Part shown: positions 1 through 64,000 of the stretch, one piece after another
How the letters are laid out: every line of letters starts with the position of its first letter
How positions within the stretch are numbered: the stretch's first letter is position 1
Source: an uncultured Bacteroidota bacterium
GTDB taxonomy: Bacteria; Bacteroidota; Bacteroidia; B-17B0; Aurantibacillaceae
DNA length: 64,000 nucleotides
Assembly (NCBI GenBank): GCA_903893815.1
Contig: CAITNS010000043.1
Location: 62,001-126,000, forward strand
Direction: 5' to 3'
Notes under the pieces: generated by a model
What the model was told of the DNA's origin: nothing
The model's database searches: none
Seen by the model: the letters and a program-made list of their open reading frames with translations, nothing else
Made by a program: the position numbers and the translations under genes

Positions 1-126
1 ATATTTTATGATCAAAATTTCCGTTTAGAACAATTAAACGTTCGTAATTTTCCTGAAAACGCAATGAATTATATGGATTTATCAGTGGTATATTTAATAC
101 CGAAAGATAAAATGCCTAAAAAATAA
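1..126 (+). CDS. C-terminal end of an unidentified gene (partial)
   Basis: An open frame runs in from the left edge and stops with TAA at 124-126, giving the last 41 residues of a protein that ends in a lysine-rich tail (IPKDKMPKK). No start is in the window and no family motif is visible, so I do not assign a function. A strong hairpin with a T tract lies 20 bases downstream, which supports this being a real 3' end. Confidence 0.6.
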   Translation: MFYDQNFRLEQLNVRNFPENAMNYMDLSVVYLIPKDKMPKK

Positions 127-146
127 ATTTAAGAATAAACTATTTG

Positions 147-178
147 AAACCGTCCGCCAGTTAGCGGCCGGTTTTTTT
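147..178 (+). terminator. Rho-independent terminator after the left-edge gene
   Basis: AAACCG, a one-base mismatch, then CCGC (147-157) pairs with GCGG, a mismatch, then CGGTTT (164-174) around a six-base loop. A run of T follows. It separates the partial gene from pepA. Confidence 0.8.
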
Positions 179-254
179 GTTTTAATTATATAAGAATGTA
201 AATAAACTTGACTCATATTTTATCAAATCATTGATTTTTAGTAAATTCGCATAT

Positions 255-1688
255 ATGACAACCATTTCTAAAAAAAGTAACATCGATAGTAAACAAAGTT
301 TAGTTATCGTTTGCAGTTCATTTAAAAATAAATCAGAATATAATTTAACGAAAGAACAAGTTGATTATATATCTAACGACATAAAAACAAATGATAAAAA
401 ATTTGTTTGCATCAATACCTTATCTCGTTTAGTTTTTGTGATTGTAGTAGATGATAAAAAAAATCATTACACCATGTTAGAGGCAATTCGTAAAAACGGT
501 GCAACTATAGCAGATACAATAAATAGCGAAAAGCGTACATCTGTTTGTTGTGTTAATGAATTATCTAACACCGATTATTCTTTAGCTTTAGCAGAAGGCA
601 TCGCCTTAGCTAATTATCAATTTATTAAGCATAAGCCAAGTGCTAAAAAAACAGCTAATACATTAAAAGATATAGCAGTAGTAGATTCAAAAATTTCTGC
701 ACAACATATTTCTAATTTATCTATTGCAATTGACGCAACATTAAAAGCTCGTGATTTGGTAAATGAACCTGTAAATACTTTAAATGCAACGGATTTAGCA
801 AATGCATTTAAGGCTATGGGAAAGAATGCCGGTTTTAAAGTAGAAGTTTTAAATAAAACTAAAATTAAACAATTAAAAATGGGTGGTTTGTTGGCCGTTA
901 ATCAAGGAAGCGTTGATGAACCAACATTTTCTGTAATGGAATACAAACCAAAAACCGCAAAAAATAAAAAGCCTTATGTATTAGTTGGTAAAGGTGTTGT
1001 GTACGATACGGGCGGATTAAGTTTAAAGCCTACCCCAAACAGTATGGATTTAATGAAATGCGATATGGCAGGTGCTGCAGCAGTAGGCTGTACGATGTAT
1101 GCGATTGCAAAAGCAAAATTAAATGTTCACGTTATTGCATTAGTTCCTGCAACAGATAATCGCCCTGGATTTAATGCCTTTGCTCCTGGAGATATTATTA
1201 CAATGATGGATGGCAGTACTGTTGAAATGTTAAACTCAGATGCAGAAGGGCGTATGATATTAGCAGATGCTTTACATTATGCAAAACGTTATAAGCCCGA
1301 AATGGTTATTGAGTTATCTACTTTAACCGGTGCAGCAGCTGCGGCTATTGGTCAGTATGGCATTGTAAGTATGGGAACTGCAACAGATGAACAAAAAACT
1401 AATTTAACGGTTAGCGGTTTGCGTATGCATGAACGTTTAGCTGAATTTCCGTTTTGGGATGAATATGATGAGTTAATTAAATCTGACATAGCTGATCAAA
1501 AGAATTTAGGTGGGCCTTATGGAGGCGCGATTACAGCAGGTAAGTTTTTGGTAAAATATACAGACTATCCTTATATGCATTTTGATATTGCAGGGCCCGC
1601 ATTTGTAACTGCTAAAGACAGTTATAGAGGAAAAGGTGGCACCGGTTATGGTGTAAGACTATTATTTGACTTTTTCTCTAGTTTGTAA
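255..1688 (+). CDS. pepA: Leucyl aminopeptidase, family M17
   Basis: A cytosolic dinuclear-metal aminopeptidase that removes N-terminal residues from peptides. The family signature is clear: a VGKGVVYDTGG block near residue 243 carries the catalytic Lys and first metal-binding Asp, DMAGAAAV follows, and the hallmark NSDAEGR near residue 327 carries the metal-binding Asp and Glu plus the catalytic Arg. At 477 residues it has normal M17 length, with a variable N-terminal domain before the catalytic half. I chose ATG 255. The frame opens at a TTG (231) eight codons earlier, but the ATG gives a cleaner start. The next gene begins two bases after the stop, so pepA, the secreted unknown and pdxA probably form one transcript. 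Confidence 0.93.
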   Translation: MTTISKKSNIDSKQSLVIVCSSFKNKSEYNLTKEQVDYISNDIKTNDKKFVCINTLSRLVFVIVVDDKKNHYTMLEAIRKNGATIADTINSEKRTSVCCVNELSNTDYSLALAEGIALANYQFIKHKPSAKKTANTLKDIAVVDSKISAQHISNLSIAIDATLKARDLVNEPVNTLNATDLANAFKAMGKNAGFKVEVLNKTKIKQLKMGGLLAVNQGSVDEPTFSVMEYKPKTAKNKKPYVLVGKGVVYDTGGLSLKPTPNSMDLMKCDMAGAAAVGCTMYAIAKAKLNVHVIALVPATDNRPGFNAFAPGDIITMMDGSTVEMLNSDAEGRMILADALHYAKRYKPEMVIELSTLTGAAAAAIGQYGIVSMGTATDEQKTNLTVSGLRMHERLAEFPFWDEYDELIKSDIADQKNLGGPYGGAITAGKFLVKYTDYPYMHFDIAGPAFVTAKDSYRGKGGTGYGVRLLFDFFSSL

Positions 1689-1690
1689 GA

Positions 1691-2797
1691 TTGAAGTATT
1701 TACTACATATTGTTTTATTTTGTTCTCTACTGAGTTTTGCTCAAAACAATACCACGGAATCTTTAATTGTAGTGCATTATGATGAAAGCAATAAAGCAAA
1801 CTTAGGCCAATTCATTTATCGTTATAATTTTGTAAATAATGTATATGCTGGCAGAGATCAAATAATTTCTATAAATGGCAGAAAGGATAATAAAGATTTT
1901 GTGCGTTGCGATAAAGGAGAAAATACTTTATATAAAAATCGTTATTTAATTTCAGGAATTGGCAATGTTATTGATTTATCAGAAAAAAAAGTAGTTTACG
2001 AGGGTACAGGTAAGTTAGTCCGTTGTTCAAATGATAGCATCATATTTTTTGTAAACGATATTTTTAAGGGCAAATATTATGCCTACTTCGATTTAAACAC
2101 AAATATTTATTCCGAAATAAAGTCATTGACTTTTAAAATAATACTTGGGCAAGATGTAGAATTTGATAGAAGAAAATCACCCTACAAATTAGAATATTTT
2201 CCAATAGGAAAACCCAAAGTACTTTTAATGGATGATGCCGGACATGGAGGAGTATCTTCTGTCGGAAATAAAGCAGATATTCCAATATTTTGGCTTGATG
2301 GTAATACCTTTTTATTTCCAAACATTAAGGTAACTGATTTAGAAGGAACTATTGTGAAATACAATCTTCTAACAAAAACATCCAAGATTCTTGGAACTTT
2401 TAACTCAACGGCTAAAATACCAGCAACCTATAAACTAAATAATGGATCCAACTCACAAGTTGAGTTTTATTTTAAAGATAAATTGTATATAATTAACCCA
2501 ACAAAAGAAACAATGCTCATTTCAAATTATAAAGAAGTTGATTCGTTTTTTTCAATTGAAGTTGAAGTAAAACCTACTGGTAGAGGCGTTTTTTATAAAG
2601 GAAAAGATATTGGTAAAAATCACTTTCAATTAAATAACTTTAAATCAACTCCTAATTTTGCGGCTATTGTAAAAGAAATTGTAATGGGAGACGAAGCGTA
2701 TCAGCAAGGACTATCGGTATTTAATGTTTCGAAAATGAAATGGGAAAACATTGATGCAGAAGATGTGGCATCATTAATAGGTTGGATAAAAAAATAA
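1691..2797 (+). CDS. Secreted protein of unknown function
   Basis: I do not recognise this 368-residue protein. It starts with TTG two bases after the pepA stop and has a typical Sec signal peptide (hydrophobic LLHIVLFCSLLSFAQ, cleavage probably after FAQ at residue 18). The rest looks like a beta-rich repeat protein, with short strand-like segments ending in Asp/Asn/Gly turns, which would fit a beta-propeller or WD-like fold in the periplasm or cell surface. It ends in LIGWIKK with no T9SS sorting domain. pdxA begins three bases later. The tight packing between two housekeeping enzymes suggests co-transcription but does not reveal a role. Confidence 0.75.
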   Translation: MKYLLHIVLFCSLLSFAQNNTTESLIVVHYDESNKANLGQFIYRYNFVNNVYAGRDQIISINGRKDNKDFVRCDKGENTLYKNRYLISGIGNVIDLSEKKVVYEGTGKLVRCSNDSIIFFVNDIFKGKYYAYFDLNTNIYSEIKSLTFKIILGQDVEFDRRKSPYKLEYFPIGKPKVLLMDDAGHGGVSSVGNKADIPIFWLDGNTFLFPNIKVTDLEGTIVKYNLLTKTSKILGTFNSTAKIPATYKLNNGSNSQVEFYFKDKLYIINPTKETMLISNYKEVDSFFSIEVEVKPTGRGVFYKGKDIGKNHFQLNNFKSTPNFAAIVKEIVMGDEAYQQGLSVFNVSKMKWENIDAEDVASLIGWIKK

Positions 2798-2800
2798 ATT

Positions 2801-3853
2801 ATGGTTGATAATAAAATTGTAGTCGGAATATCTCAAGGAGATTTAAATGGTATAGGTTTAGAAATTATTTTAAAGACATTGGCTGAACCGGGCATATCAG
2901 AAATTTGTGTTCCTGTTTTATTTAGTTCTCAAAAAACAGTTTCCTATTTTAGAAAAATGTTAAGCATGGATGAGTTTAACTTCAATCCGTTAAGAGACTT
3001 TAGTCAATTAAATATAAAAAAACCGAATGTGTTTATTTGTTATGAAGAGGAAGTAACGATTGAAATGGGCAAACCAACAACGCTAAGTGGTAAATATGCA
3101 AAACTTTCGTTAGAAGCAGCAACATTAGCCTTATTTGATAAAAAAATTGATGTTTTAGTAACGGCACCTATTAATAAACACTCCATGCAAGAGGCGGGAT
3201 TTAATTATCCTGGCCATACAGAGTATTTGGGAGATAAATTAGGCGGAAAGCCATTAATGTTATTATGCGCTAACGATTTGCGAGTTGCGGTAGTAACAGG
3301 CCATGTTCCACTAAAAAACATTTCCGAAAAAATAACCATTGAAAATGTACTTGAAAAAATTAATCAGCTACATGCATCTTTAGTTAAAGATTTTGGGATT
3401 CGTAAACCGAAAATTGCTGTGCTGGGTTTAAATCCACATGCTGGAGAAAACGGGGCAATTGGCGATGAAGAAAAAAAAATGATAATACCAGCTATTGAAA
3501 AAGCAAAGGAAAACATGTTGGTTTTTGGGCCATATTCAGCAGACGGTTTTTTTGGCAAAAACATGCAATCTCAATTTGATGGTGTTTTAGCCATGTATCA
3601 CGACCAAGGGTTGATTCCGTTTAAAACATTAGCATTTGGACATGGCGTTAATTTTACTGCAGGTTTAGATTTTGTTCGTACTTCTCCCGATCACGGAACT
3701 GCTTATGATATTGCCGGCAAACAAATAGCAGATGAATCGTCTTTTAGAGAAGCATTATACACCGCAATAGATATTTATAGACGGAGAGAATTATTAGAAG
3801 AAATTTCAAAAAAACCTTTAGCCTTTTCTCCAATTAAAAAAGAAAGAGGATAA
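2801..3853 (+). CDS. pdxA: 4-hydroxythreonine-4-phosphate dehydrogenase
   Basis: PdxA oxidises 4-phosphohydroxy-L-threonine in the DXP-dependent route to pyridoxal phosphate. The 350-residue protein has the expected length. Conserved blocks include GISQGDLNGIG at the N-terminus, TAPINKHSMQEAGF, PGHTEYLG (metal-binding His), GLNPHAGENG (second His) and AMYHDQGLIPFK (third His), followed by TSPDHGTAYDIAGK. ATG 2801 starts just after the preceding stop, so it is probably the last gene of the pepA transcript. A weak AT-rich hairpin lies about 90 bases downstream. Confidence 0.95.
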   Translation: MVDNKIVVGISQGDLNGIGLEIILKTLAEPGISEICVPVLFSSQKTVSYFRKMLSMDEFNFNPLRDFSQLNIKKPNVFICYEEEVTIEMGKPTTLSGKYAKLSLEAATLALFDKKIDVLVTAPINKHSMQEAGFNYPGHTEYLGDKLGGKPLMLLCANDLRVAVVTGHVPLKNISEKITIENVLEKINQLHASLVKDFGIRKPKIAVLGLNPHAGENGAIGDEEKKMIIPAIEKAKENMLVFGPYSADGFFGKNMQSQFDGVLAMYHDQGLIPFKTLAFGHGVNFTAGLDFVRTSPDHGTAYDIAGKQIADESSFREALYTAIDIYRRRELLEEISKKPLAFSPIKKERG

Positions 3854-3940
3854 GTAATGAAATGCTATCTAATTTAATAATATTGCTGTTTATAAAGATT
3901 ACAATACCTTCACAGTTGGACAGTAGTGAAATAAAATATT

Positions 3941-3976
3941 AAAAAATGAGCTGAATTGAAGAGTATTCATTTTTTA
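3941..3976. terminator. Possible terminator between convergent genes
   Basis: AAAAAATGA (3941-3949) pairs with TCATTTTTT (3967-3975) around a 17-base loop, with A and T runs on both sides. It lies between pdxA and the convergent kinase gene, where a bidirectional terminator is expected. The long loop makes this tentative. A second small palindrome, AAGCTC-5 nt-GAGCTT, follows at 3981-3997. Confidence 0.4.
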
Positions 3977-4110
3977 CCTTAAGCTCTAGTCGAGCTTTAC
4001 CTCGCTCTTTTTTAGCTATTTCTTTGAACTTACCTCGCCAGAGATTATTTTATCTGCTGCCATATTACCATAGACAGGCAAATATAAGATTTTAAGATGA
4101 TTGAATTAAC

Positions 4111-5508
4111 TTAATCAGGGATTCCGTTATTCCAAGCAAGGCTATCAATTTTTGATTTAGTTCTTTTTGTAACGTATGAAAAAACTTTATTTTCATAAAA
4201 GTATTTTGGTGTTCCTTTTTCAAATTGGTTGGAATAAATAATCCATTTATTAAATAACTCTGTATAACAAGAGTCTTTGATTTCGAGTAAAACCAATTTT
4301 CTTGACTTGTTTTTATAATAGGGATGTTGATCGTATTTTAAAACTCGATTTTTAAACGAATGGTATAAATTATTTGCCATTGCAATAAACTTTAAAGAAT
4401 CTGAGAGAGAAACAATTGTGTCTGCAATCATTTTATTAATTTCTTTGGTTACTTCATAGTATTCCGTTTTACTTTTTTGGTATTCCAAAATCATTTCTTT
4501 TGTGTTCAAGTTTTCATTTTTAGAAACCGATACCGGAGAATCAAATATTACATTTTTAGAATTGTTTTTCCTTTCCACCAATTTATTATTTATACTATCT
4601 TTTATGGAATTGAAAGGCTTCGTTAAAAGGTTTTTATTTTCTTTAAAAAAATCAGAAAAGATAAAATAGCTAATGATTGCGCCAATTATAATTATCCCTA
4701 TGGTTAAAAATAAATTTCTTTTTCGGCTCTGATAATATCGTGTAAAACTATATTCAACTTCACTTATATTCTCGGGTCGATTAATAGGCAATTCATTTAA
4801 ACAAGCCTTTATAACCTTTCTATATTGTTGAGGGAGTTTATTTATTAATTTCTTATTTACATCTCCTGTAAAAAGCTCCAATACAACTAATCCAAAAGAA
4901 TATAAATCACTTTTTGCACCTTGTCTTGATGGCTCTTTTATTTGTTCGGGAGATGCGTATTTTTTTGTTCCTGATGCAATTCCTTCAAAAGCATCCGTAG
5001 TTGCAAGCCCAAAATCAATCAACTTAATGTTTCCTCCTTTATGACTCAGCAATATATTTTCGGGCTTCAAATCCAAATGATAAATTTGGTGCTTATGTAA
5101 ATAATCAATCGCTCTTATTAATTGCATTATTATTTTGTCGATATTATTTTTACTGACAAAATTCTTATTTTGAAATGCTTCGCGTAGTGAAATTCCGTCA
5201 ATATATTCCTGAATAATAAACACACCTTTTTTATCGTAACCTTTATGTAAATAACGAACTATGTTTGGATGGTCTAATTGCAATCCAATTTCAAACTCTT
5301 TTTCAAGTGATGTTTTATAAAGTGTATTATTTAAAAATTCAGGTTTTAATCTTTTTAAGGTGTGCCATTTACCATACAAAAGAAATTTTCCAACAAAACA
5401 CATTCCTCCATCTTTTGAAACTTCAATAATATCTGAAAAAAGTTTTTCAGTTTCATCTTCATTTGTAAAAAAACCGGAAGGCTCAAAAATATTTTTGTTA
5501 TAATCCAT
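4111..5508 (-). CDS. Membrane-anchored Ser/Thr protein kinase (Hanks type)
   Basis: An N-terminal eukaryotic-like kinase domain spans roughly residues 20-255. Visible elements are the presumed ATP-binding Lys in HTLKRLK, the catalytic loop HLDLKPEN near residue 144 (Leu replaces the usual Arg of HRD), DFG near 165, an SPEQ activation-segment end near 187, and the D-YSFG helix. The glycine-rich loop is poorly conserved. One hydrophobic segment follows near residues 267-287 (LTIGIIIIGAIISYFIF), then a charged, probably extracytoplasmic region with a Lys/Glu-rich helix. I chose ATG 5508 because GGTTGGAA lies just upstream; a TTG exists two codons earlier. The start overlaps the end of the upstream gene by 11 bases, so the two are translationally coupled. 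Confidence 0.9.
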   Translation of the reverse strand: MDYNKNIFEPSGFFTNEDETEKLFSDIIEVSKDGGMCFVGKFLLYGKWHTLKRLKPEFLNNTLYKTSLEKEFEIGLQLDHPNIVRYLHKGYDKKGVFIIQEYIDGISLREAFQNKNFVSKNNIDKIIMQLIRAIDYLHKHQIYHLDLKPENILLSHKGGNIKLIDFGLATTDAFEGIASGTKKYASPEQIKEPSRQGAKSDLYSFGLVVLELFTGDVNKKLINKLPQQYRKVIKACLNELPINRPENISEVEYSFTRYYQSRKRNLFLTIGIIIIGAIISYFIFSDFFKENKNLLTKPFNSIKDSINNKLVERKNNSKNVIFDSPVSVSKNENLNTKEMILEYQKSKTEYYEVTKEINKMIADTIVSLSDSLKFIAMANNLYHSFKNRVLKYDQHPYYKNKSRKLVLLEIKDSCYTELFNKWIIYSNQFEKGTPKYFYENKVFSYVTKRTKSKIDSLAWNNGIPD

Positions 5509-6058
5509 TTCCAACCTTTCTTATATATGTAAGACCGCTTACTTTTCCAGCAATGTATTGCCCTAAATCTTTATTATTTCTTTTCACTTCATTTATTAAT
5601 AATGGATAGCCTAATACAAAATGGTAAATTGTAATTATATCCCCTATGATTAATTTACTTTTCTCTGACTTCATTACTTCAAATTGCTGTTTTCTGAGAA
5701 ATTTTACGGCAAGATTTCTATCCGGTTTATAACCAAACTCTATTATTTCATTTTCTATTATAGTATCAATACCGATTTCGGACAATGAAATAAATTCGGA
5801 ATGAGTAACATTATTGATACTTTTAATTAGCGCATCCCAATCAGGAAAATTTATATATTGTGCAATTAAGTCTAATGTGAATCGTCTAGGTTGCTCTACA
5901 CCTGAAACAAATCCGTAAAGACGTTTTAATGTTGAAGCACTCACGCGCTCATTACAAGCGGAAGATATTATTAACGCTAATGCTTCACAATCTTTTGGGT
6001 AACGCACTGCTTTACCAAATCGTTCTTCTATTTTTTGCTTTATTATTTCTGATAACAT
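5498..6058 (-). CDS. Putative HTH-like partner of the downstream kinase
   Basis: A 186-residue protein whose first 80 residues match, by memory, a recurrent Bacteroidota motif of DNA-binding character: RYPKDCEALALIIS, SASTLKRLYGF, RRFTLDLIAQYI and PDWDALI. This reads as a short helical bundle with a helix-turn-helix-like core. The C-terminal half is helical without a motif I recognise. It lies upstream of, and overlaps, the Ser/Thr kinase gene, so the two likely form a signalling pair in which the kinase modifies or senses alongside this protein; that is inference. Its promoter region holds four near-identical CGAAATGAA-type repeats (6102-6141) that could be its binding sites. Confidence 0.7.
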   Translation of the reverse strand: MLSEIIKQKIEERFGKAVRYPKDCEALALIISSACNERVSASTLKRLYGFVSGVEQPRRFTLDLIAQYINFPDWDALIKSINNVTHSEFISLSEIGIDTIIENEIIEFGYKPDRNLAVKFLRKQQFEVMKSEKSKLIIGDIITIYHFVLGYPLLINEVKRNNKDLGQYIAGKVSGLTYIRKVGNGL

Positions 6059-6101
6059 ACTTTTTTATTTGTAAAAATAAGGTATAGCAATATACAAAAT
6101 T

Positions 6102-6141
6102 CGCAATGAACGAAATGAATGAACGAAATGGTCGAAATGAA
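6102..6141. promoter_or_regulatory. Direct-repeat array, candidate operator
   Basis: Four copies of a nine-base word start at 6102 (CGCAATGAA), 6111 (CGAAATGAA), 6124 (CGAAATGGT) and 6133 (CGAAATGAA). They form two abutting pairs separated by four bases. They lie 44-83 bases upstream of the start of the HTH-like protein at 5498-6058, a natural position for an autoregulatory site. Confidence 0.45.
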
Positions 6142-6188
6142 CTTAGGAGTTTATAATAAACTTTATCTCCTTTGCAGTGAAATAAAGT

Positions 6189-6458
6189 TTATTTAGATAG
6201 TAGTTTAAACTGAAATAGTTCAGATAGAGGGATTTCAAGAGCGCGCGAAATAGCAAAAACAGTACTAACAGTAGGGTTAATACGGGCAGCTTCTATACGG
6301 TCAATTTGACTGCGTGATACACCCGACTCAAAGGCAAGTTGCCGAATTGTGTAATCCTTACTGATTCTTGCTTTTTTAAGCTCAATAGCAAGTAGTTCTA
6401 TCCCCTCTTGATCGAATATTAAAGTTCGTTTATTGAGCTTGTTCCTTTGTTTATTCAC
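6189..6458 (-). CDS. XRE-family transcriptional regulator
   Basis: An 89-residue, single-domain Cro/C1-type helix-turn-helix protein. The HTH core is clear: LKKARISKDYTIRQLAFESG (helices 1-2), then VSRSQIDRIE (recognition helix), then NPTVSTVFAISRALEIPLSELF, the usual end of the domain. About 25 basic residues precede it. It has no sensor domain, as is common for phage-type, toxin-antitoxin or island regulators. A perfect inverted repeat, 9+4+9 bases, lies 31 bases upstream of its start and is the obvious candidate operator. It is transcribed away from the leader-bearing gene at 6638 and toward the kinase module. Confidence 0.88.
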   Translation of the reverse strand: MNKQRNKLNKRTLIFDQEGIELLAIELKKARISKDYTIRQLAFESGVSRSQIDRIEAARINPTVSTVFAISRALEIPLSELFQFKLLSK

Positions 6459-6488
6459 ATCGGAAAGTTTGCAAAAATGGAAATTTTT

Positions 6489-6510
6489 ATGACAGCATAG
6501 GTGCTGTCAT
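6489..6510. promoter_or_regulatory. Perfect 9-bp inverted repeat, candidate XRE operator
   Basis: ATGACAGCA-TAGG-TGCTGTCAT. The arms are perfect with a four-base spacer, the geometry of a dimer-binding site. It lies between the divergent XRE gene (start 6458) and the gene at 6638, so one protein bound here could control both directions. Confidence 0.55.
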
Positions 6511-6577
6511 TTGATTTTTTAACCTATATTAGCTTTTTTAAAAACAATACTAAGAAAATGCAGACTGCAAAAAACTT

Positions 6578-6626
6578 ATAAAAAAAGAGGCGGGAACCTG
6601 AAAAGCCTTAAGAGTAGGGAATTTTA
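6578..6626 (+). promoter_or_regulatory. Recurring leader element, copy A
   Basis: A run of A, then GAGGCGGGAACCTGAAAAGCC, nine variable bases and GAGTAGGGA end about 18 bases before ATG 6638. The same arrangement precedes the genes at 8380 (almost identical) and 8972 (close). GGC and GCC can pair around an A-rich loop. It may be a 5' UTR element or a promoter-linked repeat. Confidence 0.6.
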
Positions 6627-6637
6627 AACTTAAAAAA

Positions 6638-8065
6638 ATGAAAACGATACTTACAATTTTAATTTACGGATTATCTCTAAATACTTTTGCCCAAAAACTC
6701 GTAAAAACATACTACGATTATCGCAACACGAAAATTCAATCAGAATATTACACTGACGCCTACGGAGTAAAGAACGGTACTTATAAAGGATATTCCGAGT
6801 ACGGTGGCATATTGCTACAAGGATCATATAAAGATGATGCACCGATTGGAAAATGGACAGAAAATTACTTAGATGGTAAACTACATTTTATAAAAACTTA
6901 TACCTCTCCGGGTTATACGAATTTTGACGTGAAGGATGGTAAAATCATTTCATATTATGAAAATGGAAAAACGATTAAGTATGAGAGAAATTTCATAAAT
7001 GGAGAACTTGATGGCGATTATAAAACATATGATGAAAGCGGCACTTTAAATGGGGAAGGAAAATATGTAAATGGTGTTTTTGAAAGAACTGGAGAAAGTA
7101 AAAGAATATATGATGAAGAGCAAGAGAAGCTAAAACAAAAACAGAAAGAGCAGGAGGCAGCAACTCTGCAAAAGAACACTGAAGAATACAAAAACATTAT
7201 ACCAGAAGCAGACAAGGCTATAGCAGCAAAAGATTACAAAAAAGCTTTTGAATTATTCAAATCCGCATCTGACTTGCTGAAGAATGAAAAATATCCTAAA
7301 GACAAAATAAACGAAATGATTGAAACATTTCATACAAACAGTAAGTTTTTTCAGGAATATATTAAGTCCCAAAATGATACATTGGATAATGACTTTAAAA
7401 CACTAAAAGCAGACTTCAAAATAAAGAGCATTAAAGAATACAATAAATACACATACACTTATGATGATAAAAAACCAAGAGCATCGTCGGCCGGTTATAG
7501 TAATTGTAACTGCCTAGAACCTTGGAATGAAAAAGCATATAACGCATTGATTTGTTTTGATTTAAACAAAGAATTTTACGAGCCTTATCAAAGAGCAATT
7601 ACGGAGGCTTATTTTAAATATGATGAAGCTTTAACAAAGGAAGAAGGTAATGTTAAAAGGTCAAATTTTAGTTTCTACTTTGAGCAGACAAATAATCAGT
7701 TTTACACCTACGACAAGACTACTTTTTTGAATAATCTTAAAGTTGAAAAGGAAAATTTTGAGTCCAGTAAATCGGTAAAAACAAATTACTTAAAAGCAGT
7801 AGATAACAAAGTTAACATCACAAACTTAAACGACCAAAACAAAAAGAAGACCTTATTAAAAAAATACTTAATTGTGTATGAAGACTTTATTTTTAAAATC
7901 AACGCATATCCTGGTTTAACTGAAACAATCTCTCTATTAAAATCATTAAACTCTATTTCTGATAATGTAGTGGCTTTATATAGTCAAGAAACAAAGGATA
8001 TGGAGAAAAAATTAAAAGATGCTGAAACTTCAGAACAAATACAAGCTATGATACTCGGACAATAA
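6638..8065 (+). CDS. Secreted YwqK/MORN-like repeat protein with helical C-terminus
   Basis: A 475-residue protein with a Sec signal peptide (MKTILTILIYGLSLNTFAQ). Residues 20-165 carry several copies of the MORN-like repeat of the YwqK family (NGTYKGYSEYGG, PIGKWTENYLDGK, DGDYKTYDESG, NGEGKYVNG). A strongly charged coiled coil follows (EEQEKLKQKQKEQEAATLQK, about 160-185), then a long helical domain with TPR-like character. YwqK-type repeats are often annotated as antitoxin-related, but here the signal peptide argues for an envelope protein and I see no toxin partner. The gene is preceded by leader copy A, and its first 20 codons resemble those of the gene at 8380, which suggests a shared 5' cassette. 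Confidence 0.78.
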   Translation: MKTILTILIYGLSLNTFAQKLVKTYYDYRNTKIQSEYYTDAYGVKNGTYKGYSEYGGILLQGSYKDDAPIGKWTENYLDGKLHFIKTYTSPGYTNFDVKDGKIISYYENGKTIKYERNFINGELDGDYKTYDESGTLNGEGKYVNGVFERTGESKRIYDEEQEKLKQKQKEQEAATLQKNTEEYKNIIPEADKAIAAKDYKKAFELFKSASDLLKNEKYPKDKINEMIETFHTNSKFFQEYIKSQNDTLDNDFKTLKADFKIKSIKEYNKYTYTYDDKKPRASSAGYSNCNCLEPWNEKAYNALICFDLNKEFYEPYQRAITEAYFKYDEALTKEEGNVKRSNFSFYFEQTNNQFYTYDKTTFLNNLKVEKENFESSKSVKTNYLKAVDNKVNITNLNDQNKKKTLLKKYLIVYEDFIFKINAYPGLTETISLLKSLNSISDNVVALYSQETKDMEKKLKDAETSEQIQAMILGQ

Positions 8066-8077
8066 AATCATACAAAA

Positions 8078-8242
8078 ATGACATTCATAAGAGAAGAAAA
8101 TTAGGATACGATTTGTAAGCTAATTAAAAAACTTGTTGACCTATTAAAAAATGGGGCATCATCATTAACTAAGAAAAATAGGCCGCAATTGCAAATAGAA
8201 TAACGAAAACTTAATAGAATATTGGAGCAAATAAATCGTTAA
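8078..8242 (+). pseudogene. Possible remnant of a small gene
   Basis: Within the 314-base gap between the genes at 6638 and 8380, one frame beginning at ATG 8078 reads as a coherent Lys/Leu-rich helical peptide (DTICKLIKKLVDLLKNG, later RKLNRILEQINR) interrupted by in-frame stops TAG at 8102 and TAA at 8198. It could be a decayed gene or chance. The rest of the gap holds a GCCCA/TGGGC inverted repeat (8245-8269) and leader copy B. Confidence 0.25.
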
Positions 8243-8305
8243 AAGCCCAAACAATGAGAGAGGCTGGGCATAAAATATTATTTAAAATGAATAACTAATG
8301 TGGAC

Positions 8306-8362
8306 AACAAAACCACTTTAAAAAAAGAGGCGGTAACCTGAAAAGCCATACGAGTAGGGAAA
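8306..8362 (+). promoter_or_regulatory. Recurring leader element, copy B
   Basis: Almost identical to copy A: a run of A, then GAGGCGGTAACCTGAAAAG and CC, nine bases, and GAGTAGGGA, ending 17-20 bases before ATG 8380. In addition a small hairpin, GTGG-9 nt-CCAC (about 8301-8317), precedes the A run. Similarity to copy C extends further upstream (ATTTAAAATGA), indicating that more than 100 bases were duplicated. Confidence 0.6.
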
Positions 8363-8379
8363 ATTTAAATTAAAGAAAA

Positions 8380-8838
8380 ATGAAAACGATTTTAACAATT
8401 GCAGTTTTAGCTTTATCTATTAATGCGTTTGCACAAAAAAAACATCCAAAAGTTACAAGCGAAAGTGTTACAAAAAAAAACATGTTAGATAGAAAAACCC
8501 ATCCAAATAGCGAAATTATTGATTTCCAATTTGGAGATGGAATTTCTTGTCACATGGTCAAAAAAGATGATACTTGGTATAACTATAATATTAGAGGCGA
8601 AGAAAAGGAAAACCCTTTTGAATCAAAAGAAGCGGGGCTCCAAAAAATATGGAGTGATGCAGTAAAAATGGAAGCAGTTGGTGCAGCGGCAGCAGGAACC
8701 GTTATTAAAGGGAAACAAAAAAGAGAAGGAACAGAGGGTAAAATTGGAGTTGACAAACAGGGCAAAGAATATAAAATAACAAGTGGTCAAAAAGTATATA
8801 CAAAAAACGCTTATTTACCAACAAGAACAACGAAATAA
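8380..8838 (+). CDS. Small secreted protein of unknown function
   Basis: A 152-residue protein with a Sec signal peptide (MKTILTIAVLALSINAFAQ) nearly matching that of the gene at 6638. I do not recognise the mature part. It is basic, with a central Ala-rich stretch (VGAAAAGTVIKGKQKREG) that could be a short amphipathic helix or flexible linker, and a C-terminal segment GKEYKITSGQKVYTKNAY. There is no sorting domain or lipobox. It is preceded by leader copy B and followed after 133 bases by a third leader-bearing gene in the same direction. Its role is unknown; its membership of the leader-linked group is the main clue. Confidence 0.65.
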   Translation: MKTILTIAVLALSINAFAQKKHPKVTSESVTKKNMLDRKTHPNSEIIDFQFGDGISCHMVKKDDTWYNYNIRGEEKENPFESKEAGLQKIWSDAVKMEAVGAAAAGTVIKGKQKREGTEGKIGVDKQGKEYKITSGQKVYTKNAYLPTRTTK

Positions 8839-8898
8839 ACTTTAAACATAATTAAATCAAATTTGATCATGTTAATGATTTTATTTAAAATGATGATA

Positions 8899-8952
8899 CC
8901 AAAACCAATTTAAAAAATGGGGCGAAACCGAAAAGCCAAATGAGTAGGAAAA
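8899..8952 (+). promoter_or_regulatory. Recurring leader element, copy C
   Basis: CAAAACCAATTTAAAAAATG, then GGGCGAAACCGAAAAGCC, nine bases and GAGTAGGAA, upstream of ATG 8972. Compared with copies A and B it has lost one base between ACC and GAAAAGCC, yet the outer GGC/GCC words and GAGTAGG are unchanged, as if the words rather than the spacing matter. Confidence 0.55.
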
Positions 8953-8971
8953 AATTAATAAAATAAACATT

Positions 8972-9688
8972 ATGAAAAAAATAATGACAATTTTTGGAGC
9001 TATACTTTTTGCTTCATTTATCTTCGCCAGTTGTAGTGGAGGTCAAAGCGAATCAAACAAAACAACTGGCGAAACTACAAAAACAGAAGTAAAGGTTGAG
9101 CAACCAAAATCAGATAGTAAAGAAGTAATAAAAACTATTTCTGAAAAATACTACATTCCAGTTAATGAATCAAAATCAAATTTGATTTTTACTATTAATC
9201 AAAACTTAAATTTTAATTTAGTAAATTATAAAGGTAGTTTTGAAGGCAAGTACGTTGATGGCAAAGTTCAATTTGACGACAAAAACACAACAATTATTAA
9301 TTTTACTTTAAAAGGCGAAAATGTTGTTTTAAAAAATCAAAATGATGTTGAAGTTGAATTTAGAGTAACTACAGAAAATGAACTTTTGGCTGGAACATGG
9401 TACTACAGTTTAGGTGGTACTCCATTACGTATGATCTTTGATAATAAAGGCAATTGGAGCGTACCTGATGACCCATTTGGAACAAGAAAAGGACAGTTCA
9501 AAAAAACAGGTGATAAGAAATTTACTGTTCCAAAATATACAGTTGGTATAACAGCTAATTTATCGCTAAACAGTCCTACAAGTTTTCTTTTGACGTGGGA
9601 AAGTGGCGGGCCATTTGGAGTGCAAAAACTAAATCACAAAAAAGCACAGAAATCTAAAATGCAATCTCTAAACCAACTTTTCAACTAA
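8972..9688 (+). CDS. Lipoprotein of unknown function
   Basis: A 238-residue protein with a lipoprotein signal peptide (TIFGAILFASFIFASC, lipobox FASC, acylated Cys about 21), followed by a Gly/Ser/Lys/Thr-rich linker. The mature domain is beta-rich (repeated strands, with LAGTWYYSLGGTPLRMIFD and NWSVPDDPFG), reminiscent of lipocalin-like domains of Bacteroidota lipoproteins, though I cannot prove the fold. The first 20 residues are nearly the same as in the lipoprotein at 10069, while the mature parts are unrelated. The C-terminal tail (HKKAQKSKMQSLNQLFN) is unusual and abuts a decayed gene, so the original 3' end may have changed. Confidence 0.7.
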   Translation: MKKIMTIFGAILFASFIFASCSGGQSESNKTTGETTKTEVKVEQPKSDSKEVIKTISEKYYIPVNESKSNLIFTINQNLNFNLVNYKGSFEGKYVDGKVQFDDKNTTIINFTLKGENVVLKNQNDVEVEFRVTTENELLAGTWYYSLGGTPLRMIFDNKGNWSVPDDPFGTRKGQFKKTGDKKFTVPKYTVGITANLSLNSPTSFLLTWESGGPFGVQKLNHKKAQKSKMQSLNQLFN

Positions 9689-9694
9689 GCGCCA

Positions 9695-9925
9695 ATGGCA
9701 AAAGAGCAAACAGGCATATTGGGTGAGTTTTGGTTTTTCAGTCAACTTCAGCGATTAGGTTCTGAAGCCTAAATCAATCTTGGTGAAACAAAAGGCATTG
9801 ACATTTCACTTAAACTCAACAATCAACATATTCTGAATTTTGAGGTGAAAAGCAAAATGAATTTTGTTGGCTCGTTTTGGAACTTGAATATGAAAAATGG
9901 CCTAGTATGCGTGTTCGCTGTGTAA
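9695..9925 (+). pseudogene. Decayed nuclease-like gene fragment
   Basis: One frame starting at ATG 9695 reads MAKEQTGILGEFWFFSQLQ and continues to a TAA at 9770, then stays open in the same frame (NLGETKGIDISLKLNNQH, ILNFEVKSKMNFVGSFWN) to TAA 9923. The arrangement GEF-FF-QLQRLG-EA, then TKGIDI, then FEVKSK resembles small PD-(D/E)xK-type restriction-like proteins (Glu, then Asp, then Glu-x-Lys). The in-frame stop and early end mark it as broken. It fills most of the 380-base gap before the gene at 10069; the remainder is AT-rich with leader copy D. Confidence 0.6.
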
Positions 9926-10000
9926 AGGATTAGAAAAAGACTTGCTAAATATATTTAATTACTTTAAGATATGGTTGCAAAAAGATTTCTGAATTAAAAA

Positions 10001-10058
10001 GTGGAGTCCAGAACCCACTCTAAAAAACGGAACGTAAATAATAAAAGTGGCGACTACG
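10001..10058 (+). promoter_or_regulatory. Diverged leader element, copy D
   Basis: The GTGG-10 nt-CCAC hairpin and the following run of A resemble copy B, but the GGCGG/GAAAAGCC/GAGTAGG words are degraded to CGGAACG, AATAAAAGTGGCG and ACTACGCA. It precedes ATG 10069, whose signal peptide matches that of the copy C gene, so it is likely an older copy. Confidence 0.35.
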
Positions 10059-10068
10059 CAAATACAAA

Positions 10069-10848
10069 ATGAAAAAATTATTGACAATTTTCGGAGCAAT
10101 ATTATTTGCTTCAACAATTTTAACGAGTTGCGGTGGTGGAGAAAATAAAGATGAAATTGCCAAGATAAAACCTAATAAGGTTGAAATATTAGGAGATTTT
10201 GCCGACAATTTACAAGTAATTGATCGTGATTATGAAATAAGTCCTGATGGTAAACTTGCAATAAAAGTAAAATATATTGATTATTTTATGGAAAATGAAA
10301 ATGACAAATATGAAATGACGATTTCATTACTTAATGAAGATGGAATGCCTGTTGCAGGATCTGGATATTTTAAAATGGATGATATTTCACAAACCAAGCT
10401 TCATACACTACTAGCAAATGCAATTTTTGAAGCAGATGGCAATACTTTGAAAAAGGGGCAAGAGGAAATCCTTCAATTTGTAGCTGCTTTTGGTGCATAT
10501 AATGCAAAAGAACACGCGGGAAAAGTAAAAACGTTTTCTGTTTCCAGCACAATTAAAAAAGACGAGAAAACTACTGTTTCATCTGCCGCAGAGCCAGAAA
10601 GCAGTTCAACTTCCAGCAATACAGATTGTGCCCAATTCATCAAAGATTATTCAGATTTTGCAGACAGTTACATTGCAATTCTTAAAAAGTACAAAGCCAA
10701 TCCAACAGACGCAAGCATTCTTAGTGAATATACAGAAGTTGCCCAAAAAGCAATGGATATGCAGAGAGATGCTTCAAGTTGCACAGACCCAGCTTATGCT
10801 TCCAAATTAATGCAGATTGCAAATAAAATTGCACAAGCAGCAATGTAA
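10069..10848 (+). CDS. Lipoprotein of unknown function
   Basis: A 259-residue lipoprotein: signal peptide containing TIFGAILFASTILTSC, lipobox LTSC, then GGGENKDE. The middle part is a small alpha/beta domain. A Ser/Thr/Glu-rich linker (SSAAEPESSSTSSNT) separates it from a helical C-terminal domain of about 75 residues with two Cys (DCAQFIKDYSDFADSY and SSCTDPAYASKLMQ) that could form a disulfide. The helical C-terminal domain resembles small Bacteroidota lipoproteins that I remember sharing this same signal peptide. It is the last of the four leader-linked genes. I assign no function. Confidence 0.72.
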   Translation: MKKLLTIFGAILFASTILTSCGGGENKDEIAKIKPNKVEILGDFADNLQVIDRDYEISPDGKLAIKVKYIDYFMENENDKYEMTISLLNEDGMPVAGSGYFKMDDISQTKLHTLLANAIFEADGNTLKKGQEEILQFVAAFGAYNAKEHAGKVKTFSVSSTIKKDEKTTVSSAAEPESSSTSSNTDCAQFIKDYSDFADSYIAILKKYKANPTDASILSEYTEVAQKAMDMQRDASSCTDPAYASKLMQIANKIAQAAM

Positions 10849-10890
10849 TGTCGACAGGTAAAAAATCTATAACTTTAAAAAAAATAAAAA

Positions 10891-10971
10891 ATGTATAACG
10901 AGCAAATTGAAAATTTAATAACCCTTGCTCTTGCAGATGGAGAGTTAACGGAAAAAGAAAAATCAGGTTAA
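10891..10971 (+). pseudogene. Truncated TerB-like N-terminus
   Basis: ATG 10891 starts a 26-codon frame, MYNEQIENLITLALADGELT then EKEKSG and stop. The first part resembles the opening of Bacteroidota TerB-like (tellurite-resistance-type) domain proteins, which normally run on for over 100 residues with KEKQV in place of KEKSG. A single extra T at 10963 would explain the change of frame: without it the reading continues as KEKQVNTFLQQ into the XRE gene just downstream. It is therefore a remnant joined to another gene. Confidence 0.5.
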
Positions 10972-10978
10972 TACTTTT

Positions 10979-11218
10979 TTGCAACAAATAGGCGATAACA
11001 TTCGTAAAGAGCGAATAAAAAAAGGCTACACGCTTGCTGGCTTAGGTGAAGATATTGGCTTAGATAAATCTAACATGCATAAAATAGAACAGGGTAAAAA
11101 TATTACTCTAATAACCTTATTAAAAATTGCCGCTTTTTTAGAAATTCATCCAACAAAATTATTTTCTCAAACATCGGAAGTCACTATCCAAGATGTTGAG
11201 AATTATAATTCGCAATAA
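10979..11218 (+). CDS. XRE-family helix-turn-helix protein
   Basis: A 79-residue Cro/C1-type HTH protein: IGDNIRKERIKKGYTLAGLG, then EDIGLDKSNMHKIEQGKN and ITLITLLKIAAFLEIHPTKL. The HTH is complete. The only start in this frame is TTG 10979, since there is no ATG between the upstream in-frame stop (10946) and the HTH. The unusual start and the adjacent TerB remnant suggest that the original 5' end was lost in a deletion or that the gene is read through a frameshift. It converges on pepT with one base between the stop codons. Confidence 0.7.
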   Translation: MQQIGDNIRKERIKKGYTLAGLGEDIGLDKSNMHKIEQGKNITLITLLKIAAFLEIHPTKLFSQTSEVTIQDVENYNSQ

Positions 11219-11219
11219 T

Positions 11220-12470
11220 CTATTTACTTTTCTCTTCCCAAATTGCCGCTAAATGCACAATAGTTTGTGTTGCTTTTTCCATATCCTGAACACTTACCCA
11301 TTCTAATTTACTATGAAATGCATGTTCGCCGGCATAAATGTTCGGGCAGGGCAAACCCATATAAGATAATCGTGAGCCATCAGTGCCGCCGCGAATACTT
11401 GATAAAACTGGTTTTACACCTGTTCTGCTAATTGCTTCAAGAGCATGCTCTACAACGTGGTAACATGTATCTAACATATCTTTCATGTTGCGATATTGTT
11501 CTGTTACTTTAAATTCGTAGCTAGATTTTTTATAGTTTGATAAAACAGATTTTGTAATTTCTTCTAATTCTGCTTCTAATGATTTTAAAGTGGGAGTATC
11601 AAAAGCACGAATGATAAATTTAATTTCTACTTGTTCTAAACCACCATTGATAGCAACTGGATGAATAAATGGTTGTTTCTTTTCAGTAGTTTCTGGTGTT
11701 TTATCTTTTGGAATACGATTGATAATTTCTGCGGCAATTTTAATGGAATGTTCCATCTTGTCTTTTGCAAAACCTGGGTGTGTTGGAATTCCATTAATAG
11801 TGATTGTTACACCGTCTGCACTAAATGTTTCATTCTCTAGATGTCCTAATGATTCTCCATCCATGGTGTAGCCATATTGTGCGCCAAGTCTTTTCATATC
11901 CACATGGTCAGTTCCTCTACCTATCTCTTCATCAGGTGTAAACAAAATACGTATATCACCATGTTTTATTTCCGGATGATGCATTAAATAATTGGCAGCA
12001 TCCATAATTTCTGCAATCCCCGATTTATTATCAGCTCCTAATAAAGTAGTGCCATCAGTTGTAATAATGTCATTACCAACTTGTGCAGCTAAATCTGGAT
12101 GTTCAGCAAATTTAATAATTTGATTTTTATCATTTGGCAATACAATATCTTTTCCGTCATACTTTGTATGTACGATTGGATTGACATTTTCGCCACTACA
12201 ATCAGGCGACGTATCCATGTGAGAACAAAAACAAATGACTGGAACTTGTTTGGTTGTATTTGAATGAATAGTTGCATAAACATAACCATGCTGATCCATT
12301 TCAGCATCAGTAATTCCAATTGTCGTTAATTCTTGTACTAGTAATTTACCAAGATTTTTTTGCTTCATGGTACTCGGTATAGTTGTAGAATTAGGATCTG
12401 ATTGCGTATCAATTTTTGCGTAACGAATAAATCGTTCTGTTACTGTGTGGTTGTAATTTGTAAAGTCCAT
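11220..12470 (-). CDS. pepT: Peptidase T (tripeptide aminopeptidase, M20)
   Basis: A zinc-dependent cytosolic exopeptidase releasing the N-terminal residue of tripeptides. The 416-residue length is normal. Family landmarks in order: CSHMDTSPD (first metal His and catalytic Asp), GADNKSG (bridging Asp), TPDEEIGRG (catalytic Glu pair), YTMDGESLG (metal Asp) and RGGTDGS (substrate-binding Arg), with a late His in GEHAFHSKLEW. ATG 12470 is preceded by a 99-base AT-rich gap from the S9 gene, which reads in the same direction. It forms with the next two enzymes a run of peptidases. Confidence 0.96.
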   Translation of the reverse strand: MDFTNYNHTVTERFIRYAKIDTQSDPNSTTIPSTMKQKNLGKLLVQELTTIGITDAEMDQHGYVYATIHSNTTKQVPVICFCSHMDTSPDCSGENVNPIVHTKYDGKDIVLPNDKNQIIKFAEHPDLAAQVGNDIITTDGTTLLGADNKSGIAEIMDAANYLMHHPEIKHGDIRILFTPDEEIGRGTDHVDMKRLGAQYGYTMDGESLGHLENETFSADGVTITINGIPTHPGFAKDKMEHSIKIAAEIINRIPKDKTPETTEKKQPFIHPVAINGGLEQVEIKFIIRAFDTPTLKSLEAELEEITKSVLSNYKKSSYEFKVTEQYRNMKDMLDTCYHVVEHALEAISRTGVKPVLSSIRGGTDGSRLSYMGLPCPNIYAGEHAFHSKLEWVSVQDMEKATQTIVHLAAIWEEKSK

Positions 12471-12569
12471 GTAGTATAGTTGTTTGAATTAAGTTTTTGG
12501 TTGTTGGAAAAAAATTCAATCATTAGAGGCAATTAATCTTAAATCTTTTGTCATTTATCCTTAATCGTT

Positions 12570-14729
12570 TTATAGATTATCAATAAAGTAATTCGTTATT
12601 TTTTCCATTAAGTGCGCTCTGTCTTTTCCTAAGACGTTGTGCTCATGTCCAGGATACAAATAGTAATCTAATTGAATGCCTTTATCAACCGCTTTCTTTT
12701 GGTAAAGCACACTATGTTGCCAAACAACTACAGGGTCTTGAGCTCCATGTATCATTAACAATTTTCCTTTTAGTTTATCAACGTAGTTTAATAAATTATT
12801 TTTTTCATAGCCTTCTTTGTTATCTTGTGGAGAATCCATATAACGTTCTGTATACATAATCTCATAATAAGTCCAATCAATTACAGGCCCGCCGGCAGCA
12901 CCAACTTTAAATGTTTCGGGCGAACGTGTCATTAAAGTGGTTGTCATAAAACCACCAAAGCTCCAGCCATGAACACCTATTCTTGAAGCATCAACATATG
13001 GCAATGATTTTAAATAGTCAACACCTTTTAATTGGTCTTCCATTTCTTTAGTTCCTAATTGACGATGGGTTGCTTGCTCAAATGCTTTTCCCCTGTAAGA
13101 AGTTCCTCTTCCGTCTAACGTAAAAACCATAAAGCCTTTTTCGGCCATGTATTGGTACCATAACTCGCCACCTGCCATCCATGTATTAGTTACCATTTGC
13201 GAATGTGGCCCGTTATACAAATAAACTAATACGGGGTATTTTTTTGTTGAATCAAAATTGACTGGTTTAAATAAACGACAGTGTAAATCGGTTCCTTCAT
13301 TATTTTTAATCGTAAATAAATTCCAGCTACCTGTTTTGTATTCTTTAATTGGATTTTCTGCCTTAAAAATATTGATGGCTTTTTTAGTAGAAGTATTAAT
13401 AATGTTGTATTCTCTTGGCGTAGTTGAATTAGTAAAGTTGTCAATGAAATAATTTCCTTTTTCATCCAATACACAGGTATGAAAACCATTGCTATACGTT
13501 AAACGTTTTACTTCTCCACTTTTTAAATTTACACTATAAAAATCTTGGTTAACAGGGCTTTGATCATTTGCATGAAAAAACAAACGCTCTCCTTTTTCGT
13601 CAAATCCATTTTCTGCTTTTATTTCCCAATTACCTTTAGTTAATTGTTTTATTAAAGTGCCATTAATATTATACAAGTAAAGATGTGTATACCCATCTTT
13701 ACGACTTTGCCATATAAATTGCGAAGGATTATTTTTTAAAAATAACATAGGATGTAAAGGCTCCGTATATTTATCATCATGTTCTTCAAATAACGTACGA
13801 ACATAATTTCCAGTTGCTGCATCATATTCATTTAGTTTCATGTCGTTTTGTGTACGACTCAAAATAGCAATGTAAATGTGCTTTTCATCAGGACTCCAAG
13901 CAATATTTGTTAAGTACTGTTCTTTGTCGCCTTCTGTTTTCACAAAAATAGTTTTGTTTGTTTTTACATCATAAATCCCTAATGTAACATGGTGGCTTTT
14001 GTTACCGGCCATAGGATATTTAATGTTTTCGTTTTTTGCAGGACGAGTTGTCCAATCAATAATTGGATAATCAGTTACTGGAGATTGGTCCATTCTGTAG
14101 TAGGCTAAAAAGTTTCCTTTTGGGCTCCAAAAGTTTTTGCCATCAATTCCAAATTCATTTTGGTGAACATTTTTTCCAGTATAGACAATTTCGTAAGAGC
14201 CATCTGTTGTTACTTGGCTTTCTTTACCATCCTTTACAACATATAAATTATTGTCTTTGCAATAGGAGTAAGCACTCGTAAATGGTTCTTTTTGATACGC
14301 ATCTAAATTGCTAGGCTCTGCTTTTCTATCAGTTTCTAATACCGCTTTCTTGTCAATGTCATACATTAACTCTACTTTTTTATTAGAGAAATAAAATTGA
14401 CTTAAGTTTTTCCAGGTTAATCCTCCAATTGCGGCTAATGTATCTTTACTAGAAGCCTTAAGTTTAGTATTTAAGTCTTGTAAAGTAATGAGAGGAACGG
14501 TATTTCCATTTTTCTTGTCACCAATAAAAACTATATTATTGTCAACATATGAAAACTGATTATGAGATGGAATAAATCCCAAAGATTGTAAACGTTTTGG
14601 AGCAAGAGTTGTGCGTCCTTTTAAAACAGCATCTTGAATGGTAAGTAGTTTATCTTGAGCAATTATAAATGTTGAGTAAAATATACTTGCAATAGCAACA
14701 GTTGTTGTGATTTTGTTTTTTAAACACAT
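12570..14729 (-). CDS. Dipeptidyl-peptidase IV-like serine peptidase (S9B)
   Basis: An exported prolyl-type dipeptidyl peptidase. A signal peptide is present (VAIASIFYSTFIIAQ), then an N-terminal beta-propeller (DPPIV_N, about residues 60-470) with repeated WSPDEKH- and KDGYTHLYLY-like blades, then the alpha/beta-hydrolase domain with nucleophile motif GWSFGGF, the Asp in GAQDPVVVW and the His in GHEHNV. The 719-residue length fits. ATG 14729 lies inside a CACATAG repeat that is the left arm of a repeat-flanked insertion, so the insertion may have supplied the present start codon; GTG two codons earlier is the alternative. Confidence 0.93.
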   Translation of the reverse strand: MCLKNKITTTVAIASIFYSTFIIAQDKLLTIQDAVLKGRTTLAPKRLQSLGFIPSHNQFSYVDNNIVFIGDKKNGNTVPLITLQDLNTKLKASSKDTLAAIGGLTWKNLSQFYFSNKKVELMYDIDKKAVLETDRKAEPSNLDAYQKEPFTSAYSYCKDNNLYVVKDGKESQVTTDGSYEIVYTGKNVHQNEFGIDGKNFWSPKGNFLAYYRMDQSPVTDYPIIDWTTRPAKNENIKYPMAGNKSHHVTLGIYDVKTNKTIFVKTEGDKEQYLTNIAWSPDEKHIYIAILSRTQNDMKLNEYDAATGNYVRTLFEEHDDKYTEPLHPMLFLKNNPSQFIWQSRKDGYTHLYLYNINGTLIKQLTKGNWEIKAENGFDEKGERLFFHANDQSPVNQDFYSVNLKSGEVKRLTYSNGFHTCVLDEKGNYFIDNFTNSTTPREYNIINTSTKKAINIFKAENPIKEYKTGSWNLFTIKNNEGTDLHCRLFKPVNFDSTKKYPVLVYLYNGPHSQMVTNTWMAGGELWYQYMAEKGFMVFTLDGRGTSYRGKAFEQATHRQLGTKEMEDQLKGVDYLKSLPYVDASRIGVHGWSFGGFMTTTLMTRSPETFKVGAAGGPVIDWTYYEIMYTERYMDSPQDNKEGYEKNNLLNYVDKLKGKLLMIHGAQDPVVVWQHSVLYQKKAVDKGIQLDYYLYPGHEHNVLGKDRAHLMEKITNYFIDNL

Positions 14730-15204
14730 AGACACATAGTTTTTAGTTTTATTAATTAGGGTAAAAGTTTGAAATAATCATTTACAAATGTCTTTTGACC
14801 TTCATGAAAGATATTCTTTACATTGAAATTAATCAAAATGCCTTTTGGCACTTCAAGTAGTTTCATATAGGTTAGAAGCTGCGCTTCAAATATAGGCAAC
14901 ATAGTTTCAACGGCCTTCAGCTCCACAACGATTTGGTTTTCTATTAATAGATCGCATCTTAATTCTGTTTCGAGGGGTTCGTTTTTATACACTAGTGGAA
15001 CAGAAAATTCAGATTTGAAATCTATGCTTCTTAGAGATAATTCTTTTTTTAAACACTTATGATATATAGACTCTAATAGACCGGGACCAAGCTCTTTGTG
15101 AACTTCAATTGCAGAACCAACTATTTGATAAGTCAATTCATCTAATTGTTTTTTTGTGGTTAATCCCATTCTATTTAATTCTATGTGACTATGTGTTTTT
15201 TAAA
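14716..15204. mobile_element. Repeat-flanked unit carrying a GxxExxY gene
   Basis: CACATAGACACATAG (14725-14739) and CTATGTGACTATGTG (15181-15195) are inverted repeats of 15 bases with one mismatch, each made of two 7-base words. Immediately outside, TTTTTTAAA occurs in direct orientation at both ends (14716-14724 and 15196-15204), as a target-site duplication would. The only gene inside is the GxxExxY protein. There is no transposase, so this would be a non-autonomous or self-specific unit. AT-richness weakens the duplication argument. Confidence 0.5.
14756..15169 (-). CDS. GxxExxY family protein
   Basis: A 137-residue member of the GxxExxY family, named for the motif seen here as GPGLLESIY (Gly-x-x-Glu-x-x-Tyr). 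A later CDLLIENQIVVELKA stretch gives the Asp and Glu-x-Lys of a PD-(D/E)xK nuclease-like fold, and the family is thought to be related to restriction-type nucleases; its function is not established. It is complete, starting at ATG 15169. It sits alone between two peptidase genes, inside a pair of CACATAG-type inverted repeats, a context that suggests transfer or mobility. Confidence 0.9.
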   Translation of the reverse strand: MGLTTKKQLDELTYQIVGSAIEVHKELGPGLLESIYHKCLKKELSLRSIDFKSEFSVPLVYKNEPLETELRCDLLIENQIVVELKAVETMLPIFEAQLLTYMKLLEVPKGILINFNVKNIFHEGQKTFVNDYFKLLP

Positions 15205-15205
15205 T

Positions 15206-17902
15206 CTATTTTTTTATCGAATTATATAATTCTAAAATCTGTTTTTTAGTATCAGATATGATTTTTAAATCAGCAGTCATTGTTGTAACATCCTGGTTTT
15301 CTTTTTTAGCTTTTTCGATTTTAGCTTTTATCTTATCTTCTTTGTCTTGCCATACATTTACTAAGTTATCTTTCATCACTTTTTGCGCAGCAAATTTCAC
15401 ATATTTACTATCACTCGCACCAATTTTTGCCAACTCCGTAGCACCGTCAATTGCCGTTTCAGGTTTAGTGCAACGTTTTAAAAATTTGCCATAGATATTT
15501 CCATAGGCTAATAACTCAAAGCCATTAAAATATTTTTTCACTTTTTTGAAATAAGCATGATTTTCATCTGTTCCGTTTTTAGAATATAAATCTGCAACCG
15601 AATAAATTATTTCTTTTGAAGGTTCATTTTCTAAGGCCACTGCTTTTTTCATGGCTAGTTCAGGATTTATTTTTGCGATGGCATCAAAACCTTCAGATAC
15701 GATAGCGTATGATTGTTCTCCTAATGCTTTGTCGTATAGTGCATTTAAATCTTCTCCCTTATAATTAGCTGCTAATGCTTTAATAGCTGACGCACGTACT
15801 TTTGTGTTAGCGTCTTTTTCAGAGATAGAAATAAATAAAGGTTTTAATTCTGATTCATTATCTTTTGCTTTGTCTGTTAATATGCCAACAGCGTCAGCTC
15901 TAAATTTTCTCCATGGATCATTTACCGCAATAGTTTTTACTAAAGCATAAATTTCTTTATCATCTATGTTTTTTTCAAAATACTCCATTGCTTCATCTCT
16001 GTCTCCCCACAAAGGAGCGTTTTTATATTGGAAGATATATTCTTCTCTTGTTTTTTCGTATGTGGTTTTCGCTAATAACTGGCGTTCTGCATCAATATTT
16101 ACTAAATCAGGATTGGATGCTATATCGAATGTGAAGGTGTTTTTTACATCTTCAATCCAAATACGTTTACGTTCTTTTTTGCCTCCTGCATAAATATCTA
16201 TATAAACAGGTAATTTATATAGTGGTGCTACTTTAAAATCTTGTTGTTGAGTAATCTCAATTTTTAATTTTTTAGTTGCTCCATCATACGACTTTTTGAT
16301 ATCTAATTCTGGATGCCCTTTTGCAAAATACCATTCATTAAAAAACCAATTTAAATCTTCACCTGTTACTTCTTCAAATGCCAATCGCAATTCATGAGCT
16401 TCAGCCGTTTTGAATTTATTTTTTTCTAAGTATAATTTTAATGAAGCGAAAAATGCATCGTCGCCTACATATTTACGCAGCATGTGCAATATTTGTCCAC
16501 CTTTATTATAACTAAAAGCATCAAACATATCTTCACGTTCATCATAATCAAAACGAACCAAGTCAACTTGTTTTTGACCTGATTGAGCAAAGTAGCCAAA
16601 GCGCGAACCAGCATGGTGGTCGTCAGCGGCGTCTCTTCCATATTCAAATTCTTCCCACAAATATTCTCCATAAGTAGCAAACGATTCATTTAAAGTTAGA
16701 TTACTCCAACTTTCGCAACTTGCTAAGTCACCAAACCATTGGTGAAATAATTCGTGAGCAATAGTACTTTCTCCTTTTGCTCCGTCAATCATTTCGCGAG
16801 TTGTTTGGTAGCAAACAAAATCTCCATGTAATGTTGCAGTGGTATTTTCCATAGCACCACTCACATAATCTCTTGCTACAATTTGCGCATATTTTTGCCA
16901 AGGATAAGCAACTCCAAGTTTTGTAGAGTAAAATTCAATCATTTTTTTTGTTTTCCCAAAAATAGCCTTTGCGTGTGGTTCGTATTCTTTTTCTACATAG
17001 TAAGAAATTTCTTTTCCGTTCCATGGCTCATCAGTTACTTTTTTAAATTCACCAACACCCATCATTACCAAATATGGCGCATGGGGCAAATCCATTACCC
17101 AATGATCGGTACGTGTACCATCTGCATTTTTTTTAGAATCAGCTAACAAACCATTTGACAAAGTTGTGTATTTATCATCAACAGTCATATAGATTTCATT
17201 GGTCATTTTTTCTGTTGGATTGTCGTTTGTTGGAAACCATACAGAGTTTGATTGTGTTTCGCCTTGAGTCCATATTTGAGGCATTTTATCTGGGTCTTTC
17301 CCATCTGGATTTATAAAGTATAAACCTTTGTCGCTAGAAATAGCACCGCTACCACCTTCTTTTAATTCGTTTGGTTTAGCTACGTATTCTATGGTAACCG
17401 TGTATTTGTCATCTTTGGTATATGTATTTTTTAAATCAATTTTCAAAGAATCATGATCGTAAGTGAATGTAGATTCTTGTGGTACAATGTTTTCGATGTC
17501 TATTGATTTCTTTTTTCCTTTTTCTAATACCGTTCCTTGCGCAACTACTCTGCGAGCAACAGAAACCGATTTTATATCCATGCCGCGCGCATTTAAGTAT
17601 AACATATTAGTTGCGTAGAAATATGGTTTTATAAGTAGTTCGGCTTTACCTATTAGTTGAGACTTCTGCCAATCAAAGCTTACCCATAATTTTGTATGAA
17701 TAATATCGTTGCTCTTAGTATGAGTTGCTTGGTAAATTTGCTTTTTTGGCGGCTCCTCTGCTATAACTCTAATGGTATCTAAATCAATAGCAGGTTCTGC
17801 CATTGTAATAGGTTCATTTGTTTTGCTAGTTTTTTTAGAGGATGAACAAGCAGCAATAAAACCAAAAATAATTGCTGGAAAAAGGATGTGTTTGTAGTTC
17901 AT
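15206..17902 (-). CDS. M1 family metallo-aminopeptidase, lipoprotein
   Basis: A large zinc aminopeptidase. The zinc motif is HELFHQW plus the distal Glu in NESFATYGEYLWEE; the exopeptidase motif is seen as GAMEN (VSGAMENTTAT). After the catalytic domain there is a helical-repeat C-terminal region (DPWRKFRADAVGILTDKAKD, VRASAIKALAA) of HEAT type. I placed the start at ATG 17902 because it gives a lipoprotein signal peptide with lipobox IAAC (Cys at about residue 19), followed by a Ser/Lys/Thr linker, implying outer- or inner-membrane anchoring. The frame is open ten codons further upstream. It is the first gene of the leftward peptidase group. Confidence 0.94.
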   Translation of the reverse strand: MNYKHILFPAIIFGFIAACSSSKKTSKTNEPITMAEPAIDLDTIRVIAEEPPKKQIYQATHTKSNDIIHTKLWVSFDWQKSQLIGKAELLIKPYFYATNMLYLNARGMDIKSVSVARRVVAQGTVLEKGKKKSIDIENIVPQESTFTYDHDSLKIDLKNTYTKDDKYTVTIEYVAKPNELKEGGSGAISSDKGLYFINPDGKDPDKMPQIWTQGETQSNSVWFPTNDNPTEKMTNEIYMTVDDKYTTLSNGLLADSKKNADGTRTDHWVMDLPHAPYLVMMGVGEFKKVTDEPWNGKEISYYVEKEYEPHAKAIFGKTKKMIEFYSTKLGVAYPWQKYAQIVARDYVSGAMENTTATLHGDFVCYQTTREMIDGAKGESTIAHELFHQWFGDLASCESWSNLTLNESFATYGEYLWEEFEYGRDAADDHHAGSRFGYFAQSGQKQVDLVRFDYDEREDMFDAFSYNKGGQILHMLRKYVGDDAFFASLKLYLEKNKFKTAEAHELRLAFEEVTGEDLNWFFNEWYFAKGHPELDIKKSYDGATKKLKIEITQQQDFKVAPLYKLPVYIDIYAGGKKERKRIWIEDVKNTFTFDIASNPDLVNIDAERQLLAKTTYEKTREEYIFQYKNAPLWGDRDEAMEYFEKNIDDKEIYALVKTIAVNDPWRKFRADAVGILTDKAKDNESELKPLFISISEKDANTKVRASAIKALAANYKGEDLNALYDKALGEQSYAIVSEGFDAIAKINPELAMKKAVALENEPSKEIIYSVADLYSKNGTDENHAYFKKVKKYFNGFELLAYGNIYGKFLKRCTKPETAIDGATELAKIGASDSKYVKFAAQKVMKDNLVNVWQDKEDKIKAKIEKAKKENQDVTTMTADLKIISDTKKQILELYNSIKK

Positions 17903-18066
17903 GTAAAATTTGTTTGAAGAGTAAATGTGCAATTAATTTGGGGATTTGCAAAAAAAGAAAACCGCTTAGTTTATAAACGGTTGAGGTTAATGATTGGTGG
18001 ATTTTTTTAGCTTGTTTTAAAGGTTTTTAAGGCTATTTTTATTTATGTGGTTTATGGTTTAATCCT

Positions 18067-18074
18067 TACATTTG
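18067..18074 (+). promoter_or_regulatory. -7 promoter element for panD
   Basis: TACATTTG matches the Bacteroidota -7 consensus TAnnTTTG and ends eight bases before ATG 18082, so the transcript may be nearly leaderless. I see no clear TTG at the -33 position. Confidence 0.45.
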
Positions 18075-18081
18075 CGCCATG

Positions 18082-18432
18082 ATGCAAATTCAAGTAATGA
18101 AATCTAAATTGCATTGTGTAACTGTAACACAAGCTGAATTAGATTATATAGGAAGTGTAACCATTGATGAAGATTTAATGGATGCAGCTAATATGATTGA
18201 AAACGAACAAGTTCATATTTTAAATAAAAATAATGGTGAACGTTTTATTACATATGTGATAAAAGGAGAGCGCGGTAGTGGAGTTATTTGTTTAAATGGT
18301 CCAGCAGCAAAATTAGTGAGTTTGGGCGATGTAGTTATTATTATTTCTTATGCAAATATAGAATTTGAAGCGGCAAAAACATTTAAACCTTGGGTAGTTT
18401 TTCCAGATACTAAAACAAATCGTTTAAAATAA
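18082..18432 (+). CDS. panD: Aspartate 1-decarboxylase precursor
   Basis: Makes beta-alanine from aspartate for pantothenate and CoA. It is a pyruvoyl enzyme that cleaves itself between Gly24 and Ser25; with the start at ATG 18082 the motif YIGSVTID puts these residues exactly at 24-25, so I prefer it to the ATG three bases earlier. Other conserved parts are [35 protein letters not shown] and [18 protein letters not shown]. The total is 116 residues, normal for the family. The flippase-like gene starts six bases after the stop, so the two are probably co-transcribed. Confidence 0.96.
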
Positions 18433-18437
18433 CATTC

Positions 18438-19454
18438 ATGAACAAAGGCACCAAGTCTATTATTCAATTTACTGTATTGCTTGGTGTAGGCATTTTGTTA
18501 GCTTGGCTATCTATTAAGTCGGTTTGGGGCGAGAGAGATAAAATTGCAGATTCGTTTGCAACAGCCAATTATTTTTGGGTAGGTGTTTCAATTGTGATAG
18601 CTTTTTTAAGTCACTATTTACGAGCGTTTCGCTGGAATTATTTATTAAAACCATTAGGTTATTCTGTTAAACCACCAAACGCTATTGGCGCGGTGTTAGT
18701 AGGTTATTTTGCAAACTATGGATTACCCCGTATGGGCGAATTAACTCGCTGTACTTTAGTTGCTAAGTATGATGATGTGCCCTTTGAAGTAGCTTTGGGA
18801 ACTGTTATCACAGAACGCATTGTGGATATGCTTTTGTTACTAGTTATTTTCGTGTTAACGTTATTTGCTCAATTTTCGCAATTAAAAAATTTAGCAGTAG
18901 AATATATTATTGACCCAATGATGCTTAAATTGAGTGGGGTTGTGGCACAGCCAGTAAAATTTATTATTCTCATTTCAATATTGGTTATCACTTTTATTGG
19001 GTTTATGTTGGTTCGTAAAAAATTAGCTAAAGCATTAACAGGCAAGTTCGGAAATATTTTAAAAGGATTTGGTAATGGATTAAGTTCTGTAAAAGATATT
19101 GATAAAAAATTTCAATTTATCGCTTTAAGTATTGCTATTTGGGCGTCTTATTTTTATAGTTTGTACGCATGTTTTTTTGCTTTTGCAGGCACATCAGATT
19201 TAGGACATTCGGAATGTTTAGTATTATTATTATTTGGAACGTTTGGCGTTGTTTTTTCTCCAGGTGGTTTAGGCGCCTATCCTGCTATTATTACAGCATT
19301 GTTAACTGCTACCTATCATGTCGAAATAATATCAGCAGTGTCTTTTCCTTGGATGGCCTGGACATCTCAATTTATTTTGGTGGTTGTTTTAGGAATCATA
19401 AGTCTTATTTTATTACCGATCATTAATAAAAATAAAAGTGATGTCGTATCATAA
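18438..19454 (+). CDS. Lysylphosphatidylglycerol synthase TM-type membrane protein
   Basis: A 338-residue polytopic inner-membrane protein of the UPF0104/LPG-synthase transmembrane family (the flippase half of MprF, without the synthase domain). I see about 8 hydrophobic segments, starting with IIQFTVLLGVGILLAWLS. The family signature region SHYLRAFRWNYLLKPLG and GYFANYGLPRMGELTR is clear, as is FSPGGLGAYPAI. It is probably involved in lipid or polyprenyl-substrate transport; substrate unknown. It follows panD and overlaps the next gene by 14 bases; panD-flippase pairs are, to my knowledge, common in Bacteroidota. Confidence 0.9.
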   Translation: MNKGTKSIIQFTVLLGVGILLAWLSIKSVWGERDKIADSFATANYFWVGVSIVIAFLSHYLRAFRWNYLLKPLGYSVKPPNAIGAVLVGYFANYGLPRMGELTRCTLVAKYDDVPFEVALGTVITERIVDMLLLLVIFVLTLFAQFSQLKNLAVEYIIDPMMLKLSGVVAQPVKFIILISILVITFIGFMLVRKKLAKALTGKFGNILKGFGNGLSSVKDIDKKFQFIALSIAIWASYFYSLYACFFAFAGTSDLGHSECLVLLLFGTFGVVFSPGGLGAYPAIITALLTATYHVEIISAVSFPWMAWTSQFILVVVLGIISLILLPIINKNKSDVVS

Positions 19455-19932
19455 AAAATTATCTGAAAAATTTCATACGAAAGAGTCTTTAAAAACTCTT
19501 TTGAATCAATGGAATTCTGAAAATAAAGAGTTGGTTTTTACCAACGGTTGTTTTGATATTTTGCATCGTGGCCATGTAGAATATTTATGCCACGCTCGTG
19601 ATTTGGGAGATAAATTGATTTTAGGCTTAAATACAGATGCTTCGGTTAAACGTTTGGGTAAATCGCCTGAAAGACCTATCAATTCAGAAAACACGCGGGC
19701 CATTATTTTAGCTGCCTTAGAATGTGTAGACGCCATTATTTTATTTGATGAAGATACTCCTCTTGAATTAATTGATTTTGTGCAACCAGATATTTTAGTA
19801 AAAGGAAGCGACTATAAAGCTGAAGATATTGTAGGCTACGATATTGTAAAAGCTAAAGGCGGAAAAGTAATGACTATTCAACTAGTGGATGGTTTTTCTA
19901 CCACAAAATTGATCGAAAAAATGAAGTCCTAG
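19441..19932 (+). CDS. rfaE2: D-glycero-beta-D-manno-heptose 1-phosphate adenylyltransferase
   Basis: A nucleotidyltransferase that activates heptose-1-phosphate with ATP in ADP-heptose synthesis for LPS core. It corresponds to the second (cytidylyltransferase-like) domain of bifunctional RfaE/HldE and stands alone here at 163 residues. The motif FTNGCFDILHRGHVEYL holds the HxGH nucleotide-binding signature. KRLGKSPERPINSENTRA and VKGSDYKAEDIVG are characteristic, and DGFSTTKLIEKM closes the domain. I chose ATG 19441 over the GTG one codon earlier; it overlaps the preceding gene by 14 bases. rfaD, the next pathway enzyme, is at 28760-29725. Confidence 0.94.
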   Translation: MSYHKKLSEKFHTKESLKTLLNQWNSENKELVFTNGCFDILHRGHVEYLCHARDLGDKLILGLNTDASVKRLGKSPERPINSENTRAIILAALECVDAIILFDEDTPLELIDFVQPDILVKGSDYKAEDIVGYDIVKAKGGKVMTIQLVDGFSTTKLIEKMKS

Positions 19933-20028
19933 TTACTTTATATTGAGTGAAACTACATTTTCAATTATTTAGGAAACTGATTTTTGTAGTTTTTTGGTAT
20001 ATTTTTGAAACTCATTCAAAACTAAACT

Positions 20029-23000
20029 ATGAAAAAATCAATACGTATTATTTTTCTGTTAAGCCTTTTAATTTCATTATCACAACTATTAAAAGCAAGT
20101 CACGGTTTACCTCTTGTAAATGCTACTTATACTGTGGGTACAGCAGGTATTACAGTTACAGCTTCTTCAGACGCTGCTACCTGTGGTAGCGGCCCATTTT
20201 GGATGCAAACTAAAGTTTCTTGTAACCCTTTAGCATTTTCAAATATTCCTCCAGATTTATGTTTAAAAACTTATTTACAAAATTGGACAGGTACTGGTGT
20301 GAATTATAATTCATTTCCTTGGTATAACACTTTGTTAAATGTTCCAAATTACAATTTAGCATCAAGTTGGCCTGATCAATGTGCCTTAGAACCATATCAT
20401 ACAACCTATATTCCTTTCACGGATTTATGTCCAGGGAAAGTGTATTATTTTTCTTGTAGAGAGATTGTTACAGGAGGCTTCGGTTCTCCTGGGCCTTTTG
20501 GACCAGTAGTTTCGTTCACCGTTCCAGGCACTCCTATACCTGAAGTACCAGGTTTTATTTCTTCTAATCCCGTTACATCGTTATCAAATCCATCTTGCGG
20601 TGGCCCAGTGCTGCTTACCTTTACTCCACCCCAAGGTTGTAGTCCTTTAAAAAGTTTAATTCCAGGTTGTGCCACCTGTGATTCCATAGTCTGGCGAGGC
20701 CCCAGTGGTGTCATTGCCGTCAATACATTAACCGTATTAGTAAATCCAACGTCAACCACAACTTATACGTTGTCTTATGATACCTGTAGTGCCGTTGCTA
20801 AAGAAGGATGTGGCATTCCTTATAATCCTAACATAACAGTTTTTGTAGCCAACACTAATGCTTTGTTTTCTGGCCCGCCAACTCTTTGCTCAGGCTCAAA
20901 TGCTAATTATATGGCAGTATCACCATCCTTAAATGATATTTGGACAGTTAGTCCTACAACAAGTGTAACGCCAGCCTTTGGCTCTGGGCCAATGTTTTCA
21001 CCAATTTTTGATAACCCAGGAGTTTATGTCGTTACCCACCAATCTATGAATGGATCTTGTATGGCTGTGCATAGCGAAACTATTAATATTACTCCAGGCA
21101 TTACTTCCTCACTATCAACCTCTGGTGGTGGTTGTGCTGGTTCAAGTGGATTTGGAACAGCCACTGTTTCAGTTTCTTCATCAACCGTTGGTTTAACTTA
21201 TTCTTGGTCACCAACAGGTAATACAAGTAATATACAAACCAATATTCCATTTAATACAACGTATTCGGTAACGATGTCAAATGGTGGATGTGTAGTTACT
21301 AAAACTGTTCAAATAGCTAATAATCCGCCACCAAGCATTACATCTTTTAGTGTAACTTCTCCATTATGTAATGGGCAATCAAACGGTATTATAGTTGCAA
21401 ATTTAACTAGCGGAAATCCTCCATTTACTTTTACTTGGTCGCCAACTATTACACAAACAACACAAACTGTAACAGGAGTAGGTTTTGGTACTTATTCGGT
21501 ATTAGTGTTAGATAATAATGGTTGTTCTACAACGAGTATTGTAACTGTATCAGAGCCAACGGCACTAACTTTAACGACATCTTCAAATGCTACTATTTGT
21601 TCTGGAAATTCAACAACATTAACGGCTTCTGCAGCTGGCGGAACGTCTGCTTATTCCTATACTTGGAATCCAGGAAATGTAAGCGGCGCATCCGCAGCAG
21701 TAACGCCAGCAGCTACCTCTCAATTTACTTGTACAGTTAATGATGCTAACGGTTGTGCTGTAACACAAACTGTTGGCATAACGGTAGGATTACCTTTAAC
21801 AGTAGCAGCTAGTTCTCAGTCAATTTGCGCATCAAGTGGTTCGGTTATTTTAACGCCAACAGTTACAAGTGCAGGTAATGGCGGGCCATACACCTATATC
21901 TGGTCAAATGGAGCAACTACTCCTACCATTTCTGTTCCTGCTGATGCCACGCCAGGAGCAGATAACTACACAGTTAGCGTTTCGGATGGATGCACCGCAC
22001 CTTCAGCTGTTTCTGTATTTACAGTAGTTACAACAACAGCGCCTTCTGTATCTTCATTTAATGTTATTCAACCTTTATGTAACGGGCAATTAACAGGAAC
22101 AGTTTCTGTTAATTTAACAGGAGGTTCAACTCCATTTAGTTTTACTTGGTCACCAACTATTACTCAAACAACACAAACCGTAACAGGAGTAGGTGCAGGA
22201 ACTTATACTGTATTGGTTTTAGATGGAACAGGGTGCTCTACATCAAGCGTCGTTAACGTTTCAGAACCAACAGCTTTAGCGTTAACTGCGAGCCCAAGTT
22301 CTACAACTTGTTTTGGAAATTCAACAAACTTGTCTGCTTCTTCATCAGGAGGAACGCCTGCGTATTCTTACACATGGAATCCAGGTAATTTAACCGGGGC
22401 GAATGCAATAGTTACACCAACAACAAGTACACAATACACTTGTACAGTTCGTGATTTAAATGGTTGTATTCAAACACAAACAGTTTCAGTTACTTTAACG
22501 CCATCTCTTTCGGTTAGCGCTACCTCTGTTGCAATGTGTTTAGGAGACTCTCTGATTTTAGTTCCAACAATAACTAGCCCAGGAAATGGCGGGCCATATA
22601 CTTATTCGTGGAGCAATGGTGGAACAACACCAACTGTCATGGTTTACGGATCAGTACCAACAAGTACAAATTATGTTTTAACAGTATCAGATGGCTGTAC
22701 TTTACCATCGGCAACAGCTGTATTTACAGTAGTTACCAATCCTCCACCTGTAGTTAATATAGTGGCTGATTATTTAAGTGGAAACGCACCTTTAACTGTA
22801 AATTTTGCTGATTTAGGAAGCGGCGGTACTACTTTTAATTGGAATTTTGGAAACGGAAGCACCTCTACTTCACAAAATCCAACGCCACAAACCTATCAAA
22901 TAGGTGGTACTTACCAAGTAATATATACATCTACAAGTTCTACAGGCTGTATTGCTCTTGACACTTTATCAATTGTAGTGATTGATTTAATTCCTGAGAT

Positions 23001-23265
23001 TATAGTGCCAAATGTATTTACACCAAATGGAGATAAAGCCAATGATTTCTTTGCGGTTAAAGGAACAAACATTACATCTTTCGAGTGTTCAGTATTTAAC
23101 AGATGGGGTAAATTAGTATTTAAATCTTCAGATATTTCAAATTCTTGGGATGGTAAAATTAATGGATCTCCTGCTGATGATGGAACGTATTTCTATATCA
23201 TCAGAGCCTCTGGGGCTGTTGGCGAAGAGATTAAAAATCAAGGTTATGTAACTTTATTTAGATAA
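20029..23265 (+). CDS. T9SS-secreted adhesin-like protein with duplicated SprB-type modules and CHU_C domain
   Basis: A 1078-residue surface protein. After a signal peptide comes a Cys-containing N-terminal region, then a 237-residue unit (about residues 434-670) repeated immediately (671-907). Each unit contains SprB-type text (PLCNGQ, FTFTWSPTITQTTQTVTGVG, GCSTTSIV), a CSGNSTTL Ig-like module and a GNGGPYTYIWSNG module. A PKD domain follows (SGNAPLTVNFADL, about 910-985), and the C-terminal 90 residues (VPNVFTPNGDKANDFF, FNRWGKLVF, WDGK, GTYFYII) are a gliding-motility-associated CHU_C sorting domain. It is therefore exported by T9SS, type B-like, and likely mediates adhesion or gliding. 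A strong terminator follows. Confidence 0.92.
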   Translation: MKKSIRIIFLLSLLISLSQLLKASHGLPLVNATYTVGTAGITVTASSDAATCGSGPFWMQTKVSCNPLAFSNIPPDLCLKTYLQNWTGTGVNYNSFPWYNTLLNVPNYNLASSWPDQCALEPYHTTYIPFTDLCPGKVYYFSCREIVTGGFGSPGPFGPVVSFTVPGTPIPEVPGFISSNPVTSLSNPSCGGPVLLTFTPPQGCSPLKSLIPGCATCDSIVWRGPSGVIAVNTLTVLVNPTSTTTYTLSYDTCSAVAKEGCGIPYNPNITVFVANTNALFSGPPTLCSGSNANYMAVSPSLNDIWTVSPTTSVTPAFGSGPMFSPIFDNPGVYVVTHQSMNGSCMAVHSETINITPGITSSLSTSGGGCAGSSGFGTATVSVSSSTVGLTYSWSPTGNTSNIQTNIPFNTTYSVTMSNGGCVVTKTVQIANNPPPSITSFSVTSPLCNGQSNGIIVANLTSGNPPFTFTWSPTITQTTQTVTGVGFGTYSVLVLDNNGCSTTSIVTVSEPTALTLTTSSNATICSGNSTTLTASAAGGTSAYSYTWNPGNVSGASAAVTPAATSQFTCTVNDANGCAVTQTVGITVGLPLTVAASSQSICASSGSVILTPTVTSAGNGGPYTYIWSNGATTPTISVPADATPGADNYTVSVSDGCTAPSAVSVFTVVTTTAPSVSSFNVIQPLCNGQLTGTVSVNLTGGSTPFSFTWSPTITQTTQTVTGVGAGTYTVLVLDGTGCSTSSVVNVSEPTALALTASPSSTTCFGNSTNLSASSSGGTPAYSYTWNPGNLTGANAIVTPTTSTQYTCTVRDLNGCIQTQTVSVTLTPSLSVSATSVAMCLGDSLILVPTITSPGNGGPYTYSWSNGGTTPTVMVYGSVPTSTNYVLTVSDGCTLPSATAVFTVVTNPPPVVNIVADYLSGNAPLTVNFADLGSGGTTFNWNFGNGSTSTSQNPTPQTYQIGGTYQVIYTSTSSTGCIALDTLSIVVIDLIPEIIVPNVFTPNGDKANDFFAVKGTNITSFECSVFNRWGKLVFKSSDISNSWDGKINGSPADDGTYFYIIRASGAVGEEIKNQGYVTLFR
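21328..22749 (+). repeat. Tandem 711-bp in-frame duplication inside the adhesin gene
   Basis: Two copies, about 21328-22038 and 22039-22749, are shown by recurrence of TTATGTAA(T/C)GGGCAA at 21364 and 22075 (offset 711 = 237 codons). The spacing keeps the frame. The copies differ by many substitutions, so the duplication is old or under diversifying change. Confidence 0.8.
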
Positions 23266-23281
23266 TTTAAATGATACATTT

Positions 23282-23318
23282 AAAAAGGCTTTCAAATTTC
23301 TTTGAAAGCCTTTTTTGT
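23282..23318 (+). terminator. Terminator after the adhesin gene
   Basis: AAAAAGGCTTTCAAA (23282-23296), loop TTTC, then TTTGAAAGCCTTTTTT (23301-23316). It has a perfect stem and a T tract, 16 bases after the stop codon. Confidence 0.92.
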
Positions 23319-23383
23319 TTTATGAACACTTTTACCCGTTAATATCTTAATGCTTAGCATAAAGCAAATCAGGCTAAATAACC

Positions 23384-23391
23384 TATTTTTG
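23384..23391 (+). promoter_or_regulatory. -7 promoter element for the flippase gene
   Basis: TATTTTTG fits the TAnnTTTG consensus of Bacteroidota and lies 17 bases before the TTG start at 23409. No TTG is seen at -33. Confidence 0.35.
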
Positions 23392-23408
23392 TAAATTAAA
23401 TTACAAAC

Positions 23409-24893
23409 TTGTCGAACCCACTTAAAAAATTAGCATCGCAAACCGCCGTTTATGGTTTAGGAAGTGTTCTTCCTCGTGTGATTACTTTTTTATATTCTTT
23501 TGTATTAACCTACATTTTTGAGCAGCCATCTCAATTATCTGCTAACACAGAGTTTTACGCCTATATCAGTTTTCTAAACATCTTATTTACCTATGGGTTA
23601 GAAACTGCTTTCTTTCATTTTTCAAATAAAATAGAAGATAAATCTCGAGTTTATTCAACCGCTATCATCTCTATTTTTGGAAGTAGCATAGGATTATCCT
23701 TATTGTTCATTTTGTTTTCTGGCTCTATAGCCGATTTTATAAAAGAACCTGAACATGTGAACTATATTATTTGGTGTGTATTAATTGTGGCTACGGATGC
23801 CATGATGGCTATTCCTTTTGCGCGTTTACGATTAAATAATCAAGCGAGGAAATTTGGAATGCTCAAATTATTAAATGTGTTTGTGTTTATTTTAATCTGT
23901 ATTTTTTATTTCAACATTTGTAAGCCGGCATATTTTAATGAACCAGATTCTGCTTTTGCAAAATTTTATAATCCAGAAGTAGGAGTAGGCTACATGTTTT
24001 TAGCTGGGTTTTTAGCAAATTTGGTGAGCTTGTTATTTTTAGCAAAAGAATTTACCGGCATTCAATATGTGTTTGATAAAGAGTTATGGAAACAAATGCT
24101 AAGGTATGCTTGGCCCTTATTAATATTAGGTTTTGCAGGGATGATTAACGAAACCTTTGACCGATTTATTTTGAAGTATTTGCTTCCCGAAGATGTTGCG
24201 CCAACACAATTAGGAATTTATGGTGCTTGTTATCGTATTGCTATGTTCATGACCATTTTTACAACCGCTTTTAAATACGCAGCAGAACCATTCTTTTTTA
24301 ATCAAGCAAAACACGAAGATTCAAAAAAATTAAATGCGATGGTGATGAAGTACTATGTGTTATTTTGTTTGTTTTTGTTTTTGGGAACCATGATGAATTT
24401 ACCTTGGTTAAAATATGCGGTTAGCGAAAAATTTAGAGATGGCTTAGGTGTTGTGCCTATTTTATTACTAGCTAATTTGTGTGTGGGTGTTTATTGGAAT
24501 TTGTCCATTTGGTTTAAACTTACGGGGCAAACAAAATTTGGCGCCATCATAACCGTTATGGGAGCAGTAATTACTTTAGTGATTAATTTCGTGGGCATTC
24601 CTAAATTTGGTTACATGGCGTGTGCTTGGGCTACATTAGCATCATACGGTGCCATGATGGTTGCTTCGTATGCATTAGGACAAAAGTATTATCCCATAAA
24701 ATATAATTTACGAAGCATATCTGTATTTACATTTTTAGCTCTTGGTTTTTATTTTATTTCTACTCTTTATTCAACTATGGAAAGCACTACCATAAAGTTA
24801 ATATTGAATAATATCTTGTTGGCTTTATTTACCTTGATATTTTATAAACTAGAATTTGACAATTTAAAGAAATTAAAACATTTAGAATCATGA
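23409..24893 (+). CDS. Polysaccharide/lipid II-type flippase (MVF/Wzx-like)
   Basis: A 494-residue integral membrane protein of the polysaccharide transporter (MATE-like MOP superfamily) type with about 12-14 hydrophobic segments. The N-terminus reads [20 protein letters not shown], the usual beginning of O-antigen flippase-like proteins. The substrate cannot be inferred; the closely linked rfaE2 hints at envelope glycan work. There is no ATG near the N-terminus, so TTG 23409 must be the start. The stop overlaps the dut start by four bases (ATGA), so the two are translationally coupled. Confidence 0.88.
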
Positions 24894-25324
24894 TCATAAG
24901 AGTTGTAAACCAATCCAAACATGAATTACCACAATACGCCACAGAATTATCTGCAGGATTAGATTTAAGAGCGAACATTGATTCGCCTATCGAATTAAAA
25001 CCCTTAGAAAGAACATTAGTTCCTACTGGATTATTTATTGAATTACATAAAGGATACGAAGCACAAATTCGTCCGAGAAGTGGTTTAGCATTTAAAAATG
25101 GCATTACCGTTTTAAATTCTCCTGGCACTATTGATGCTGATTATCGTGGAGAAATAAAAGTGTTATTGGTAAATTTATCTAACACATCTTTTATGATTAA
25201 TGATGGTGAGCGCGTTGCCCAAATGGTGATTGCTAAACACGAACAAATCACTTGGGAACAAACTTCGTCGTTAGATGAAACCGAAAGAGGCGCTGGTGGT
25301 TTTGGGCATACGGGTACTAAATAA
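24890..25324 (+). CDS. dut: dUTP diphosphatase
   Basis: A trimeric dUTPase that hydrolyses dUTP to dUMP and PPi, keeping uracil out of DNA and supplying dTMP synthesis. All five motifs are visible in 144 residues: AGLDLRA (1), [12 protein letters not shown] (2), [14 protein letters not shown] (3), [10 protein letters not shown] (4) and [11 protein letters not shown] (5). The start overlaps the upstream flippase stop. Confidence 0.97.
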
Positions 25325-25414
25325 ATTTTAGTTTTTAAGCTTTCAATATTTTCACAAAAAAACTTGACTTTTGTAATTTAATGTTCTATCTTGTAATAAC
25401 TAAATTACCAGCTC

Positions 25415-28400
25415 ATGACTATAAAATTACAAAAAATTGTTTTAGCTTTTTTCGCTACAACTATTTCATTATGCCTTCCGGCTCAAAATGAATTATGGAT
25501 AAAAACCTCTCCCGAAAAATATAACAGCGATCCTAAAGCTCGTAGAAATGCGGTGCCTGAAAAAGCAGATTATTATAAGTTAGATTTAAACTTATTAAAA
25601 ACTAAATTGGTTGGCGCTCCTGTAAGAGGGCAATTTATCGGCCAATCTAATTTAATTATTAGTTTTCCAAATGCTTATGGTGAACTAGAACAATTCCGCG
25701 TGATGGAATCATCAATTATGCACCCTGATTTGGCGGCTAAATACCCAATGATAAAAACCTATGCAGCACAAGGAGTAGATGATCCAACAGCGACGATGCG
25801 TTTTAGTATCACGCAATTTGGCTTACACACCATGGTTTTATCTGGCTTACATAGCACTAATTATATTGATCCTTACACAACTACATCAAACGTGTATATT
25901 GTGTATGATAAGAAATCCTTAGGCGCTAACACACAAAATTTTTCTTGTTTAACTGATGAAGAGGTGAAGTTACCTTCTCTAACAAATGATGTGGCAAAAG
26001 TATTGAACATTAACGATCAAAAATTAAGAACGTATAGATTAGCACAATCTTGCAACGCGGAGTATGGAAATATTTTTGCAGGCACAGGAACTTTAGCACA
26101 ACAAAAAGCAAATATCCAAGCTCAAATGGTTTTAACGGTGAATCGTGTAAATGGAGTATATGAAAGAGATTTATCCATTACCATGGAGTTTGTACCTAAT
26201 AACGATTTAATTATTTATTGCGGAAGTACCACAACTGATCCTTGGAGTAATGAATGGAACACAAAGACAGCACAAACAATTGATGCGGCTATTGGCGTAG
26301 CAAATTATGATATTGGACATAACTTTAATACAACAGGTGGCGGTAACGCAGGTTGTCTTGCTTGCGTATGTTTAAGTACAAGCCAAAATGGCACACACAA
26401 AGGACGTGGTTATACTGGAAGTACAAACCCAACTGGAGACCCATTTGATATTGATTATGTGGCTCATGAAATGGGACATCAATATGGCGGTTATCACGTG
26501 ATGAACACCTGCAGCAGAAGCGGAAATGGCTCTACAGAAGTAGAACCAGCGAGCGGAAGCTCCATTATGGGTTATGCGGGTATTTGCGGAACAAACGTTC
26601 AAAACCAAAGTCATGATGATTTTAATTATGTAAATATCAGAGATATTAGTACAAACGTAAAAACTGGAAACAGCAGTACCTGTGCTCAAATAACTAATTT
26701 AACAAACAACCCTCCAACAGCTAGTGCAGGTAATGATTATGTCATTCCAAAAAGTACTGCTTATATTTTAGAAGGAACAGCTTCTGACCCAGATGGTGCG
26801 GCTTCATTAACCTATAATTGGAGTCAAAATGATGTGACGCAATCCCCAGGTAGTGCAGCGCCCTTATCAACCTATGCGGTTGGACCGTTATACCGCGCTC
26901 TTCCTCCATCAGTTTCTCCCAACAGATGGATGCCAGCAATCACAACTGTTTTAAATAACACATTAGCTTCCACTTGGGAAGTAACGCCTTCAGTTGCTCG
27001 TACTATGAATTTCTCTTTTATTGTTAGAGATAATGATGTGACTGGCGGACAAACTGCTTCTGATTTAATGTTAGTAACGGTTAATGGTGCATCAGGTCCA
27101 TTTGTTGTGACCTCTCAAGGTACAGCTACTACATGGAATTCGGGAGCTAACGAAACCATTACGTGGAATGTAGCCAATACAACGGCAGCTCCAGTTAGTG
27201 CCGCTAATGTCAATATTTATATGTCAACCGATGGAGGTTACACTTATCCTATCACTTTAGCAACTAACGTTCCTAACAATGGCTCTGCAGTTATTACCGT
27301 GCCAGTTATTACAACAACGCAAGCACGTGTGATGGTGCGCGGTGCAGGAAATATTTTTTATGATATCAATAATACAAATATTACGATACAAGCATCCGAG
27401 TTTGTGATGAATTATAACACACAGTCAACTGGCGTTTGTCCTCCAAATAATGCAGTTTACACATTTACGTATAATACGTTTTTAGGATTTAACGAAACAA
27501 CGGTTTTCTCAGCAACAGGTTTACCAGTTGGTGCAACAGCAGTGTTTAGCCCTTCTTCAACGTCATCAAACAATACAGTTGTAACTATGACAGTTAGTGG
27601 ATTAACGGCTGGCATGGCTGGTTCTTATGCTGTTTCGGCAATTGGAACTGCAAGCACTGTTACAAAAACTAATACATTAACATTAAATGTATTGTCTCCT
27701 ACACCAAATCAAACGTCTTTATCTACGCCAGCAGATTTAGCAACAGGCGTAACCACTTCTGCTAATTTAAGTTGGGCAGCAGTTGCAGGACCAGGCATTA
27801 CCTATCAAATTCAAATTGCTACGGATGCTGGATTTACCAATATTGTAGATAACGTTTCTGGATTAACGACTAACTCTTATTCATCATCTTCATTACTTTC
27901 TTCAACAACGTATTATTGGAGAGTAATGTCAATGAACGCTTGTGGTTCATCTGCTTATTCTACGCCATTTTCATTTACGACTAATTCTTGTAATATGTTA
28001 ACTAGTGTGAATGTGCCAGTTACCATTTCAGCAACAGGTACGCCAACGGTGACTTCGACTTTAACTGTAAGTACAACAGGTACTATTACAGATGTAAATG
28101 TAGTTGGTTTAAATGGAACACATTCATATATGAGCGACTTAGCATTTACATTAAAGAGCCCTGCAGGAACTAGCGTTGTTTTATTTTCAGGAATTTGTAC
28201 AAGTCAAAATGATTTTAATTTAAGTTTAGATGATGCCGCAGCCGCCGGCGCAATTCCTTGTCCTCCAACCACTGGAGGCACGTATCAATCTCAAGCAGCA
28301 TTAAGTGCTTTTAATGGGCAGCTAGCTGCTGGTGTTTGGACATTGACTGTTGTGGATGATGCCAATCAGGATGGCGGTGCATTAGCTGGCTGGGGATTAT

Positions 28401-28690
28401 CTATCTGTACCAATGTAGTCACCGGAATTAATCAAAACACTTTCGAAAATATCACTACTATTTATCCTAACCCAACAAATGGCATATTTAATTTATATAT
28501 TGGTTCACAAGTTGAAGAACAGTTTACGTATAAAGTAACGAATAGTTTAGGGCAGTTAATTGTATCAGAAAAAATGGACGCTAATAACACGCAAAATATT
28601 GATTTATCAGGCAATAGTGTGGGAGTTTATTTTGTAACCATACAAGGTGCAAACGGTATTAAAACTGAAAAAATTATTTTACAGAAGTAA
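25415..28690 (+). CDS. T9SS-secreted reprolysin-like metalloprotease
   Basis: A 1091-residue exported zinc protease. Signal peptide ends at LPAQ (about residue 23). A propeptide-like region extends to about 200, then the catalytic metzincin domain with HEMGHQYGGYH near residue 350 (HExxHxxGxxH type) and the Met-turn IMGYAGIC near 385. Later modules are a fibronectin type III-like domain (about 770-850), a proprotein-convertase P-type beta domain (about 865-1005, with SDLAFTLKSPAGTSVVLFSG and GVWTLTVVDDANQDGG), and a C-terminal T9SS type A sorting domain (YPNPTNGIFNLYI, GVYFVTIQGANG, KIILQK). The C-terminal domain targets it for T9SS export with removal or anchoring at the surface. Confidence 0.95.
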   Translation: MTIKLQKIVLAFFATTISLCLPAQNELWIKTSPEKYNSDPKARRNAVPEKADYYKLDLNLLKTKLVGAPVRGQFIGQSNLIISFPNAYGELEQFRVMESSIMHPDLAAKYPMIKTYAAQGVDDPTATMRFSITQFGLHTMVLSGLHSTNYIDPYTTTSNVYIVYDKKSLGANTQNFSCLTDEEVKLPSLTNDVAKVLNINDQKLRTYRLAQSCNAEYGNIFAGTGTLAQQKANIQAQMVLTVNRVNGVYERDLSITMEFVPNNDLIIYCGSTTTDPWSNEWNTKTAQTIDAAIGVANYDIGHNFNTTGGGNAGCLACVCLSTSQNGTHKGRGYTGSTNPTGDPFDIDYVAHEMGHQYGGYHVMNTCSRSGNGSTEVEPASGSSIMGYAGICGTNVQNQSHDDFNYVNIRDISTNVKTGNSSTCAQITNLTNNPPTASAGNDYVIPKSTAYILEGTASDPDGAASLTYNWSQNDVTQSPGSAAPLSTYAVGPLYRALPPSVSPNRWMPAITTVLNNTLASTWEVTPSVARTMNFSFIVRDNDVTGGQTASDLMLVTVNGASGPFVVTSQGTATTWNSGANETITWNVANTTAAPVSAANVNIYMSTDGGYTYPITLATNVPNNGSAVITVPVITTTQARVMVRGAGNIFYDINNTNITIQASEFVMNYNTQSTGVCPPNNAVYTFTYNTFLGFNETTVFSATGLPVGATAVFSPSSTSSNNTVVTMTVSGLTAGMAGSYAVSAIGTASTVTKTNTLTLNVLSPTPNQTSLSTPADLATGVTTSANLSWAAVAGPGITYQIQIATDAGFTNIVDNVSGLTTNSYSSSSLLSSTTYYWRVMSMNACGSSAYSTPFSFTTNSCNMLTSVNVPVTISATGTPTVTSTLTVSTTGTITDVNVVGLNGTHSYMSDLAFTLKSPAGTSVVLFSGICTSQNDFNLSLDDAAAAGAIPCPPTTGGTYQSQAALSAFNGQLAAGVWTLTVVDDANQDGGALAGWGLSICTNVVTGINQNTFENITTIYPNPTNGIFNLYIGSQVEEQFTYKVTNSLGQLIVSEKMDANNTQNIDLSGNSVGVYFVTIQGANGIKTEKIILQK

Positions 28691-28708
28691 TATTAATCTA
28701 TGTGACAC

Positions 28709-28743
28709 AAAAAAGGAGCTATTGTTTGATAGCTCCTTTTTTT
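28709..28743. terminator. Bidirectional terminator
   Basis: AAAAAAGGAGCTAT (28709-28722), loop TGTTTG, then ATAGCTCCTTTTTTT. The A and T tracts on either side let it serve both the protease gene and the convergent rfaD. Confidence 0.9.
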
Positions 28744-28759
28744 ATTAAAAACAAATTAC

Positions 28760-29725
28760 TTAAAAATAACGATGTCCAATTAAATAATTGGTCACATAAT
28801 CACGCACGCCATCTTCTAAACTAGTAAATGGTTTTTTGTAACCTTGTGCAATTAATTTATTCATGTTAGCCTCTGTAAAATATTGATATTTATCTCTGAT
28901 ATCAATTGGTGTATCAATAAACTCAATGTTAGGTTCTTTACCTAATGCTTTAAATGTCGCCTTTGCTAAATCTAAAAACGGACGCGCTTTTCCGCTACCT
29001 AAATTATAGATACCATTTTTTAATGGAGCTTCGTATGCAAAATACAATACATCAATTAAATCTTTTACATATACAAAGTCGCGTAATTGGCCGCCATCTG
29101 TATAATTGGGATTGTGAGAACGGAATAATTTCACTTGTCCTTTTTCGTTGATTTGATTAAAGGAATGAAATATCACCGATGCCATGCGGCCTTTATGAAA
29201 TTCATTTGGTCCGTACACATTAAAAAACTTAAAGCCCGACCATTTTGGAGGACAAGCTTTTTGTGCAATGGCCCATTTATCAAAATCGTTTTTACTATCT
29301 CCGTAAGGATTTAGTGGTTTTAATAAATTTATTTTTGTTTCGTCATCATCATATCCAAACTCTCCTAAACCATAAGTAGCAGCCGAAGAAGCGTATACCA
29401 TAGGAATAAAATGCTTGGTGCAAGTTGTCCAAATAGATTTAGTGTAATTTAAATTCAATTCGTTAAATAATTCCACATTAAACTCTGTGGTATCTGTGCG
29501 AGCTCCAATGTGAAACACAAAAGTAACTTCGGGAGCGTGTTCTTCAAACCACGTTAAAAATTCGGAACGATCAATTTTTTGCACAAAGTTTTTAGTGTGA
29601 TAATTATCAATTTTTTGCTCTTGCGAAAAATCATCCACTAAAATTAAATGCTCTAATCCTTCGTTATTTAATTTACTAATTAAACAACTTCCTATAAAGC
29701 CTGCGGCACCTGTAATGACAATCAT
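28760..29725 (-). CDS. rfaD: ADP-L-glycero-D-manno-heptose 6-epimerase
   Basis: An NADP-dependent short-chain epimerase that converts ADP-D-glycero- to ADP-L-glycero-D-manno-heptose, the last step before heptose transfer to LPS core. It has GAAGFIGSCL as the Rossmann loop, YASSAATYG as the serine/tyrosine region, NPYGDSK as the YxxxK catalytic pair and KFFNVYGPNE. Its 321 residues are normal for HldD. It is adjacent to a T9SS protein gene four bases upstream and converges on the protease gene; rfaE2 is nine kilobases away on the opposite strand. Confidence 0.95.
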   Translation of the reverse strand: MIVITGAAGFIGSCLISKLNNEGLEHLILVDDFSQEQKIDNYHTKNFVQKIDRSEFLTWFEEHAPEVTFVFHIGARTDTTEFNVELFNELNLNYTKSIWTTCTKHFIPMVYASSAATYGLGEFGYDDDETKINLLKPLNPYGDSKNDFDKWAIAQKACPPKWSGFKFFNVYGPNEFHKGRMASVIFHSFNQINEKGQVKLFRSHNPNYTDGGQLRDFVYVKDLIDVLYFAYEAPLKNGIYNLGSGKARPFLDLAKATFKALGKEPNIEFIDTPIDIRDKYQYFTEANMNKLIAQGYKKPFTSLEDGVRDYVTNYLIGHRYF

Positions 29726-29729
29726 TGTA

Positions 29730-31808
29730 TTATTTAATGATGGTTAATTTTTTTGTAACAGTATTATTTTTAAACGACATCTGAACACTGTAGTTTCCAG
29801 ATGGTAATGCGTTTACATTTAAAATATAATCTACATTGCCAGCCGATAGGTTTTTAGTTTCGATGTAAACTAATTCGCCTAAAGTATTGTAAAGGTTGAT
29901 TTTTACAAACTCATCATTTTTTAATGAGAAGTTTAAATGACAAACATCGCTTGTTGGATTAGGAAATACGTTTAATTGAATTGCTGTTTGTTCGTGTTCT
30001 TTAATTCCAATCACTACTTCTGAGTTTGTGTTTAATTTTACTTCAGCGGCATTTAAAATTATTTTTTCATTAAGTCCTGCATTGTATTCGCTAACAGTGG
30101 CTATTAAATAAATGTTGTCTGAATTAAATCTAAACTCTCCAGCAATTGCGGTTGGTAAGACGTACGAATACGTTTTTGAATAGGTTTGACCAATAGTTGA
30201 ACCATTACTTGGTATGATGCCCGAAGCGCCGTAAGCACCATCAGCAATATGATTAATAACGTATTGGTGTTTGTATGAGGCGGCGCTCATTACATAGTTA
30301 CTGCCAATTAAGTTACCGTACTGGTAGTAGGGTGATGCAGGAATGCTATATAAAGCATTGTGCTGATTCCATTGATTGTTTGTACTATCACTAAGTGGAC
30401 CGTACACATTATTTTCTTTAATGTATAGGTTAAGTCGGTAATCGCCTTTTACATCACCCACAAACGTACTCGATACAGTGGCATCAATTTGATTAGTTGT
30501 TGAATTGTAACTAATATTTGTAATGGTAACGGTGGCAGGCACTTTCATGGCTAAACGTTGCGTGATATAATTATTCCAATTGGGAGTTTTAACTGTCGTT
30601 GCTTTATTGGCAGCAAAGTAATAACGGTCAATTAGTGCGTTTGGAAATTCAGGAGTATAATCAGTAACTAAAACATCACCATTTACTGTCGACATATTAT
30701 CGCCATCATGAATGGAAGCGGCGATGACATTTGTGTTCGTGCTAACGATTGATTTTAAAGTCGTGTAACCGTCTGGAGACCAAGCGTGCGTTGCTCCAGT
30801 AAACTGCTCTACCAATACTTTTTTAGTTGGCGACGAAGACGATATGGTTATAGAACCAGTGATAGTGTCGTTACTAGCAACTTGATCAGCTTGAGCGTTA
30901 ATGGCGCTTGTCCAAATTTTAAAATTATTATAAACAGGAACTGAAGAATTATATAATGTTGAAAATGCAATTTCTCTGCTTTCTAAATAATTTAAAGCAG
31001 GCGATAATAATTTTGATTCAGAAATGATTGTGCCGTTATTCATCTTGTAATTAATGGTAAGGTTGGTAATGGGAGTGTAGCCGTTATTTTTAAATGTAGC
31101 TGAAATCACATTGTTTGTATTTACCGTAGAGTATTTATAAATAGCGTGAGATATTGTACTTGCATCAAATTGGGTCGATATATTTTCTACTTTAATATCA
31201 TCCAACCATAATTGGTATTTATCGGTTGAGCCGTTTTTAAAAGCTATGCGAATGGTTTGTCCGTTAAATGCAGAAAGCGATAGGCCTCTTGTTTGCCAAG
31301 TATTAGATTCGGCTGTTTTGCTGTACATTAAATTTGTAAAATCACTTAATAGCGGAGTAGGAGCTGTGCTTGTAGTTACATACACTTCGTACCCATCCGC
31401 ATTATTTACATCTGGCGACATAGATTCCCAAGTTAAAACACTATTTGCAGCAACAGTAATGGTTGGTGTAATTAACCAAGCACTTGCAGTACCTATTGGT
31501 TTTAGCCAAGACGTAGAAACTGCAAAAGTATCTGATGGATTTGTAGACGGCACATAGCTTAACCAAGCTTTTTGTTTTTGCCCGTTTGCTCTAAACGGAA
31601 AGTTACCGCTTAAGGTATCAGCAATTAAGTTCCCATTATTAATCGAAAACATTCCTGTGGGAACATCGGCATACAAATATGTTTGCGAAGCATTATTGGT
31701 TGCTGTGGTTAAGGCTAAGTTATTAAATCGTTCGCTGTAGATAACTTGAGCAAACGATTGTTGTAAACTCAACGAAAGAAACAATAAGTACAGTATTTTT
31801 TTATGCAT
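29730..31808 (-). CDS. T9SS-secreted protein: cleaved-adhesin then Omp28 domain
   Basis: A 692-residue exported protein. I moved the start to ATG 31808 because it creates a good signal peptide (LYLLFLSLSLQQSFAQ). The N-terminal half (about 25-210) is a choice-of-anchor J/cleaved-adhesin domain (WLSYVPSTNPSDT, SAWLITPTITVAANSVLTWE, YQLWLDDIKVE). The middle (about 330-590) resembles Omp28 (VLVEQFTGATHAWSPDG) but lacks the CxxC seen in its neighbour. The end is a T9SS type A sorting domain (VFPNPTSDVCHLNF, SGNYSVQMSF, KKLTIIK). It is transcribed with rfaD. Its role is probably binding or protein processing at the surface. Confidence 0.88.
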   Translation of the reverse strand: MHKKILYLLFLSLSLQQSFAQVIYSERFNNLALTTATNNASQTYLYADVPTGMFSINNGNLIADTLSGNFPFRANGQKQKAWLSYVPSTNPSDTFAVSTSWLKPIGTASAWLITPTITVAANSVLTWESMSPDVNNADGYEVYVTTSTAPTPLLSDFTNLMYSKTAESNTWQTRGLSLSAFNGQTIRIAFKNGSTDKYQLWLDDIKVENISTQFDASTISHAIYKYSTVNTNNVISATFKNNGYTPITNLTINYKMNNGTIISESKLLSPALNYLESREIAFSTLYNSSVPVYNNFKIWTSAINAQADQVASNDTITGSITISSSSPTKKVLVEQFTGATHAWSPDGYTTLKSIVSTNTNVIAASIHDGDNMSTVNGDVLVTDYTPEFPNALIDRYYFAANKATTVKTPNWNNYITQRLAMKVPATVTITNISYNSTTNQIDATVSSTFVGDVKGDYRLNLYIKENNVYGPLSDSTNNQWNQHNALYSIPASPYYQYGNLIGSNYVMSAASYKHQYVINHIADGAYGASGIIPSNGSTIGQTYSKTYSYVLPTAIAGEFRFNSDNIYLIATVSEYNAGLNEKIILNAAEVKLNTNSEVVIGIKEHEQTAIQLNVFPNPTSDVCHLNFSLKNDEFVKINLYNTLGELVYIETKNLSAGNVDYILNVNALPSGNYSVQMSFKNNTVTKKLTIIK

Positions 31809-31937
31809 AGTATAAAAATAGTGAGGGCTGACATTTTTGTCAGGCCCCACAAAAATAGGGTTTTTAATTAAAAAACAGGCTTAATGAGTAGCAATTTGGT
31901 AAGCAGAATGCTATTTTTAGTTAAAATGGGGTAAAAA

Positions 31938-31973
31938 GCAAAAGGCTTGATGTTTTTACACCAAGCCTTTTGC
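31938..31973 (-). terminator. Terminator after the Omp28 gene
   Basis: GCAAAAGGCTTG (31938-31949) pairs with CAAGCCTTTTGC (31962-31973). Read on the minus strand it is followed by T-rich sequence, 24 bases after the stop of the gene at 31997. Confidence 0.8.
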
Positions 31974-31996
31974 ACTTTAAACTAAAAAAAGAAAAA

Positions 31997-33925
31997 TTAT
32001 TTTGTTACCGATAATTTTTTTGTAACCGCTCCGTCTTGAGAAGCAATAATTACATTATAAATACCAGAAGCTAAGTTTCTAGTATCAACATTAATTTTGT
32101 TTGAACCTGCAGATAAAGTAGACATTGATTGGTAAACAATTTGTCCTACGTTATTTAATACAGTTATTGCTAAGTCTGAAGTATTAACTAAAGTAATATT
32201 TACAGATGTTTCGTTTACTGTTGGGTTAGGATATAACTCAACAGAAGAAATGTTAGCATCAATTGTATTAATTCCAGTTGAACCAGATAAGTTTACTTGA
32301 TCAACAAAGAAATTATTACCATAATCACTTGTTGCAACAAATTTAACTAATATAGTAGGATTGTTTGCATAAGCAGTTAAGTCAATCAACTCAGCTCTCC
32401 ACTGATTAGCTGTAGGAACGAAAGCAGCTGTAGCAGCTGGAGCTGTATTTAATGCAGCACCTGCTTTGTTATATAAAGTAGTCCAATTTGCACCACAGTC
32501 AGTAGATATCATTACTTCTAATTGATCATTTTCAGGAGGTGAAGAGTAAGGTGCAGAAGCAACATCAAAACTTAAATTTGCAGTTGAAAATCCTGCTAAA
32601 CTTAGAGGAGGTAAAACTAAATCATCAACATCACCAGCAGCTGCATTATAAGCAGGGTATCTAACTGATTGAGTTGTTCCTTGACTTCCAGCAGCAGTTG
32701 ATCTAGCCCAAGTATTAGTACCACCATCAGGGTTAATTAAAAGCCAGTTTGTTGGTGGGAATGTTGCTAAAGAAAAACTTTGTGCAATTGGAGCAGGTCC
32801 ATAAGCACCAATAACTGAGAATTTTGCTGTTGTTGCATTGTTACCTAAATTATAATCTAAAGCACCATTTACGTTTGAAGCAATGTTTAAAGAGAAAGTT
32901 TTTGCGCCAGCAGTTAAACCAGTAATAGGATTTAAAGCAACCGTAGTTGTTGCACCAGCAGCTAAATTACCAGTCCAGTTAACAGATGCGCCGTTAGCTA
33001 CACCATTAACAAATGGATTAATAGTCATACTTGTAATAGCGTTAGTGCCATTGTTTTCAATAACAGCAGTAGGATTTAAAGATGTATTACAAGTCATAGC
33101 AGGTAATCCAGAAACAGATGATGCAGCAGCATCATTTTGTAAAGCAGAAGCAGCAGCTAAACCAGCTTGTAAAACATATTTATTAGCATCATCTTGGATA
33201 AAACCAACCATTTCTACTTCGCTCTTATCCCAAATATATGCTGGTAAAGGGCAAGATACTGTAAACGTTTGAGTTTGACCAATTGTCCAAGTGTTAGCCA
33301 TAGCAGTACCACTTGTTAATGTAGGGAAAGATTTACGAGCAACCCAGTGAAAATCTTTTTCACCATTTGATCCTGGAGCAACTGCATAAATAACTTCTTT
33401 TTCAGTCATTACTAAACGGAACTTTAAGTTTGTTCCAGTAGTAGTGTAGTTACCAGTAGCCGTTAATGTAACACTAACAGTTATTGTACTGAATGTTGCA
33501 TCCCAAGCTCTAGTCATTGCAATTGTAAAGGGAGATGTAACTGCAGCAGAAGCATCTAATAAAGCAGCATCTACGTAACCTGGATGATCAGATGTTGCAC
33601 CAAATACTACTTGACTTTGACCATCTTGACGACCGCTTGGAGCAGACGAAATACCATAATAAGCATCTCTTGCATCAATTTCAGTTTTATTTTGCTGATA
33701 TAAAGAAGTTAAAGATGTTGGAGCACTTGGAATAGCAACTTGCCACTTTAATGGAATAGTGTTGTTTGAATTTATTGCTAAAATAGGGTCAAGAATTGGA
33801 TTTGTTCCTGCGCATGGCGGACAATTCTCTCCAGTGAATTCTTCGTATAATGACATACGAGGGCTTTGAGCAAAACCAAAAGTGGTAAGTGCTAAAAAAC
33901 TTAAAAGTGTAGTTGTTTTTTTCAT
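31997..33925 (-). CDS. T9SS-secreted Omp28-like protein with CxxC
   Basis: A 642-residue exported protein with a signal peptide (LSFLALTTFGFAQ). The N-terminal Omp28-like domain (about 20-260) begins with YEEFTGENCPPCAGTNP, whose Cys-Pro-Pro-Cys suggests a thioredoxin-like active site; the CxxC is at residues 35-38. An Ig-like domain (about 265-370) follows, then a choice-of-anchor J/cleaved-adhesin domain (GPAPIAQSFSLATFPPTNW, LSFDVASAPYS, VDQVNLSG), then a T9SS type A sorting domain (LYPNPTVNETSVNI, ASGIYNVII, KKLSVTK). This is the reverse domain order of the protein at 29730. Confidence 0.92.
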   Translation of the reverse strand: MKKTTTLLSFLALTTFGFAQSPRMSLYEEFTGENCPPCAGTNPILDPILAINSNNTIPLKWQVAIPSAPTSLTSLYQQNKTEIDARDAYYGISSAPSGRQDGQSQVVFGATSDHPGYVDAALLDASAAVTSPFTIAMTRAWDATFSTITVSVTLTATGNYTTTGTNLKFRLVMTEKEVIYAVAPGSNGEKDFHWVARKSFPTLTSGTAMANTWTIGQTQTFTVSCPLPAYIWDKSEVEMVGFIQDDANKYVLQAGLAAASALQNDAAASSVSGLPAMTCNTSLNPTAVIENNGTNAITSMTINPFVNGVANGASVNWTGNLAAGATTTVALNPITGLTAGAKTFSLNIASNVNGALDYNLGNNATTAKFSVIGAYGPAPIAQSFSLATFPPTNWLLINPDGGTNTWARSTAAGSQGTTQSVRYPAYNAAAGDVDDLVLPPLSLAGFSTANLSFDVASAPYSSPPENDQLEVMISTDCGANWTTLYNKAGAALNTAPAATAAFVPTANQWRAELIDLTAYANNPTILVKFVATSDYGNNFFVDQVNLSGSTGINTIDANISSVELYPNPTVNETSVNITLVNTSDLAITVLNNVGQIVYQSMSTLSAGSNKINVDTRNLASGIYNVIIASQDGAVTKKLSVTK

Positions 33926-33948
33926 GTTATTGTTGTGTTATTAGGTTA

Positions 33949-34719
33949 TTATTTATTTACTGTGAATTTTTTTACAATTTTTGTTTTGCTGGAAGATATT
34001 GTTGCGAAATAAATGCCAGAGCTTAACGATTCAGAATCAATTGCAACACTATTTTTACCTATTGATAAATCGATATATTTTGTTGAAATTATAGCACCCA
34101 AACTGTTAGTTATTGATAACGTTGCGTTGTCAATCGTCTTATTAGAAACAACAGTAATATGCGCTTTATTAATTGCTGGATTAGGATAAACATTAGAAAC
34201 AGAAGAGAATAATTGAGAATTTTCTTTTACAGATACGGCATCGTTATAATATATTGTAAAGGTAAACACATCATTTGCATCGTTTACATTAAAAATTTCA
34301 TATCTAATATGAGATATACCGGGATTTACTCCTTCTTCTAAATCTAATAAATACATTAAATTTTGTGATTGTAAATTGTCATTTGCTGTCCCACTAGCGG
34401 TAAGTGTAATTGATAATGGAGATACCAAAGTAGTAGGACCATAGCAATTACCAGAACCTACACAAAAATAAGCGCTTGCACCCAGATTTAAAATATCATC
34501 AAAACGTCTAAGTTTATAAATCTTTGTTGTAGTTGAAGTGTTTTCTACATTAATTTCGGTAGTAACCTTTTCGATACTAGTTGTCGTAATTGTAATAGTA
34601 CTATTGTTAGCTATTGGCAGCTGACCATTTGAAAAATCATTTACAATAACTGATGATTGGGCATGCATGTAAATGTTTCCAATAAATAAGATTGATGCTA
34701 TAAGTAAAAGTTTTTTCAT
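33949..34719 (-). CDS. T9SS-secreted protein of unknown function
   Basis: A 256-residue exported protein: signal peptide (LLLIASILFIGNIYMHAQ), a beta-sandwich region of about 140 residues with a Cys pair (YFCVGSGNCYG) and a family-typical RRFDDILNLGASAYFCVG stretch, then a T9SS type A sorting domain (VYPNPAINKAHITVV, SSGIYFATI, KKFTVNK). The Cys pair and sandwich suggest a small stabilised surface domain, but I do not recognise a function. The gene stops 23 bases before the start of the Omp28 gene and is likely co-transcribed with it. Confidence 0.83.
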   Translation of the reverse strand: MKKLLLIASILFIGNIYMHAQSSVIVNDFSNGQLPIANNSTITITTTSIEKVTTEINVENTSTTTKIYKLRRFDDILNLGASAYFCVGSGNCYGPTTLVSPLSITLTASGTANDNLQSQNLMYLLDLEEGVNPGISHIRYEIFNVNDANDVFTFTIYYNDAVSVKENSQLFSSVSNVYPNPAINKAHITVVSNKTIDNATLSITNSLGAIISTKYIDLSIGKNSVAIDSESLSSGIYFATISSSKTKIVKKFTVNK

Positions 34720-34788
34720 GCATATAGGGTTTATCTGATTATTAATTAATTCTTAATACAATATTATGAAATAAAAAACAAAAACAAT

Positions 34789-34814
34789 AATACTATTTGA
34801 AAATAAATAGTATT
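34789..34814. repeat. 10-bp inverted repeat in an AT-rich gap
   Basis: AATACTATTT (34789-34798) and AAATAGTATT (34805-34814) are perfect arms around a six-base loop. The 259-base gap between the T9SS gene and nadD otherwise holds nothing I can identify. It could be an operator for the gene at 33949-34719, or an end of the nadD transcript, but it has no T tract. Confidence 0.4.
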
Positions 34815-34978
34815 CCTAAATAGGGTTTGTGAGGCAATAAAACAATTAAATACAGTTCAAAACATCAATAAAATGGACACTAATGGAAATATAAACTGCT
34901 TTTTATGGTAATAATTAAAGGAAACTTGATAATTTCAAAATTGAGATAATTTATTGGAATCCTAATTAATTTAATTAC

Positions 34979-35569
34979 CTATTTTTTATAGAAATTCATT
35001 TCATCCAAATACTGCCAAACTGCTTGCGGCACAAAGAAAGAGACGTTTTTTTTGTCTTTTATCGCTTGTCTAATCATGGTAGAGGAAACTTCCATTAAAG
35101 GAGCCTCTGTCATAATAACGTTTGGATGCGTTTTTGTCCCGATATCTATCGGGAATCCTGAATTTGAATTTGGCCGAGGGTAAACATATAATTTGTGGTT
35201 TTTCAGGATTTCCTCGTAGTTTTTCCATTTAGTAAAAGACTGTAAATTGTCTTCGCCCATAATTAATGAAAATTCATGTTTTGGGTATTTCTCCTTTAAA
35301 TGAGCCAATGTATTAATGGTATAAGAAGGTTGAGTGAGCCCAAATTCAATATTACTGCTTTTTAGTTTATTAGTGTCGCCAATAGCTAAATTAACCATGT
35401 GTAGGCGTTGATTTTGGTTTAAAAGAGATGATTTTTCTTTTAATGGATTATGCGGAGACACTACAAACCAAACCTGCTCCAAATCAGTAAATGAAGCCAT
35501 ATAGTTTGCTAGCACCATGTGTCCCACATGAACAGGATTAAAAGACCCAAAAAACAAACCAATATGCAT
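34979..35569 (-). CDS. nadD: Nicotinate-nucleotide adenylyltransferase
   Basis: Forms nicotinate adenine dinucleotide from ATP and nicotinate mononucleotide in NAD synthesis. GSFNPVHVGHM at the N-terminus holds the HxGH motif; SSTMIRQAI near the C-terminus holds the ISSTxxR-type motif; VSPHNPLKEK and LIMGEDNLQSF are typical. At 196 residues it is slightly longer than usual. The excess appears to lie at a short segment SNSGFPIDIGTKTH encoded by a palindrome (35137-35154), which is probably an inserted mini-repeat. It is divergent from holB. Confidence 0.95.
   Translation of the reverse strand: MHIGLFFGSFNPVHVGHMVLANYMASFTDLEQVWFVVSPHNPLKEKSSLLNQNQRLHMVNLAIGDTNKLKSSNIEFGLTQPSYTINTLAHLKEKYPKHEFSLIMGEDNLQSFTKWKNYEEILKNHKLYVYPRPNSNSGFPIDIGTKTHPNVIMTEAPLMEVSSTMIRQAIKDKKNVSFFVPQAVWQYLDEMNFYKK
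35137..35154. repeat. Palindromic mini-repeat inside nadD
   Basis: TCCCGATA-TC-TATCGGGA: perfect 8-base arms with a 2-base spacer in the coding sequence. It belongs to a CCCGATA.TATCGGG type of short palindrome I remember as scattered in Bacteroidota genomes. Only this copy is seen in the window. Confidence 0.5.
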
Positions 35570-35638
35570 AAAACAAAATTAAACATCATTTTCGATTTAT
35601 TGTGCATTTTTTAATCAGCTAAATATGTAAATTAGCCT

Positions 35639-36763
35639 GTGCTTTTTAAAAACCTTATAGGGCAAATGCCCGTAAAACAAAAATTACTAAACATGTTGCA
35701 GGATGGGCGTGTGCCTCATGCTTTAATGTTTACTGGCCCCGAAGGAAGTGGTAACTTGCCCGCTGCTTTTGCTTTTGTACAGTATTTATTTTGTCAAAAC
35801 AAACAGCAACACGATTCGTGTGGAGTTTGTGGCTCGTGCTTAAAAGTGAGTAAATTAATTCATCCCGATTTACATTTAGTATTTCCAATTCCTCTCAGTA
35901 AGCATGTTCGAACGAGTAATGATTTGTTGCCTGAGTTTAGAGAAGTATTTATTGAAACACCCTATATTACTGTTCACGATTGGTTTGATAGTTTAAGTGC
36001 TGAAAATAAACAACCGACAATTCTAACAGATGAAGCCAATGATATTTTAAAAAAATTGTCTTATACAAGTTACGAAGGTGGCTATAAGATCATGATTATA
36101 TGGCAGCCCGAAAAAATGAATGCTTCGGCCGCCAATAAGCTTTTAAAAATATTAGAAGAACCACCTGAGCAAACTTTATTCTTATTGGTGTGTAATCATC
36201 CCGATCAATTATTGGCAACAATTATTTCGCGTGTACAGCAAATTCCGTTTTATAAAATAGATACAGAAGATATTGTAAAAGGATTGCAAGAACAATTTGA
36301 TTGCCAGCCAATAGCAGCTAAACAAGCTGCACTATTGAGTGATGGCAGTTATAGAGAAGCGCAATTACTATTACAGCATTTAGATGGTGGAACAGCCTAT
36401 TTGCAAAATTTCAGAACCTTTATGTTAATTGCTTTAAAGTTTGATGCCATTAAAGCGGTTGCTTGGGTTGATGAAAATGCTCGTATTGGAAGAGAAAAAC
36501 AAAAGCAATTTTTGCAATACGGGTTAGAAATTTTTAGAGATTGCTTAATGTTTAATTTTGGAAGCGTTGATTTAGTAAGACACTCTGGTGAAGAAAAAGA
36601 ATTCGTTACGAAGTTTGCTCGTTTTGTGCATCAACGTAATTACGAAAAACTCCTAGAAGAATTCAATTCTTCTTTTTATCATGTAGAGCGTAATGCAAAT
36701 CCTAAAATTTTATTTATGGATTTAATTATGAAAACGAACGAGTTGATTAATCGCCCTGCGTAA
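35639..36763 (+). CDS. holB: DNA polymerase III delta' subunit-like protein
   Basis: The clamp-loader delta' subunit of the replicase. A P-loop-like FTGPEGSGNLPA lacks the Lys-Thr of a working Walker A, as in delta'. A Cys-rich zinc module with the DnaX/delta' spacing is present: CQNKQQHDSCGVCGSC. The SNEL-like region reads MNASAANKLLKILEEPPEQT, followed by LVCNHPDQLLATIISRVQQI (sensor 1 and arginine-finger region). The start is GTG 35639 by position relative to the conserved LFKNLIGQ beginning. The 374-residue length is normal, and the C-terminal collar domain is present. Confidence 0.93.
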   Translation: MLFKNLIGQMPVKQKLLNMLQDGRVPHALMFTGPEGSGNLPAAFAFVQYLFCQNKQQHDSCGVCGSCLKVSKLIHPDLHLVFPIPLSKHVRTSNDLLPEFREVFIETPYITVHDWFDSLSAENKQPTILTDEANDILKKLSYTSYEGGYKIMIIWQPEKMNASAANKLLKILEEPPEQTLFLLVCNHPDQLLATIISRVQQIPFYKIDTEDIVKGLQEQFDCQPIAAKQAALLSDGSYREAQLLLQHLDGGTAYLQNFRTFMLIALKFDAIKAVAWVDENARIGREKQKQFLQYGLEIFRDCLMFNFGSVDLVRHSGEEKEFVTKFARFVHQRNYEKLLEEFNSSFYHVERNANPKILFMDLIMKTNELINRPA

Positions 36764-36918
36764 TAAAAACCAAAACTTACTCTAACGAAATTGTTAAATA
36801 CTGAGTACTCTTAGTGTTATAAAATTTCATAATGTGTGTTGTAAAATAAATTATACTAAATCATTCATCTAAATGAGATTGTAAGTTTTACAATAAAGAC
36901 AATTTGAGCAGGATACAT

Positions 36919-36962
36919 AAAAAAGCACCTTCTATTTTAGAAATAGAAGGTGCTTAATTTTT
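36919..36962. terminator. Bidirectional terminator
   Basis: AAGCACCTTCTATTT (36923-36937), loop TAG, AAATAGAAGGTGCTT (36941-36955), flanked by A and T tracts. It lies between convergent holB and the T9SS gene at 36980. Confidence 0.92.
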
Positions 36963-36979
36963 TAAACGTATCCGTTATG

Positions 36980-37987
36980 CTATTCTTTTGCAACAATTAA
37001 TTTATAAGTTACTTCGTAGTTGTCAATTGTTTGCTTCAAAAAATAAATTCCAGTTTCTAAATCTATTAAAGATACAGATTGGTTGTAATCTCCTTTTGGT
37101 TGCGAAATTAGTGGTTGGATAATTTTTAAACTTTTCCCCAAAAGATTATATAATTCGATTTTTACAAATGAATTAGCGTGTAAAGCATATTGCAGTTTGA
37201 ATTGAGTTGTAGCGGGATTTGGAGAAATGTTTATCGAATAATTATCAGAATTTAATTCTCTTACTGAAACATCAGAATTGGAAGCATTGCTTGAAGGAAC
37301 TATTTTTGCCGAATCAACTACAAATCCTAAATTAGTCAATTGGTTGCCATTTATAGAAACATGATGTGAAGAAGCTGTGTCTAGACCGGGAATATCAACT
37401 AAAACAAAAAAATCGCCATTTGGTAAATTACTAAATATATAATCACCGTTAGAATTAGTTGTAGTTTGCGCAAATAATTGCCCTCCAGGGTTTTTACCTC
37501 CTTTTACAATTACTCCTCCAATAGGAGTTCCTGGTACAGTTACGCCTGAAGTTTTTTGACCGTATTTTTGGCCTTCGACAATTTTACCTGATATAGCTCC
37601 ATTGCCAGAGCCAACTAACGCATCATAGGGCTGAGAGAAAAAATTGGCAATAAAGCTATTAAAGCAAATATTATTATAAACAGTTGCTTGGTTCCATGAT
37701 TTTGCTGTATCTGAATATGATATTTGATATAAAGGTGAAGAGGGGATAAACTTTAAAATGTAACGTCCACTATCGGGAATTGCCATAGTAAATGAAGGCG
37801 TAGATACAGTTTGATATCCTACAGAATCCATCATAGCACCCGTGGTGGTTTTTCTATAAATAATTACTTTTCCGTTAGCGCTTGCAGTGGGATTAATATT
37901 GCAACTAAATGTTCCTGTACATTGAGCGGTTGAGATTAAACTACAACCAATAGAAAGTACTAAACTTAATAATAGATTTTTCTTCAT
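36980..37987 (-). CDS. T9SS-secreted protein with carboxypeptidase-regulatory-like domain
   Basis: A 335-residue exported protein. The signal peptide (LLSLVLSIGCSLISTAQ) ends at about residue 21. The central region (about 125-225) looks like a carboxypeptidase D regulatory/CarbopepD_reg beta-sandwich: ISGKIVEGQKYGQ, GGVIVKGGKNPGGQ and NSNGDYIFSNLPNGDFFVLV. A T9SS type A sorting domain is at the C-terminus (ISPNPATTQFKLQY, TGIYFLKQ, YKLIVAKE). There is no catalytic domain, so it is likely a structural or binding protein. It ends at the bidirectional terminator and lies downstream of the sdh operon, separated from sdhB by 113 bases and its own ATG. Confidence 0.87.
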   Translation of the reverse strand: MKKNLLLSLVLSIGCSLISTAQCTGTFSCNINPTASANGKVIIYRKTTTGAMMDSVGYQTVSTPSFTMAIPDSGRYILKFIPSSPLYQISYSDTAKSWNQATVYNNICFNSFIANFFSQPYDALVGSGNGAISGKIVEGQKYGQKTSGVTVPGTPIGGVIVKGGKNPGGQLFAQTTTNSNGDYIFSNLPNGDFFVLVDIPGLDTASSHHVSINGNQLTNLGFVVDSAKIVPSSNASNSDVSVRELNSDNYSINISPNPATTQFKLQYALHANSFVKIELYNLLGKSLKIIQPLISQPKGDYNQSVSLIDLETGIYFLKQTIDNYEVTYKLIVAKE

Positions 37988-38100
37988 GACTTCGTAATTT
38001 TAAACAAAATTATAAAAAAAAATACTATTACTCCAAACCAAAACTATTAATTTTTTTAAAAAAAATTAGTATTTCTGCGTAAGATCAATCTGTAAGAACT

Positions 38101-38865
38101 TTACTTAAAAGTTGCTCCCATTAATTCTCTGTTCATACGTGCAATATTTTCCAAAGAAATTCCTTTAGGACATTCAGCTTCGCAGGCGCCTGTATTTGTG
38201 CAGTTACCAAATCCTTCCTCATCCATTTGCGCAACCATTTTTAATACTCGCTCTTTACGTTCAACTTGTCCTTGAGGTAATAATGCTAATTGAGATACTT
38301 TTGCCGAAACAAATAACATAGCTGAGCTGTTTTTACAAGCTGCTACGCAAGCTCCACAACCAATACAAGCAGCTGCTCCAAAAGCCTCATCTGCATCTGT
38401 TTTAGGAATTAAAATGTTATTTGCATCTTGCGCATTACCAGTGTTTACTGAGATGTAACCGCCACTCGCAATAATTCTATCAAAAGCACTTCTATCAACT
38501 GCTAAATCTTTAACTACCGGAAAAGCACCACTTCTCCATGGTTCAACAATAATTGTATCACCTGTTTTAAACGAACGCATGTGTAACTGGCACGTTGTTA
38601 CACCTTGTTTAGGCCCGTGTGGACGACCATTGATATACATACTGCACATACCACAAATACCTTCGCGGCAATCATGATCAAAAGCGATGGCTTCTTTTCC
38701 TTCGCTAATTAATTTCTCGTTTAATACATCAAACATCTCTAAAAAAGACATGTCAACTGAAATGCCTGTTAATTGATGCGTTTCAAAGCTTCCTGTTGCC
38801 TTTGTGTTTTTTTGCCTCCAAACTTTTAAAGTTAGATTCAATTCTTGCCCATGTCCTGATCCCAT
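38101..38865 (-). CDS. sdhB: Succinate dehydrogenase/fumarate reductase iron-sulfur subunit
   Basis: The electron-transfer subunit of complex II. It has the 2Fe-2S region [19 protein letters not shown] with a final Cys in TTCQLH, the 4Fe-4S region [16 protein letters not shown], and the 3Fe-4S region [16 protein letters not shown]. The 254-residue length and the reading direction match the sdhC and sdhA genes. It is separated from sdhA by an unrelated secreted-protein gene, which is unusual. Confidence 0.96.
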
Positions 38866-38884
38866 TATTTTTATATTTAAATAA

Positions 38885-39973
38885 TTAGTATTGTGTGTAT
38901 TTATTATATCGTGAACTGTAGTCCTTTAAAAACTCAGAAATATCTTTATATGTGCGACTGTAATCTTCGTCTAACGCTTTGTGACTTGCTAATGCTTCAT
39001 ATGCCTTATCAAAATCTTTAGTCCAAATTGATGCTTCTGCAATATTTAAATATAATGCCGCAGCAATATCTTTATTGATACGTGCATCTTTATTTGTTTT
39101 ATCAAGCTCAGTAAGATCTTTTTCCCAAACAGCAACAGCTTCTTTTAATTTAGCAATCATTATATCTTGTTTTGCAGGAATATTAACATATACAAAAGCA
39201 TTTTTAACTTTTTCAAGTGCTTCGTGGCATTCAGGATAGGATTGTTTTTTATCTTTTATATCAAAAAATGTGCGATCTTTTTTTTCAACATTATATCCGT
39301 AATTAATTTTTAGGTAAGTATTAATGTTTTCTACAGCTAAATTTTTTGCACTCGTTTCAGCACCTTTTAAAGTTGAAATCATTGATTTTTCTAAGTCGTT
39401 TGGTGTAACTGAATTTGTTGAACGTGTCACCCAATTATTAGGAACACTACCAGAATATACCGTTGCGCCTTTATCATTTACAATAGTTAAAACAACTTGT
39501 AAAGGGTTAAAATTAATTTTTGTTTTAGATGGATCAACTGTATAGCTTAATTCCGAAAACAAAACTGTGATTGAACCTTTTGAATCTGGCACTTTACTGT
39601 AGCCCGGAATTACTATTTGTCCTTTAACAGTTTCTTCAGGAAAAAGAGTTGGAACAAAAGAATTGTTATTATAAACTCCAGTAGGTTTTGCTTCACCCAT
39701 TACTTTAGTCGCTAATAATTTTTCGCCATAATTTTTTTTGTCATACTCTGCCTTATCAGCTGCGGCTTGTTCTTTTCTTGCAGCGGTTTCAGCAGCCGAT
39801 TCCCCAACTTTACTTCTATAGGTGTAATCAACAATTACAGACACTTTTTTTTCCTTTGAAATAAGTTCAACAGGAAACATTTCAAGTTCGTAATCAACGT
39901 TTGTTTTATCTGTTTTTTGAGCAAAAGTTATGCTCGTCATCAGAGAAGCAAATAGTATGAATGTTTTTTTCAT
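38885..39973 (-). CDS. Secreted protein of unknown function inside the sdh operon
   Basis: A 362-residue protein with a Sec signal peptide ([13 protein letters not shown]). The first part holds a Lys/Ala/Glu-rich helix ([20 protein letters not shown]), then a beta-rich portion; the C-terminal part is helical with TPR-like residues ([29 protein letters not shown]). No family is recognised. It sits between sdhA (14 bases) and sdhB (19 bases), all in the same direction, so it is very likely co-transcribed with complex II. Its role could be in assembly or may be unrelated; nothing in the sequence decides. Confidence 0.8.
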
Positions 39974-39987
39974 TTTTTAAAATTATA

Positions 39988-42000
39988 TTACTTGTAGCTT
40001 CTTTGTGCAATTTTAATATTCTCGTATTTTAACTCTTCTTTGTTTAATTCCCATTCGCTCACACCTTTGTATTCCCAAGCGGCAACATAAGCAAAGTTTA
40101 CATCATCACGTTTTGCTTCACCTTCTTCTGTTTGATGCTCTTCACGGAAGTGACCACCACAACTTTCTTCGCGATTTAAGGCATCTTTACACATTAACTC
40201 TCCCAACTCAATAAAATCGGCTACACGGCCAGCTTTTTCCAAATCAGGATTAAACTCATCGGCTGTTCCTAATACACGCACATCGCTCCAAAATTCTTTA
40301 CGTAAAGCTTGAATTTCAGCAATAGCATCTAATAAACCTTGCTTATTACGAGCCATACCACATTTATTCCAAATAATTAATCCTAAACGTTTATGGAAAC
40401 TTTCTACTGATTTAGTGCCTTTTATATTTAAAAATTTATTGATTAAATCTGTTTGCTCTTTTAATGCAGTCTCAAATGCCGGATGGTTTGTTTTTAATTT
40501 ATCAATTGAATCTGATTTATCTTTTTCAGCACTCATACGAGTTACTTCGGCAGATAAATAAACACCTAACGTATAGGGAATAACAAAATAGCCATCTGCC
40601 AAACCTTGCATTAATGCAGAAGCTCCTAAACGGTTAGCGCCATGATCAGAGAAATTAGCCTCACCTAAGGCGTATAAACCTTTTACAGTTGTCATTAAGT
40701 TATAATCTACCCATAAACCACCCATTGTGTAGTGAACTGCAGGATAAATTCGCATTGGAACTTCGTATGGATTTTCGCCCGTAATTTGCTCATACATAGT
40801 AAATAAATTACCATATTTTTCTTTTACGACAGCTTTTCCTAAAGTCATAATTTGCTCATGACTTGGGTTATGAATATTTTGCTTAATAGCTTCTGTTTTT
40901 CCGTAACGCGCCGTATTAAATGCAAAATCTAAATATACCGCCATTTTTGACTTACCAACTCCATATCCAGCATCACAACGCTCTTTGGCTGCACGAGAAG
41001 CCACATCACGAGGAACTAAATTTCCAAACGCAGGGTAACGACGCTCTAAATAATAATCTCTCTCTTCTTCAGGTATGTCAGTTGCTTTACGAGTGTCATC
41101 TTTCTTTTTTGGAACCCAAATTCGCCCATCGTTACGCAACGATTCCGACATTAATGTTAATTTAGATTGGTGATCACCAGAAACAGGGATACACGTTGGG
41201 TGAATTTGCGTGTAGCATGGATTTGCAAAAAACGCTCCTTTTTTATGAGCTTTCCAAGCAGCAGTAACATTACTTCCCATAGCGTTAGTAGATAAGTAAA
41301 ATACATTACCGTAACCACCAGTGCATAATAAAACGGCATGACCAAAATGTTTTTCCATTTCGCCAGTAATTAAATTACGCGCAATAATTCCACGAGTTAC
41401 ACCATCAATAGTTACAATATCAAGCATTTCGTGACGGTGACATAGTTCGATGTTACCTGAGCCAACTTGACGCTGTAATGCAGAATATGCTCCTAATAAT
41501 AATTGTTGCCCAGTTTGACCAGCTGCATAAAATGTACGTTGTACTTGTGTACCACCAAACGAACGGTTACTTAACAATCCGCCGTATTCGCGAGCTAATG
41601 GGACCCCTTGAGCAACACATTGATCAATAATACTAGTTGATACTTCCGCTAAACGATGAACATTTGCTTCACGGGCTCTGTAATCACCACCTTTTATTGT
41701 ATCGTAAAATAAACGATACGTGGAGTCGCCATCATTTTGATAATTTTTTGCAGCATTAATTCCTCCTTGCGCTGCAATTGAATGCGCACGACGAGGAGAG
41801 TCTTGAAAGCAAAATACTTTTACTTTGTACCCTGCCTCAGCTAATGTTGCAGCTGCAGATGCACCGGCTAATCCTGACCCTACAACTAAAACTTCTAAAC
41901 TACGTTTGTTAGCTGGATTTACAAGAGCTATGCTTGAACGGTATTTTGTCCACTTCTGTTCTATGGATCCTTCAGGTATTTTTGAATCTAATTTACTCAT
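39988..42000 (-). CDS. sdhA: Succinate dehydrogenase/fumarate reductase flavoprotein subunit
   Basis: The catalytic FAD subunit of complex [22 protein letters not shown] is the N-terminal dinucleotide-binding motif; [20 protein letters not shown] is the flavin-linking and FAD-binding region with the conserved His. Later are [20 protein letters not shown] and [18 protein letters not shown] (active-site region). At 670 residues it is longer than the E. coli enzyme, as is typical of Bacteroidota-type SdhA. It starts 36 bases after the sdhC stop. Confidence 0.97.
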
Positions 42001-42036
42001 ATTGAAAAATTAAGAATGTAAGGTTGAATATTTTAA

Positions 42037-42711
42037 TTATTTAATGATGCCTAAATACATTAGTATTGGCATTAATGCGAAAATGAATGGAATAAAAATT
42101 GAAAAATAAATACCCACCTTTTTAATGATTGGTGTATATAATTTATTATTTAGTCCTAAAGTTTGGAATGCCGATTGAAACCCATGTAATAAATGGTATG
42201 CTAACGAAATCATTGCTAGTGTATACAAAATAACTACCCATAACATTTTAAATGTTTCTTGCATAACTGCATATAAATTTTCGTTGCCGTTAGCGTCGTG
42301 TCCAGGTAAACCAGTAAAGCGAGATTTTACCCAAAAGTGTATTAAGTGAATAATTAAAAACATTAATAATAAAGTTCCTAATAATCCCATTGAGCGGCTG
42401 TACCAAGAAGAGTTTGCAGCTCCATCTACTTTTAAATATCCAATAGGACGCGCTTTTTTATTTTCTAAAGTTAAAATTAAGGCCTGAAAAACATGAATTA
42501 TTAACCCGGCAAATAGCACAAGTTCTCCTGCTCTGATTAGCCAATTGTGCGCCATAAAATCAGCACCAATGTTAAATGTTAAACCGCCATCATTAAAAAA
42601 GATTAGGCAATTAATAAAGCAGTGCACTACTAAAAATGTAATAAGGAATAAACCTGTTGCGCCCATTACAAATTTTTTTCCGATTGATGTTTTTAAAAAT
42701 CCTTGACTCAT
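42037..42711 (-). CDS. sdhC: Succinate dehydrogenase cytochrome b subunit
   Basis: The single membrane-anchor subunit of Bacteroidota-type complex II (class B, like B. subtilis SdhC). It has five hydrophobic helices in 224 residues, the first being FVMGATGLFLITFLVVHCFI with a His that could ligate haem; others contain FLIIHLIHFWVKSRF and AYHLLHGFQSAFQTLG, where His residues again suggest two b haems. It is first in the operon and its start is 109 bases after the predicted transcription start. Confidence 0.94.
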   Translation of the reverse strand: MSQGFLKTSIGKKFVMGATGLFLITFLVVHCFINCLIFFNDGGLTFNIGADFMAHNWLIRAGELVLFAGLIIHVFQALILTLENKKARPIGYLKVDGAANSSWYSRSMGLLGTLLLMFLIIHLIHFWVKSRFTGLPGHDANGNENLYAVMQETFKMLWVVILYTLAMISLAYHLLHGFQSAFQTLGLNNKLYTPIIKKVGIYFSIFIPFIFALMPILMYLGIIK

Positions 42712-42826
42712 AAAGTTGATTTTGTTGTTTTAATTATTTTATGATTTTCCCATCATTTTCATAAAAATTATACTTTTTTGAACGATGGGGAATTCATAAT
42801 AGAAATTGTATTTAATTTTTACTTCG

Positions 42827-42857
42827 CAAATGTATAATTGTGAAGCGTTTATTGCAA
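42827..42857 (-). promoter_or_regulatory. Promoter for the sdhC operon
   Basis: On the minus strand TTG (complement of 42855-42857) is followed after 20 bases by TACATTTG (complement of 42827-42834), a full match to the TTG-N17-23-TAnnTTTG promoter of Bacteroidota. Transcription should start near 42820, leaving an untranslated leader of about 110 bases. Confidence 0.7.
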
Positions 42858-42975
42858 TAAAATTTAGTGCTTTTATCAACTTAATAACAAGAATAAGCCT
42901 AATTTGGTTTAAACAAGGATGAAATATTGCTTATTTGGAATAGTTCTAAATTCTAGTGTGCTATTTTATTGTTTT

Positions 42976-43962
42976 TTAAACATCGGTAATCACATCAAAG
43001 CCTTTAAAACTTCCCACGATAGCAAGTCCAGTTACATTTTTTGCTACTTCTTTATTTTTAATTTTTTCTGCTATTTGATTTAAAGTAGAACCTGAACCAA
43101 CAGCATCATCAATTAGCAAAACGTGTTTAAAGTTTCGATTATCCACAACCGCAAAGGTATTTTCGGCGTTTCTAATACGCTCATTCATTTTTGATAATGA
43201 CTTTTGAGGAATTGGAATAATGCCACTTATTTTTTGAATCTCTATATGCGGTAAACTTAAATTTAGTTTTTGCTGAATGAATTTCATTATTTGCACTTCT
43301 CTCCTTACCGTTGGCGGGACAAACGCTACAGCATCTACTTTGTGATTCTTGATGAAATCTTTGATTTGTTTTTCAATTTCGTTCATCATAATTTGCATTA
43401 GGTATTTATTTTGCCCTTGTTTAGCATAATGTAATAAAGTTCCTAAGCGTGTTTTTCCAAATCGCTCAATTGCATAAAAATCATGGTAATAAAGCTTGTT
43501 AAGCCAAATTTTTTTATACTCTTTTGTGTTTACGAGTTTATCTGTGCCATCAATAAAACCTGATTTATCATGATATTTTTTATATTTATCTTTTGTTATT
43601 ATAAATTCTTTTGCTGTTTTTTCAATTGGCAAATTGCGCTGTTGGCACCAATAACTAAATGCTTCAATTCCATCTAATAAATTTCCCACATCGGTGACAA
43701 TTAAAAAATTTTGAGCTAAATAAATTAATTCGTCTTCGGTTAAATTTAAACTAGGAATTTCCTTTGCTTTTTTTGTTTCAGATAATTTGCGATAAATAGT
43801 TTTTGGAGGAGCCCCAAGTTTGATAATGATGTTGTTTTCCAACAATTGTTTAATGGCCACATGCACCATTTGCTTGGATACATTTAACTTATTAGAGATT
43901 TCATTAACAGATAATTCGTTATAAACATCTAATAGTTTTTCTATATTTTGTTTTACCGTCAT
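42976..43962 (-). CDS. HTH-phosphoribosyltransferase fusion, putative autoregulated repressor
   Basis: A 328-residue protein. The N-terminal 55 residues form a winged HTH of GntR/DeoR/MarR type (LSVNEISNKLNVSKQMVHVA). A helical middle part follows, and the C-terminal part is a phosphoribosyltransferase domain with the PRPP motif VLLIDDAVGSGSTLNQIAEK near residue 285. PRT regulators of this type (like PurR or ComF-type proteins) may sense PRPP or nucleotides. The start codon lies inside a 36-base palindrome that could be its own operator. It is divergent from nothing and alone: the next gene upstream is leftward too but separated by 89 bases. Confidence 0.82.
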   Translation of the reverse strand: MTVKQNIEKLLDVYNELSVNEISNKLNVSKQMVHVAIKQLLENNIIIKLGAPPKTIYRKLSETKKAKEIPSLNLTEDELIYLAQNFLIVTDVGNLLDGIEAFSYWCQQRNLPIEKTAKEFIITKDKYKKYHDKSGFIDGTDKLVNTKEYKKIWLNKLYYHDFYAIERFGKTRLGTLLHYAKQGQNKYLMQIMMNEIEKQIKDFIKNHKVDAVAFVPPTVRREVQIMKFIQQKLNLSLPHIEIQKISGIIPIPQKSLSKMNERIRNAENTFAVVDNRNFKHVLLIDDAVGSGSTLNQIAEKIKNKEVAKNVTGLAIVGSFKGFDVITDV

Positions 43963-43996
43963 TTGATAGTTGATAGTTTACTATCAACTATCAAAT
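43961..43996. promoter_or_regulatory. 16-bp-arm palindrome over a start codon
   Basis: ATTTGATAGTTGATAG (43961-43976), TTTA, CTATCAACTATCAAAT (43981-43996). Both arms are two copies of a seven-base word GATAGTT/AACTATC. The palindrome covers the start codon of the HTH-phosphoribosyltransferase gene (43960-43962), as for an autoregulatory operator, or it forms a hairpin that hides the start. Confidence 0.65.
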
Positions 43997-44051
43997 ATAA
44001 AGCTATTTTCTGAATTTTAAAATCTAAACAATAAATTATAAGTATTTGATT

Positions 44052-45638
44052 TTAAGTTTTATAGCGAGCTATTCGCCACAAAACATTGCGGTTTAATATA
44101 TTAATGGACGTTATAATGCCAGCAAACATAGCCGAGCAAACTCCCACGGCGATAATATCTTGACCAGTTAGGTACAGATTTTTGTAGTTTGTTTTAGGGC
44201 GTAATTGTTTTAGTTCAAATCGTTCAGGGGTATGTTCTAAACCATAAATTTCTCCTTTATCATAATTACTAAAGTGCTTTGTAGATAGAGGAGTGGAGAG
44301 TTCGCAAATTTCAACTTTACCTTTTATTTGTGGTAATGTTTTGTATAATTTTTCGAGAAAAACGTTTTTCAAATCCTCTTTAACAGCCTCGTAATCAGCA
44401 CCACGTTTTTGCCACCTCATGTGTTCCCATTCTTGCATCCAATTAAATGGGTAGGAACCTAGTACTTGAATGGCAGCAGTACCCGGATGTTTTTTTGGCC
44501 ATTCGCTATCTTTTGCTGAAGGAAATGAAATATAAAATACTGGCGATATACTGTTTTTGGTTTTTAAATGCAGTTCTCTCGTTTCATCAAACTTATAGTT
44601 TTCGTAGAGCCAAATATTATATTTCGGCAAATTTAGTTCTTCGTCGCTGGCATTTAAACCAACATAAATACACACATGTGACACCGAAGGCATCACTTTA
44701 TTCAACGCTATCGTATTTTCTGGTTTTTGAAGTTTGGGTAAAATTAATTTATTGAATGTATTATGAGCGCCGGCATTGCTGATGATATTTTTAGCATATA
44801 ATATATCGCCATTTTGCATGAGAACGCCAATGGCCGTATTGTCTTTAATAATAATATGCTTAACATCAGCTTTAATAGCAATCATACCGCCATGTTTTGC
44901 AATCACGTCTTCCATACTTTTATGGATGTTAGCTGCCCCGCCAACTGGATAAGCTGCCCCCTCAATATAATGTGCTACTACTAAAGCATGTACACCAAAA
45001 CTACTTTGTTTGGGAGTTAAACCATAATTGCCGCATTGCGCACATAACACCGAAATTAGTTTTTCGTTTTTTGTTAAGCTACTTAATACTTTGTGAGTGG
45101 TTTGTTTTGAATATTTTAAAAAGTTTTTGCGTAGTTGATGTCCAACTAATTTACTTAACCAGTTAGGCATTGATTTTTCTGAAAAAAATACAGAGGCGTG
45201 TCCGCTTACTTTATTTACTAGAGCGTAGTATTCTCTAATGGCATTTTCATCATTAGGAAAATACGCAATCATTTGATTGATTTGATTTTGCAACCCTTTT
45301 TTAAAGTTGTATGTCTCACCTTCAATAATGGCTTGGTCATAAATATCGCCCATATCTTCCCACTGCAATTTGCTATTGGTAATATAATCAAAGGCTTTAC
45401 GAATGAGTGAGTTTGGATTATTTACTTGTCCAATATAATGAGCACCAACATCCCATTCAAATTTTTTACGTTTAAAGGTGTGCGAAAAACCACCAATGGC
45501 ATAATGCTTTTCGAGGACTAACACTTTTTTACCTGACTTTGCTAAACAAACTGCTGTAGTTAATCCACCTACGCCCGAACCAATAATGATTGAATCATAT
45601 TTGTTTTTGGTAAGCTCAGAGGTGTAAAGGTTTTTCAA
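44052..45638 (-). CDS. NAD(P)/FAD-dependent oxidoreductase, RetSat/CrtI type
   Basis: A 528-residue flavoprotein of the phytoene-desaturase/retinol-saturase superfamily. GSGVGGLTTAVCLAKSGKKV, then VLEKHYAIGGFSHTFKRK make the FAD-binding N-terminus, and YLTGQDIIAVGVCSAMFAG is the C-terminal FAD motif. The inner part (FPVGGAANIHKSMEDVIAKH-like, and a long lipophilic-substrate domain) fits all-trans-retinol 13,14-reductase-like enzymes in bacteria, which act on long isoprenoids. The true substrate is not known, and no carotenoid genes are adjacent. Confidence 0.87.
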   Translation of the reverse strand: MKNLYTSELTKNKYDSIIIGSGVGGLTTAVCLAKSGKKVLVLEKHYAIGGFSHTFKRKKFEWDVGAHYIGQVNNPNSLIRKAFDYITNSKLQWEDMGDIYDQAIIEGETYNFKKGLQNQINQMIAYFPNDENAIREYYALVNKVSGHASVFFSEKSMPNWLSKLVGHQLRKNFLKYSKQTTHKVLSSLTKNEKLISVLCAQCGNYGLTPKQSSFGVHALVVAHYIEGAAYPVGGAANIHKSMEDVIAKHGGMIAIKADVKHIIIKDNTAIGVLMQNGDILYAKNIISNAGAHNTFNKLILPKLQKPENTIALNKVMPSVSHVCIYVGLNASDEELNLPKYNIWLYENYKFDETRELHLKTKNSISPVFYISFPSAKDSEWPKKHPGTAAIQVLGSYPFNWMQEWEHMRWQKRGADYEAVKEDLKNVFLEKLYKTLPQIKGKVEICELSTPLSTKHFSNYDKGEIYGLEHTPERFELKQLRPKTNYKNLYLTGQDIIAVGVCSAMFAGIITSINILNRNVLWRIARYKT

Positions 45639-45725
45639 GTGTTCAGCAGTGTTTAATTTTCAATACTATAAATACAAACAATCCTATAAATTGGTTTACC
45701 AAATGTAAACTTTTAAATGGTAATT

Positions 45726-46328
45726 TTACACTACAATAGTTCTGAATGTTAAATTTATTCGTGGTCTTTTAATAATGCTGGAGGTTGGTAAACGGTGCAA
45801 CCAATGAGTTTGAGTATTGTTTTTCATTTCTAATAAACTTCCGTTTTGTAATACTATTGAAGTAGTATCTTTTGTTACTTTGTGTTTAAAGGCAAATTTG
45901 CGTTCGGCACCAAAAGTAAAAGAGGCGATGGAACCATCTTTTTGCAGCATTTTTTCTGCATCACTATGCCAACTCATTCCTTCATTACCATTGTGATATA
46001 AATTTAATAAACACGAATTGTAAGTAGCCTTCGTTGTTTGTTCCGCTAATGTTTTTAGTGCTAATAGTTCTGTTGTCCACGGTAATGCTTTTTTAGTGGT
46101 GTTGGAGTAAGAGTAACTGTATTCTTCGGTTCCATACCAAGCTACTTTTCGTGATGTAATAATATGTTTTCCAAAAATAATAGCTTCGTCATTTCTCCAT
46201 TCGATGGTATTATATAATTGGTTAAAATAATGATTAGCTTCTGCTTGAGGAATGACCGTTCCGTAATAAAAAACAGTACCATCATAAGGTAGTAAGTTGC
46301 TGATTTGATTATCGGAGAATAGATCCAT
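45726..46328 (-). CDS. alkB: AlkB-type 2-oxoglutarate/Fe(II) dioxygenase
   Basis: A 200-residue DNA-repair dioxygenase that reverses alkylation of bases. WHSDAE holds the iron-binding HxD, HWLHRLP the distal His, and RINLTFR the 2-oxoglutarate-binding Arg pair. The N-terminal ICL-like QISNLLPYDGTVFYYG and SRKVAWYGTEEYSYSYSN (substrate lid region) agree with the family of ALKBH2/3-like single-domain proteins. No regulatory Ada gene is nearby. Confidence 0.92.
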   Translation of the reverse strand: MDLFSDNQISNLLPYDGTVFYYGTVIPQAEANHYFNQLYNTIEWRNDEAIIFGKHIITSRKVAWYGTEEYSYSYSNTTKKALPWTTELLALKTLAEQTTKATYNSCLLNLYHNGNEGMSWHSDAEKMLQKDGSIASFTFGAERKFAFKHKVTKDTTSIVLQNGSLLEMKNNTQTHWLHRLPTSSIIKRPRINLTFRTIVV

Positions 46329-46417
46329 TTTAGACTTCGAAAATAATCAATTTGTTCTTTCGGAAGACGTATATGAATAATTTTAAAATCTAAATTAAAT
46401 AGTAATAATATTAATGA

Positions 46418-47248
46418 CTAACCGTGTATAGTAATAACGGGTACAGGACTATTAAATGCTACTTCATTTGTTATACTTGGGTAAAATAGCGTATGAAAAA
46501 AAGAATGTTTCTTTGGTTCAATAATAATGGCATCAATATCGTGGTATTCCATAAATTCTAATAAACCTTCGCTTACATCATTATCAGTTATGATAAATGT
46601 TTTATGAGTAACACTTTCTAAAGAATGTTCCACAGAAGAATCAACATGCGATTCTTTAAAATTTAAATTGTGATTTTCGGGAACGACGTGCAATACATTT
46701 AATGTAGCGCCTAAAATACTGTTTAGCGCTTTTACTTGTAGCAGAGAGGTGTTACTTTCAATATGTTCGTCATAATCGCAGGCAAAGGCTATATTTTTAA
46801 TTTTTTTGTAACTCGCATCTGGTGGCACAATAATTAAAGGTGTCGTTGTTTCTTTAGAAACATTTACGGCAGTACTTCCCAAAAAAGCTTTCATTAATTT
46901 ATTGCCGTGCCCACTAATTCCCATTATTGTAAAAGTGATATCGTAATTTTTATTGTATTCTACAATCACATCATTAGCATTGCCAATTTCTGCATAACAA
47001 GTAATGTTAGTAATGGTGGAATGTTCTTGTTTAATTTTAGCGGCTAATTCTTCTAATAATGCTTTGTTATCAGCATTATTGTTAGGAATTGAATAACTTG
47101 TTAAACCAAATTCTGAATTCATAACAGGTAGTTGAGCTACATGTAGTAATAGTAAATCGGCCGATAAATTCTTAGCAAACTCAATTGCATAGTTTAATGC
47201 GTTTTTTGATGTGTCAGAAAAGTCGCAGGGAACTAAAATTTTATTCAT
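46418..47248 (-). CDS. Universal stress protein, tandem Usp domains
   Basis: A 276-residue protein with two UspA-type domains in tandem. The first begins ILVPCDFSDTSKNALNYAIE and ends at the ATP-binding-type GISGHGNKLMKAFLGSTAVN; the second begins NIAFACDYDEHIESNTSLL and ends HSFFHTLFYPSITNEV. The GxxGx9G(S/T) nucleotide motif is intact in the first domain and degenerate in the second, a common arrangement. Cytosolic, no membrane segment. Confidence 0.92.
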   Translation of the reverse strand: MNKILVPCDFSDTSKNALNYAIEFAKNLSADLLLLHVAQLPVMNSEFGLTSYSIPNNNADNKALLEELAAKIKQEHSTITNITCYAEIGNANDVIVEYNKNYDITFTIMGISGHGNKLMKAFLGSTAVNVSKETTTPLIIVPPDASYKKIKNIAFACDYDEHIESNTSLLQVKALNSILGATLNVLHVVPENHNLNFKESHVDSSVEHSLESVTHKTFIITDNDVSEGLLEFMEYHDIDAIIIEPKKHSFFHTLFYPSITNEVAFNSPVPVITIHG

Positions 47249-47391
47249 GGCTTTAATATTAATGGGTTAAGCAAATTGCTCCAATCAAATTTAAAAAGCT
47301 TTTCATGCTTTATATATGACAATTGTCATAATTATAAACTGTAAAAAATCATGAATTCGCATAGTGATTTAAAATTTAAATAAAACAAAAA

Positions 47392-47418
47392 CGCTTGCCG
47401 AAAAAATTTCGACAAGCG
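47392..47418 (-). terminator. Terminator after the LamG T9SS gene
   Basis: CGCTTG-C-CGAAA (47392-47403), loop AAA, TTTCG-A-CAAGCG (47407-47418). On the minus strand a TTTTTGTTTT tract follows. It ends the gene at 47443. Confidence 0.8.
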
Positions 47419-47442
47419 CTCTCTATTGTTTAAAAATAAAAA

Positions 47443-49596
47443 CTACTCTTTAATAAACTTAATGGCTTTACCAGATTTTGAATCTTGAATAAAATAAACG
47501 CCTGATTTTAAGCTGCTCACATCAATTTTACTTAAACCATTAATTGTTTGTGTTAAAACAACATCGCCTAAAACATTTACAATAGAAATTTGTGCTTGTT
47601 CTTTTACTTCAATGTTTAAAATAGTTGAAGTTGGGTTTGGATAAATTATAAATGGATTTGTTGTATTTATTTCATTAATACCAGTTGTTAAACATAATGG
47701 ATTTAATGTGTTATTAAATGGGGCACCAACAAGATAATTGGAAGTTGCTCCATTTCTTGTGAATCCAGCTATTGAGCAATTGTAATTATTTCCAGAAGCA
47801 TCCAAAGTGCTGATGATACTTGTATTATTAGCCGCAGGAGTTCCCTCATTAAATTTGTAATACGCTTTTAACCCGGTTTGACTTCCTGTTAATTCTATAT
47901 TCATATTTTGATTAATCTCATTACAAGTTCTAGCAACTGTCCAAACTCTAGCATCATCTATTGTTCCGTCCCAAAATTGGCTAAGTGTTGGATGTTTACC
48001 AAAAGTCAAACCGCCTGAAGCTGCGGACAACCCGCCCAAAGTAGTTACAGATGAAGTTAATACACCATTTTTATAGGCTTTTAAAACCGTCCCATCATAC
48101 GTTGCTGCTAAGTGATACCAAGTATTTGCTAATAAAGAGCCGAATGAAGCACCATAAAAATTATTTGAAGCATCTTGTACTGTTGCGCTTCCTCTATAAA
48201 TAAGAGTATTATGGTCCCAAACAATACCCATGTTTGCGCCATACATTGGACCATTAAATTTGCCACTAGTTGGAGTACTTGGACTTTTTGCCCAACATTC
48301 AAAGGTCCAGCTGCTTGTAAAATCACTATATAATATACCAGTATTTAATACATCATCTGTTCCATTCATGTTTAATGCTTTTCCGCTAGCTCCGCAAACT
48401 TCAACGGTTCCCGTTGTGTTAGCCGATGCACAACCAGCTGCGTTAGTACCGGATACGGTGTAAGTTACAGTGCTTGTTGGACTAATAATACTTGAGCCAG
48501 TGCTATAAGTGTATGAGGTAATTGGTCCACCAAAAATTACGGTAGGGGAAATAGTATAACTACTACCTGAGCAAAAATAACCCAAATCGTTTGATAAAAC
48601 TGGCGCAGCAGATACGCTAACGATAACAACTGCGGCAGGACCATAACAACCGTTTACATCGCTACCAGTAACAGAAGCAGACATAGAACCAGTAAATGCA
48701 GTTTGCGAATAGGTGCTTGCAGTAGAGCCATTATTCCATACATAACTAAACGCGCCTCCTATGGCTGTAAAGGTAACCACAGAACCGGTACAAGTTAATG
48801 TTGCTGAAGGGTTTATACTAAGCACAGGTAATACAAAAGAGGTAACAGCAGCGCCAGAAGTAATTGCGCCAGTCGCAACCCAGTTGGATGCTGTTCCAGT
48901 TAATGCAAAATTAGTTAATGTTCCATTTCGATTAAAGCCTGAATCATCAAGGGCAGAAACAACAGTTAGGTTACCGCCACCAGCTATGCCTTGATTAAAA
49001 TGATAATTTGTAACTAAACCTGGAGCTGTTGTAGCAATCTCACCATCTTTATTATTTATTATTTCCTCTAAACATAATTGGCGGTTCCAGATTCTTACCT
49101 CATCTAACTCCCCATTAAAATAACCTACACCAATAGCATTTCCACCCAAATGAAATTTGTTTAAATTTTGCCATATAGTGCCAATATTAAATGCAGATAC
49201 GGTTTCATTGCTGTTTACAGTAATTTTCATCTTCCCATTATTTTTTGCGCTGATTGCCACGTGATACCATGTTCCGGTAGTAACAGTAATGGTGCTAGTA
49301 AGAGTTCTCGCCGAGCCATCATAAAGATAGTGTTCAAATTTTCCACTTACTAATTTTATTTGGTGGGAAGCGCTAATTGAAGTTCCCAGATTATCAGTAG
49401 CAGTTATGATATTTTGATTATTTAAATTATTTAACTTAATCCATGCTTCAACAGTGTATTCGGTTAATACAGAATGAGGACTGGACACAACTAAATCATT
49501 AGCTCCATCAAAATTTAATGCTGCCCCAACTTGCGATTGCATTGCTGTTTGCATACCCAAGCAAATGGAAGCAACTAAAAGTAATTTTTTGATCAT
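47443..49596 (-). CDS. T9SS-secreted LamG-domain protein
   Basis: A 717-residue surface protein. I chose ATG 49596, which gives the signal peptide IKKLLLVASICLGMQTAMQSQ; the frame is open nine codons further. It has two concanavalin A-like/LamG domains (about residues 25-205, with AWIKLNNLNNQNIITATDN and FNGELDEVRIWNRQLC; and about 410-590, with SWTFECWAKSPS and WDGTIDDARVWTVARTC) separated by two Ig-like segments containing VLSINPSATLTCTG. It ends in a T9SS type A sorting domain (IYPNPTSTILNIEVK, SGVYFIQD, KAIKFIKE). It is likely a glycan or protein binder. Confidence 0.92.
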   Translation of the reverse strand: MIKKLLLVASICLGMQTAMQSQVGAALNFDGANDLVVSSPHSVLTEYTVEAWIKLNNLNNQNIITATDNLGTSISASHQIKLVSGKFEHYLYDGSARTLTSTITVTTGTWYHVAISAKNNGKMKITVNSNETVSAFNIGTIWQNLNKFHLGGNAIGVGYFNGELDEVRIWNRQLCLEEIINNKDGEIATTAPGLVTNYHFNQGIAGGGNLTVVSALDDSGFNRNGTLTNFALTGTASNWVATGAITSGAAVTSFVLPVLSINPSATLTCTGSVVTFTAIGGAFSYVWNNGSTASTYSQTAFTGSMSASVTGSDVNGCYGPAAVVIVSVSAAPVLSNDLGYFCSGSSYTISPTVIFGGPITSYTYSTGSSIISPTSTVTYTVSGTNAAGCASANTTGTVEVCGASGKALNMNGTDDVLNTGILYSDFTSSWTFECWAKSPSTPTSGKFNGPMYGANMGIVWDHNTLIYRGSATVQDASNNFYGASFGSLLANTWYHLAATYDGTVLKAYKNGVLTSSVTTLGGLSAASGGLTFGKHPTLSQFWDGTIDDARVWTVARTCNEINQNMNIELTGSQTGLKAYYKFNEGTPAANNTSIISTLDASGNNYNCSIAGFTRNGATSNYLVGAPFNNTLNPLCLTTGINEINTTNPFIIYPNPTSTILNIEVKEQAQISIVNVLGDVVLTQTINGLSKIDVSSLKSGVYFIQDSKSGKAIKFIKE

Positions 49597-49799
49597 TTTT
49601 TTAGATTTTATAATTTTACACAAATCTAAAATATAACTGTAGGCTAAAAAAAAGCGTTTTGTGAATGACGCGTTTGAGTTTGTGGCACTTAAAAAAGAAA
49701 ACTCATTTACACCACATAAAAATTATCTAAATCGATAAATATCAAAAAATCACTGTAATTAAAATGATTTTAGAAAACAAATAAGATTAAATTAAAAAA

Positions 49800-50564
49800 T
49801 TAAAGCATAAATTTTTCTACGGCATTAAAAAAGTCCTCCCGCTTTTCTCTAGCTAAATCAATAATAGCATCATCATTCATAATAATTTCGCCTCTATTTT
49901 GTTTGTCAAATTTTTTCATTTGCAAAAGATTTATTAAATAACTTCGATGCACTCGTATAAATTGAGAATAGCCATCAAGAGCAGTTTCAAAATATTTTAA
50001 ATTTTTAGAAACGGTGATTGACTTTTCTTTATCAAAAAATATATGAGTGTAAGAACCATCTGCTTTCATATATAAGATAGTATCAATTTTTAAAAATTGA
50101 TACCCCGAAGCAGTTGGAATGCTTAATGTTTTTGGAAAAGCAGTATTGTAATTAGTTATAAATGTTTTTAGCTTTTTTTCTTCCTCCGCTTTTGGATGTA
50201 CTTTTTTTATTTTCTCAATTGCTTCTTGTAAATGTTTTTCATTTATGGGTTTTAATAAATAATCAATAGCGCTTAATCGAAATGCTTTTAAAGCATAATC
50301 GTTATAAGCTGTTGTAAAAACGATTGCTGGATTTATTTTTTCAATCAATAATTGTTCAGCTAGTTGAATTCCAGATTTTCCTGGCATTTCAATGTCTAAA
50401 AATATCACATCTGGAAGGTGTTTTTTTATCAAATCTAAACCTTGAGCAGCTTGTTCGGCTTCTGCAATTACTTCTAAATCTTTAGTATATTCTTCTAACA
50501 TCATTAAAAGTAGTTTTCTAGCTTGTGGAGAATCGTCGATGATTATCGCTTTAAGTTTAGTCAT
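49800..50564 (-). CDS. LytTR-type response regulator
   Basis: A 254-residue two-component regulator. The receiver domain (about 1-120) has the acidic pair DDS near residue 10, the phosphorylated Asp in VIFLDIEMPGKSG, the conserved Thr in FTTAYNDYALKAF and Lys in YLLKPINEKHL. The C-terminal LytTR DNA-binding domain (about 145-250) has the family pattern ILYMKADGSYTHIF and FIRVHRSYLINLLQ. It is encoded just after its sensor kinase with an 8-base overlap, so the two are translationally coupled and form a cognate pair. Confidence 0.95.
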   Translation of the reverse strand: MTKLKAIIIDDSPQARKLLLMMLEEYTKDLEVIAEAEQAAQGLDLIKKHLPDVIFLDIEMPGKSGIQLAEQLLIEKINPAIVFTTAYNDYALKAFRLSAIDYLLKPINEKHLQEAIEKIKKVHPKAEEEKKLKTFITNYNTAFPKTLSIPTASGYQFLKIDTILYMKADGSYTHIFFDKEKSITVSKNLKYFETALDGYSQFIRVHRSYLINLLQMKKFDKQNRGEIIMNDDAIIDLAREKREDFFNAVEKFML

Positions 50565-53448
50565 TTGATTTAATTTTTATTACTACCGATGTGCCAATAC
50601 TTTCGTGATTGTTATTGTATAAATCTAAATAATTGATGGCAATAATTCCAGGTTGATTTTGATTTAAAACAGTAACTTTATTAATGGCATCTGTTGAAAA
50701 AGATTGATGTTTTTTATAATTACTATCATTAACTATTTTCGATTGACTTCGTCCAATACCGTTGTCGGTTATCGTCACATTTAAAACAGTGTTTGTAGTA
50801 TCCATCGCAAAAAGTATATCCAGCTTCTTTTCTCCAAGTTTATGCCTTAACCCATGTTTAAAGGCGTTTTCTATAAAGGGTTGTAAAATAAGGGATGGTA
50901 GAGCGGTGTGGCTAGTATCGATATTGTCATGTATTTGAATAGAATACTGAAACTCATCAATAAACAGCATCGACTCTAGTTCGATATATAATTTTAATAG
51001 TTCTATTTCTTCATCTAATTTTACCCACGACATGGAGCTTTGTTCTAATATTTTACGCACCAAATCAGAAAAGCGTTGAAGATAACTTGCCGCTTTTTTT
51101 TTGTCGTTATCATAGATATAACTTTTTATAGAATTTAATACATTAAATATAAAATGCGGATTCATCTGAGCTCTTAATGCTGTTTCTTGTGATAGTTTTA
51201 ATTGATGTTCGAGATTAATACGTTCTAATTCTTTTAATTGTTTTTTATGAATAACTTTTACGCGTTGCTTAAAAATAATAAGCGCAAGTAATATACAGGT
51301 AATCCCAATCATAAGATAAAACCACCACCTTTGCCAAAACGGAGGGTTTACTGTTCCATTTATTAGTACAGAATTAATGGAATCTTTTCCTAAATGATCT
51401 ACTAATTTTATTTCTAAATTAAAGGGGCCAGAACTGAGAACAGGTAATTCAATTTGATTTATTTCTGCTGGCAAAAATATCCAAGAGTTGATAGTGTCTA
51501 ATCGATAAGCATATTGAAACTGATTTTCGGAGCTTAATGCAACTGCATTCAATTCTATTTTTAGCTCATCTTTATAGTTTAGATTTAATGGCTTTTTATA
51601 ATTAACAATGGAATTATTGACCGAAATGTTTTTTAAATATATTTTTGAGGACGTAATTTTGTTATTTGTATGTAATGGTATTTGCTGAATACCTTTTGAA
51701 GTTGCCAGCCATATATATTCAGAATCGATGTCTAAACCATCTATAGTATTTGATGCTAAACCAGATAATCTATTTTTAAGTTGCCATTCTTTATTTTTTA
51801 AATTATATATCCAAAGCCCTTTATTAGTTGCCGCAAATAAACAGGAATCATTTTCTTTTAATTGATAGCTAGTTGTATTTTGATTTAAAGTTGTGAGGAT
51901 ATGAGGAATTCTGTTGTTTTCTATTTCATAAACATTTCCGTTAAATGCTAAAGCATGTAATTTACTTTTATAAGATAGTGAAATAATTTGAATGCCATCA
52001 AGCAACGTTGTAATATATATCCAATGATTATTTTTAAATTGATAAACATCAATACCACTATTAGTAGCTACCCATAAACGATTTGTAATTTTATTGTAAG
52101 CAATAGATCTTGCCCATTTTTCATTTAAAACCTCCGTTTTTGAATTCTCGTCAGGACAATACCAAAAAGTGCCTTTTGAACTTGCAACAATATAATTGTC
52201 CCCTATTTGTAAAACATCTTTAGCAGGAGGAAGTTTTTCACTTATGATTTTTGTTTTATTTTGCTTGAAATTAAAAACACTCACTTGAATTCCAAACAAA
52301 ACTGACTGACTGTCTTCTGCTAAAGTAAATGATTGAATATCTGATTTAGTATCAAGCGAGATTGTATTTATGGTGTTATCATGTAATTTTAGTTCCCCAA
52401 TTTTACCATTAACTGAAGCAAAAAACACTGAAGATTTAGCGCGCACTATTTTATTAATCTTTGCAGTCCCATTTGCATCATCTTTTATAATCCATAATTT
52501 ATTTGATAATTCAGGAATTCTGAGTAAGCCATCATGAAGTGTGCTGAACCAATGAGAATTCTCGTTATCTTGTATTCCGCAAGAAAAAGATTTGTCTTCA
52601 TACAACAATTCACTAGTGTCATGTTTAATGTCATAAATTATAATTCCACTATAAGTGTATATCCAAATACGGTCTTGATTATCTTCTTCTACTCTAGTTA
52701 TTTTTTTATCTTTAAGAATAGGATTTAAATTATTTGAATAAAAAGGCTTTATATTTCCATCCATTAATCTAAATATTTCACCGTCAACTCTACTGAATAT
52801 AAATTTTTGTTTATTATAATAGGTAAGTTGATAGTCTCCAGATGCTTTGCCCTCAGACCAACTTAAAGGGTAACACTTTTCAACACCTTGGTCTATTTGA
52901 ATTAAACCTTTTGGACCAATACACCAAAATACATTGTCTTTATCAATATAACATGAATGCGTGAAATTACCTGTTGGATATTTAGGGGTAGTTGCAAAAT
53001 ATGACCATTTATTAGTTTTATTTGATAGTGAGGTAATGCCTTTGCTATAACTCACCCATAGATTACTGTTTTTGTCAATACAGATGTTTGAAACCGATCC
53101 TTTATCCCAAGCAGTCAATAATTTTAAAGAGTCGTTTTCAATATAAAATATCTGACCATTAAAATTATACGTGTATATTTTACCATCTATCGCTTTTTCG
53201 AGGCCAGTTAATGAACGTGATTTTTGCAAAGGATGCTTGTATTCATAATAACGTATGCCGTCATATTTATATAATCCAGCATCAGTTCCTAGCCATATAA
53301 ATCCTCTATTGTCCTGAATGATGCTGTAGATGGTTTGGTTTGGTAACCCCTCATCTGTTGTAATTGGGAATGCAACAGGGTTTTGAGCGTGTAAAATCTG
53401 TATTAGATTAAACACTATAAAAATATTTATGTAATAACTTTTTATCAC
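50557..53448 (-). CDS. Sensor histidine kinase with propeller domain (LytS/His_kinase type)
   Basis: A 963-residue membrane kinase. A signal peptide is followed by a two-component-propeller sensor with repeated YDGIRYY/LWVSYSKGI/IWIYTYSGI-like blades (about 30-640), a Y_Y_Y domain (KNISVNNSIVNYKKPLNLNY, FQYAYRLD), one transmembrane segment (WWFYLMIGITCILLALIIF), then a His_kinase domain with phospho-accepting His in QMNPHFIFNVLNSI and a HATPase end (LILQPFIENAFKHGLRH, ITDNGIG). The start is GTG 53448. Ligand unknown. It works with the LytTR regulator just downstream. Confidence 0.94.
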   Translation of the reverse strand: MIKSYYINIFIVFNLIQILHAQNPVAFPITTDEGLPNQTIYSIIQDNRGFIWLGTDAGLYKYDGIRYYEYKHPLQKSRSLTGLEKAIDGKIYTYNFNGQIFYIENDSLKLLTAWDKGSVSNICIDKNSNLWVSYSKGITSLSNKTNKWSYFATTPKYPTGNFTHSCYIDKDNVFWCIGPKGLIQIDQGVEKCYPLSWSEGKASGDYQLTYYNKQKFIFSRVDGEIFRLMDGNIKPFYSNNLNPILKDKKITRVEEDNQDRIWIYTYSGIIIYDIKHDTSELLYEDKSFSCGIQDNENSHWFSTLHDGLLRIPELSNKLWIIKDDANGTAKINKIVRAKSSVFFASVNGKIGELKLHDNTINTISLDTKSDIQSFTLAEDSQSVLFGIQVSVFNFKQNKTKIISEKLPPAKDVLQIGDNYIVASSKGTFWYCPDENSKTEVLNEKWARSIAYNKITNRLWVATNSGIDVYQFKNNHWIYITTLLDGIQIISLSYKSKLHALAFNGNVYEIENNRIPHILTTLNQNTTSYQLKENDSCLFAATNKGLWIYNLKNKEWQLKNRLSGLASNTIDGLDIDSEYIWLATSKGIQQIPLHTNNKITSSKIYLKNISVNNSIVNYKKPLNLNYKDELKIELNAVALSSENQFQYAYRLDTINSWIFLPAEINQIELPVLSSGPFNLEIKLVDHLGKDSINSVLINGTVNPPFWQRWWFYLMIGITCILLALIIFKQRVKVIHKKQLKELERINLEHQLKLSQETALRAQMNPHFIFNVLNSIKSYIYDNDKKKAASYLQRFSDLVRKILEQSSMSWVKLDEEIELLKLYIELESMLFIDEFQYSIQIHDNIDTSHTALPSLILQPFIENAFKHGLRHKLGEKKLDILFAMDTTNTVLNVTITDNGIGRSQSKIVNDSNYKKHQSFSTDAINKVTVLNQNQPGIIAINYLDLYNNNHESIGTSVVIKIKSND

Positions 53449-53470
53449 AACTGTTTATAATAGTAAACAA

Positions 53471-53507
53471 AAAACCCTCTAAAATCAAATTGATTTAGAG
53501 GGTTTTT
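53471..53507 (-). terminator. Terminator after tRNA-Cys
   Basis: AAAACCCTCTAAAATCA and TGATTTAGAGGGTTTT are paired arms (53471-53507); on the minus strand a T tract follows. It separates the tRNA from the sensor kinase start. Confidence 0.75.
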
Positions 53508-53509
53508 AG

Positions 53510-53580
53510 AGGTCCCGTCCAGGTTCGAACTGGAGTAGCAGCTTTTGCAGAGCTGAGCCTAACCACTCGGCCACAGGACC
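53510..53580 (-). tRNA. trnC: tRNA-Cys (GCA)
   Basis: On the minus strand GGTCCTG opens and CGGGACC closes a seven-pair acceptor stem (one G-U). The anticodon arm is CAGCT-CTGCAAA-AGCTG with anticodon GCA; the T arm is TCCAG-TTCGAAC-CTGGA. The discriminator is U, as in tRNA-Cys. The 3' CCA is not encoded. The fold is complete at 71 bases. Confidence 0.95.
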
Positions 53581-53676
53581 AATTTGTTATTGGTTTTATT
53601 ATTTTAATGAAAATCCAAGAACGGGTAGCAAAAATAAGATTTTTTTAGCAACTTAGTCTAATTATTACAAAAAAAT

Positions 53677-54819
53677 ATGCAGATAAATTCAAAATTACCA
53701 AATATTGGCACTACCATCTTCACGGTTATGAGTGGTTTGGCTAAAGAACATAATGCCATTAACCTTTCTCAAGGCTTCCCAGATTTTGGTTGCCATCCTA
53801 AATTATTGGAATTAGCCCAAAAATACTTAACTGCTGGGTTTAATCAATATGCACCTATGACTGGGGCGCAGCCTTTAAGAGAGGTTATAAGCGAATTATT
53901 GCAAAATTGTTATGGCGCTGTTTATCATCCCGATACAGATATTACCATTACGGCTGGAGCAACGCAAGGTATTTATACCAGTATTGCTGCTTTTATTAAT
54001 AAAGGAGATGAAGTGATTGTATTTGAGCCTGCGTATGATTGTTATATTCCAGCTATTGATGTGCATGGTGGCGTTGTAAAATCTATTCACTTAGAGTACC
54101 CAAATTTTACGATTAATTGGAACACGGTACGAAATACTATTACTGATAAAACTAAAATGATTATCATTAATTCACCTCACAACCCCAGTGGAACAACACT
54201 TTCCGAAAATGATTTGTTAGAATTGCAAAAACTAGTTGTCGGTAAAAATATCATTGTTGTGAGTGATGAAGTATACGAACACATGGTATTTGATGGAAAG
54301 CCTCACCAAAGTGTAGCGCGTTTTAAAGACTTAGCCGCACAATCTATTATTGTTTCTTCTTTCGGAAAAACCATTCATGCTACAGGGTGGAAAATTGGCT
54401 ACGTGGCAGCACCAAAAGAGTTAATGATTGAGTTTAGAAAAGTACATCAGTTTTTAGTGTTTTGTGTCAATCATCCTTTTCAGTTGGCTTTAGCCGATTA
54501 TTTAAAAGATGAATCAACGTATAAAGGCTTGCACCAATTTTATCAAGCAAAAAGAGATTATTTTCGAAAACTGGTTTCGGGATCTCGTTTTTTGATGGAG
54601 CCATGCACTGGAACCTATTTTCAGTTATTGAATTATAAAAATATTACCGATGAAAAAGACACAGATTTAGCGATAAGATTAACTAAGGAAAAAGGATTGG
54701 CCTCTATTCCATTATCAGTTTTTTATACGAATCAAGAACAGCAGCAATTATTGCGGTTTTGCTTTGCTAAAAAGGAGGAGACTTTAGAAAAGGCAGCCGA
54801 GATTATTTGTAAATTTTAA
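53677..54819 (+). CDS. PLP aminotransferase (methionine/glutamine transaminase type)
   Basis: A class I/II fold type I aminotransferase of 380 residues. SFGKTIHATGWKIGYVAAP contains the PLP-binding Lys; NSPHNPSGTTLSENDL and VSDEVYEHMVF carry the PLP-binding Asn and Asp/Tyr; FQLLNYK near the end is typical of the YbdL/kynurenine-aminotransferase-like group, many of which use methionine or glutamine. The omega-amidase at 57540, in the same apparent operon, would remove the alpha-ketoglutaramate made when glutamine donates the amino group. Four unrelated genes separate them. Confidence 0.9.
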   Translation: MQINSKLPNIGTTIFTVMSGLAKEHNAINLSQGFPDFGCHPKLLELAQKYLTAGFNQYAPMTGAQPLREVISELLQNCYGAVYHPDTDITITAGATQGIYTSIAAFINKGDEVIVFEPAYDCYIPAIDVHGGVVKSIHLEYPNFTINWNTVRNTITDKTKMIIINSPHNPSGTTLSENDLLELQKLVVGKNIIVVSDEVYEHMVFDGKPHQSVARFKDLAAQSIIVSSFGKTIHATGWKIGYVAAPKELMIEFRKVHQFLVFCVNHPFQLALADYLKDESTYKGLHQFYQAKRDYFRKLVSGSRFLMEPCTGTYFQLLNYKNITDEKDTDLAIRLTKEKGLASIPLSVFYTNQEQQQLLRFCFAKKEETLEKAAEIICKF

Positions 54820-54849
54820 TTGGTATATTTACTACACTAAAAATTGTTT

Positions 54850-55515
54850 ATGAAGTCGATTTCTATTTTACTGTACCTTTTAGGAATTGCAACATTTGCT
54901 TATTCGCAAGACACTATTCAATTTATTAATAAAGTAGCACAATCTGCCAAAGTTGCTGAAGTAGGTATTGATGAAATTAAATATCATCGATTTGATAATC
55001 TAGACGGTCCTTTATATGTTGTAAGTAAAAGTGAAATTAGATATATTAAATATTCTAACGGGCACGTTGATTCTGTTGTTAGTAAAATAAAAACTGAAAC
55101 ACCCGAAACTTTGACGATTTATAATGGTCCAATTTCTCCTTATGGAAACGAAAAAATAGTAATATCAGGCAGTAGATTATCTCATAACGGTAAAGCTGTT
55201 GGAGAATCACGATTGTATCGTTTAATATCAAACGTGCCTATTCCCGAAAAAAAAGCTGAATTATATAAAGAGTATCTTGTAATGAAATCGTACAAAAAAC
55301 GTCAGTATTTATTTGGTTTTGTTGGTCTTGGCGCTGGATTAGCATTACCTTACATTGGATTAATGTCGTCGTTTATTTTTGATGACGGAGTGCCTCTTGC
55401 TATTGGTTTAGCTGCAGGAGCTACTATTGGTATAACAGGCGCTGTGCTTTCAGGAATTAATAAACATAAACGAACTAAAAAGCGAATAGATATTGCTAAT
55501 CTCTATAATAATTAA
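54850..55515 (+). CDS. Secreted/membrane paralogue 1 of a four-gene family
   Basis: A 221-residue protein with a signal peptide ending AYSQ, then the module DTIQFINK, VAEVGIDEIKYHRFDNLDGP and LYVVSKSEIRYIKYSNGHVD (about residues 20-80). This module recurs in the next three genes. Two hydrophobic segments (FGFVGLGAGLALPYIGLMS and ALGLAAGATIG-like, about 155-205) near the C-terminus anchor it in a membrane, and the tail ends ANLYNN. ATG 54850 is used, although the frame opens two codons earlier with TTG. No enzyme motif; function unknown. Confidence 0.8.
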   Translation: MKSISILLYLLGIATFAYSQDTIQFINKVAQSAKVAEVGIDEIKYHRFDNLDGPLYVVSKSEIRYIKYSNGHVDSVVSKIKTETPETLTIYNGPISPYGNEKIVISGSRLSHNGKAVGESRLYRLISNVPIPEKKAELYKEYLVMKSYKKRQYLFGFVGLGAGLALPYIGLMSSFIFDDGVPLAIGLAAGATIGITGAVLSGINKHKRTKKRIDIANLYNN

Positions 55516-55519
55516 AATC

Positions 55520-56182
55520 ATGACATTTTTCCAAAATAAATCGAGTTTATTTGCAGCTGTATTACTTATTATTTCTTCTCAGTGTATTTCGCAAGACACT
55601 ATTTTTTATAAAAATGCAACTAAGGTGGTTGCTATTGTAAAAGAGGTTTCTCAAACGGAAGTACAATACAAAAAAGTAGATATGCCAGATGGGCCAATGT
55701 ATATTGTTAGTAAAAATGATCTTACAAAAATTATCTATAAAAATGGCTATACAGAAGAAATAAAATCGACAGTTGTTGAAACTCCGAGCCAACCATTCAC
55801 TGTTACTTATGCTGTACCGATATCTGAGGGTAAACCAACAATATCTTATTCTGATACTAGAAGAAATTCGAAATTAAAGGTACTAATCAACAAACACCCT
55901 GACGAATCAGTAAAAACAACATTAATAGGATATCATAAAAGCATGAGAAGTTTGAAAGCTGGTCAAGATGTTACAAGAACAGTTGCGGTTGTTTTTGGTG
56001 CGCTTACTATTCCAGCAAGTGTAATTTCAGTTTTTGCTATTACTTTTGGAGGAGGTGATTCATGGATAGCATTGCCAGTTACAACAGGCGCAGTTGCTTT
56101 GGTTTGTACAGCTGCTGCTGTAACTTTAAATATAAACTTAAAGAAAAAAAGACGCGCGTTTGTTAATCTCTATAATCAATAA
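55520..56182 (+). CDS. Secreted/membrane paralogue 2 of a four-gene family
   Basis: A 220-residue paralogue: signal peptide (LFAAVLLIISSQCISQ), module DTIFYKNATKVVAIVKEVSQ, TEVQYKKVDMPDGPMYIVSK and LTKIIYKNGYTEEI, then two C-terminal hydrophobic segments (AVVFGALTIPASVISVFAIT and ALPVTTGAVALVCTAAAV) and a tail FVNLYNQ. ATG 55520 lies four bases after the previous stop; a longer frame upstream would overlap paralogue 1. The shared DTI-to-IIYKNG module is the recognisable feature. No function assigned. Confidence 0.8.
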   Translation: MTFFQNKSSLFAAVLLIISSQCISQDTIFYKNATKVVAIVKEVSQTEVQYKKVDMPDGPMYIVSKNDLTKIIYKNGYTEEIKSTVVETPSQPFTVTYAVPISEGKPTISYSDTRRNSKLKVLINKHPDESVKTTLIGYHKSMRSLKAGQDVTRTVAVVFGALTIPASVISVFAITFGGGDSWIALPVTTGAVALVCTAAAVTLNINLKKKRRAFVNLYNQ

Positions 56183-56822
56183 TTATTTCAGATTATTTTT
56201 TCTGTGTGTGATTAGTATCAGTGCTTTTGCGCAGGATACTATTTTTACCAACACGTCTCAAACTCTTTTAGTAAGAGTATTAGAAATTTCCAAGACTGAA
56301 GTGACATATAAAAATTTTTATAATCCAGATGGAATCATTAGAAGTATAAGTAACGAGCAGATTGCCAAAATTATTTATGAAAATGGCAAAGAAGAATCAA
56401 AATTTCAATTAAAACAAAAAACATCAGGAGCAACCTCACCACTTAATTTATTTGTATTGGAAGGAAAGCACATTGCGGTTAATAATACCGATATAAGCCA
56501 CAAAGCAGCATATAAAATGATGATGAAAAGAGACGTTCAATTAAATTCAGAAGAATTGAATGGCGCTTTAGTGGATGCAGATAGTAAACGAAACGGACAA
56601 ATTGCCTTTAATATTATTGCGCCAGTTTCAGCAGTTGGTGGCGTTTATTTTGCCAGACAGCATCGTTATAATGATCCAAGACAGAAGATGATTTTAAGAA
56701 CTTTTTTAATTAGTGGTTTTAGTGTTTGTGTAGTATCTATAGTTACAGCTCAAATTTATAAATCCATAAAAAATAAACATATTCGTAAAGCGGCACTTTT
56801 ATATAACACTGATATTTTATAA
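56160..56822 (+). CDS. Secreted/membrane paralogue 3 of a four-gene family
   Basis: A 220-residue paralogue (RLFFLCVISISAFAQ, DTIFTNTSQTLLVRVLEISK, TEVTYKNFYNPDGIIRSIS, IAKIIYENGKEES), two weak C-terminal hydrophobic stretches and a tail LLYNTDIL. No ATG precedes the signal peptide; TTG 56160 is the first usable start and lies inside the previous gene's end, overlapping it by 23 bases. Translation may therefore depend on ribosomes finishing paralogue 2. The start is uncertain, but the module is intact, so it is not obviously broken. Confidence 0.72.
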   Translation: MLISIINNYFRLFFLCVISISAFAQDTIFTNTSQTLLVRVLEISKTEVTYKNFYNPDGIIRSISNEQIAKIIYENGKEESKFQLKQKTSGATSPLNLFVLEGKHIAVNNTDISHKAAYKMMMKRDVQLNSEELNGALVDADSKRNGQIAFNIIAPVSAVGGVYFARQHRYNDPRQKMILRTFLISGFSVCVVSIVTAQIYKSIKNKHIRKAALLYNTDIL

Positions 56823-56847
56823 TTACATTTATTAAAACATTCAAAAA

Positions 56848-57537
56848 ATGAAAGCAACTTTTATATTTATATTTCTTGTTATTCAGTTTTGTTTGAGTGC
56901 CCAAGACAGCATTTATAAAGGAAGAGGACTTGTTATTCCTGCTAAAATTTTAGAAGTCAATATTAAAGAGATTTCGTATAAGCGAGCCGATTTATTGGAT
57001 GGACCGTTGTTTATTATAAATAAAAATGAGGTTCAAAAAATTAAATATGCTAATGGTACCATTGATTCATTTAAGGTGGTAAAAGAAGTTGCAAAAGTAC
57101 CAACGGTAGTTTTTGTAAATCCTAAATACATTGCGCAAGACTTTAATCAAATTAAACCTTCTATACGAAGAGGTACATACAAGTATCAAGGACATCTCCT
57201 TTCTGATAGAAATGTGTTTTCATTGGCATTGGAAAAAAATGACCTTTGGAAAAATACGGATATAGAACTAAATATTATCGCTTCTAAGAAATATAAAGTG
57301 ATGCAATATTCTATAGGTTATAGTGGAGCTATTATAGGTGGTATTGGTTTATACGCATCTGCTCTAGCTGGCGGCTCAAATTCTAGTACCAATGATGCAG
57401 CACTTGCCGCTTTTGCTGGCATTTTAAGCGCAGGTATAGCGGTAGCATCGCAAATTATTTCTTTTAAATGTAAATTAAAGCGAGTTAAACATGCTGATAC
57501 AGTAGCAGAACTTTACAATCAATTGTCAAAAAATTAA
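56848..57537 (+). CDS. Secreted/membrane paralogue 4 of a four-gene family
   Basis: A 229-residue paralogue with signal peptide (FIFIFLVIQFCLSAQ), module DSIYKGRGLVIPAKILEVNI, KEISYKRADLLDGPLFIINK, VQKIKYANGTIDSF, and a middle piece RGTYKYQGHLLSDRNVFSLA that I also associate with this family. Hydrophobic helices (SIGYSGAIIGGIGLYASALA and ALAAFAGILSAGIAVASQII) precede a VAELYNQ tail. ATG 56848. It is followed after two bases by the amidase start, which suggests transcription with it. Function unknown. Confidence 0.8.
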   Translation: MKATFIFIFLVIQFCLSAQDSIYKGRGLVIPAKILEVNIKEISYKRADLLDGPLFIINKNEVQKIKYANGTIDSFKVVKEVAKVPTVVFVNPKYIAQDFNQIKPSIRRGTYKYQGHLLSDRNVFSLALEKNDLWKNTDIELNIIASKKYKVMQYSIGYSGAIIGGIGLYASALAGGSNSSTNDAALAAFAGILSAGIAVASQIISFKCKLKRVKHADTVAELYNQLSKN

Positions 57538-57539
57538 AC

Positions 57540-58322
57540 ATGGATCATTTAATAATTACAACGATACAAACTAATTTATATTGGCAGCATATTGATAAAA
57601 ATTTGGCGCAATTTGATGAAAAAGTAGATGCGATAAAAGAGCACACTGATATTATTGTGTTACCAGAAATGTTTTCGACAGGCTTTACAATGAATCCTAA
57701 AGAATTTGCTGAGGAACATGGCGGCAAAGGATTACAATGGATGCAGCAGAAATCGAAAGAAAAAAATTGCGTATTAGTTGGAAGTATTTCAGTAAAAGAC
57801 GGAGAGAAGTTTTATAATCGCTTATATTGGGTAATGCCTGATGGAAGCTATCAGTTTTATGATAAACGCCATTTGTTTCAAATGGGGAAAGAAGATGAGC
57901 ATTATACAGCAGGATCTGAAAAGCTAGTGATTAAATATAAAGGTTGGAAGATTTGCCCTTTAATTTGTTACGATTTACGTTTCCCTGTGTGGAGCAGAAA
58001 TAGAAAAGATAGTAGGTATGATATTTTAATTTATGTGGCTAATTGGCCTGAAGTAAGATCTTATCCTTGGAAACAGTTATTAATTGCCAGAGCTATCGAA
58101 AATCAAGCCTATGTTGTTGGAGTTAATAGAATTGGACAGGATGGAAATGAGATTGCGTACTCCGGTGATTCTTGTATAATTAATCCTCGCGGAGAAATTG
58201 TAAGTGAAACTAAAGCATACGAAGATGTTTCAGAAACGGTGAGTTTGTCTTTTATTTACTTAGAAGAATTTAGAAAAGTGTTTCCAGTGATGCTCGATGG
58301 AGATGATTTTAGTGTTTTATAG
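57540..58322 (+). CDS. Omega-amidase, nitrilase superfamily
   Basis: A 260-residue carbon-nitrogen hydrolase. The catalytic triad is seen as Glu in VLPEMFSTGF, Lys in FYDKRHLFQMG and Cys in ICYDLRFPVWSR. The pattern matches the YafV/Nit2-like omega-amidases, which hydrolyse alpha-ketoglutaramate to 2-oxoglutarate after glutamine transamination. ATG 57540 follows paralogue 4 by two bases, and the aminotransferase at 53677 is at the other end of the probable operon, so they probably act on successive steps. Confidence 0.92.
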   Translation: MDHLIITTIQTNLYWQHIDKNLAQFDEKVDAIKEHTDIIVLPEMFSTGFTMNPKEFAEEHGGKGLQWMQQKSKEKNCVLVGSISVKDGEKFYNRLYWVMPDGSYQFYDKRHLFQMGKEDEHYTAGSEKLVIKYKGWKICPLICYDLRFPVWSRNRKDSRYDILIYVANWPEVRSYPWKQLLIARAIENQAYVVGVNRIGQDGNEIAYSGDSCIINPRGEIVSETKAYEDVSETVSLSFIYLEEFRKVFPVMLDGDDFSVL

Positions 58323-58323
58323 A

Positions 58324-59841
58324 TTATTTATATAATTCATAGACCAGCTTTCTCTTTAACTTGGCGGTTAACCATTTTTCATAGTTTTCATTTAGTAAAT
58401 TGCTAGATAAAAGACTAGTTGGTTTATTTTTGTTTAATGCATTCACTAATGCCTGAAATATAGAGGTTTCTTCTTTTGGCGTTAAGTGTTTTGCGTTTGT
58501 TATTTTATACAACGCATTCAATATATGTTCTTCGAAAGGCGTTAAAATATTTTTTGAAGTATTTTTTTTAAGTATTTGTTTTAAAAGAGAAGAAACTAAC
58601 GCATAATTTTTTAATTCGTAATGGGTAATAACATTTAAAACTTCAATACGTAAATATACCTGTGGCCTTTCTCCAAATCCGAATTCATTTAATGTTTTAT
58701 TGATAAATTTTAAGGCCTTATGGAATTGACCTACATATATTAGTGTAATAGCATGTAAGTAGTAAAAATAAATAATATGATATGGTTCAATATCTACACT
58801 TAATTTTGATATTTCCTTTTCAATTTCTTTTATCTTATTTAATGCCTCTTGAAAATTATTATTAATTAAATAATATTCTAGTTCGTGAGTATTGGTATGG
58901 ATAAATACTCTTTCGGCAACAACTTCTTTTCTGATGTTAATTTTTTTCGGAAACTCATTTAATACTTTGATGTCTTCAAAAAATGTAGATTTTGGGAAGA
59001 ATTTTTTAATTGAAAGCAAGCGATTATAAATCGACACATAATCTAATGGGTTTTCCACCGCATAAGTTTTCGATTGATTAAGAAGATCTACCAATTTTTG
59101 TAGGTTGTCATATTCCTTTTGTTTGTTATCCAGCGAATAGTAGTAGTTAGAATAAATTAAGTAGTAAAATATTTTAGCTGAAAATGAAAGTGCATGTTTT
59201 TCTGATTTTAGTTCTGGCTGACTTAATATACTATTTAGTTTTTTTAAAACTTCCTTCTGTGATTGTTTTTCATTTGTTGCTTGAATTAAATTACTCTCGT
59301 AATATAAATCTGTTATTCGCTTAACATTATTTAGCAGCAAAATGTACTTATCTATTTCTGAGTTTACTTCAGCCGCTTTTTTTAATCCTAACGAGTAACC
59401 ACAACATTTTTTCTTCCATATTAAAATGTCTATCATTAATTGAAAGTTTTCGCACTCTTTTGCTAGTTCTTCTGCTTTTGCAATTAACTTTATGGATTCA
59501 TGGTATAACCCTTTATGAAATAAGACTTCTATAGATATTAATGCCTGCTTAATTTCTAAATTATAGGTTTTAGAATCATGAAAAACATTTAGGCTTCTTA
59601 AAATTAAGTGAAATAGATAATTTTTATCTGCCGAAATGAATTCTGGATTTACCCCTAGCTTTTTCAATTTCAGTTTCAATTCCTTATCAACCTCTTCTTC
59701 TGCTTTATCTAATTCATCAAATAAGGCAATGTATTTGTTTCGTTCGCCAATAGTATGCCTCTCAGAAAATATTTTAAAATACCTCTTTTCTGACATGGTT
59801 AAACTTTTGATTAATATAAAAGCGTTACTATTTTTTTTCAT
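58324..59841 (-). CDS. Helical-repeat cytosolic protein of unknown function
   Basis: A 505-residue, strongly helical, Lys/Glu/Leu-rich protein with no signal peptide. The N-terminal segment (LIKSLTMSEKRYFKIFSERH, then NKYIALFDELDKAEEE) is a beginning I remember in a Bacteroidota-specific family of unknown function. The rest looks like TPR-like helical pairs (LYHESIKLIAKAEELAKECE, FHKALKFINKTLNEFG). I started at ATG 59841 because MKKNSNAFILIKSL aligns with that beginning. It converges on the amidase with one base between stops. Function not assigned. Confidence 0.75.
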   Translation of the reverse strand: MKKNSNAFILIKSLTMSEKRYFKIFSERHTIGERNKYIALFDELDKAEEEVDKELKLKLKKLGVNPEFISADKNYLFHLILRSLNVFHDSKTYNLEIKQALISIEVLFHKGLYHESIKLIAKAEELAKECENFQLMIDILIWKKKCCGYSLGLKKAAEVNSEIDKYILLLNNVKRITDLYYESNLIQATNEKQSQKEVLKKLNSILSQPELKSEKHALSFSAKIFYYLIYSNYYYSLDNKQKEYDNLQKLVDLLNQSKTYAVENPLDYVSIYNRLLSIKKFFPKSTFFEDIKVLNEFPKKINIRKEVVAERVFIHTNTHELEYYLINNNFQEALNKIKEIEKEISKLSVDIEPYHIIYFYYLHAITLIYVGQFHKALKFINKTLNEFGFGERPQVYLRIEVLNVITHYELKNYALVSSLLKQILKKNTSKNILTPFEEHILNALYKITNAKHLTPKEETSIFQALVNALNKNKPTSLLSSNLLNENYEKWLTAKLKRKLVYELYK

Positions 59842-59901
59842 ATTTAAATCAGACTTACTAAAAGTAATCAAATTTTAAACAAAAGTAGCAATAGGATAAT
59901 A

Positions 59902-59909
59902 TAATTTTG
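59902..59909 (+). promoter_or_regulatory. -7 promoter element for the CUB-domain gene
   Basis: TAATTTTG fits TAnnTTTG and lies 22 bases before ATG 59932. There is no obvious TTG at -33. Confidence 0.35.
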
Positions 59910-59931
59910 ATGTTACATTAATATTAAAACC

Positions 59932-61671
59932 ATGAATTTTAAGATACTATGTTTTGTTTTTTTTTACTTCACGCATCTCATTGTGGTTTCTCAAACATAT
60001 AATATGTCAGCAAATAATGGACAAACTATTACAACTTGTTCGGGAAAATTTGAAGATAGTGGAGCGGGAACAGCTGATTATGCTAATAATGAGGATTATA
60101 CGATTACATTTTGCTCTGGGTCAAGTCAATTATTAAAATTTGATTTCTCAGCATTTAGCAATGTTGTAATTGAGAGAATAAAACCAGGTGACACATTATT
60201 TATTTACGATGGCAATTCAGTCTTATCTCCTCTTTTATATAAGGTTACTGGTAATGCAGCTAATTCTGATCGGTTGCCATATTTTAAAGAAGCGAGCGAT
60301 GCAATTTTCACATCACCTGGTTCTTGTATAACTTTCAGGTTTAAATCAAATGGATCTAGCACCTATGATGGCTGGCAAGCACAAATATCATGTGTTAATC
60401 CTACTACCTGTGGCTCGGGAAATTCCCCAGCTTCTGATTTATTTTTAGGTGCACCGACTATTTGTAATTTTAATAATTACTGTGGTATTACTAGTGGAGA
60501 TTTTGGTGCAGACATGCCAGTTGATTTAAATACAGCCGGAGGCAGTTGCCCTTCTGGCTTGAATTTTTTGGGAACTGTTGAAAATAATTCATGGCTAAAA
60601 TTTCAAGCTGCTGCAACAAGCGCTTCTTTTGTTTTTAATGTTCCGTTGGGGGGCTCTTGTTTAAATGGCGTTCAAACTGCTATATTTAGTTATAATGGCT
60701 CTTCTTTAACAAGAATGACGCCATGCGCAAATTCCGATAATAGTTGGAACTCTACATTTACCTTGACAACAAATACTGCATTAGTTCCTGGTAATATGTA
60801 CTATTTAATGATTGATGGTAATGCCGGTGATGTTTGTAATTATAACATCAGCGCCAATTCTGGAGTAGCAATTGCTGATGCTGGAATCGATAAATCTGTT
60901 TGCACGAGTAGTACGACGCTAAATGCATCAGCTGCTGTTGGAACAGGAACATGGACAGTAATTAGCGGAACTGGAACTTTTTCAAATCCAAATAACAACG
61001 TTACTAACGTTACAGGTTTAACAGCTGGGACAAATATTTTTCAATGGACTATTAACACTCCATATTGTGGGACTATTTCTGATAACATAACCGTAGACGC
61101 AGGTTGTTTACTATCAGTTAATTTGACTCGATTCGATGCAAATTGTAATGGAAATAGTGTTCTATTGACTTGGCAAACAGCTTCTGAAAGCAATAATAAT
61201 GCTTTTTATATCGAGCGATCAATAGACGGGGTTAATTTTCAGATTATCGGCTCAGTGAAAGGGGTTGGTAATTCTGCTCGATACAATAATTATAGTTTTG
61301 TTGACGAAAATAAAATCGATGGTTTAGTATATTATCGCTTGGTTCAAATTGATTTTAGTGGAAATACAAACCAGTCTTTTGCGATAACAACCGAGCACAC
61401 TTGCGGCGAAAATACAAGTCCTGAAATTTCGATTTATCCAAATCCAGCCCAAGGTAATACTATTCTGAGTTTAAAATTAATAAAACAATCTTTAATTCAT
61501 ATTGAAGTTTATAATTCGATTGGTCAGCAAGTAAAATTGATTCCTTTACAAACTTATGATACAGGGCTCAATGATATTAATATTGAAACAATTGAATTTC
61601 CCTCGGGTATATATTTTATCAAAGAAATAATAAATGAAAGAGAATACATCCAAAAACTACTAATACTATAA
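59932..61671 (+). CDS. T9SS-secreted CUB-domain protein
   Basis: A 579-residue exported protein: signal peptide (FKILCFVFFYFTHLIVVSQ), CUB-like domain (about 30-160; SGAGTADYANNEDYTITFC, GDTLFIYDGNSVLSP, FTSPGSCITFRFKSNGSSTY), a lectin- or P-domain-like beta region with several Cys (180-380), a fibronectin-like portion (SVNLTRFDANCNGNSVLLTW, AFYIERSIDGVNF), and a T9SS type A sorting domain (IYPNPAQGNTILSLKL, SGIYFIKE, YIQKLLIL). Likely surface-located and involved in binding. A tiny gene starts immediately after the stop. Confidence 0.92.
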   Translation: MNFKILCFVFFYFTHLIVVSQTYNMSANNGQTITTCSGKFEDSGAGTADYANNEDYTITFCSGSSQLLKFDFSAFSNVVIERIKPGDTLFIYDGNSVLSPLLYKVTGNAANSDRLPYFKEASDAIFTSPGSCITFRFKSNGSSTYDGWQAQISCVNPTTCGSGNSPASDLFLGAPTICNFNNYCGITSGDFGADMPVDLNTAGGSCPSGLNFLGTVENNSWLKFQAAATSASFVFNVPLGGSCLNGVQTAIFSYNGSSLTRMTPCANSDNSWNSTFTLTTNTALVPGNMYYLMIDGNAGDVCNYNISANSGVAIADAGIDKSVCTSSTTLNASAAVGTGTWTVISGTGTFSNPNNNVTNVTGLTAGTNIFQWTINTPYCGTISDNITVDAGCLLSVNLTRFDANCNGNSVLLTWQTASESNNNAFYIERSIDGVNFQIIGSVKGVGNSARYNNYSFVDENKIDGLVYYRLVQIDFSGNTNQSFAITTEHTCGENTSPEISIYPNPAQGNTILSLKLIKQSLIHIEVYNSIGQQVKLIPLQTYDTGLNDINIETIEFPSGIYFIKEIINEREYIQKLLIL

Positions 61672-61860
61672 ATGGAATCGTACTCAAAAGAAATACTGCG
61701 TAAAAAAGTCATTAAAAGAATTTTAAAATGTTCTACAGAATATTCTTTAGTTCACTTATATAAACTTAATTTAAGTGAACTATTTGAAATACAAAGTTTC
61801 GTTTTTAAAGATCTGCTTTTAAATTCAGGAAGAAACATTAAATTAGAACAGACTTACTAA
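61672..61860 (+). CDS. Possible small basic protein
   Basis: A 62-residue frame starts with ATG directly after the stop of the CUB-domain gene (no spacer) and encodes a Lys/Leu-rich peptide (YSKEILRKKVIKRILK). It has no recognised family, signal peptide or clear ribosome-binding site. It is possibly translated by termination-reinitiation, or it could be a chance frame. Confidence 0.4.
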   Translation: MESYSKEILRKKVIKRILKCSTEYSLVHLYKLNLSELFEIQSFVFKDLLLNSGRNIKLEQTY

Positions 61861-61899
61861 AATTATAGTTTTTATTTATATGGAACTTAGTTTATTTAC

Positions 61900-61907
61900 T
61901 ATTTTTG
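61900..61907 (+). promoter_or_regulatory. -7 promoter element of the ilv leader
   Basis: TATTTTTG fits TAnnTTTG and lies 12 bases before the leader-peptide ATG. A -33 TTG is not visible. Confidence 0.4.
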
Positions 61908-61918
61908 TTGAAAAATAA

Positions 61919-61966
61919 ATGAAAAACAATACAACACATATAATCATTAACATTCCAATCTCGTGA
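61919..61966 (+). CDS. Ile-rich leader peptide of the ilv attenuator
   Basis: A 15-residue frame, MKNNTTHIIINIPIS, with five Ile codons in the last eight (ATA, ATC, ATT, ATT, ATC). It lies 28 bases before a terminator hairpin and upstream of ilvE-ilvD, the classical layout of amino-acid attenuation. The number of Ile codons is far above what chance would give. It is too short for general gene finding. Confidence 0.7.
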   Translation: MKNNTTHIIINIPIS

Positions 61967-61967
61967 G

Positions 61968-62022
61968 GGAAAGGTATTGTTATGATAACAACTAAGCCTT
62001 TCTGACGAGAAAGGCTTTTTTT
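61968..62022 (+). promoter_or_regulatory. ilvE-ilvD attenuator: alternative anti-terminator and terminator
   Basis: Terminator: AAGCCTTTCT (61994-62003), loop GACG, AGAAAGGCTT (62008-62017), T tract. Alternative: GGAAAGG (61968-61974) can pair with CCTTTCT (61997-62003), enclosing a small hairpin TTGTTAT-G-ATAACAA (61977-61991). The shared CCTTTCT makes the two structures exclusive. Stalling of the ribosome at Ile codons should favour the alternative form and allow transcription of ilvE. Confidence 0.65.
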
Positions 62023-62068
62023 ATTCCAAAAACATTAGTAATTTAAATAATACCAAAAACAATAGAAA

Positions 62069-62959
62069 ATGTATTACAACGACAACACTGTAGTCTTCTT
62101 TAATGGAGAATGGGTAAAAGCAAAAGATTTAATGGTTAGTCCATATGTGCAAGTGATGCATTATGGAAGCGGAGTTTTTGAAGGCATACGTTCATATGCG
62201 ACGCCTGATGGAACTAGAGTTTTTAAATCAGATGAGCACTATAAACGTTTATTGTATTCTGCTGAAAAAATGTATTTGAAAGTAAATTATACAGCTGAAG
62301 ACTTTACTCAATTAACCTATCAATTATTAGAAAAAAATAATTTAAGTAATGCGTATATCCGTCCCCTTATTTTTGCAGGAGCAAATATGTCTTTAACACC
62401 AACAGACGAGGTACATGTGATGTTATGTGCTTGGGAATGGGGAAAATATTTGGGAGATAAATTATTGGATGTTACCATATCTTCTTATGAACGCCCTAAT
62501 CCTAAATCCTGTCATGTTGATGCAAAAGTAACAGGACATTACGTTAATTCCATTTTAGCAACTACTGAGGCTAAACAAAAAGGATTTGACGAAGCTTTAT
62601 TGTTAGATGCAAATGGGAATGTTGCAGAAGGACCAGGGGCGAATTTCTTTTTCGAAAAAGATGAAGTATTATATACATCTCCATTAGGAAATATATTGCC
62701 TGGCATCACTCGTGCTACGATGTTTGAATTGTGTGATGAATTAGGGTTTAAACTAGTCGAAAAATATTTTACGCCTGAAGAAGTTAAAGGAGCTGATAGT
62801 GCTTTCTTTACCGGAACTGCTGCAGAAGTAGCAGGTATAGCTTCATTGGATAAAGTACCATTTAAATTAAATTGGGAAGACTCCATGGGCGCAGTTCTTC
62901 AAGCTAAATATGCGCGTCGTGTTGCTTTTAACGAATACGGAAATTTCTCATTAGTATAA
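62069..62959 (+). CDS. ilvE: Branched-chain amino acid aminotransferase
   Basis: A fold-type IV PLP enzyme that carries out the last step of Leu, Ile and Val synthesis. The 296-residue sequence has HYGSGVFEGIRSY near the start, VDAKVTGHYVNSILATTEAK with the PLP-binding Lys, and the family signature EALLLDANGNVAEGPGANFF, followed by LPGITRATMFELCDELGF. It is downstream of an attenuator and ten bases upstream of ilvD, so the two are one operon. Confidence 0.96.
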   Translation: MYYNDNTVVFFNGEWVKAKDLMVSPYVQVMHYGSGVFEGIRSYATPDGTRVFKSDEHYKRLLYSAEKMYLKVNYTAEDFTQLTYQLLEKNNLSNAYIRPLIFAGANMSLTPTDEVHVMLCAWEWGKYLGDKLLDVTISSYERPNPKSCHVDAKVTGHYVNSILATTEAKQKGFDEALLLDANGNVAEGPGANFFFEKDEVLYTSPLGNILPGITRATMFELCDELGFKLVEKYFTPEEVKGADSAFFTGTAAEVAGIASLDKVPFKLNWEDSMGAVLQAKYARRVAFNEYGNFSLV

Positions 62960-62969
62960 AATATAAATC

Positions 62970-64000
62970 ATGGAATTAAATCGCTATAGTAAAACAGTTA
63001 CTCAAGATGAGTCTCAACCAGCCTCTCAAGCAATGCTTTATGGCATAGGCTTAACGGAAGAAGATATGAAAAAACCACAAGTTGGTATTGCTTCAACTTG
63101 GTATGAAGGGAATACTTGCAATATGCACTTAAACGGATTGTCGATTTTTGTAAAAGATGGCGTTCGTAAAAACGGAATGGTTGGGCTGCAATTTAATACA
63201 ATCGGTATAAGCGACGGTATTACAAACGGAACTGAAGGCATGAGGTATTCATTAGTGTCTCGTGAAATTATTGCTGATTCAGTTGAAGCTGTTACTGCTG
63301 CTCATTATTATGATGGGTTAATAACAATTGCAGGATGCGATAAAAATATGCCTGGAGTGGTAATGGCAATGATAAGAGTAAATCGTCCGTCAATTATGGT
63401 ATATGGCGGAACTATTGCTTCTGGAAATTATAAAGGAAAAAAACTAAACATTGTTTCTGCATTTGAAGCCTTAGGCGAAAAATATGCGGGCACAATAAGT
63501 GATGAAGATTTTAAAGGAGTTATAAAAAACGCTTGTCCTGGCGCTGGAGCTTGCGGAGGAATGTACACAGCAAATACCATGTCGTCAGCTACCGAAGCAT
63601 TAGGTTTAAGTTTACCTTATAGTTCTTCTAATCCGGCATTAAGCGATGATAAAAAAGAGGAATGTTTAAAAGCTGGTGAATTTTTAAAAGTATTACTTGA
63701 AAAAAATATTAAACCATCCGATATATTAACAAAACTTTCGTTTGAAAACGCATTTACTTTAGTTGTAGCTTTAGGCGGATCTACCAATGCCGTATTGCAT
63801 TTACTAGCAATGGCTAAAACAGCTAATATAGATTTTACATTGGATGATATAACACGTATTAATGAACGCACACCAGTTTTAGCAAATCTTAAGCCAAGTG
63901 GGAAGTATTTAATGGAAGATGTTTTTGCAATTGGAGGTGTACCTGCAGTTATGAAATATCTTTTAGAAAAAGGATTATTGCACGGTGATTGCCTAACCGT
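62970..64000 (+). CDS. ilvD: Dihydroxy-acid dehydratase (partial, runs off the right edge)
   Basis: The first 343 codons of ilvD, which makes the 2-keto acids of Val and Ile. It begins [20 protein letters not shown]. It contains [15 protein letters not shown] (Cys of the Fe-S cluster and nearby Asp/Lys), [18 protein letters not shown] (second Cys), and the early [11 protein letters not shown]. The rest of the roughly 560-residue protein lies outside the window. The start ATG 62970 follows ilvE by ten bases. This gene has no stop in the window. Confidence 0.95.

Follow-up and report, generated by a model that had tools for sequence, protein, structure and literature searches.

DUF805 RNA (Rfam RF03081) is typed in Rfam as cis-regulatory and forms one clan (CL00115) with DUF805b (RF02914), whose minimal model has no 5' hairpin; some of the copies described here also lack it. 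The family was reportedly first described by Weinberg et al. in 2017. Its cmscan consensus has two hairpins and no knots; covariance models hold no knots, and the source alignment may. No description of its function, and no described precedent for a two-pseudoknot fold, was found in the literature searched. The present copies extend the Rfam consensus by two supported pseudoknots, a third in long variants, and occurrence in Proteobacteria.

H-type pseudoknot riboswitches consist of a hairpin, a loop strand, an A-rich linker and a downstream strand. In preQ1-I, SAM-II and SAM-V the hairpin loop pairs with the downstream strand near the start codon, an arrangement indicated here by covariation. 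DUF805 RNA differs in having two or three serial knots, and in a downstream strand that holds no ribosome-binding site and is set ~20 nt before the start codon. The c-di-GMP-I riboswitch (GEMM) occurs in many copies before varied genes. The likeness to it noted in the preliminary description comes down to vague GAAAAGCC/GTAGG words, and neither c-di-GMP riboswitches nor Flavo-1 RNA, named there as a family to search, are among the Rfam matches of the leaders. Integron-type cassette arrays share a constant module, a variable payload and, in some genomes, tandem arrays. The DUF805 module differs from these in preceding the start codon at a near-constant distance, in evolving as RNA, and in being single in 27 of the 50 matched family genomes.

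Leaders and signal peptides in the window

The DNA studied (the window) is a stretch of 64,000 nt from an uncultured Bacteroidota bacterium (Aurantibacillaceae), CAITNS010000043.1, positions 62,001 to 126,000. Judged from sequence, the leaders 5' of its genes 6638, 8380, 8972 and 10069 are DUF805 RNA and therefore not a new class (Table 1). They share with DUF805 and DUF805b the sequence, the two-hairpin consensus and the position 5' of genes in Bacteroidota, and the same cis-regulatory type is taken for them. Two of the four exceed the RF03081 gathering threshold. That of RF02914 (35.6 bits) is not reached by copies 1 to 3, and another copy of the host genome (C55) scores 37.6 bits.

The preliminary description had reported a repeated leader before these four genes, and this is borne out. 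GAAAAGCCNNANGAGTAGG has exactly three exact matches in the window, at 6600, 8340 and 8930, all on the + strand. Allowing up to 3 mismatches returns the same three sites alone (0.35 expected in shuffles), and 2 of 100 shuffles reached three matches. The leaders are direct repeats: 6557-6638 and 8297-8378 are 79% alike over 82 nt, and relative to 8322-8368, 6582-6628 is 87% and 8912-8958 77% alike. The covariance model R1, built from 66 copies including copies 2 and 3, has four strong matches in the window, two of which (6551-6634 and 9994-10074) lie outside the model's own rows. Chance similarity is rejected by these matches together with the GAAAAGCCNNANGAGTAGG shuffles. Three weaker matches have E from 0.026 to 0.6, and the candidate fifth copy among them (39814-39726, - strand, E 0.026) was rejected as lying inside coding sequence.

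Table 1. Leaders, paired elements and downstream genes in the window. Stems and knots marked (e) were read by eye and their letters checked; distances are to the ATG.
Feature	Position	Strand	Remarks
Copy 1, DUF805-type leader	6551-6634	+	R1 48.3, RF03081 36.6, RF02914 29.6 bits; both Rfam scores below gathering
Copy 1 P2 (e)	6589-6591/6605-6607	+	
Copy 1 PK2 (e)	CCU 6597-6599 with GGG 6617-6619	+	Aligned register
Copy 1 PK2, all-Watson-Crick alternative	AGG 6616-6618	+	G6618 to ATG, 19 nt
Gene, 475 aa, signal peptide (MKTILTILIYGLSLNTFAQ)	6638-8065	+	Signal peptide judged by eye; weak MORN-repeat match (PF07661, E 7e-6), below curated cut-off
Copy 2, DUF805 RNA	8293-8374	+	R1 66.2, RF03081 53.1 (gathering 51.1), RF02914 24.9 bits
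Copy 2 P1 (e)	8300-8303/8313-8316	+	
Copy 2 P2 (e)	8329-8331/8345-8347	+	
Copy 2 PK2 (e)	CCU 8337-8339 with GGG 8357-8359, or AGG 8356-8358	+	G8358 to ATG, 21 nt
Gene, 152 aa, signal peptide	8380-8838	+	No match in Pfam, NCBIfam or PADLOC
Copy 3, DUF805 RNA	8885-8964	+	R1 70.9, RF03081 59.6, RF02914 30.6 bits
Copy 3 PK1 (e)	CC 8899-8900 with GG 8919-8920	+	
Copy 3 P2 (e)	8921-8923/8935-8937	+	
Copy 3 PK2 (e)	CC 8928-8929 with GG 8947-8948	+	G8948 to ATG, 23 nt
Gene, 238 aa lipoprotein (MKKIMTIFGAILFASFIFASC)	8972-9688	+	No Pfam match; NCBIfam matches sub-threshold only
Copy 4, decayed DUF805 RNA	9994-10068	+	R1 44.1, RF03081 38.1 bits (below gathering)
Copy 4 P1 (letters checked)	10000-10004/10015-10019	+	
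Copy 4 PK1 (letters checked)	CC 10008-10009 with GG 10029-10030	+	
Gene, 259 aa lipoprotein	10069-10848	+	Signal peptide type as in 8972; DUF6591 match (PF20234, E 2.4e-8), over cut-off

The copies depart from the full fold in different ways. P2 and the GAGUAGG tail are present in copies 1 to 3 and P1 in copies 2 and 4, so that P1, P2 and the tail are all intact in copy 2 alone, where PK1 is poorly formed. Copy 1 has a diverged 5' half and no canonical P1. Copy 3 has an imperfect P1, which begins ~50 nt past the stop codon of the preceding gene. The fourth copy had been called degraded, which holds for its 3' part, where P2 and GAGUAGG are lost (two of three P2 pairs are broken in the R1 alignment) and PK2 is missing, but not for the 5' hairpin and its CC/GG pair.

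The signal peptides are alike in pairs and the mature parts unrelated, as first noted. The 8972 and 10069 proteins align significantly over residues 1-40 only (E = 8e-10; DNA 8967-9047 and 10064-10144 are 75% alike), and the 6638 and 8380 proteins over the first ~39 residues only (E = 1e-6), with DNA similarity continuous from leader to gene (6557-6697 and 8297-8439). The rest of both pairs has no significant similarity. All four matches to one signal peptide in the host family lie behind a DUF805 element, and by these alignments leader and signal peptide are a 5' module reused with different mature domains. The suggestion of a recombining cassette survives to this extent; it is insufficient as an origin of the element, leaving unexplained its position, often as a single copy, at a near-constant distance before the start codons of unrelated genes. 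A defence-gene payload was rejected, as none of the four genes has a PADLOC match.

Two serial pseudoknots supported by covariation

Covariation supports two loop-to-downstream pseudoknots, set back to back and absent from the cmscan consensus. In PK1 (2 bp) the CC of the P1 loop pairs with the GG of ACGG, and in PK2 (2-3 bp) the CC or CU of the P2 loop pairs with the last GG or AG of GAGUAGG or GAGUAAG. In longer variants a third knot (PK3) is inserted. In corrected mutual information over 79 distinct rows, mainly phylum-wide and from an alignment fitted to P1 and P2 only, the pseudoknot pairs rank beside the stem pairs, with z of 12.2 (46-64), 8.7 (15-37) and 8.0 (16-36) and 5.1 for the best pair outside the model. 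PK1 is paired in 93.4% and PK2 in 83.3% of cells in the phylum-wide rows; the values in the 66 host-family rows are 95.4% and, for a two-pair PK2, 94.7%. The third pair of PK2 is not formed in 35 of 78 rows.

Both-sided changes in the pseudoknots number 46 against 12.0 in shuffles, none of 500 shuffles being as high and slid controls giving 1 to 24. By parsimony the three pseudoknot pairs change state 14, 14 and 20 times in the phylum set and 11, 15 and 22 times in the family set. Compensatory changes, which the preliminary description had proposed to look for, are both-sided in four helices, two of them knotted, and present in both sets. Of its proposal of a new regulatory RNA or promoter element, these changes uphold a shared cis-regulatory RNA over a promoter; the novelty does not stand. 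The wider set (named genomes and viral contigs) was fetched with an exact word containing GAGUAGG and was therefore kept out of the PK2 statistics.

Variant copies keep the loop-downstream helix with altered letters in all 33 of those hand-picked for a visible third or replacement hairpin, others being left out. When strands were swapped among them the score fell from 12.6 to 7.6 (0 of 2000 permutations), a test that controls for letters and not for the choice of variants. An automatic knot search was clearly above shuffles in only part of the rows. A nested CGG/CCG alternative also pairs in most of the 66 rows (58 at columns 38-52, 61 at 39-51, where six A-U exchanges occur, and 57 at 40-50); it is judged weaker because it is absent from the 25 strongest mutual-information pairs.

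Placement, payloads and spread

In 184 of the 221 copies followed by an open frame, 16-26 nt separate the end of PK2 from the start codon (the ATG that opens the longest reading frame within 90 nt); another 16 of the 237 copies have no such frame downstream. From this near-constant spacing we infer cis control of translation initiation. Promoter-like words upstream have no fixed position, and a fixed upstream promoter was sought and not found, some of the patterns being sigma-70, a poor fit for Bacteroidota. With 48 of the 237 copies set aside for having under 400 nt of upstream sequence, 24 of 116 copies behind a co-directional gene begin within 60 nt of its stop codon, compared with 2 of 35 within 60 nt of divergent neighbours. 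The copies close behind co-directional stop codons fit with action inside operons. The pseudoknot captures neither a start codon nor a Shine-Dalgarno sequence, so occlusion is not evident; the Pseudomonas version has a separate GGAG further downstream.

The element was found in 57 of 296 sampled Bacteroidota genomes, and a genome titled Flavobacterium johnsoniae carries two copies. The preliminary description had named the lack of further copies in other genomes and of compensatory changes as refuting it, and on both counts the outcome favours it. Of the 128 family matches, 113 were carried into the later analysis; the 15 left out were mostly weak. Arrays of tandem copies with variable payloads occur (for example G033:C69, G009:C96 and G037:C223). 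Outside Bacteroidota, three Pseudomonas genomes and a conjugative plasmid of Bradyrhizobium carry the element together with a cystatin-like gene. Proteobacterial copies look sporadic, because only 1 of 274 Gammaproteobacteria genomes had a match and this is the seed genome itself (under stricter filters that lose weak matches). A soil 'Proteobacteria' record with a PixA gene (L185; 27.8 bits, below the Rfam threshold) is a candidate. A phage origin of the Pseudomonas version was considered and rejected, as it had no match in the phage collection. The exact words occur in 20 IMG/VR stretches, ten of them with a model match and the remainder taken for chance.

The payloads include rhodopsins, PixA inclusion-body proteins and the cystatin-like gene. 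Among 25 of 33 Pfam families listed they have no obvious common pathway and so give no hint of the trigger. Rhodopsin genes with near-identical N-termini carry the element in seven of nine cases and lack it in two, suggesting an optional control module. By a crude hydropathy rule, 78 of 103 proteins behind the element in the host family are exported (76%; background 246 of 483, 51%), and enrichment holds among the pooled genes of at least 100 aa (108 of 153, Fisher p 2.4e-5). The wider set is hardly enriched (45 of 84, 54%), and the restriction to secreted proteins first proposed does not extend to it; secretion is rejected as the defining property.

Probable control of translation and alternative readings

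DUF805 RNA is probably a cis-regulatory RNA that controls 30S loading on its own cistron, with PK2 as the control step. Family identity, paired elements, near-constant spacing, per-gene placement and spread are established at the level of sequence comparison. The leader would be the part of the mRNA directly 5' of each gene, folding as a chain of H-type pseudoknots. Its 5' part would be exchangeable (PK1 and/or PK3, sometimes neither), and its 3' part, usually kept, would be PK2, in which the last GG of GAGUAGG pairs with the loop of a GGC/GCC hairpin. With its end ~20 nt before the start codon, PK2 would lie near the upstream edge of the 30S footprint. Each copy would most likely control loading of the 30S subunit by the forming or melting of PK2. 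We infer this action on translation, and the part of PK2 as the switch; as a first guess, the trigger would be a general signal that the RNA senses directly. According to PMC9976891, Bacteroidia ribosomes do without Shine-Dalgarno pairing and rely on adenines upstream and on low structure, and a widespread structured leader therefore bears on initiation control in this class. The covariation-backed knots and near-constant placement make the job of DUF805 RNA reducible to point-mutation tests, with the copies ahead of proteorhodopsin genes, and those on conjugative DNA from outside Bacteroidota, as concrete handles.

A ligand-specific form of this explanation, a metabolite, second-messenger or ion riboswitch, is possible and held tentatively. 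The knot chain would be the aptamer, and the ligand would stabilise PK2 and tune a broad regulon. Very conserved unpaired letters (GAAAA loop, GAGUA) adjoin the short helices, and H-type pseudoknots are known from translational riboswitches such as SAM-V and preQ1 (PMC6061858, PMC11625349). Several copies per genome stand before varied genes, and the element is kept with its gene in Pseudomonas and on the Bradyrhizobium plasmid, which would be expected of an RNA that works independently of a dedicated protein partner. The downstream genes show no coherent ligand pathway, and no ligand-binding Rfam family is among the matches; both argue against it.

A constitutive leader, with knots that sense nothing and either dock onto the 30S platform or protect the mRNA against decay from its 5' end, appears rather unlikely. 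Rhodopsins and PixA inclusion-body proteins, both among the payloads, are kinds of protein that are often abundant, and the 3' edge lies at about -20 in most copies. Another ribosome-recruiting device is also plausible because Bacteroidia initiate without Shine-Dalgarno pairing (PMC9976891). Pure 5'-end protection fits poorly with the 12 of 116 copies whose start lies no more than 30 nt past the stop codon of the gene before. The element also occurs in Pseudomonas and on the Bradyrhizobium plasmid, whose hosts use Shine-Dalgarno pairing, which argues against a constitutive role.

The bolder version of control at 30S loading is unlikely as a whole: a portable orphan switch of two or three serial pseudoknots that senses a general signal itself, with its final knot lying against the 30S footprint and gating translation where no Shine-Dalgarno sequence is used. 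Self-sensing would account for its travelling with its gene from phylum to phylum (Bacteroidota, Pseudomonas, the Bradyrhizobium plasmid) and for the diversity of its payloads, proteorhodopsin, PixA and cystatin among them.

A role as operator, bound by a small RNA or an RNA-binding protein, is improbable. It would suit the short conserved single-stranded words and the genome that carries 11 copies, but the covariation of the loop-downstream pairs shows selection for intramolecular pairing as such. A DNA element (promoter, operator or gene-cassette attachment site), for which the tandem arrays and the shared leader and signal-peptide module look cassette-like, is highly improbable in view of the compensatory changes in stems and knots, the spacing tied to the start codon and not to a promoter, and the single copy in more than half of the matched family genomes.

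Family membership and occurrence

The leader words repeated before four genes in the window are real and beyond chance: three copies are exact against 0.35 expected even with three mismatches allowed, and the leaders of copies 1 and 2 are 79% identical over 82 nt. The preliminary description suggested a new element as one of two readings, but Rfam already lists it as DUF805 RNA (RF03081), in one clan with DUF805b RNA (RF02914). Since the Rfam scan names this RNA, the window leaders are members of a described family. A covariance model of the kind proposed earlier was built from 66 copies (60 from relatives, four from elsewhere in the host genome and two from the window); copies 1 to 4 are its only strong matches in the window. 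The element also has matches in other genomes of the family and phylum. Weinberg et al. 2017 is said to be the source paper of DUF805 RNA. The literature searched gave no paper with this phrase, none of the titles or abstract openings listed for eight papers that mention DUF805 concerns the RNA, and a literature listing places a mention of RF02914 in a machine-learning study.

Leader copies and associated features, with coordinates in the window or in the named record
Feature	Location	Match	Gene
Copy 1	window 6587-6620	best as DUF805b, 29.6 bits (threshold 35.6; loose scan)	6638: 475 aa, signal peptide, weak MORN match
Copy 2	window 8295-8365	RF03081, 53.1 bits (above gathering 51.1; whole-window Rfam scan)	8380: 152 aa, signal peptide, no family
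Copy 3	window 8887-8954	RF03081, 59.6 bits (above gathering 51.1; whole-window Rfam scan)	8972: 238-aa lipoprotein, no family above threshold
Copy 4	window 9996-10065	38.1 bits, visible only at loose Rfam threshold	10069: 259-aa lipoprotein, DUF6591
Left flanking gene	window 6189-6458 (-)		small protein
Right flanking gene	window 10979-11218 (+)		small protein
Signal-peptide match, host genome	C77:34456-34539	E 0.004	
Proteobacterial locus	L201:6418-6773	DUF805 RNA	cystatin-like
Proteobacterial locus	L159	DUF805 RNA	cystatin-like
Proteobacterial locus	L196	DUF805 RNA	cystatin-like
Proteobacterial locus (pNK6d)	L367:4014-4372	DUF805 RNA	cystatin-like
Soil record	L185:2622-2696 (-)	exact words, weak model score	PixA

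The host genome has 11 matches at E <= 0.001 (six above the gathering threshold), and the element is present in 50 of 87 genomes of the host family, Aurantibacillaceae (41 above threshold), and in 57 of 296 genomes of a phylum sample that includes the host (43 above threshold). An exact-word scan of named genomes counted at least 119 stretches; among the 80 listed, 77 have a model match. Downstream families include TRL, TM2, AHSA1, PixA, DUF1842, DUF5684, DUF805, rhodopsin, outer-membrane barrels, Bor lipoprotein and GYD. The proposed link to secreted proteins holds in the host family, where a crude rule classes 78 of 103 payloads as exported or membrane proteins (neighbours, 246 of 483), but is barely visible in the wider set, with 45 of 84; by the same crude rule, pooled payloads over 100 aa give 108 of 153 (p 2.4e-5). 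In the 87 family genomes the element precedes the start codon of seven of nine proteorhodopsin-type genes (L358-L366), and two rhodopsin genes with near-identical N-termini (genomes G007 and G009) are without it. Rhodopsin-related loci also occur in named records (L145, L222).

Pseudoknots and variant forms

Two alignments were used, A1 with 66 host-family copies and A5 with 79 distinct rows, mainly phylum-wide, aligned only to the two hairpins and including five added loci (three from Pseudomonas, one from Flavobacterium and one from a viral contig). In both, ranking the column pairs by corrected mutual information puts stems P1 and P2 at the top together with three other pairs. These three define two pseudoknots. 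PK1 joins CC of the P1 loop to GG of the ACGG that immediately precedes P2; PK2 joins CC/CU of the P2 loop to the last two letters of GAGUAGG/GAGUAAG. The A5 counts are CG 49, UA 22, UG 4 for columns 59-117; CG 47, UA 8, UG 4, AU 2 for 15-47; and CG 59, UG 3, AU 2, UA 2, GU 1 for 16-46. The compensatory changes proposed as a check are present: the pseudoknot pairs alone have 46 both-sided changes compared with 12.0 in shuffles (0 of 500 as high), and slid controls have 1 to 24. In A1, the paired share is 95.4% for PK1 and 94.7% for two-pair PK2. The signal does not appear to be one inherited change, since the pairs changed state repeatedly on short, rough trees from which the two columns had been left out (14, 14 and 20 times in A5; 11, 15 and 22 in A1). 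On this comparative evidence, four helices, including those of the two pseudoknots, are under selection at the RNA level. Support is weak for a third, outermost pair of PK2 that involves the A following GAGUAGG (unpaired in 35 of 78 rows), and a nested CGG/CCG alternative appears less well supported than the pseudoknot pairs.

In copies of about 93-99 nt a further hairpin stands between PK1 and P2, and its loop is paired to a stretch abutting P2 (UUCCAUU/AAUGGAA, UCAACG/CGUUGA, CCCGC/GCGGG); in other copies this extra knot replaces PK1. In 33 copies chosen by eye, a choice that the permutation control does not remove, each loop forms at least 3 pairs with its own segment, with a mean score of 12.6 versus 7.6 when exchanged; 0 of 2000 permutations are as good, and likewise 0 of 2000 for the 27 distinct loops. 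DUF805b-like copies, including two rhodopsin leaders (L365, L366), have neither PK1 nor the extra knot clearly. P2-PK2 is therefore the most constant part, and the knots on the 5' side look interchangeable. At L103, L101, L090, L119 and L123 the element and a gene are repeated in tandem, often with the leader in the third-pseudoknot form; PixA, DUF1842 and a baseplate Gp10-like domain are among the payloads there or at similar loci.

Copies 1 to 3 of the window retain P2 and PK2, with the third PK2 pair in copies 1 and 2. The fourth leader, previously called degraded, has lost P2 and PK2 but keeps P1 and PK1, and is probably decaying.

Position and possible action

Of 237 distinct copies, 16 lack an open frame; in 184 of the other 221, GAGUAGG ends 16-26 nt upstream of the start codon (19, 21 and 23 nt for copies 1-3), a near-constant distance. 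Promoter-like words upstream of the copies have no fixed position. Where the nearest upstream gene is co-directional (n=116), 12 copies begin no more than 30 nt from its stop codon and 24 no more than 60 nt from it; only 2 of 35 copies with a divergent neighbour lie within 60 nt, and 38 further copies have no such gene within 400 nt. Both the tie to the start codon and the possible location within operons speak for an action on how the following gene is translated.

According to PMC9976891, Bacteroidia initiate without Shine-Dalgarno pairing and prefer upstream adenines and low structure. A compact knot that stops near position -20 would therefore leave the start site free, and it could recruit or hinder the 30S subunit. 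The element may control how the 30S subunit is loaded, PK2 serving as the switch. A self-sensing riboswitch is placed a little ahead of a leader that constitutively docks or stabilises.

Reuse and probable transfer with downstream genes

The signal peptides of the window genes are alike in pairs with unrelated mature proteins, as first described, and the similarity stops at the mature part. A TIFGAILFAS query of the 87 family genomes gives four matches at E <= 0.01 (two in the window, the others at G039:C66 and G040:C41), all directly behind a DUF805 element. The third best match of a longer query in the host genome, on contig C77, is likewise behind one; two weaker matches have E 0.08 and 0.13. 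The leader and signal peptide are thus reused as a pair with differing mature parts. We read this as a 5' part that was duplicated locally or spread by gene conversion; as for the suggested recombining cassette, such reuse does not imply that the RNA is itself where recombination takes place. Small proteins that look helix-turn-helix-like by eye flank the four-gene cluster on both sides.

In a Gammaproteobacteria sample the element is in 1 of 274 genomes, the seed genome. Three Pseudomonas genomes have copies above Rfam's threshold, at 64.6, 65.5 and 61.9 bits, with a gene for a protein of about 90 aa behind each copy; against one reference relative these proteins share 80%, 83% and 43% identity, and that of P. 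chlororaphis matches a solved cystatin (PDB 6i1m, E 9.4e-5). The Bradyrhizobium diazoefficiens plasmid pNK6d, typed as conjugative, carries the same leader and gene among transposase genes (86% identical over 395 nt; leader 62.2 bits). Flavobacterium subsaxonicum has the leader with a 60% identical relative, and a cystatin-like gene is on seven of ten model-positive IMG/VR contigs, classed as viral (L125, L129, L132, L134, L137, L138, L139). The Pseudomonas version has no match in an annotated phage collection. The joint occurrence of leader and gene in Pseudomonas, pNK6d, F. subsaxonicum and IMG/VR points to transfer as a unit. The L201 locus has a tRNA gene some 500 nt upstream. In a soil record titled Proteobacteria (L185) the exact words stand before a PixA gene, within GC-rich sequence.
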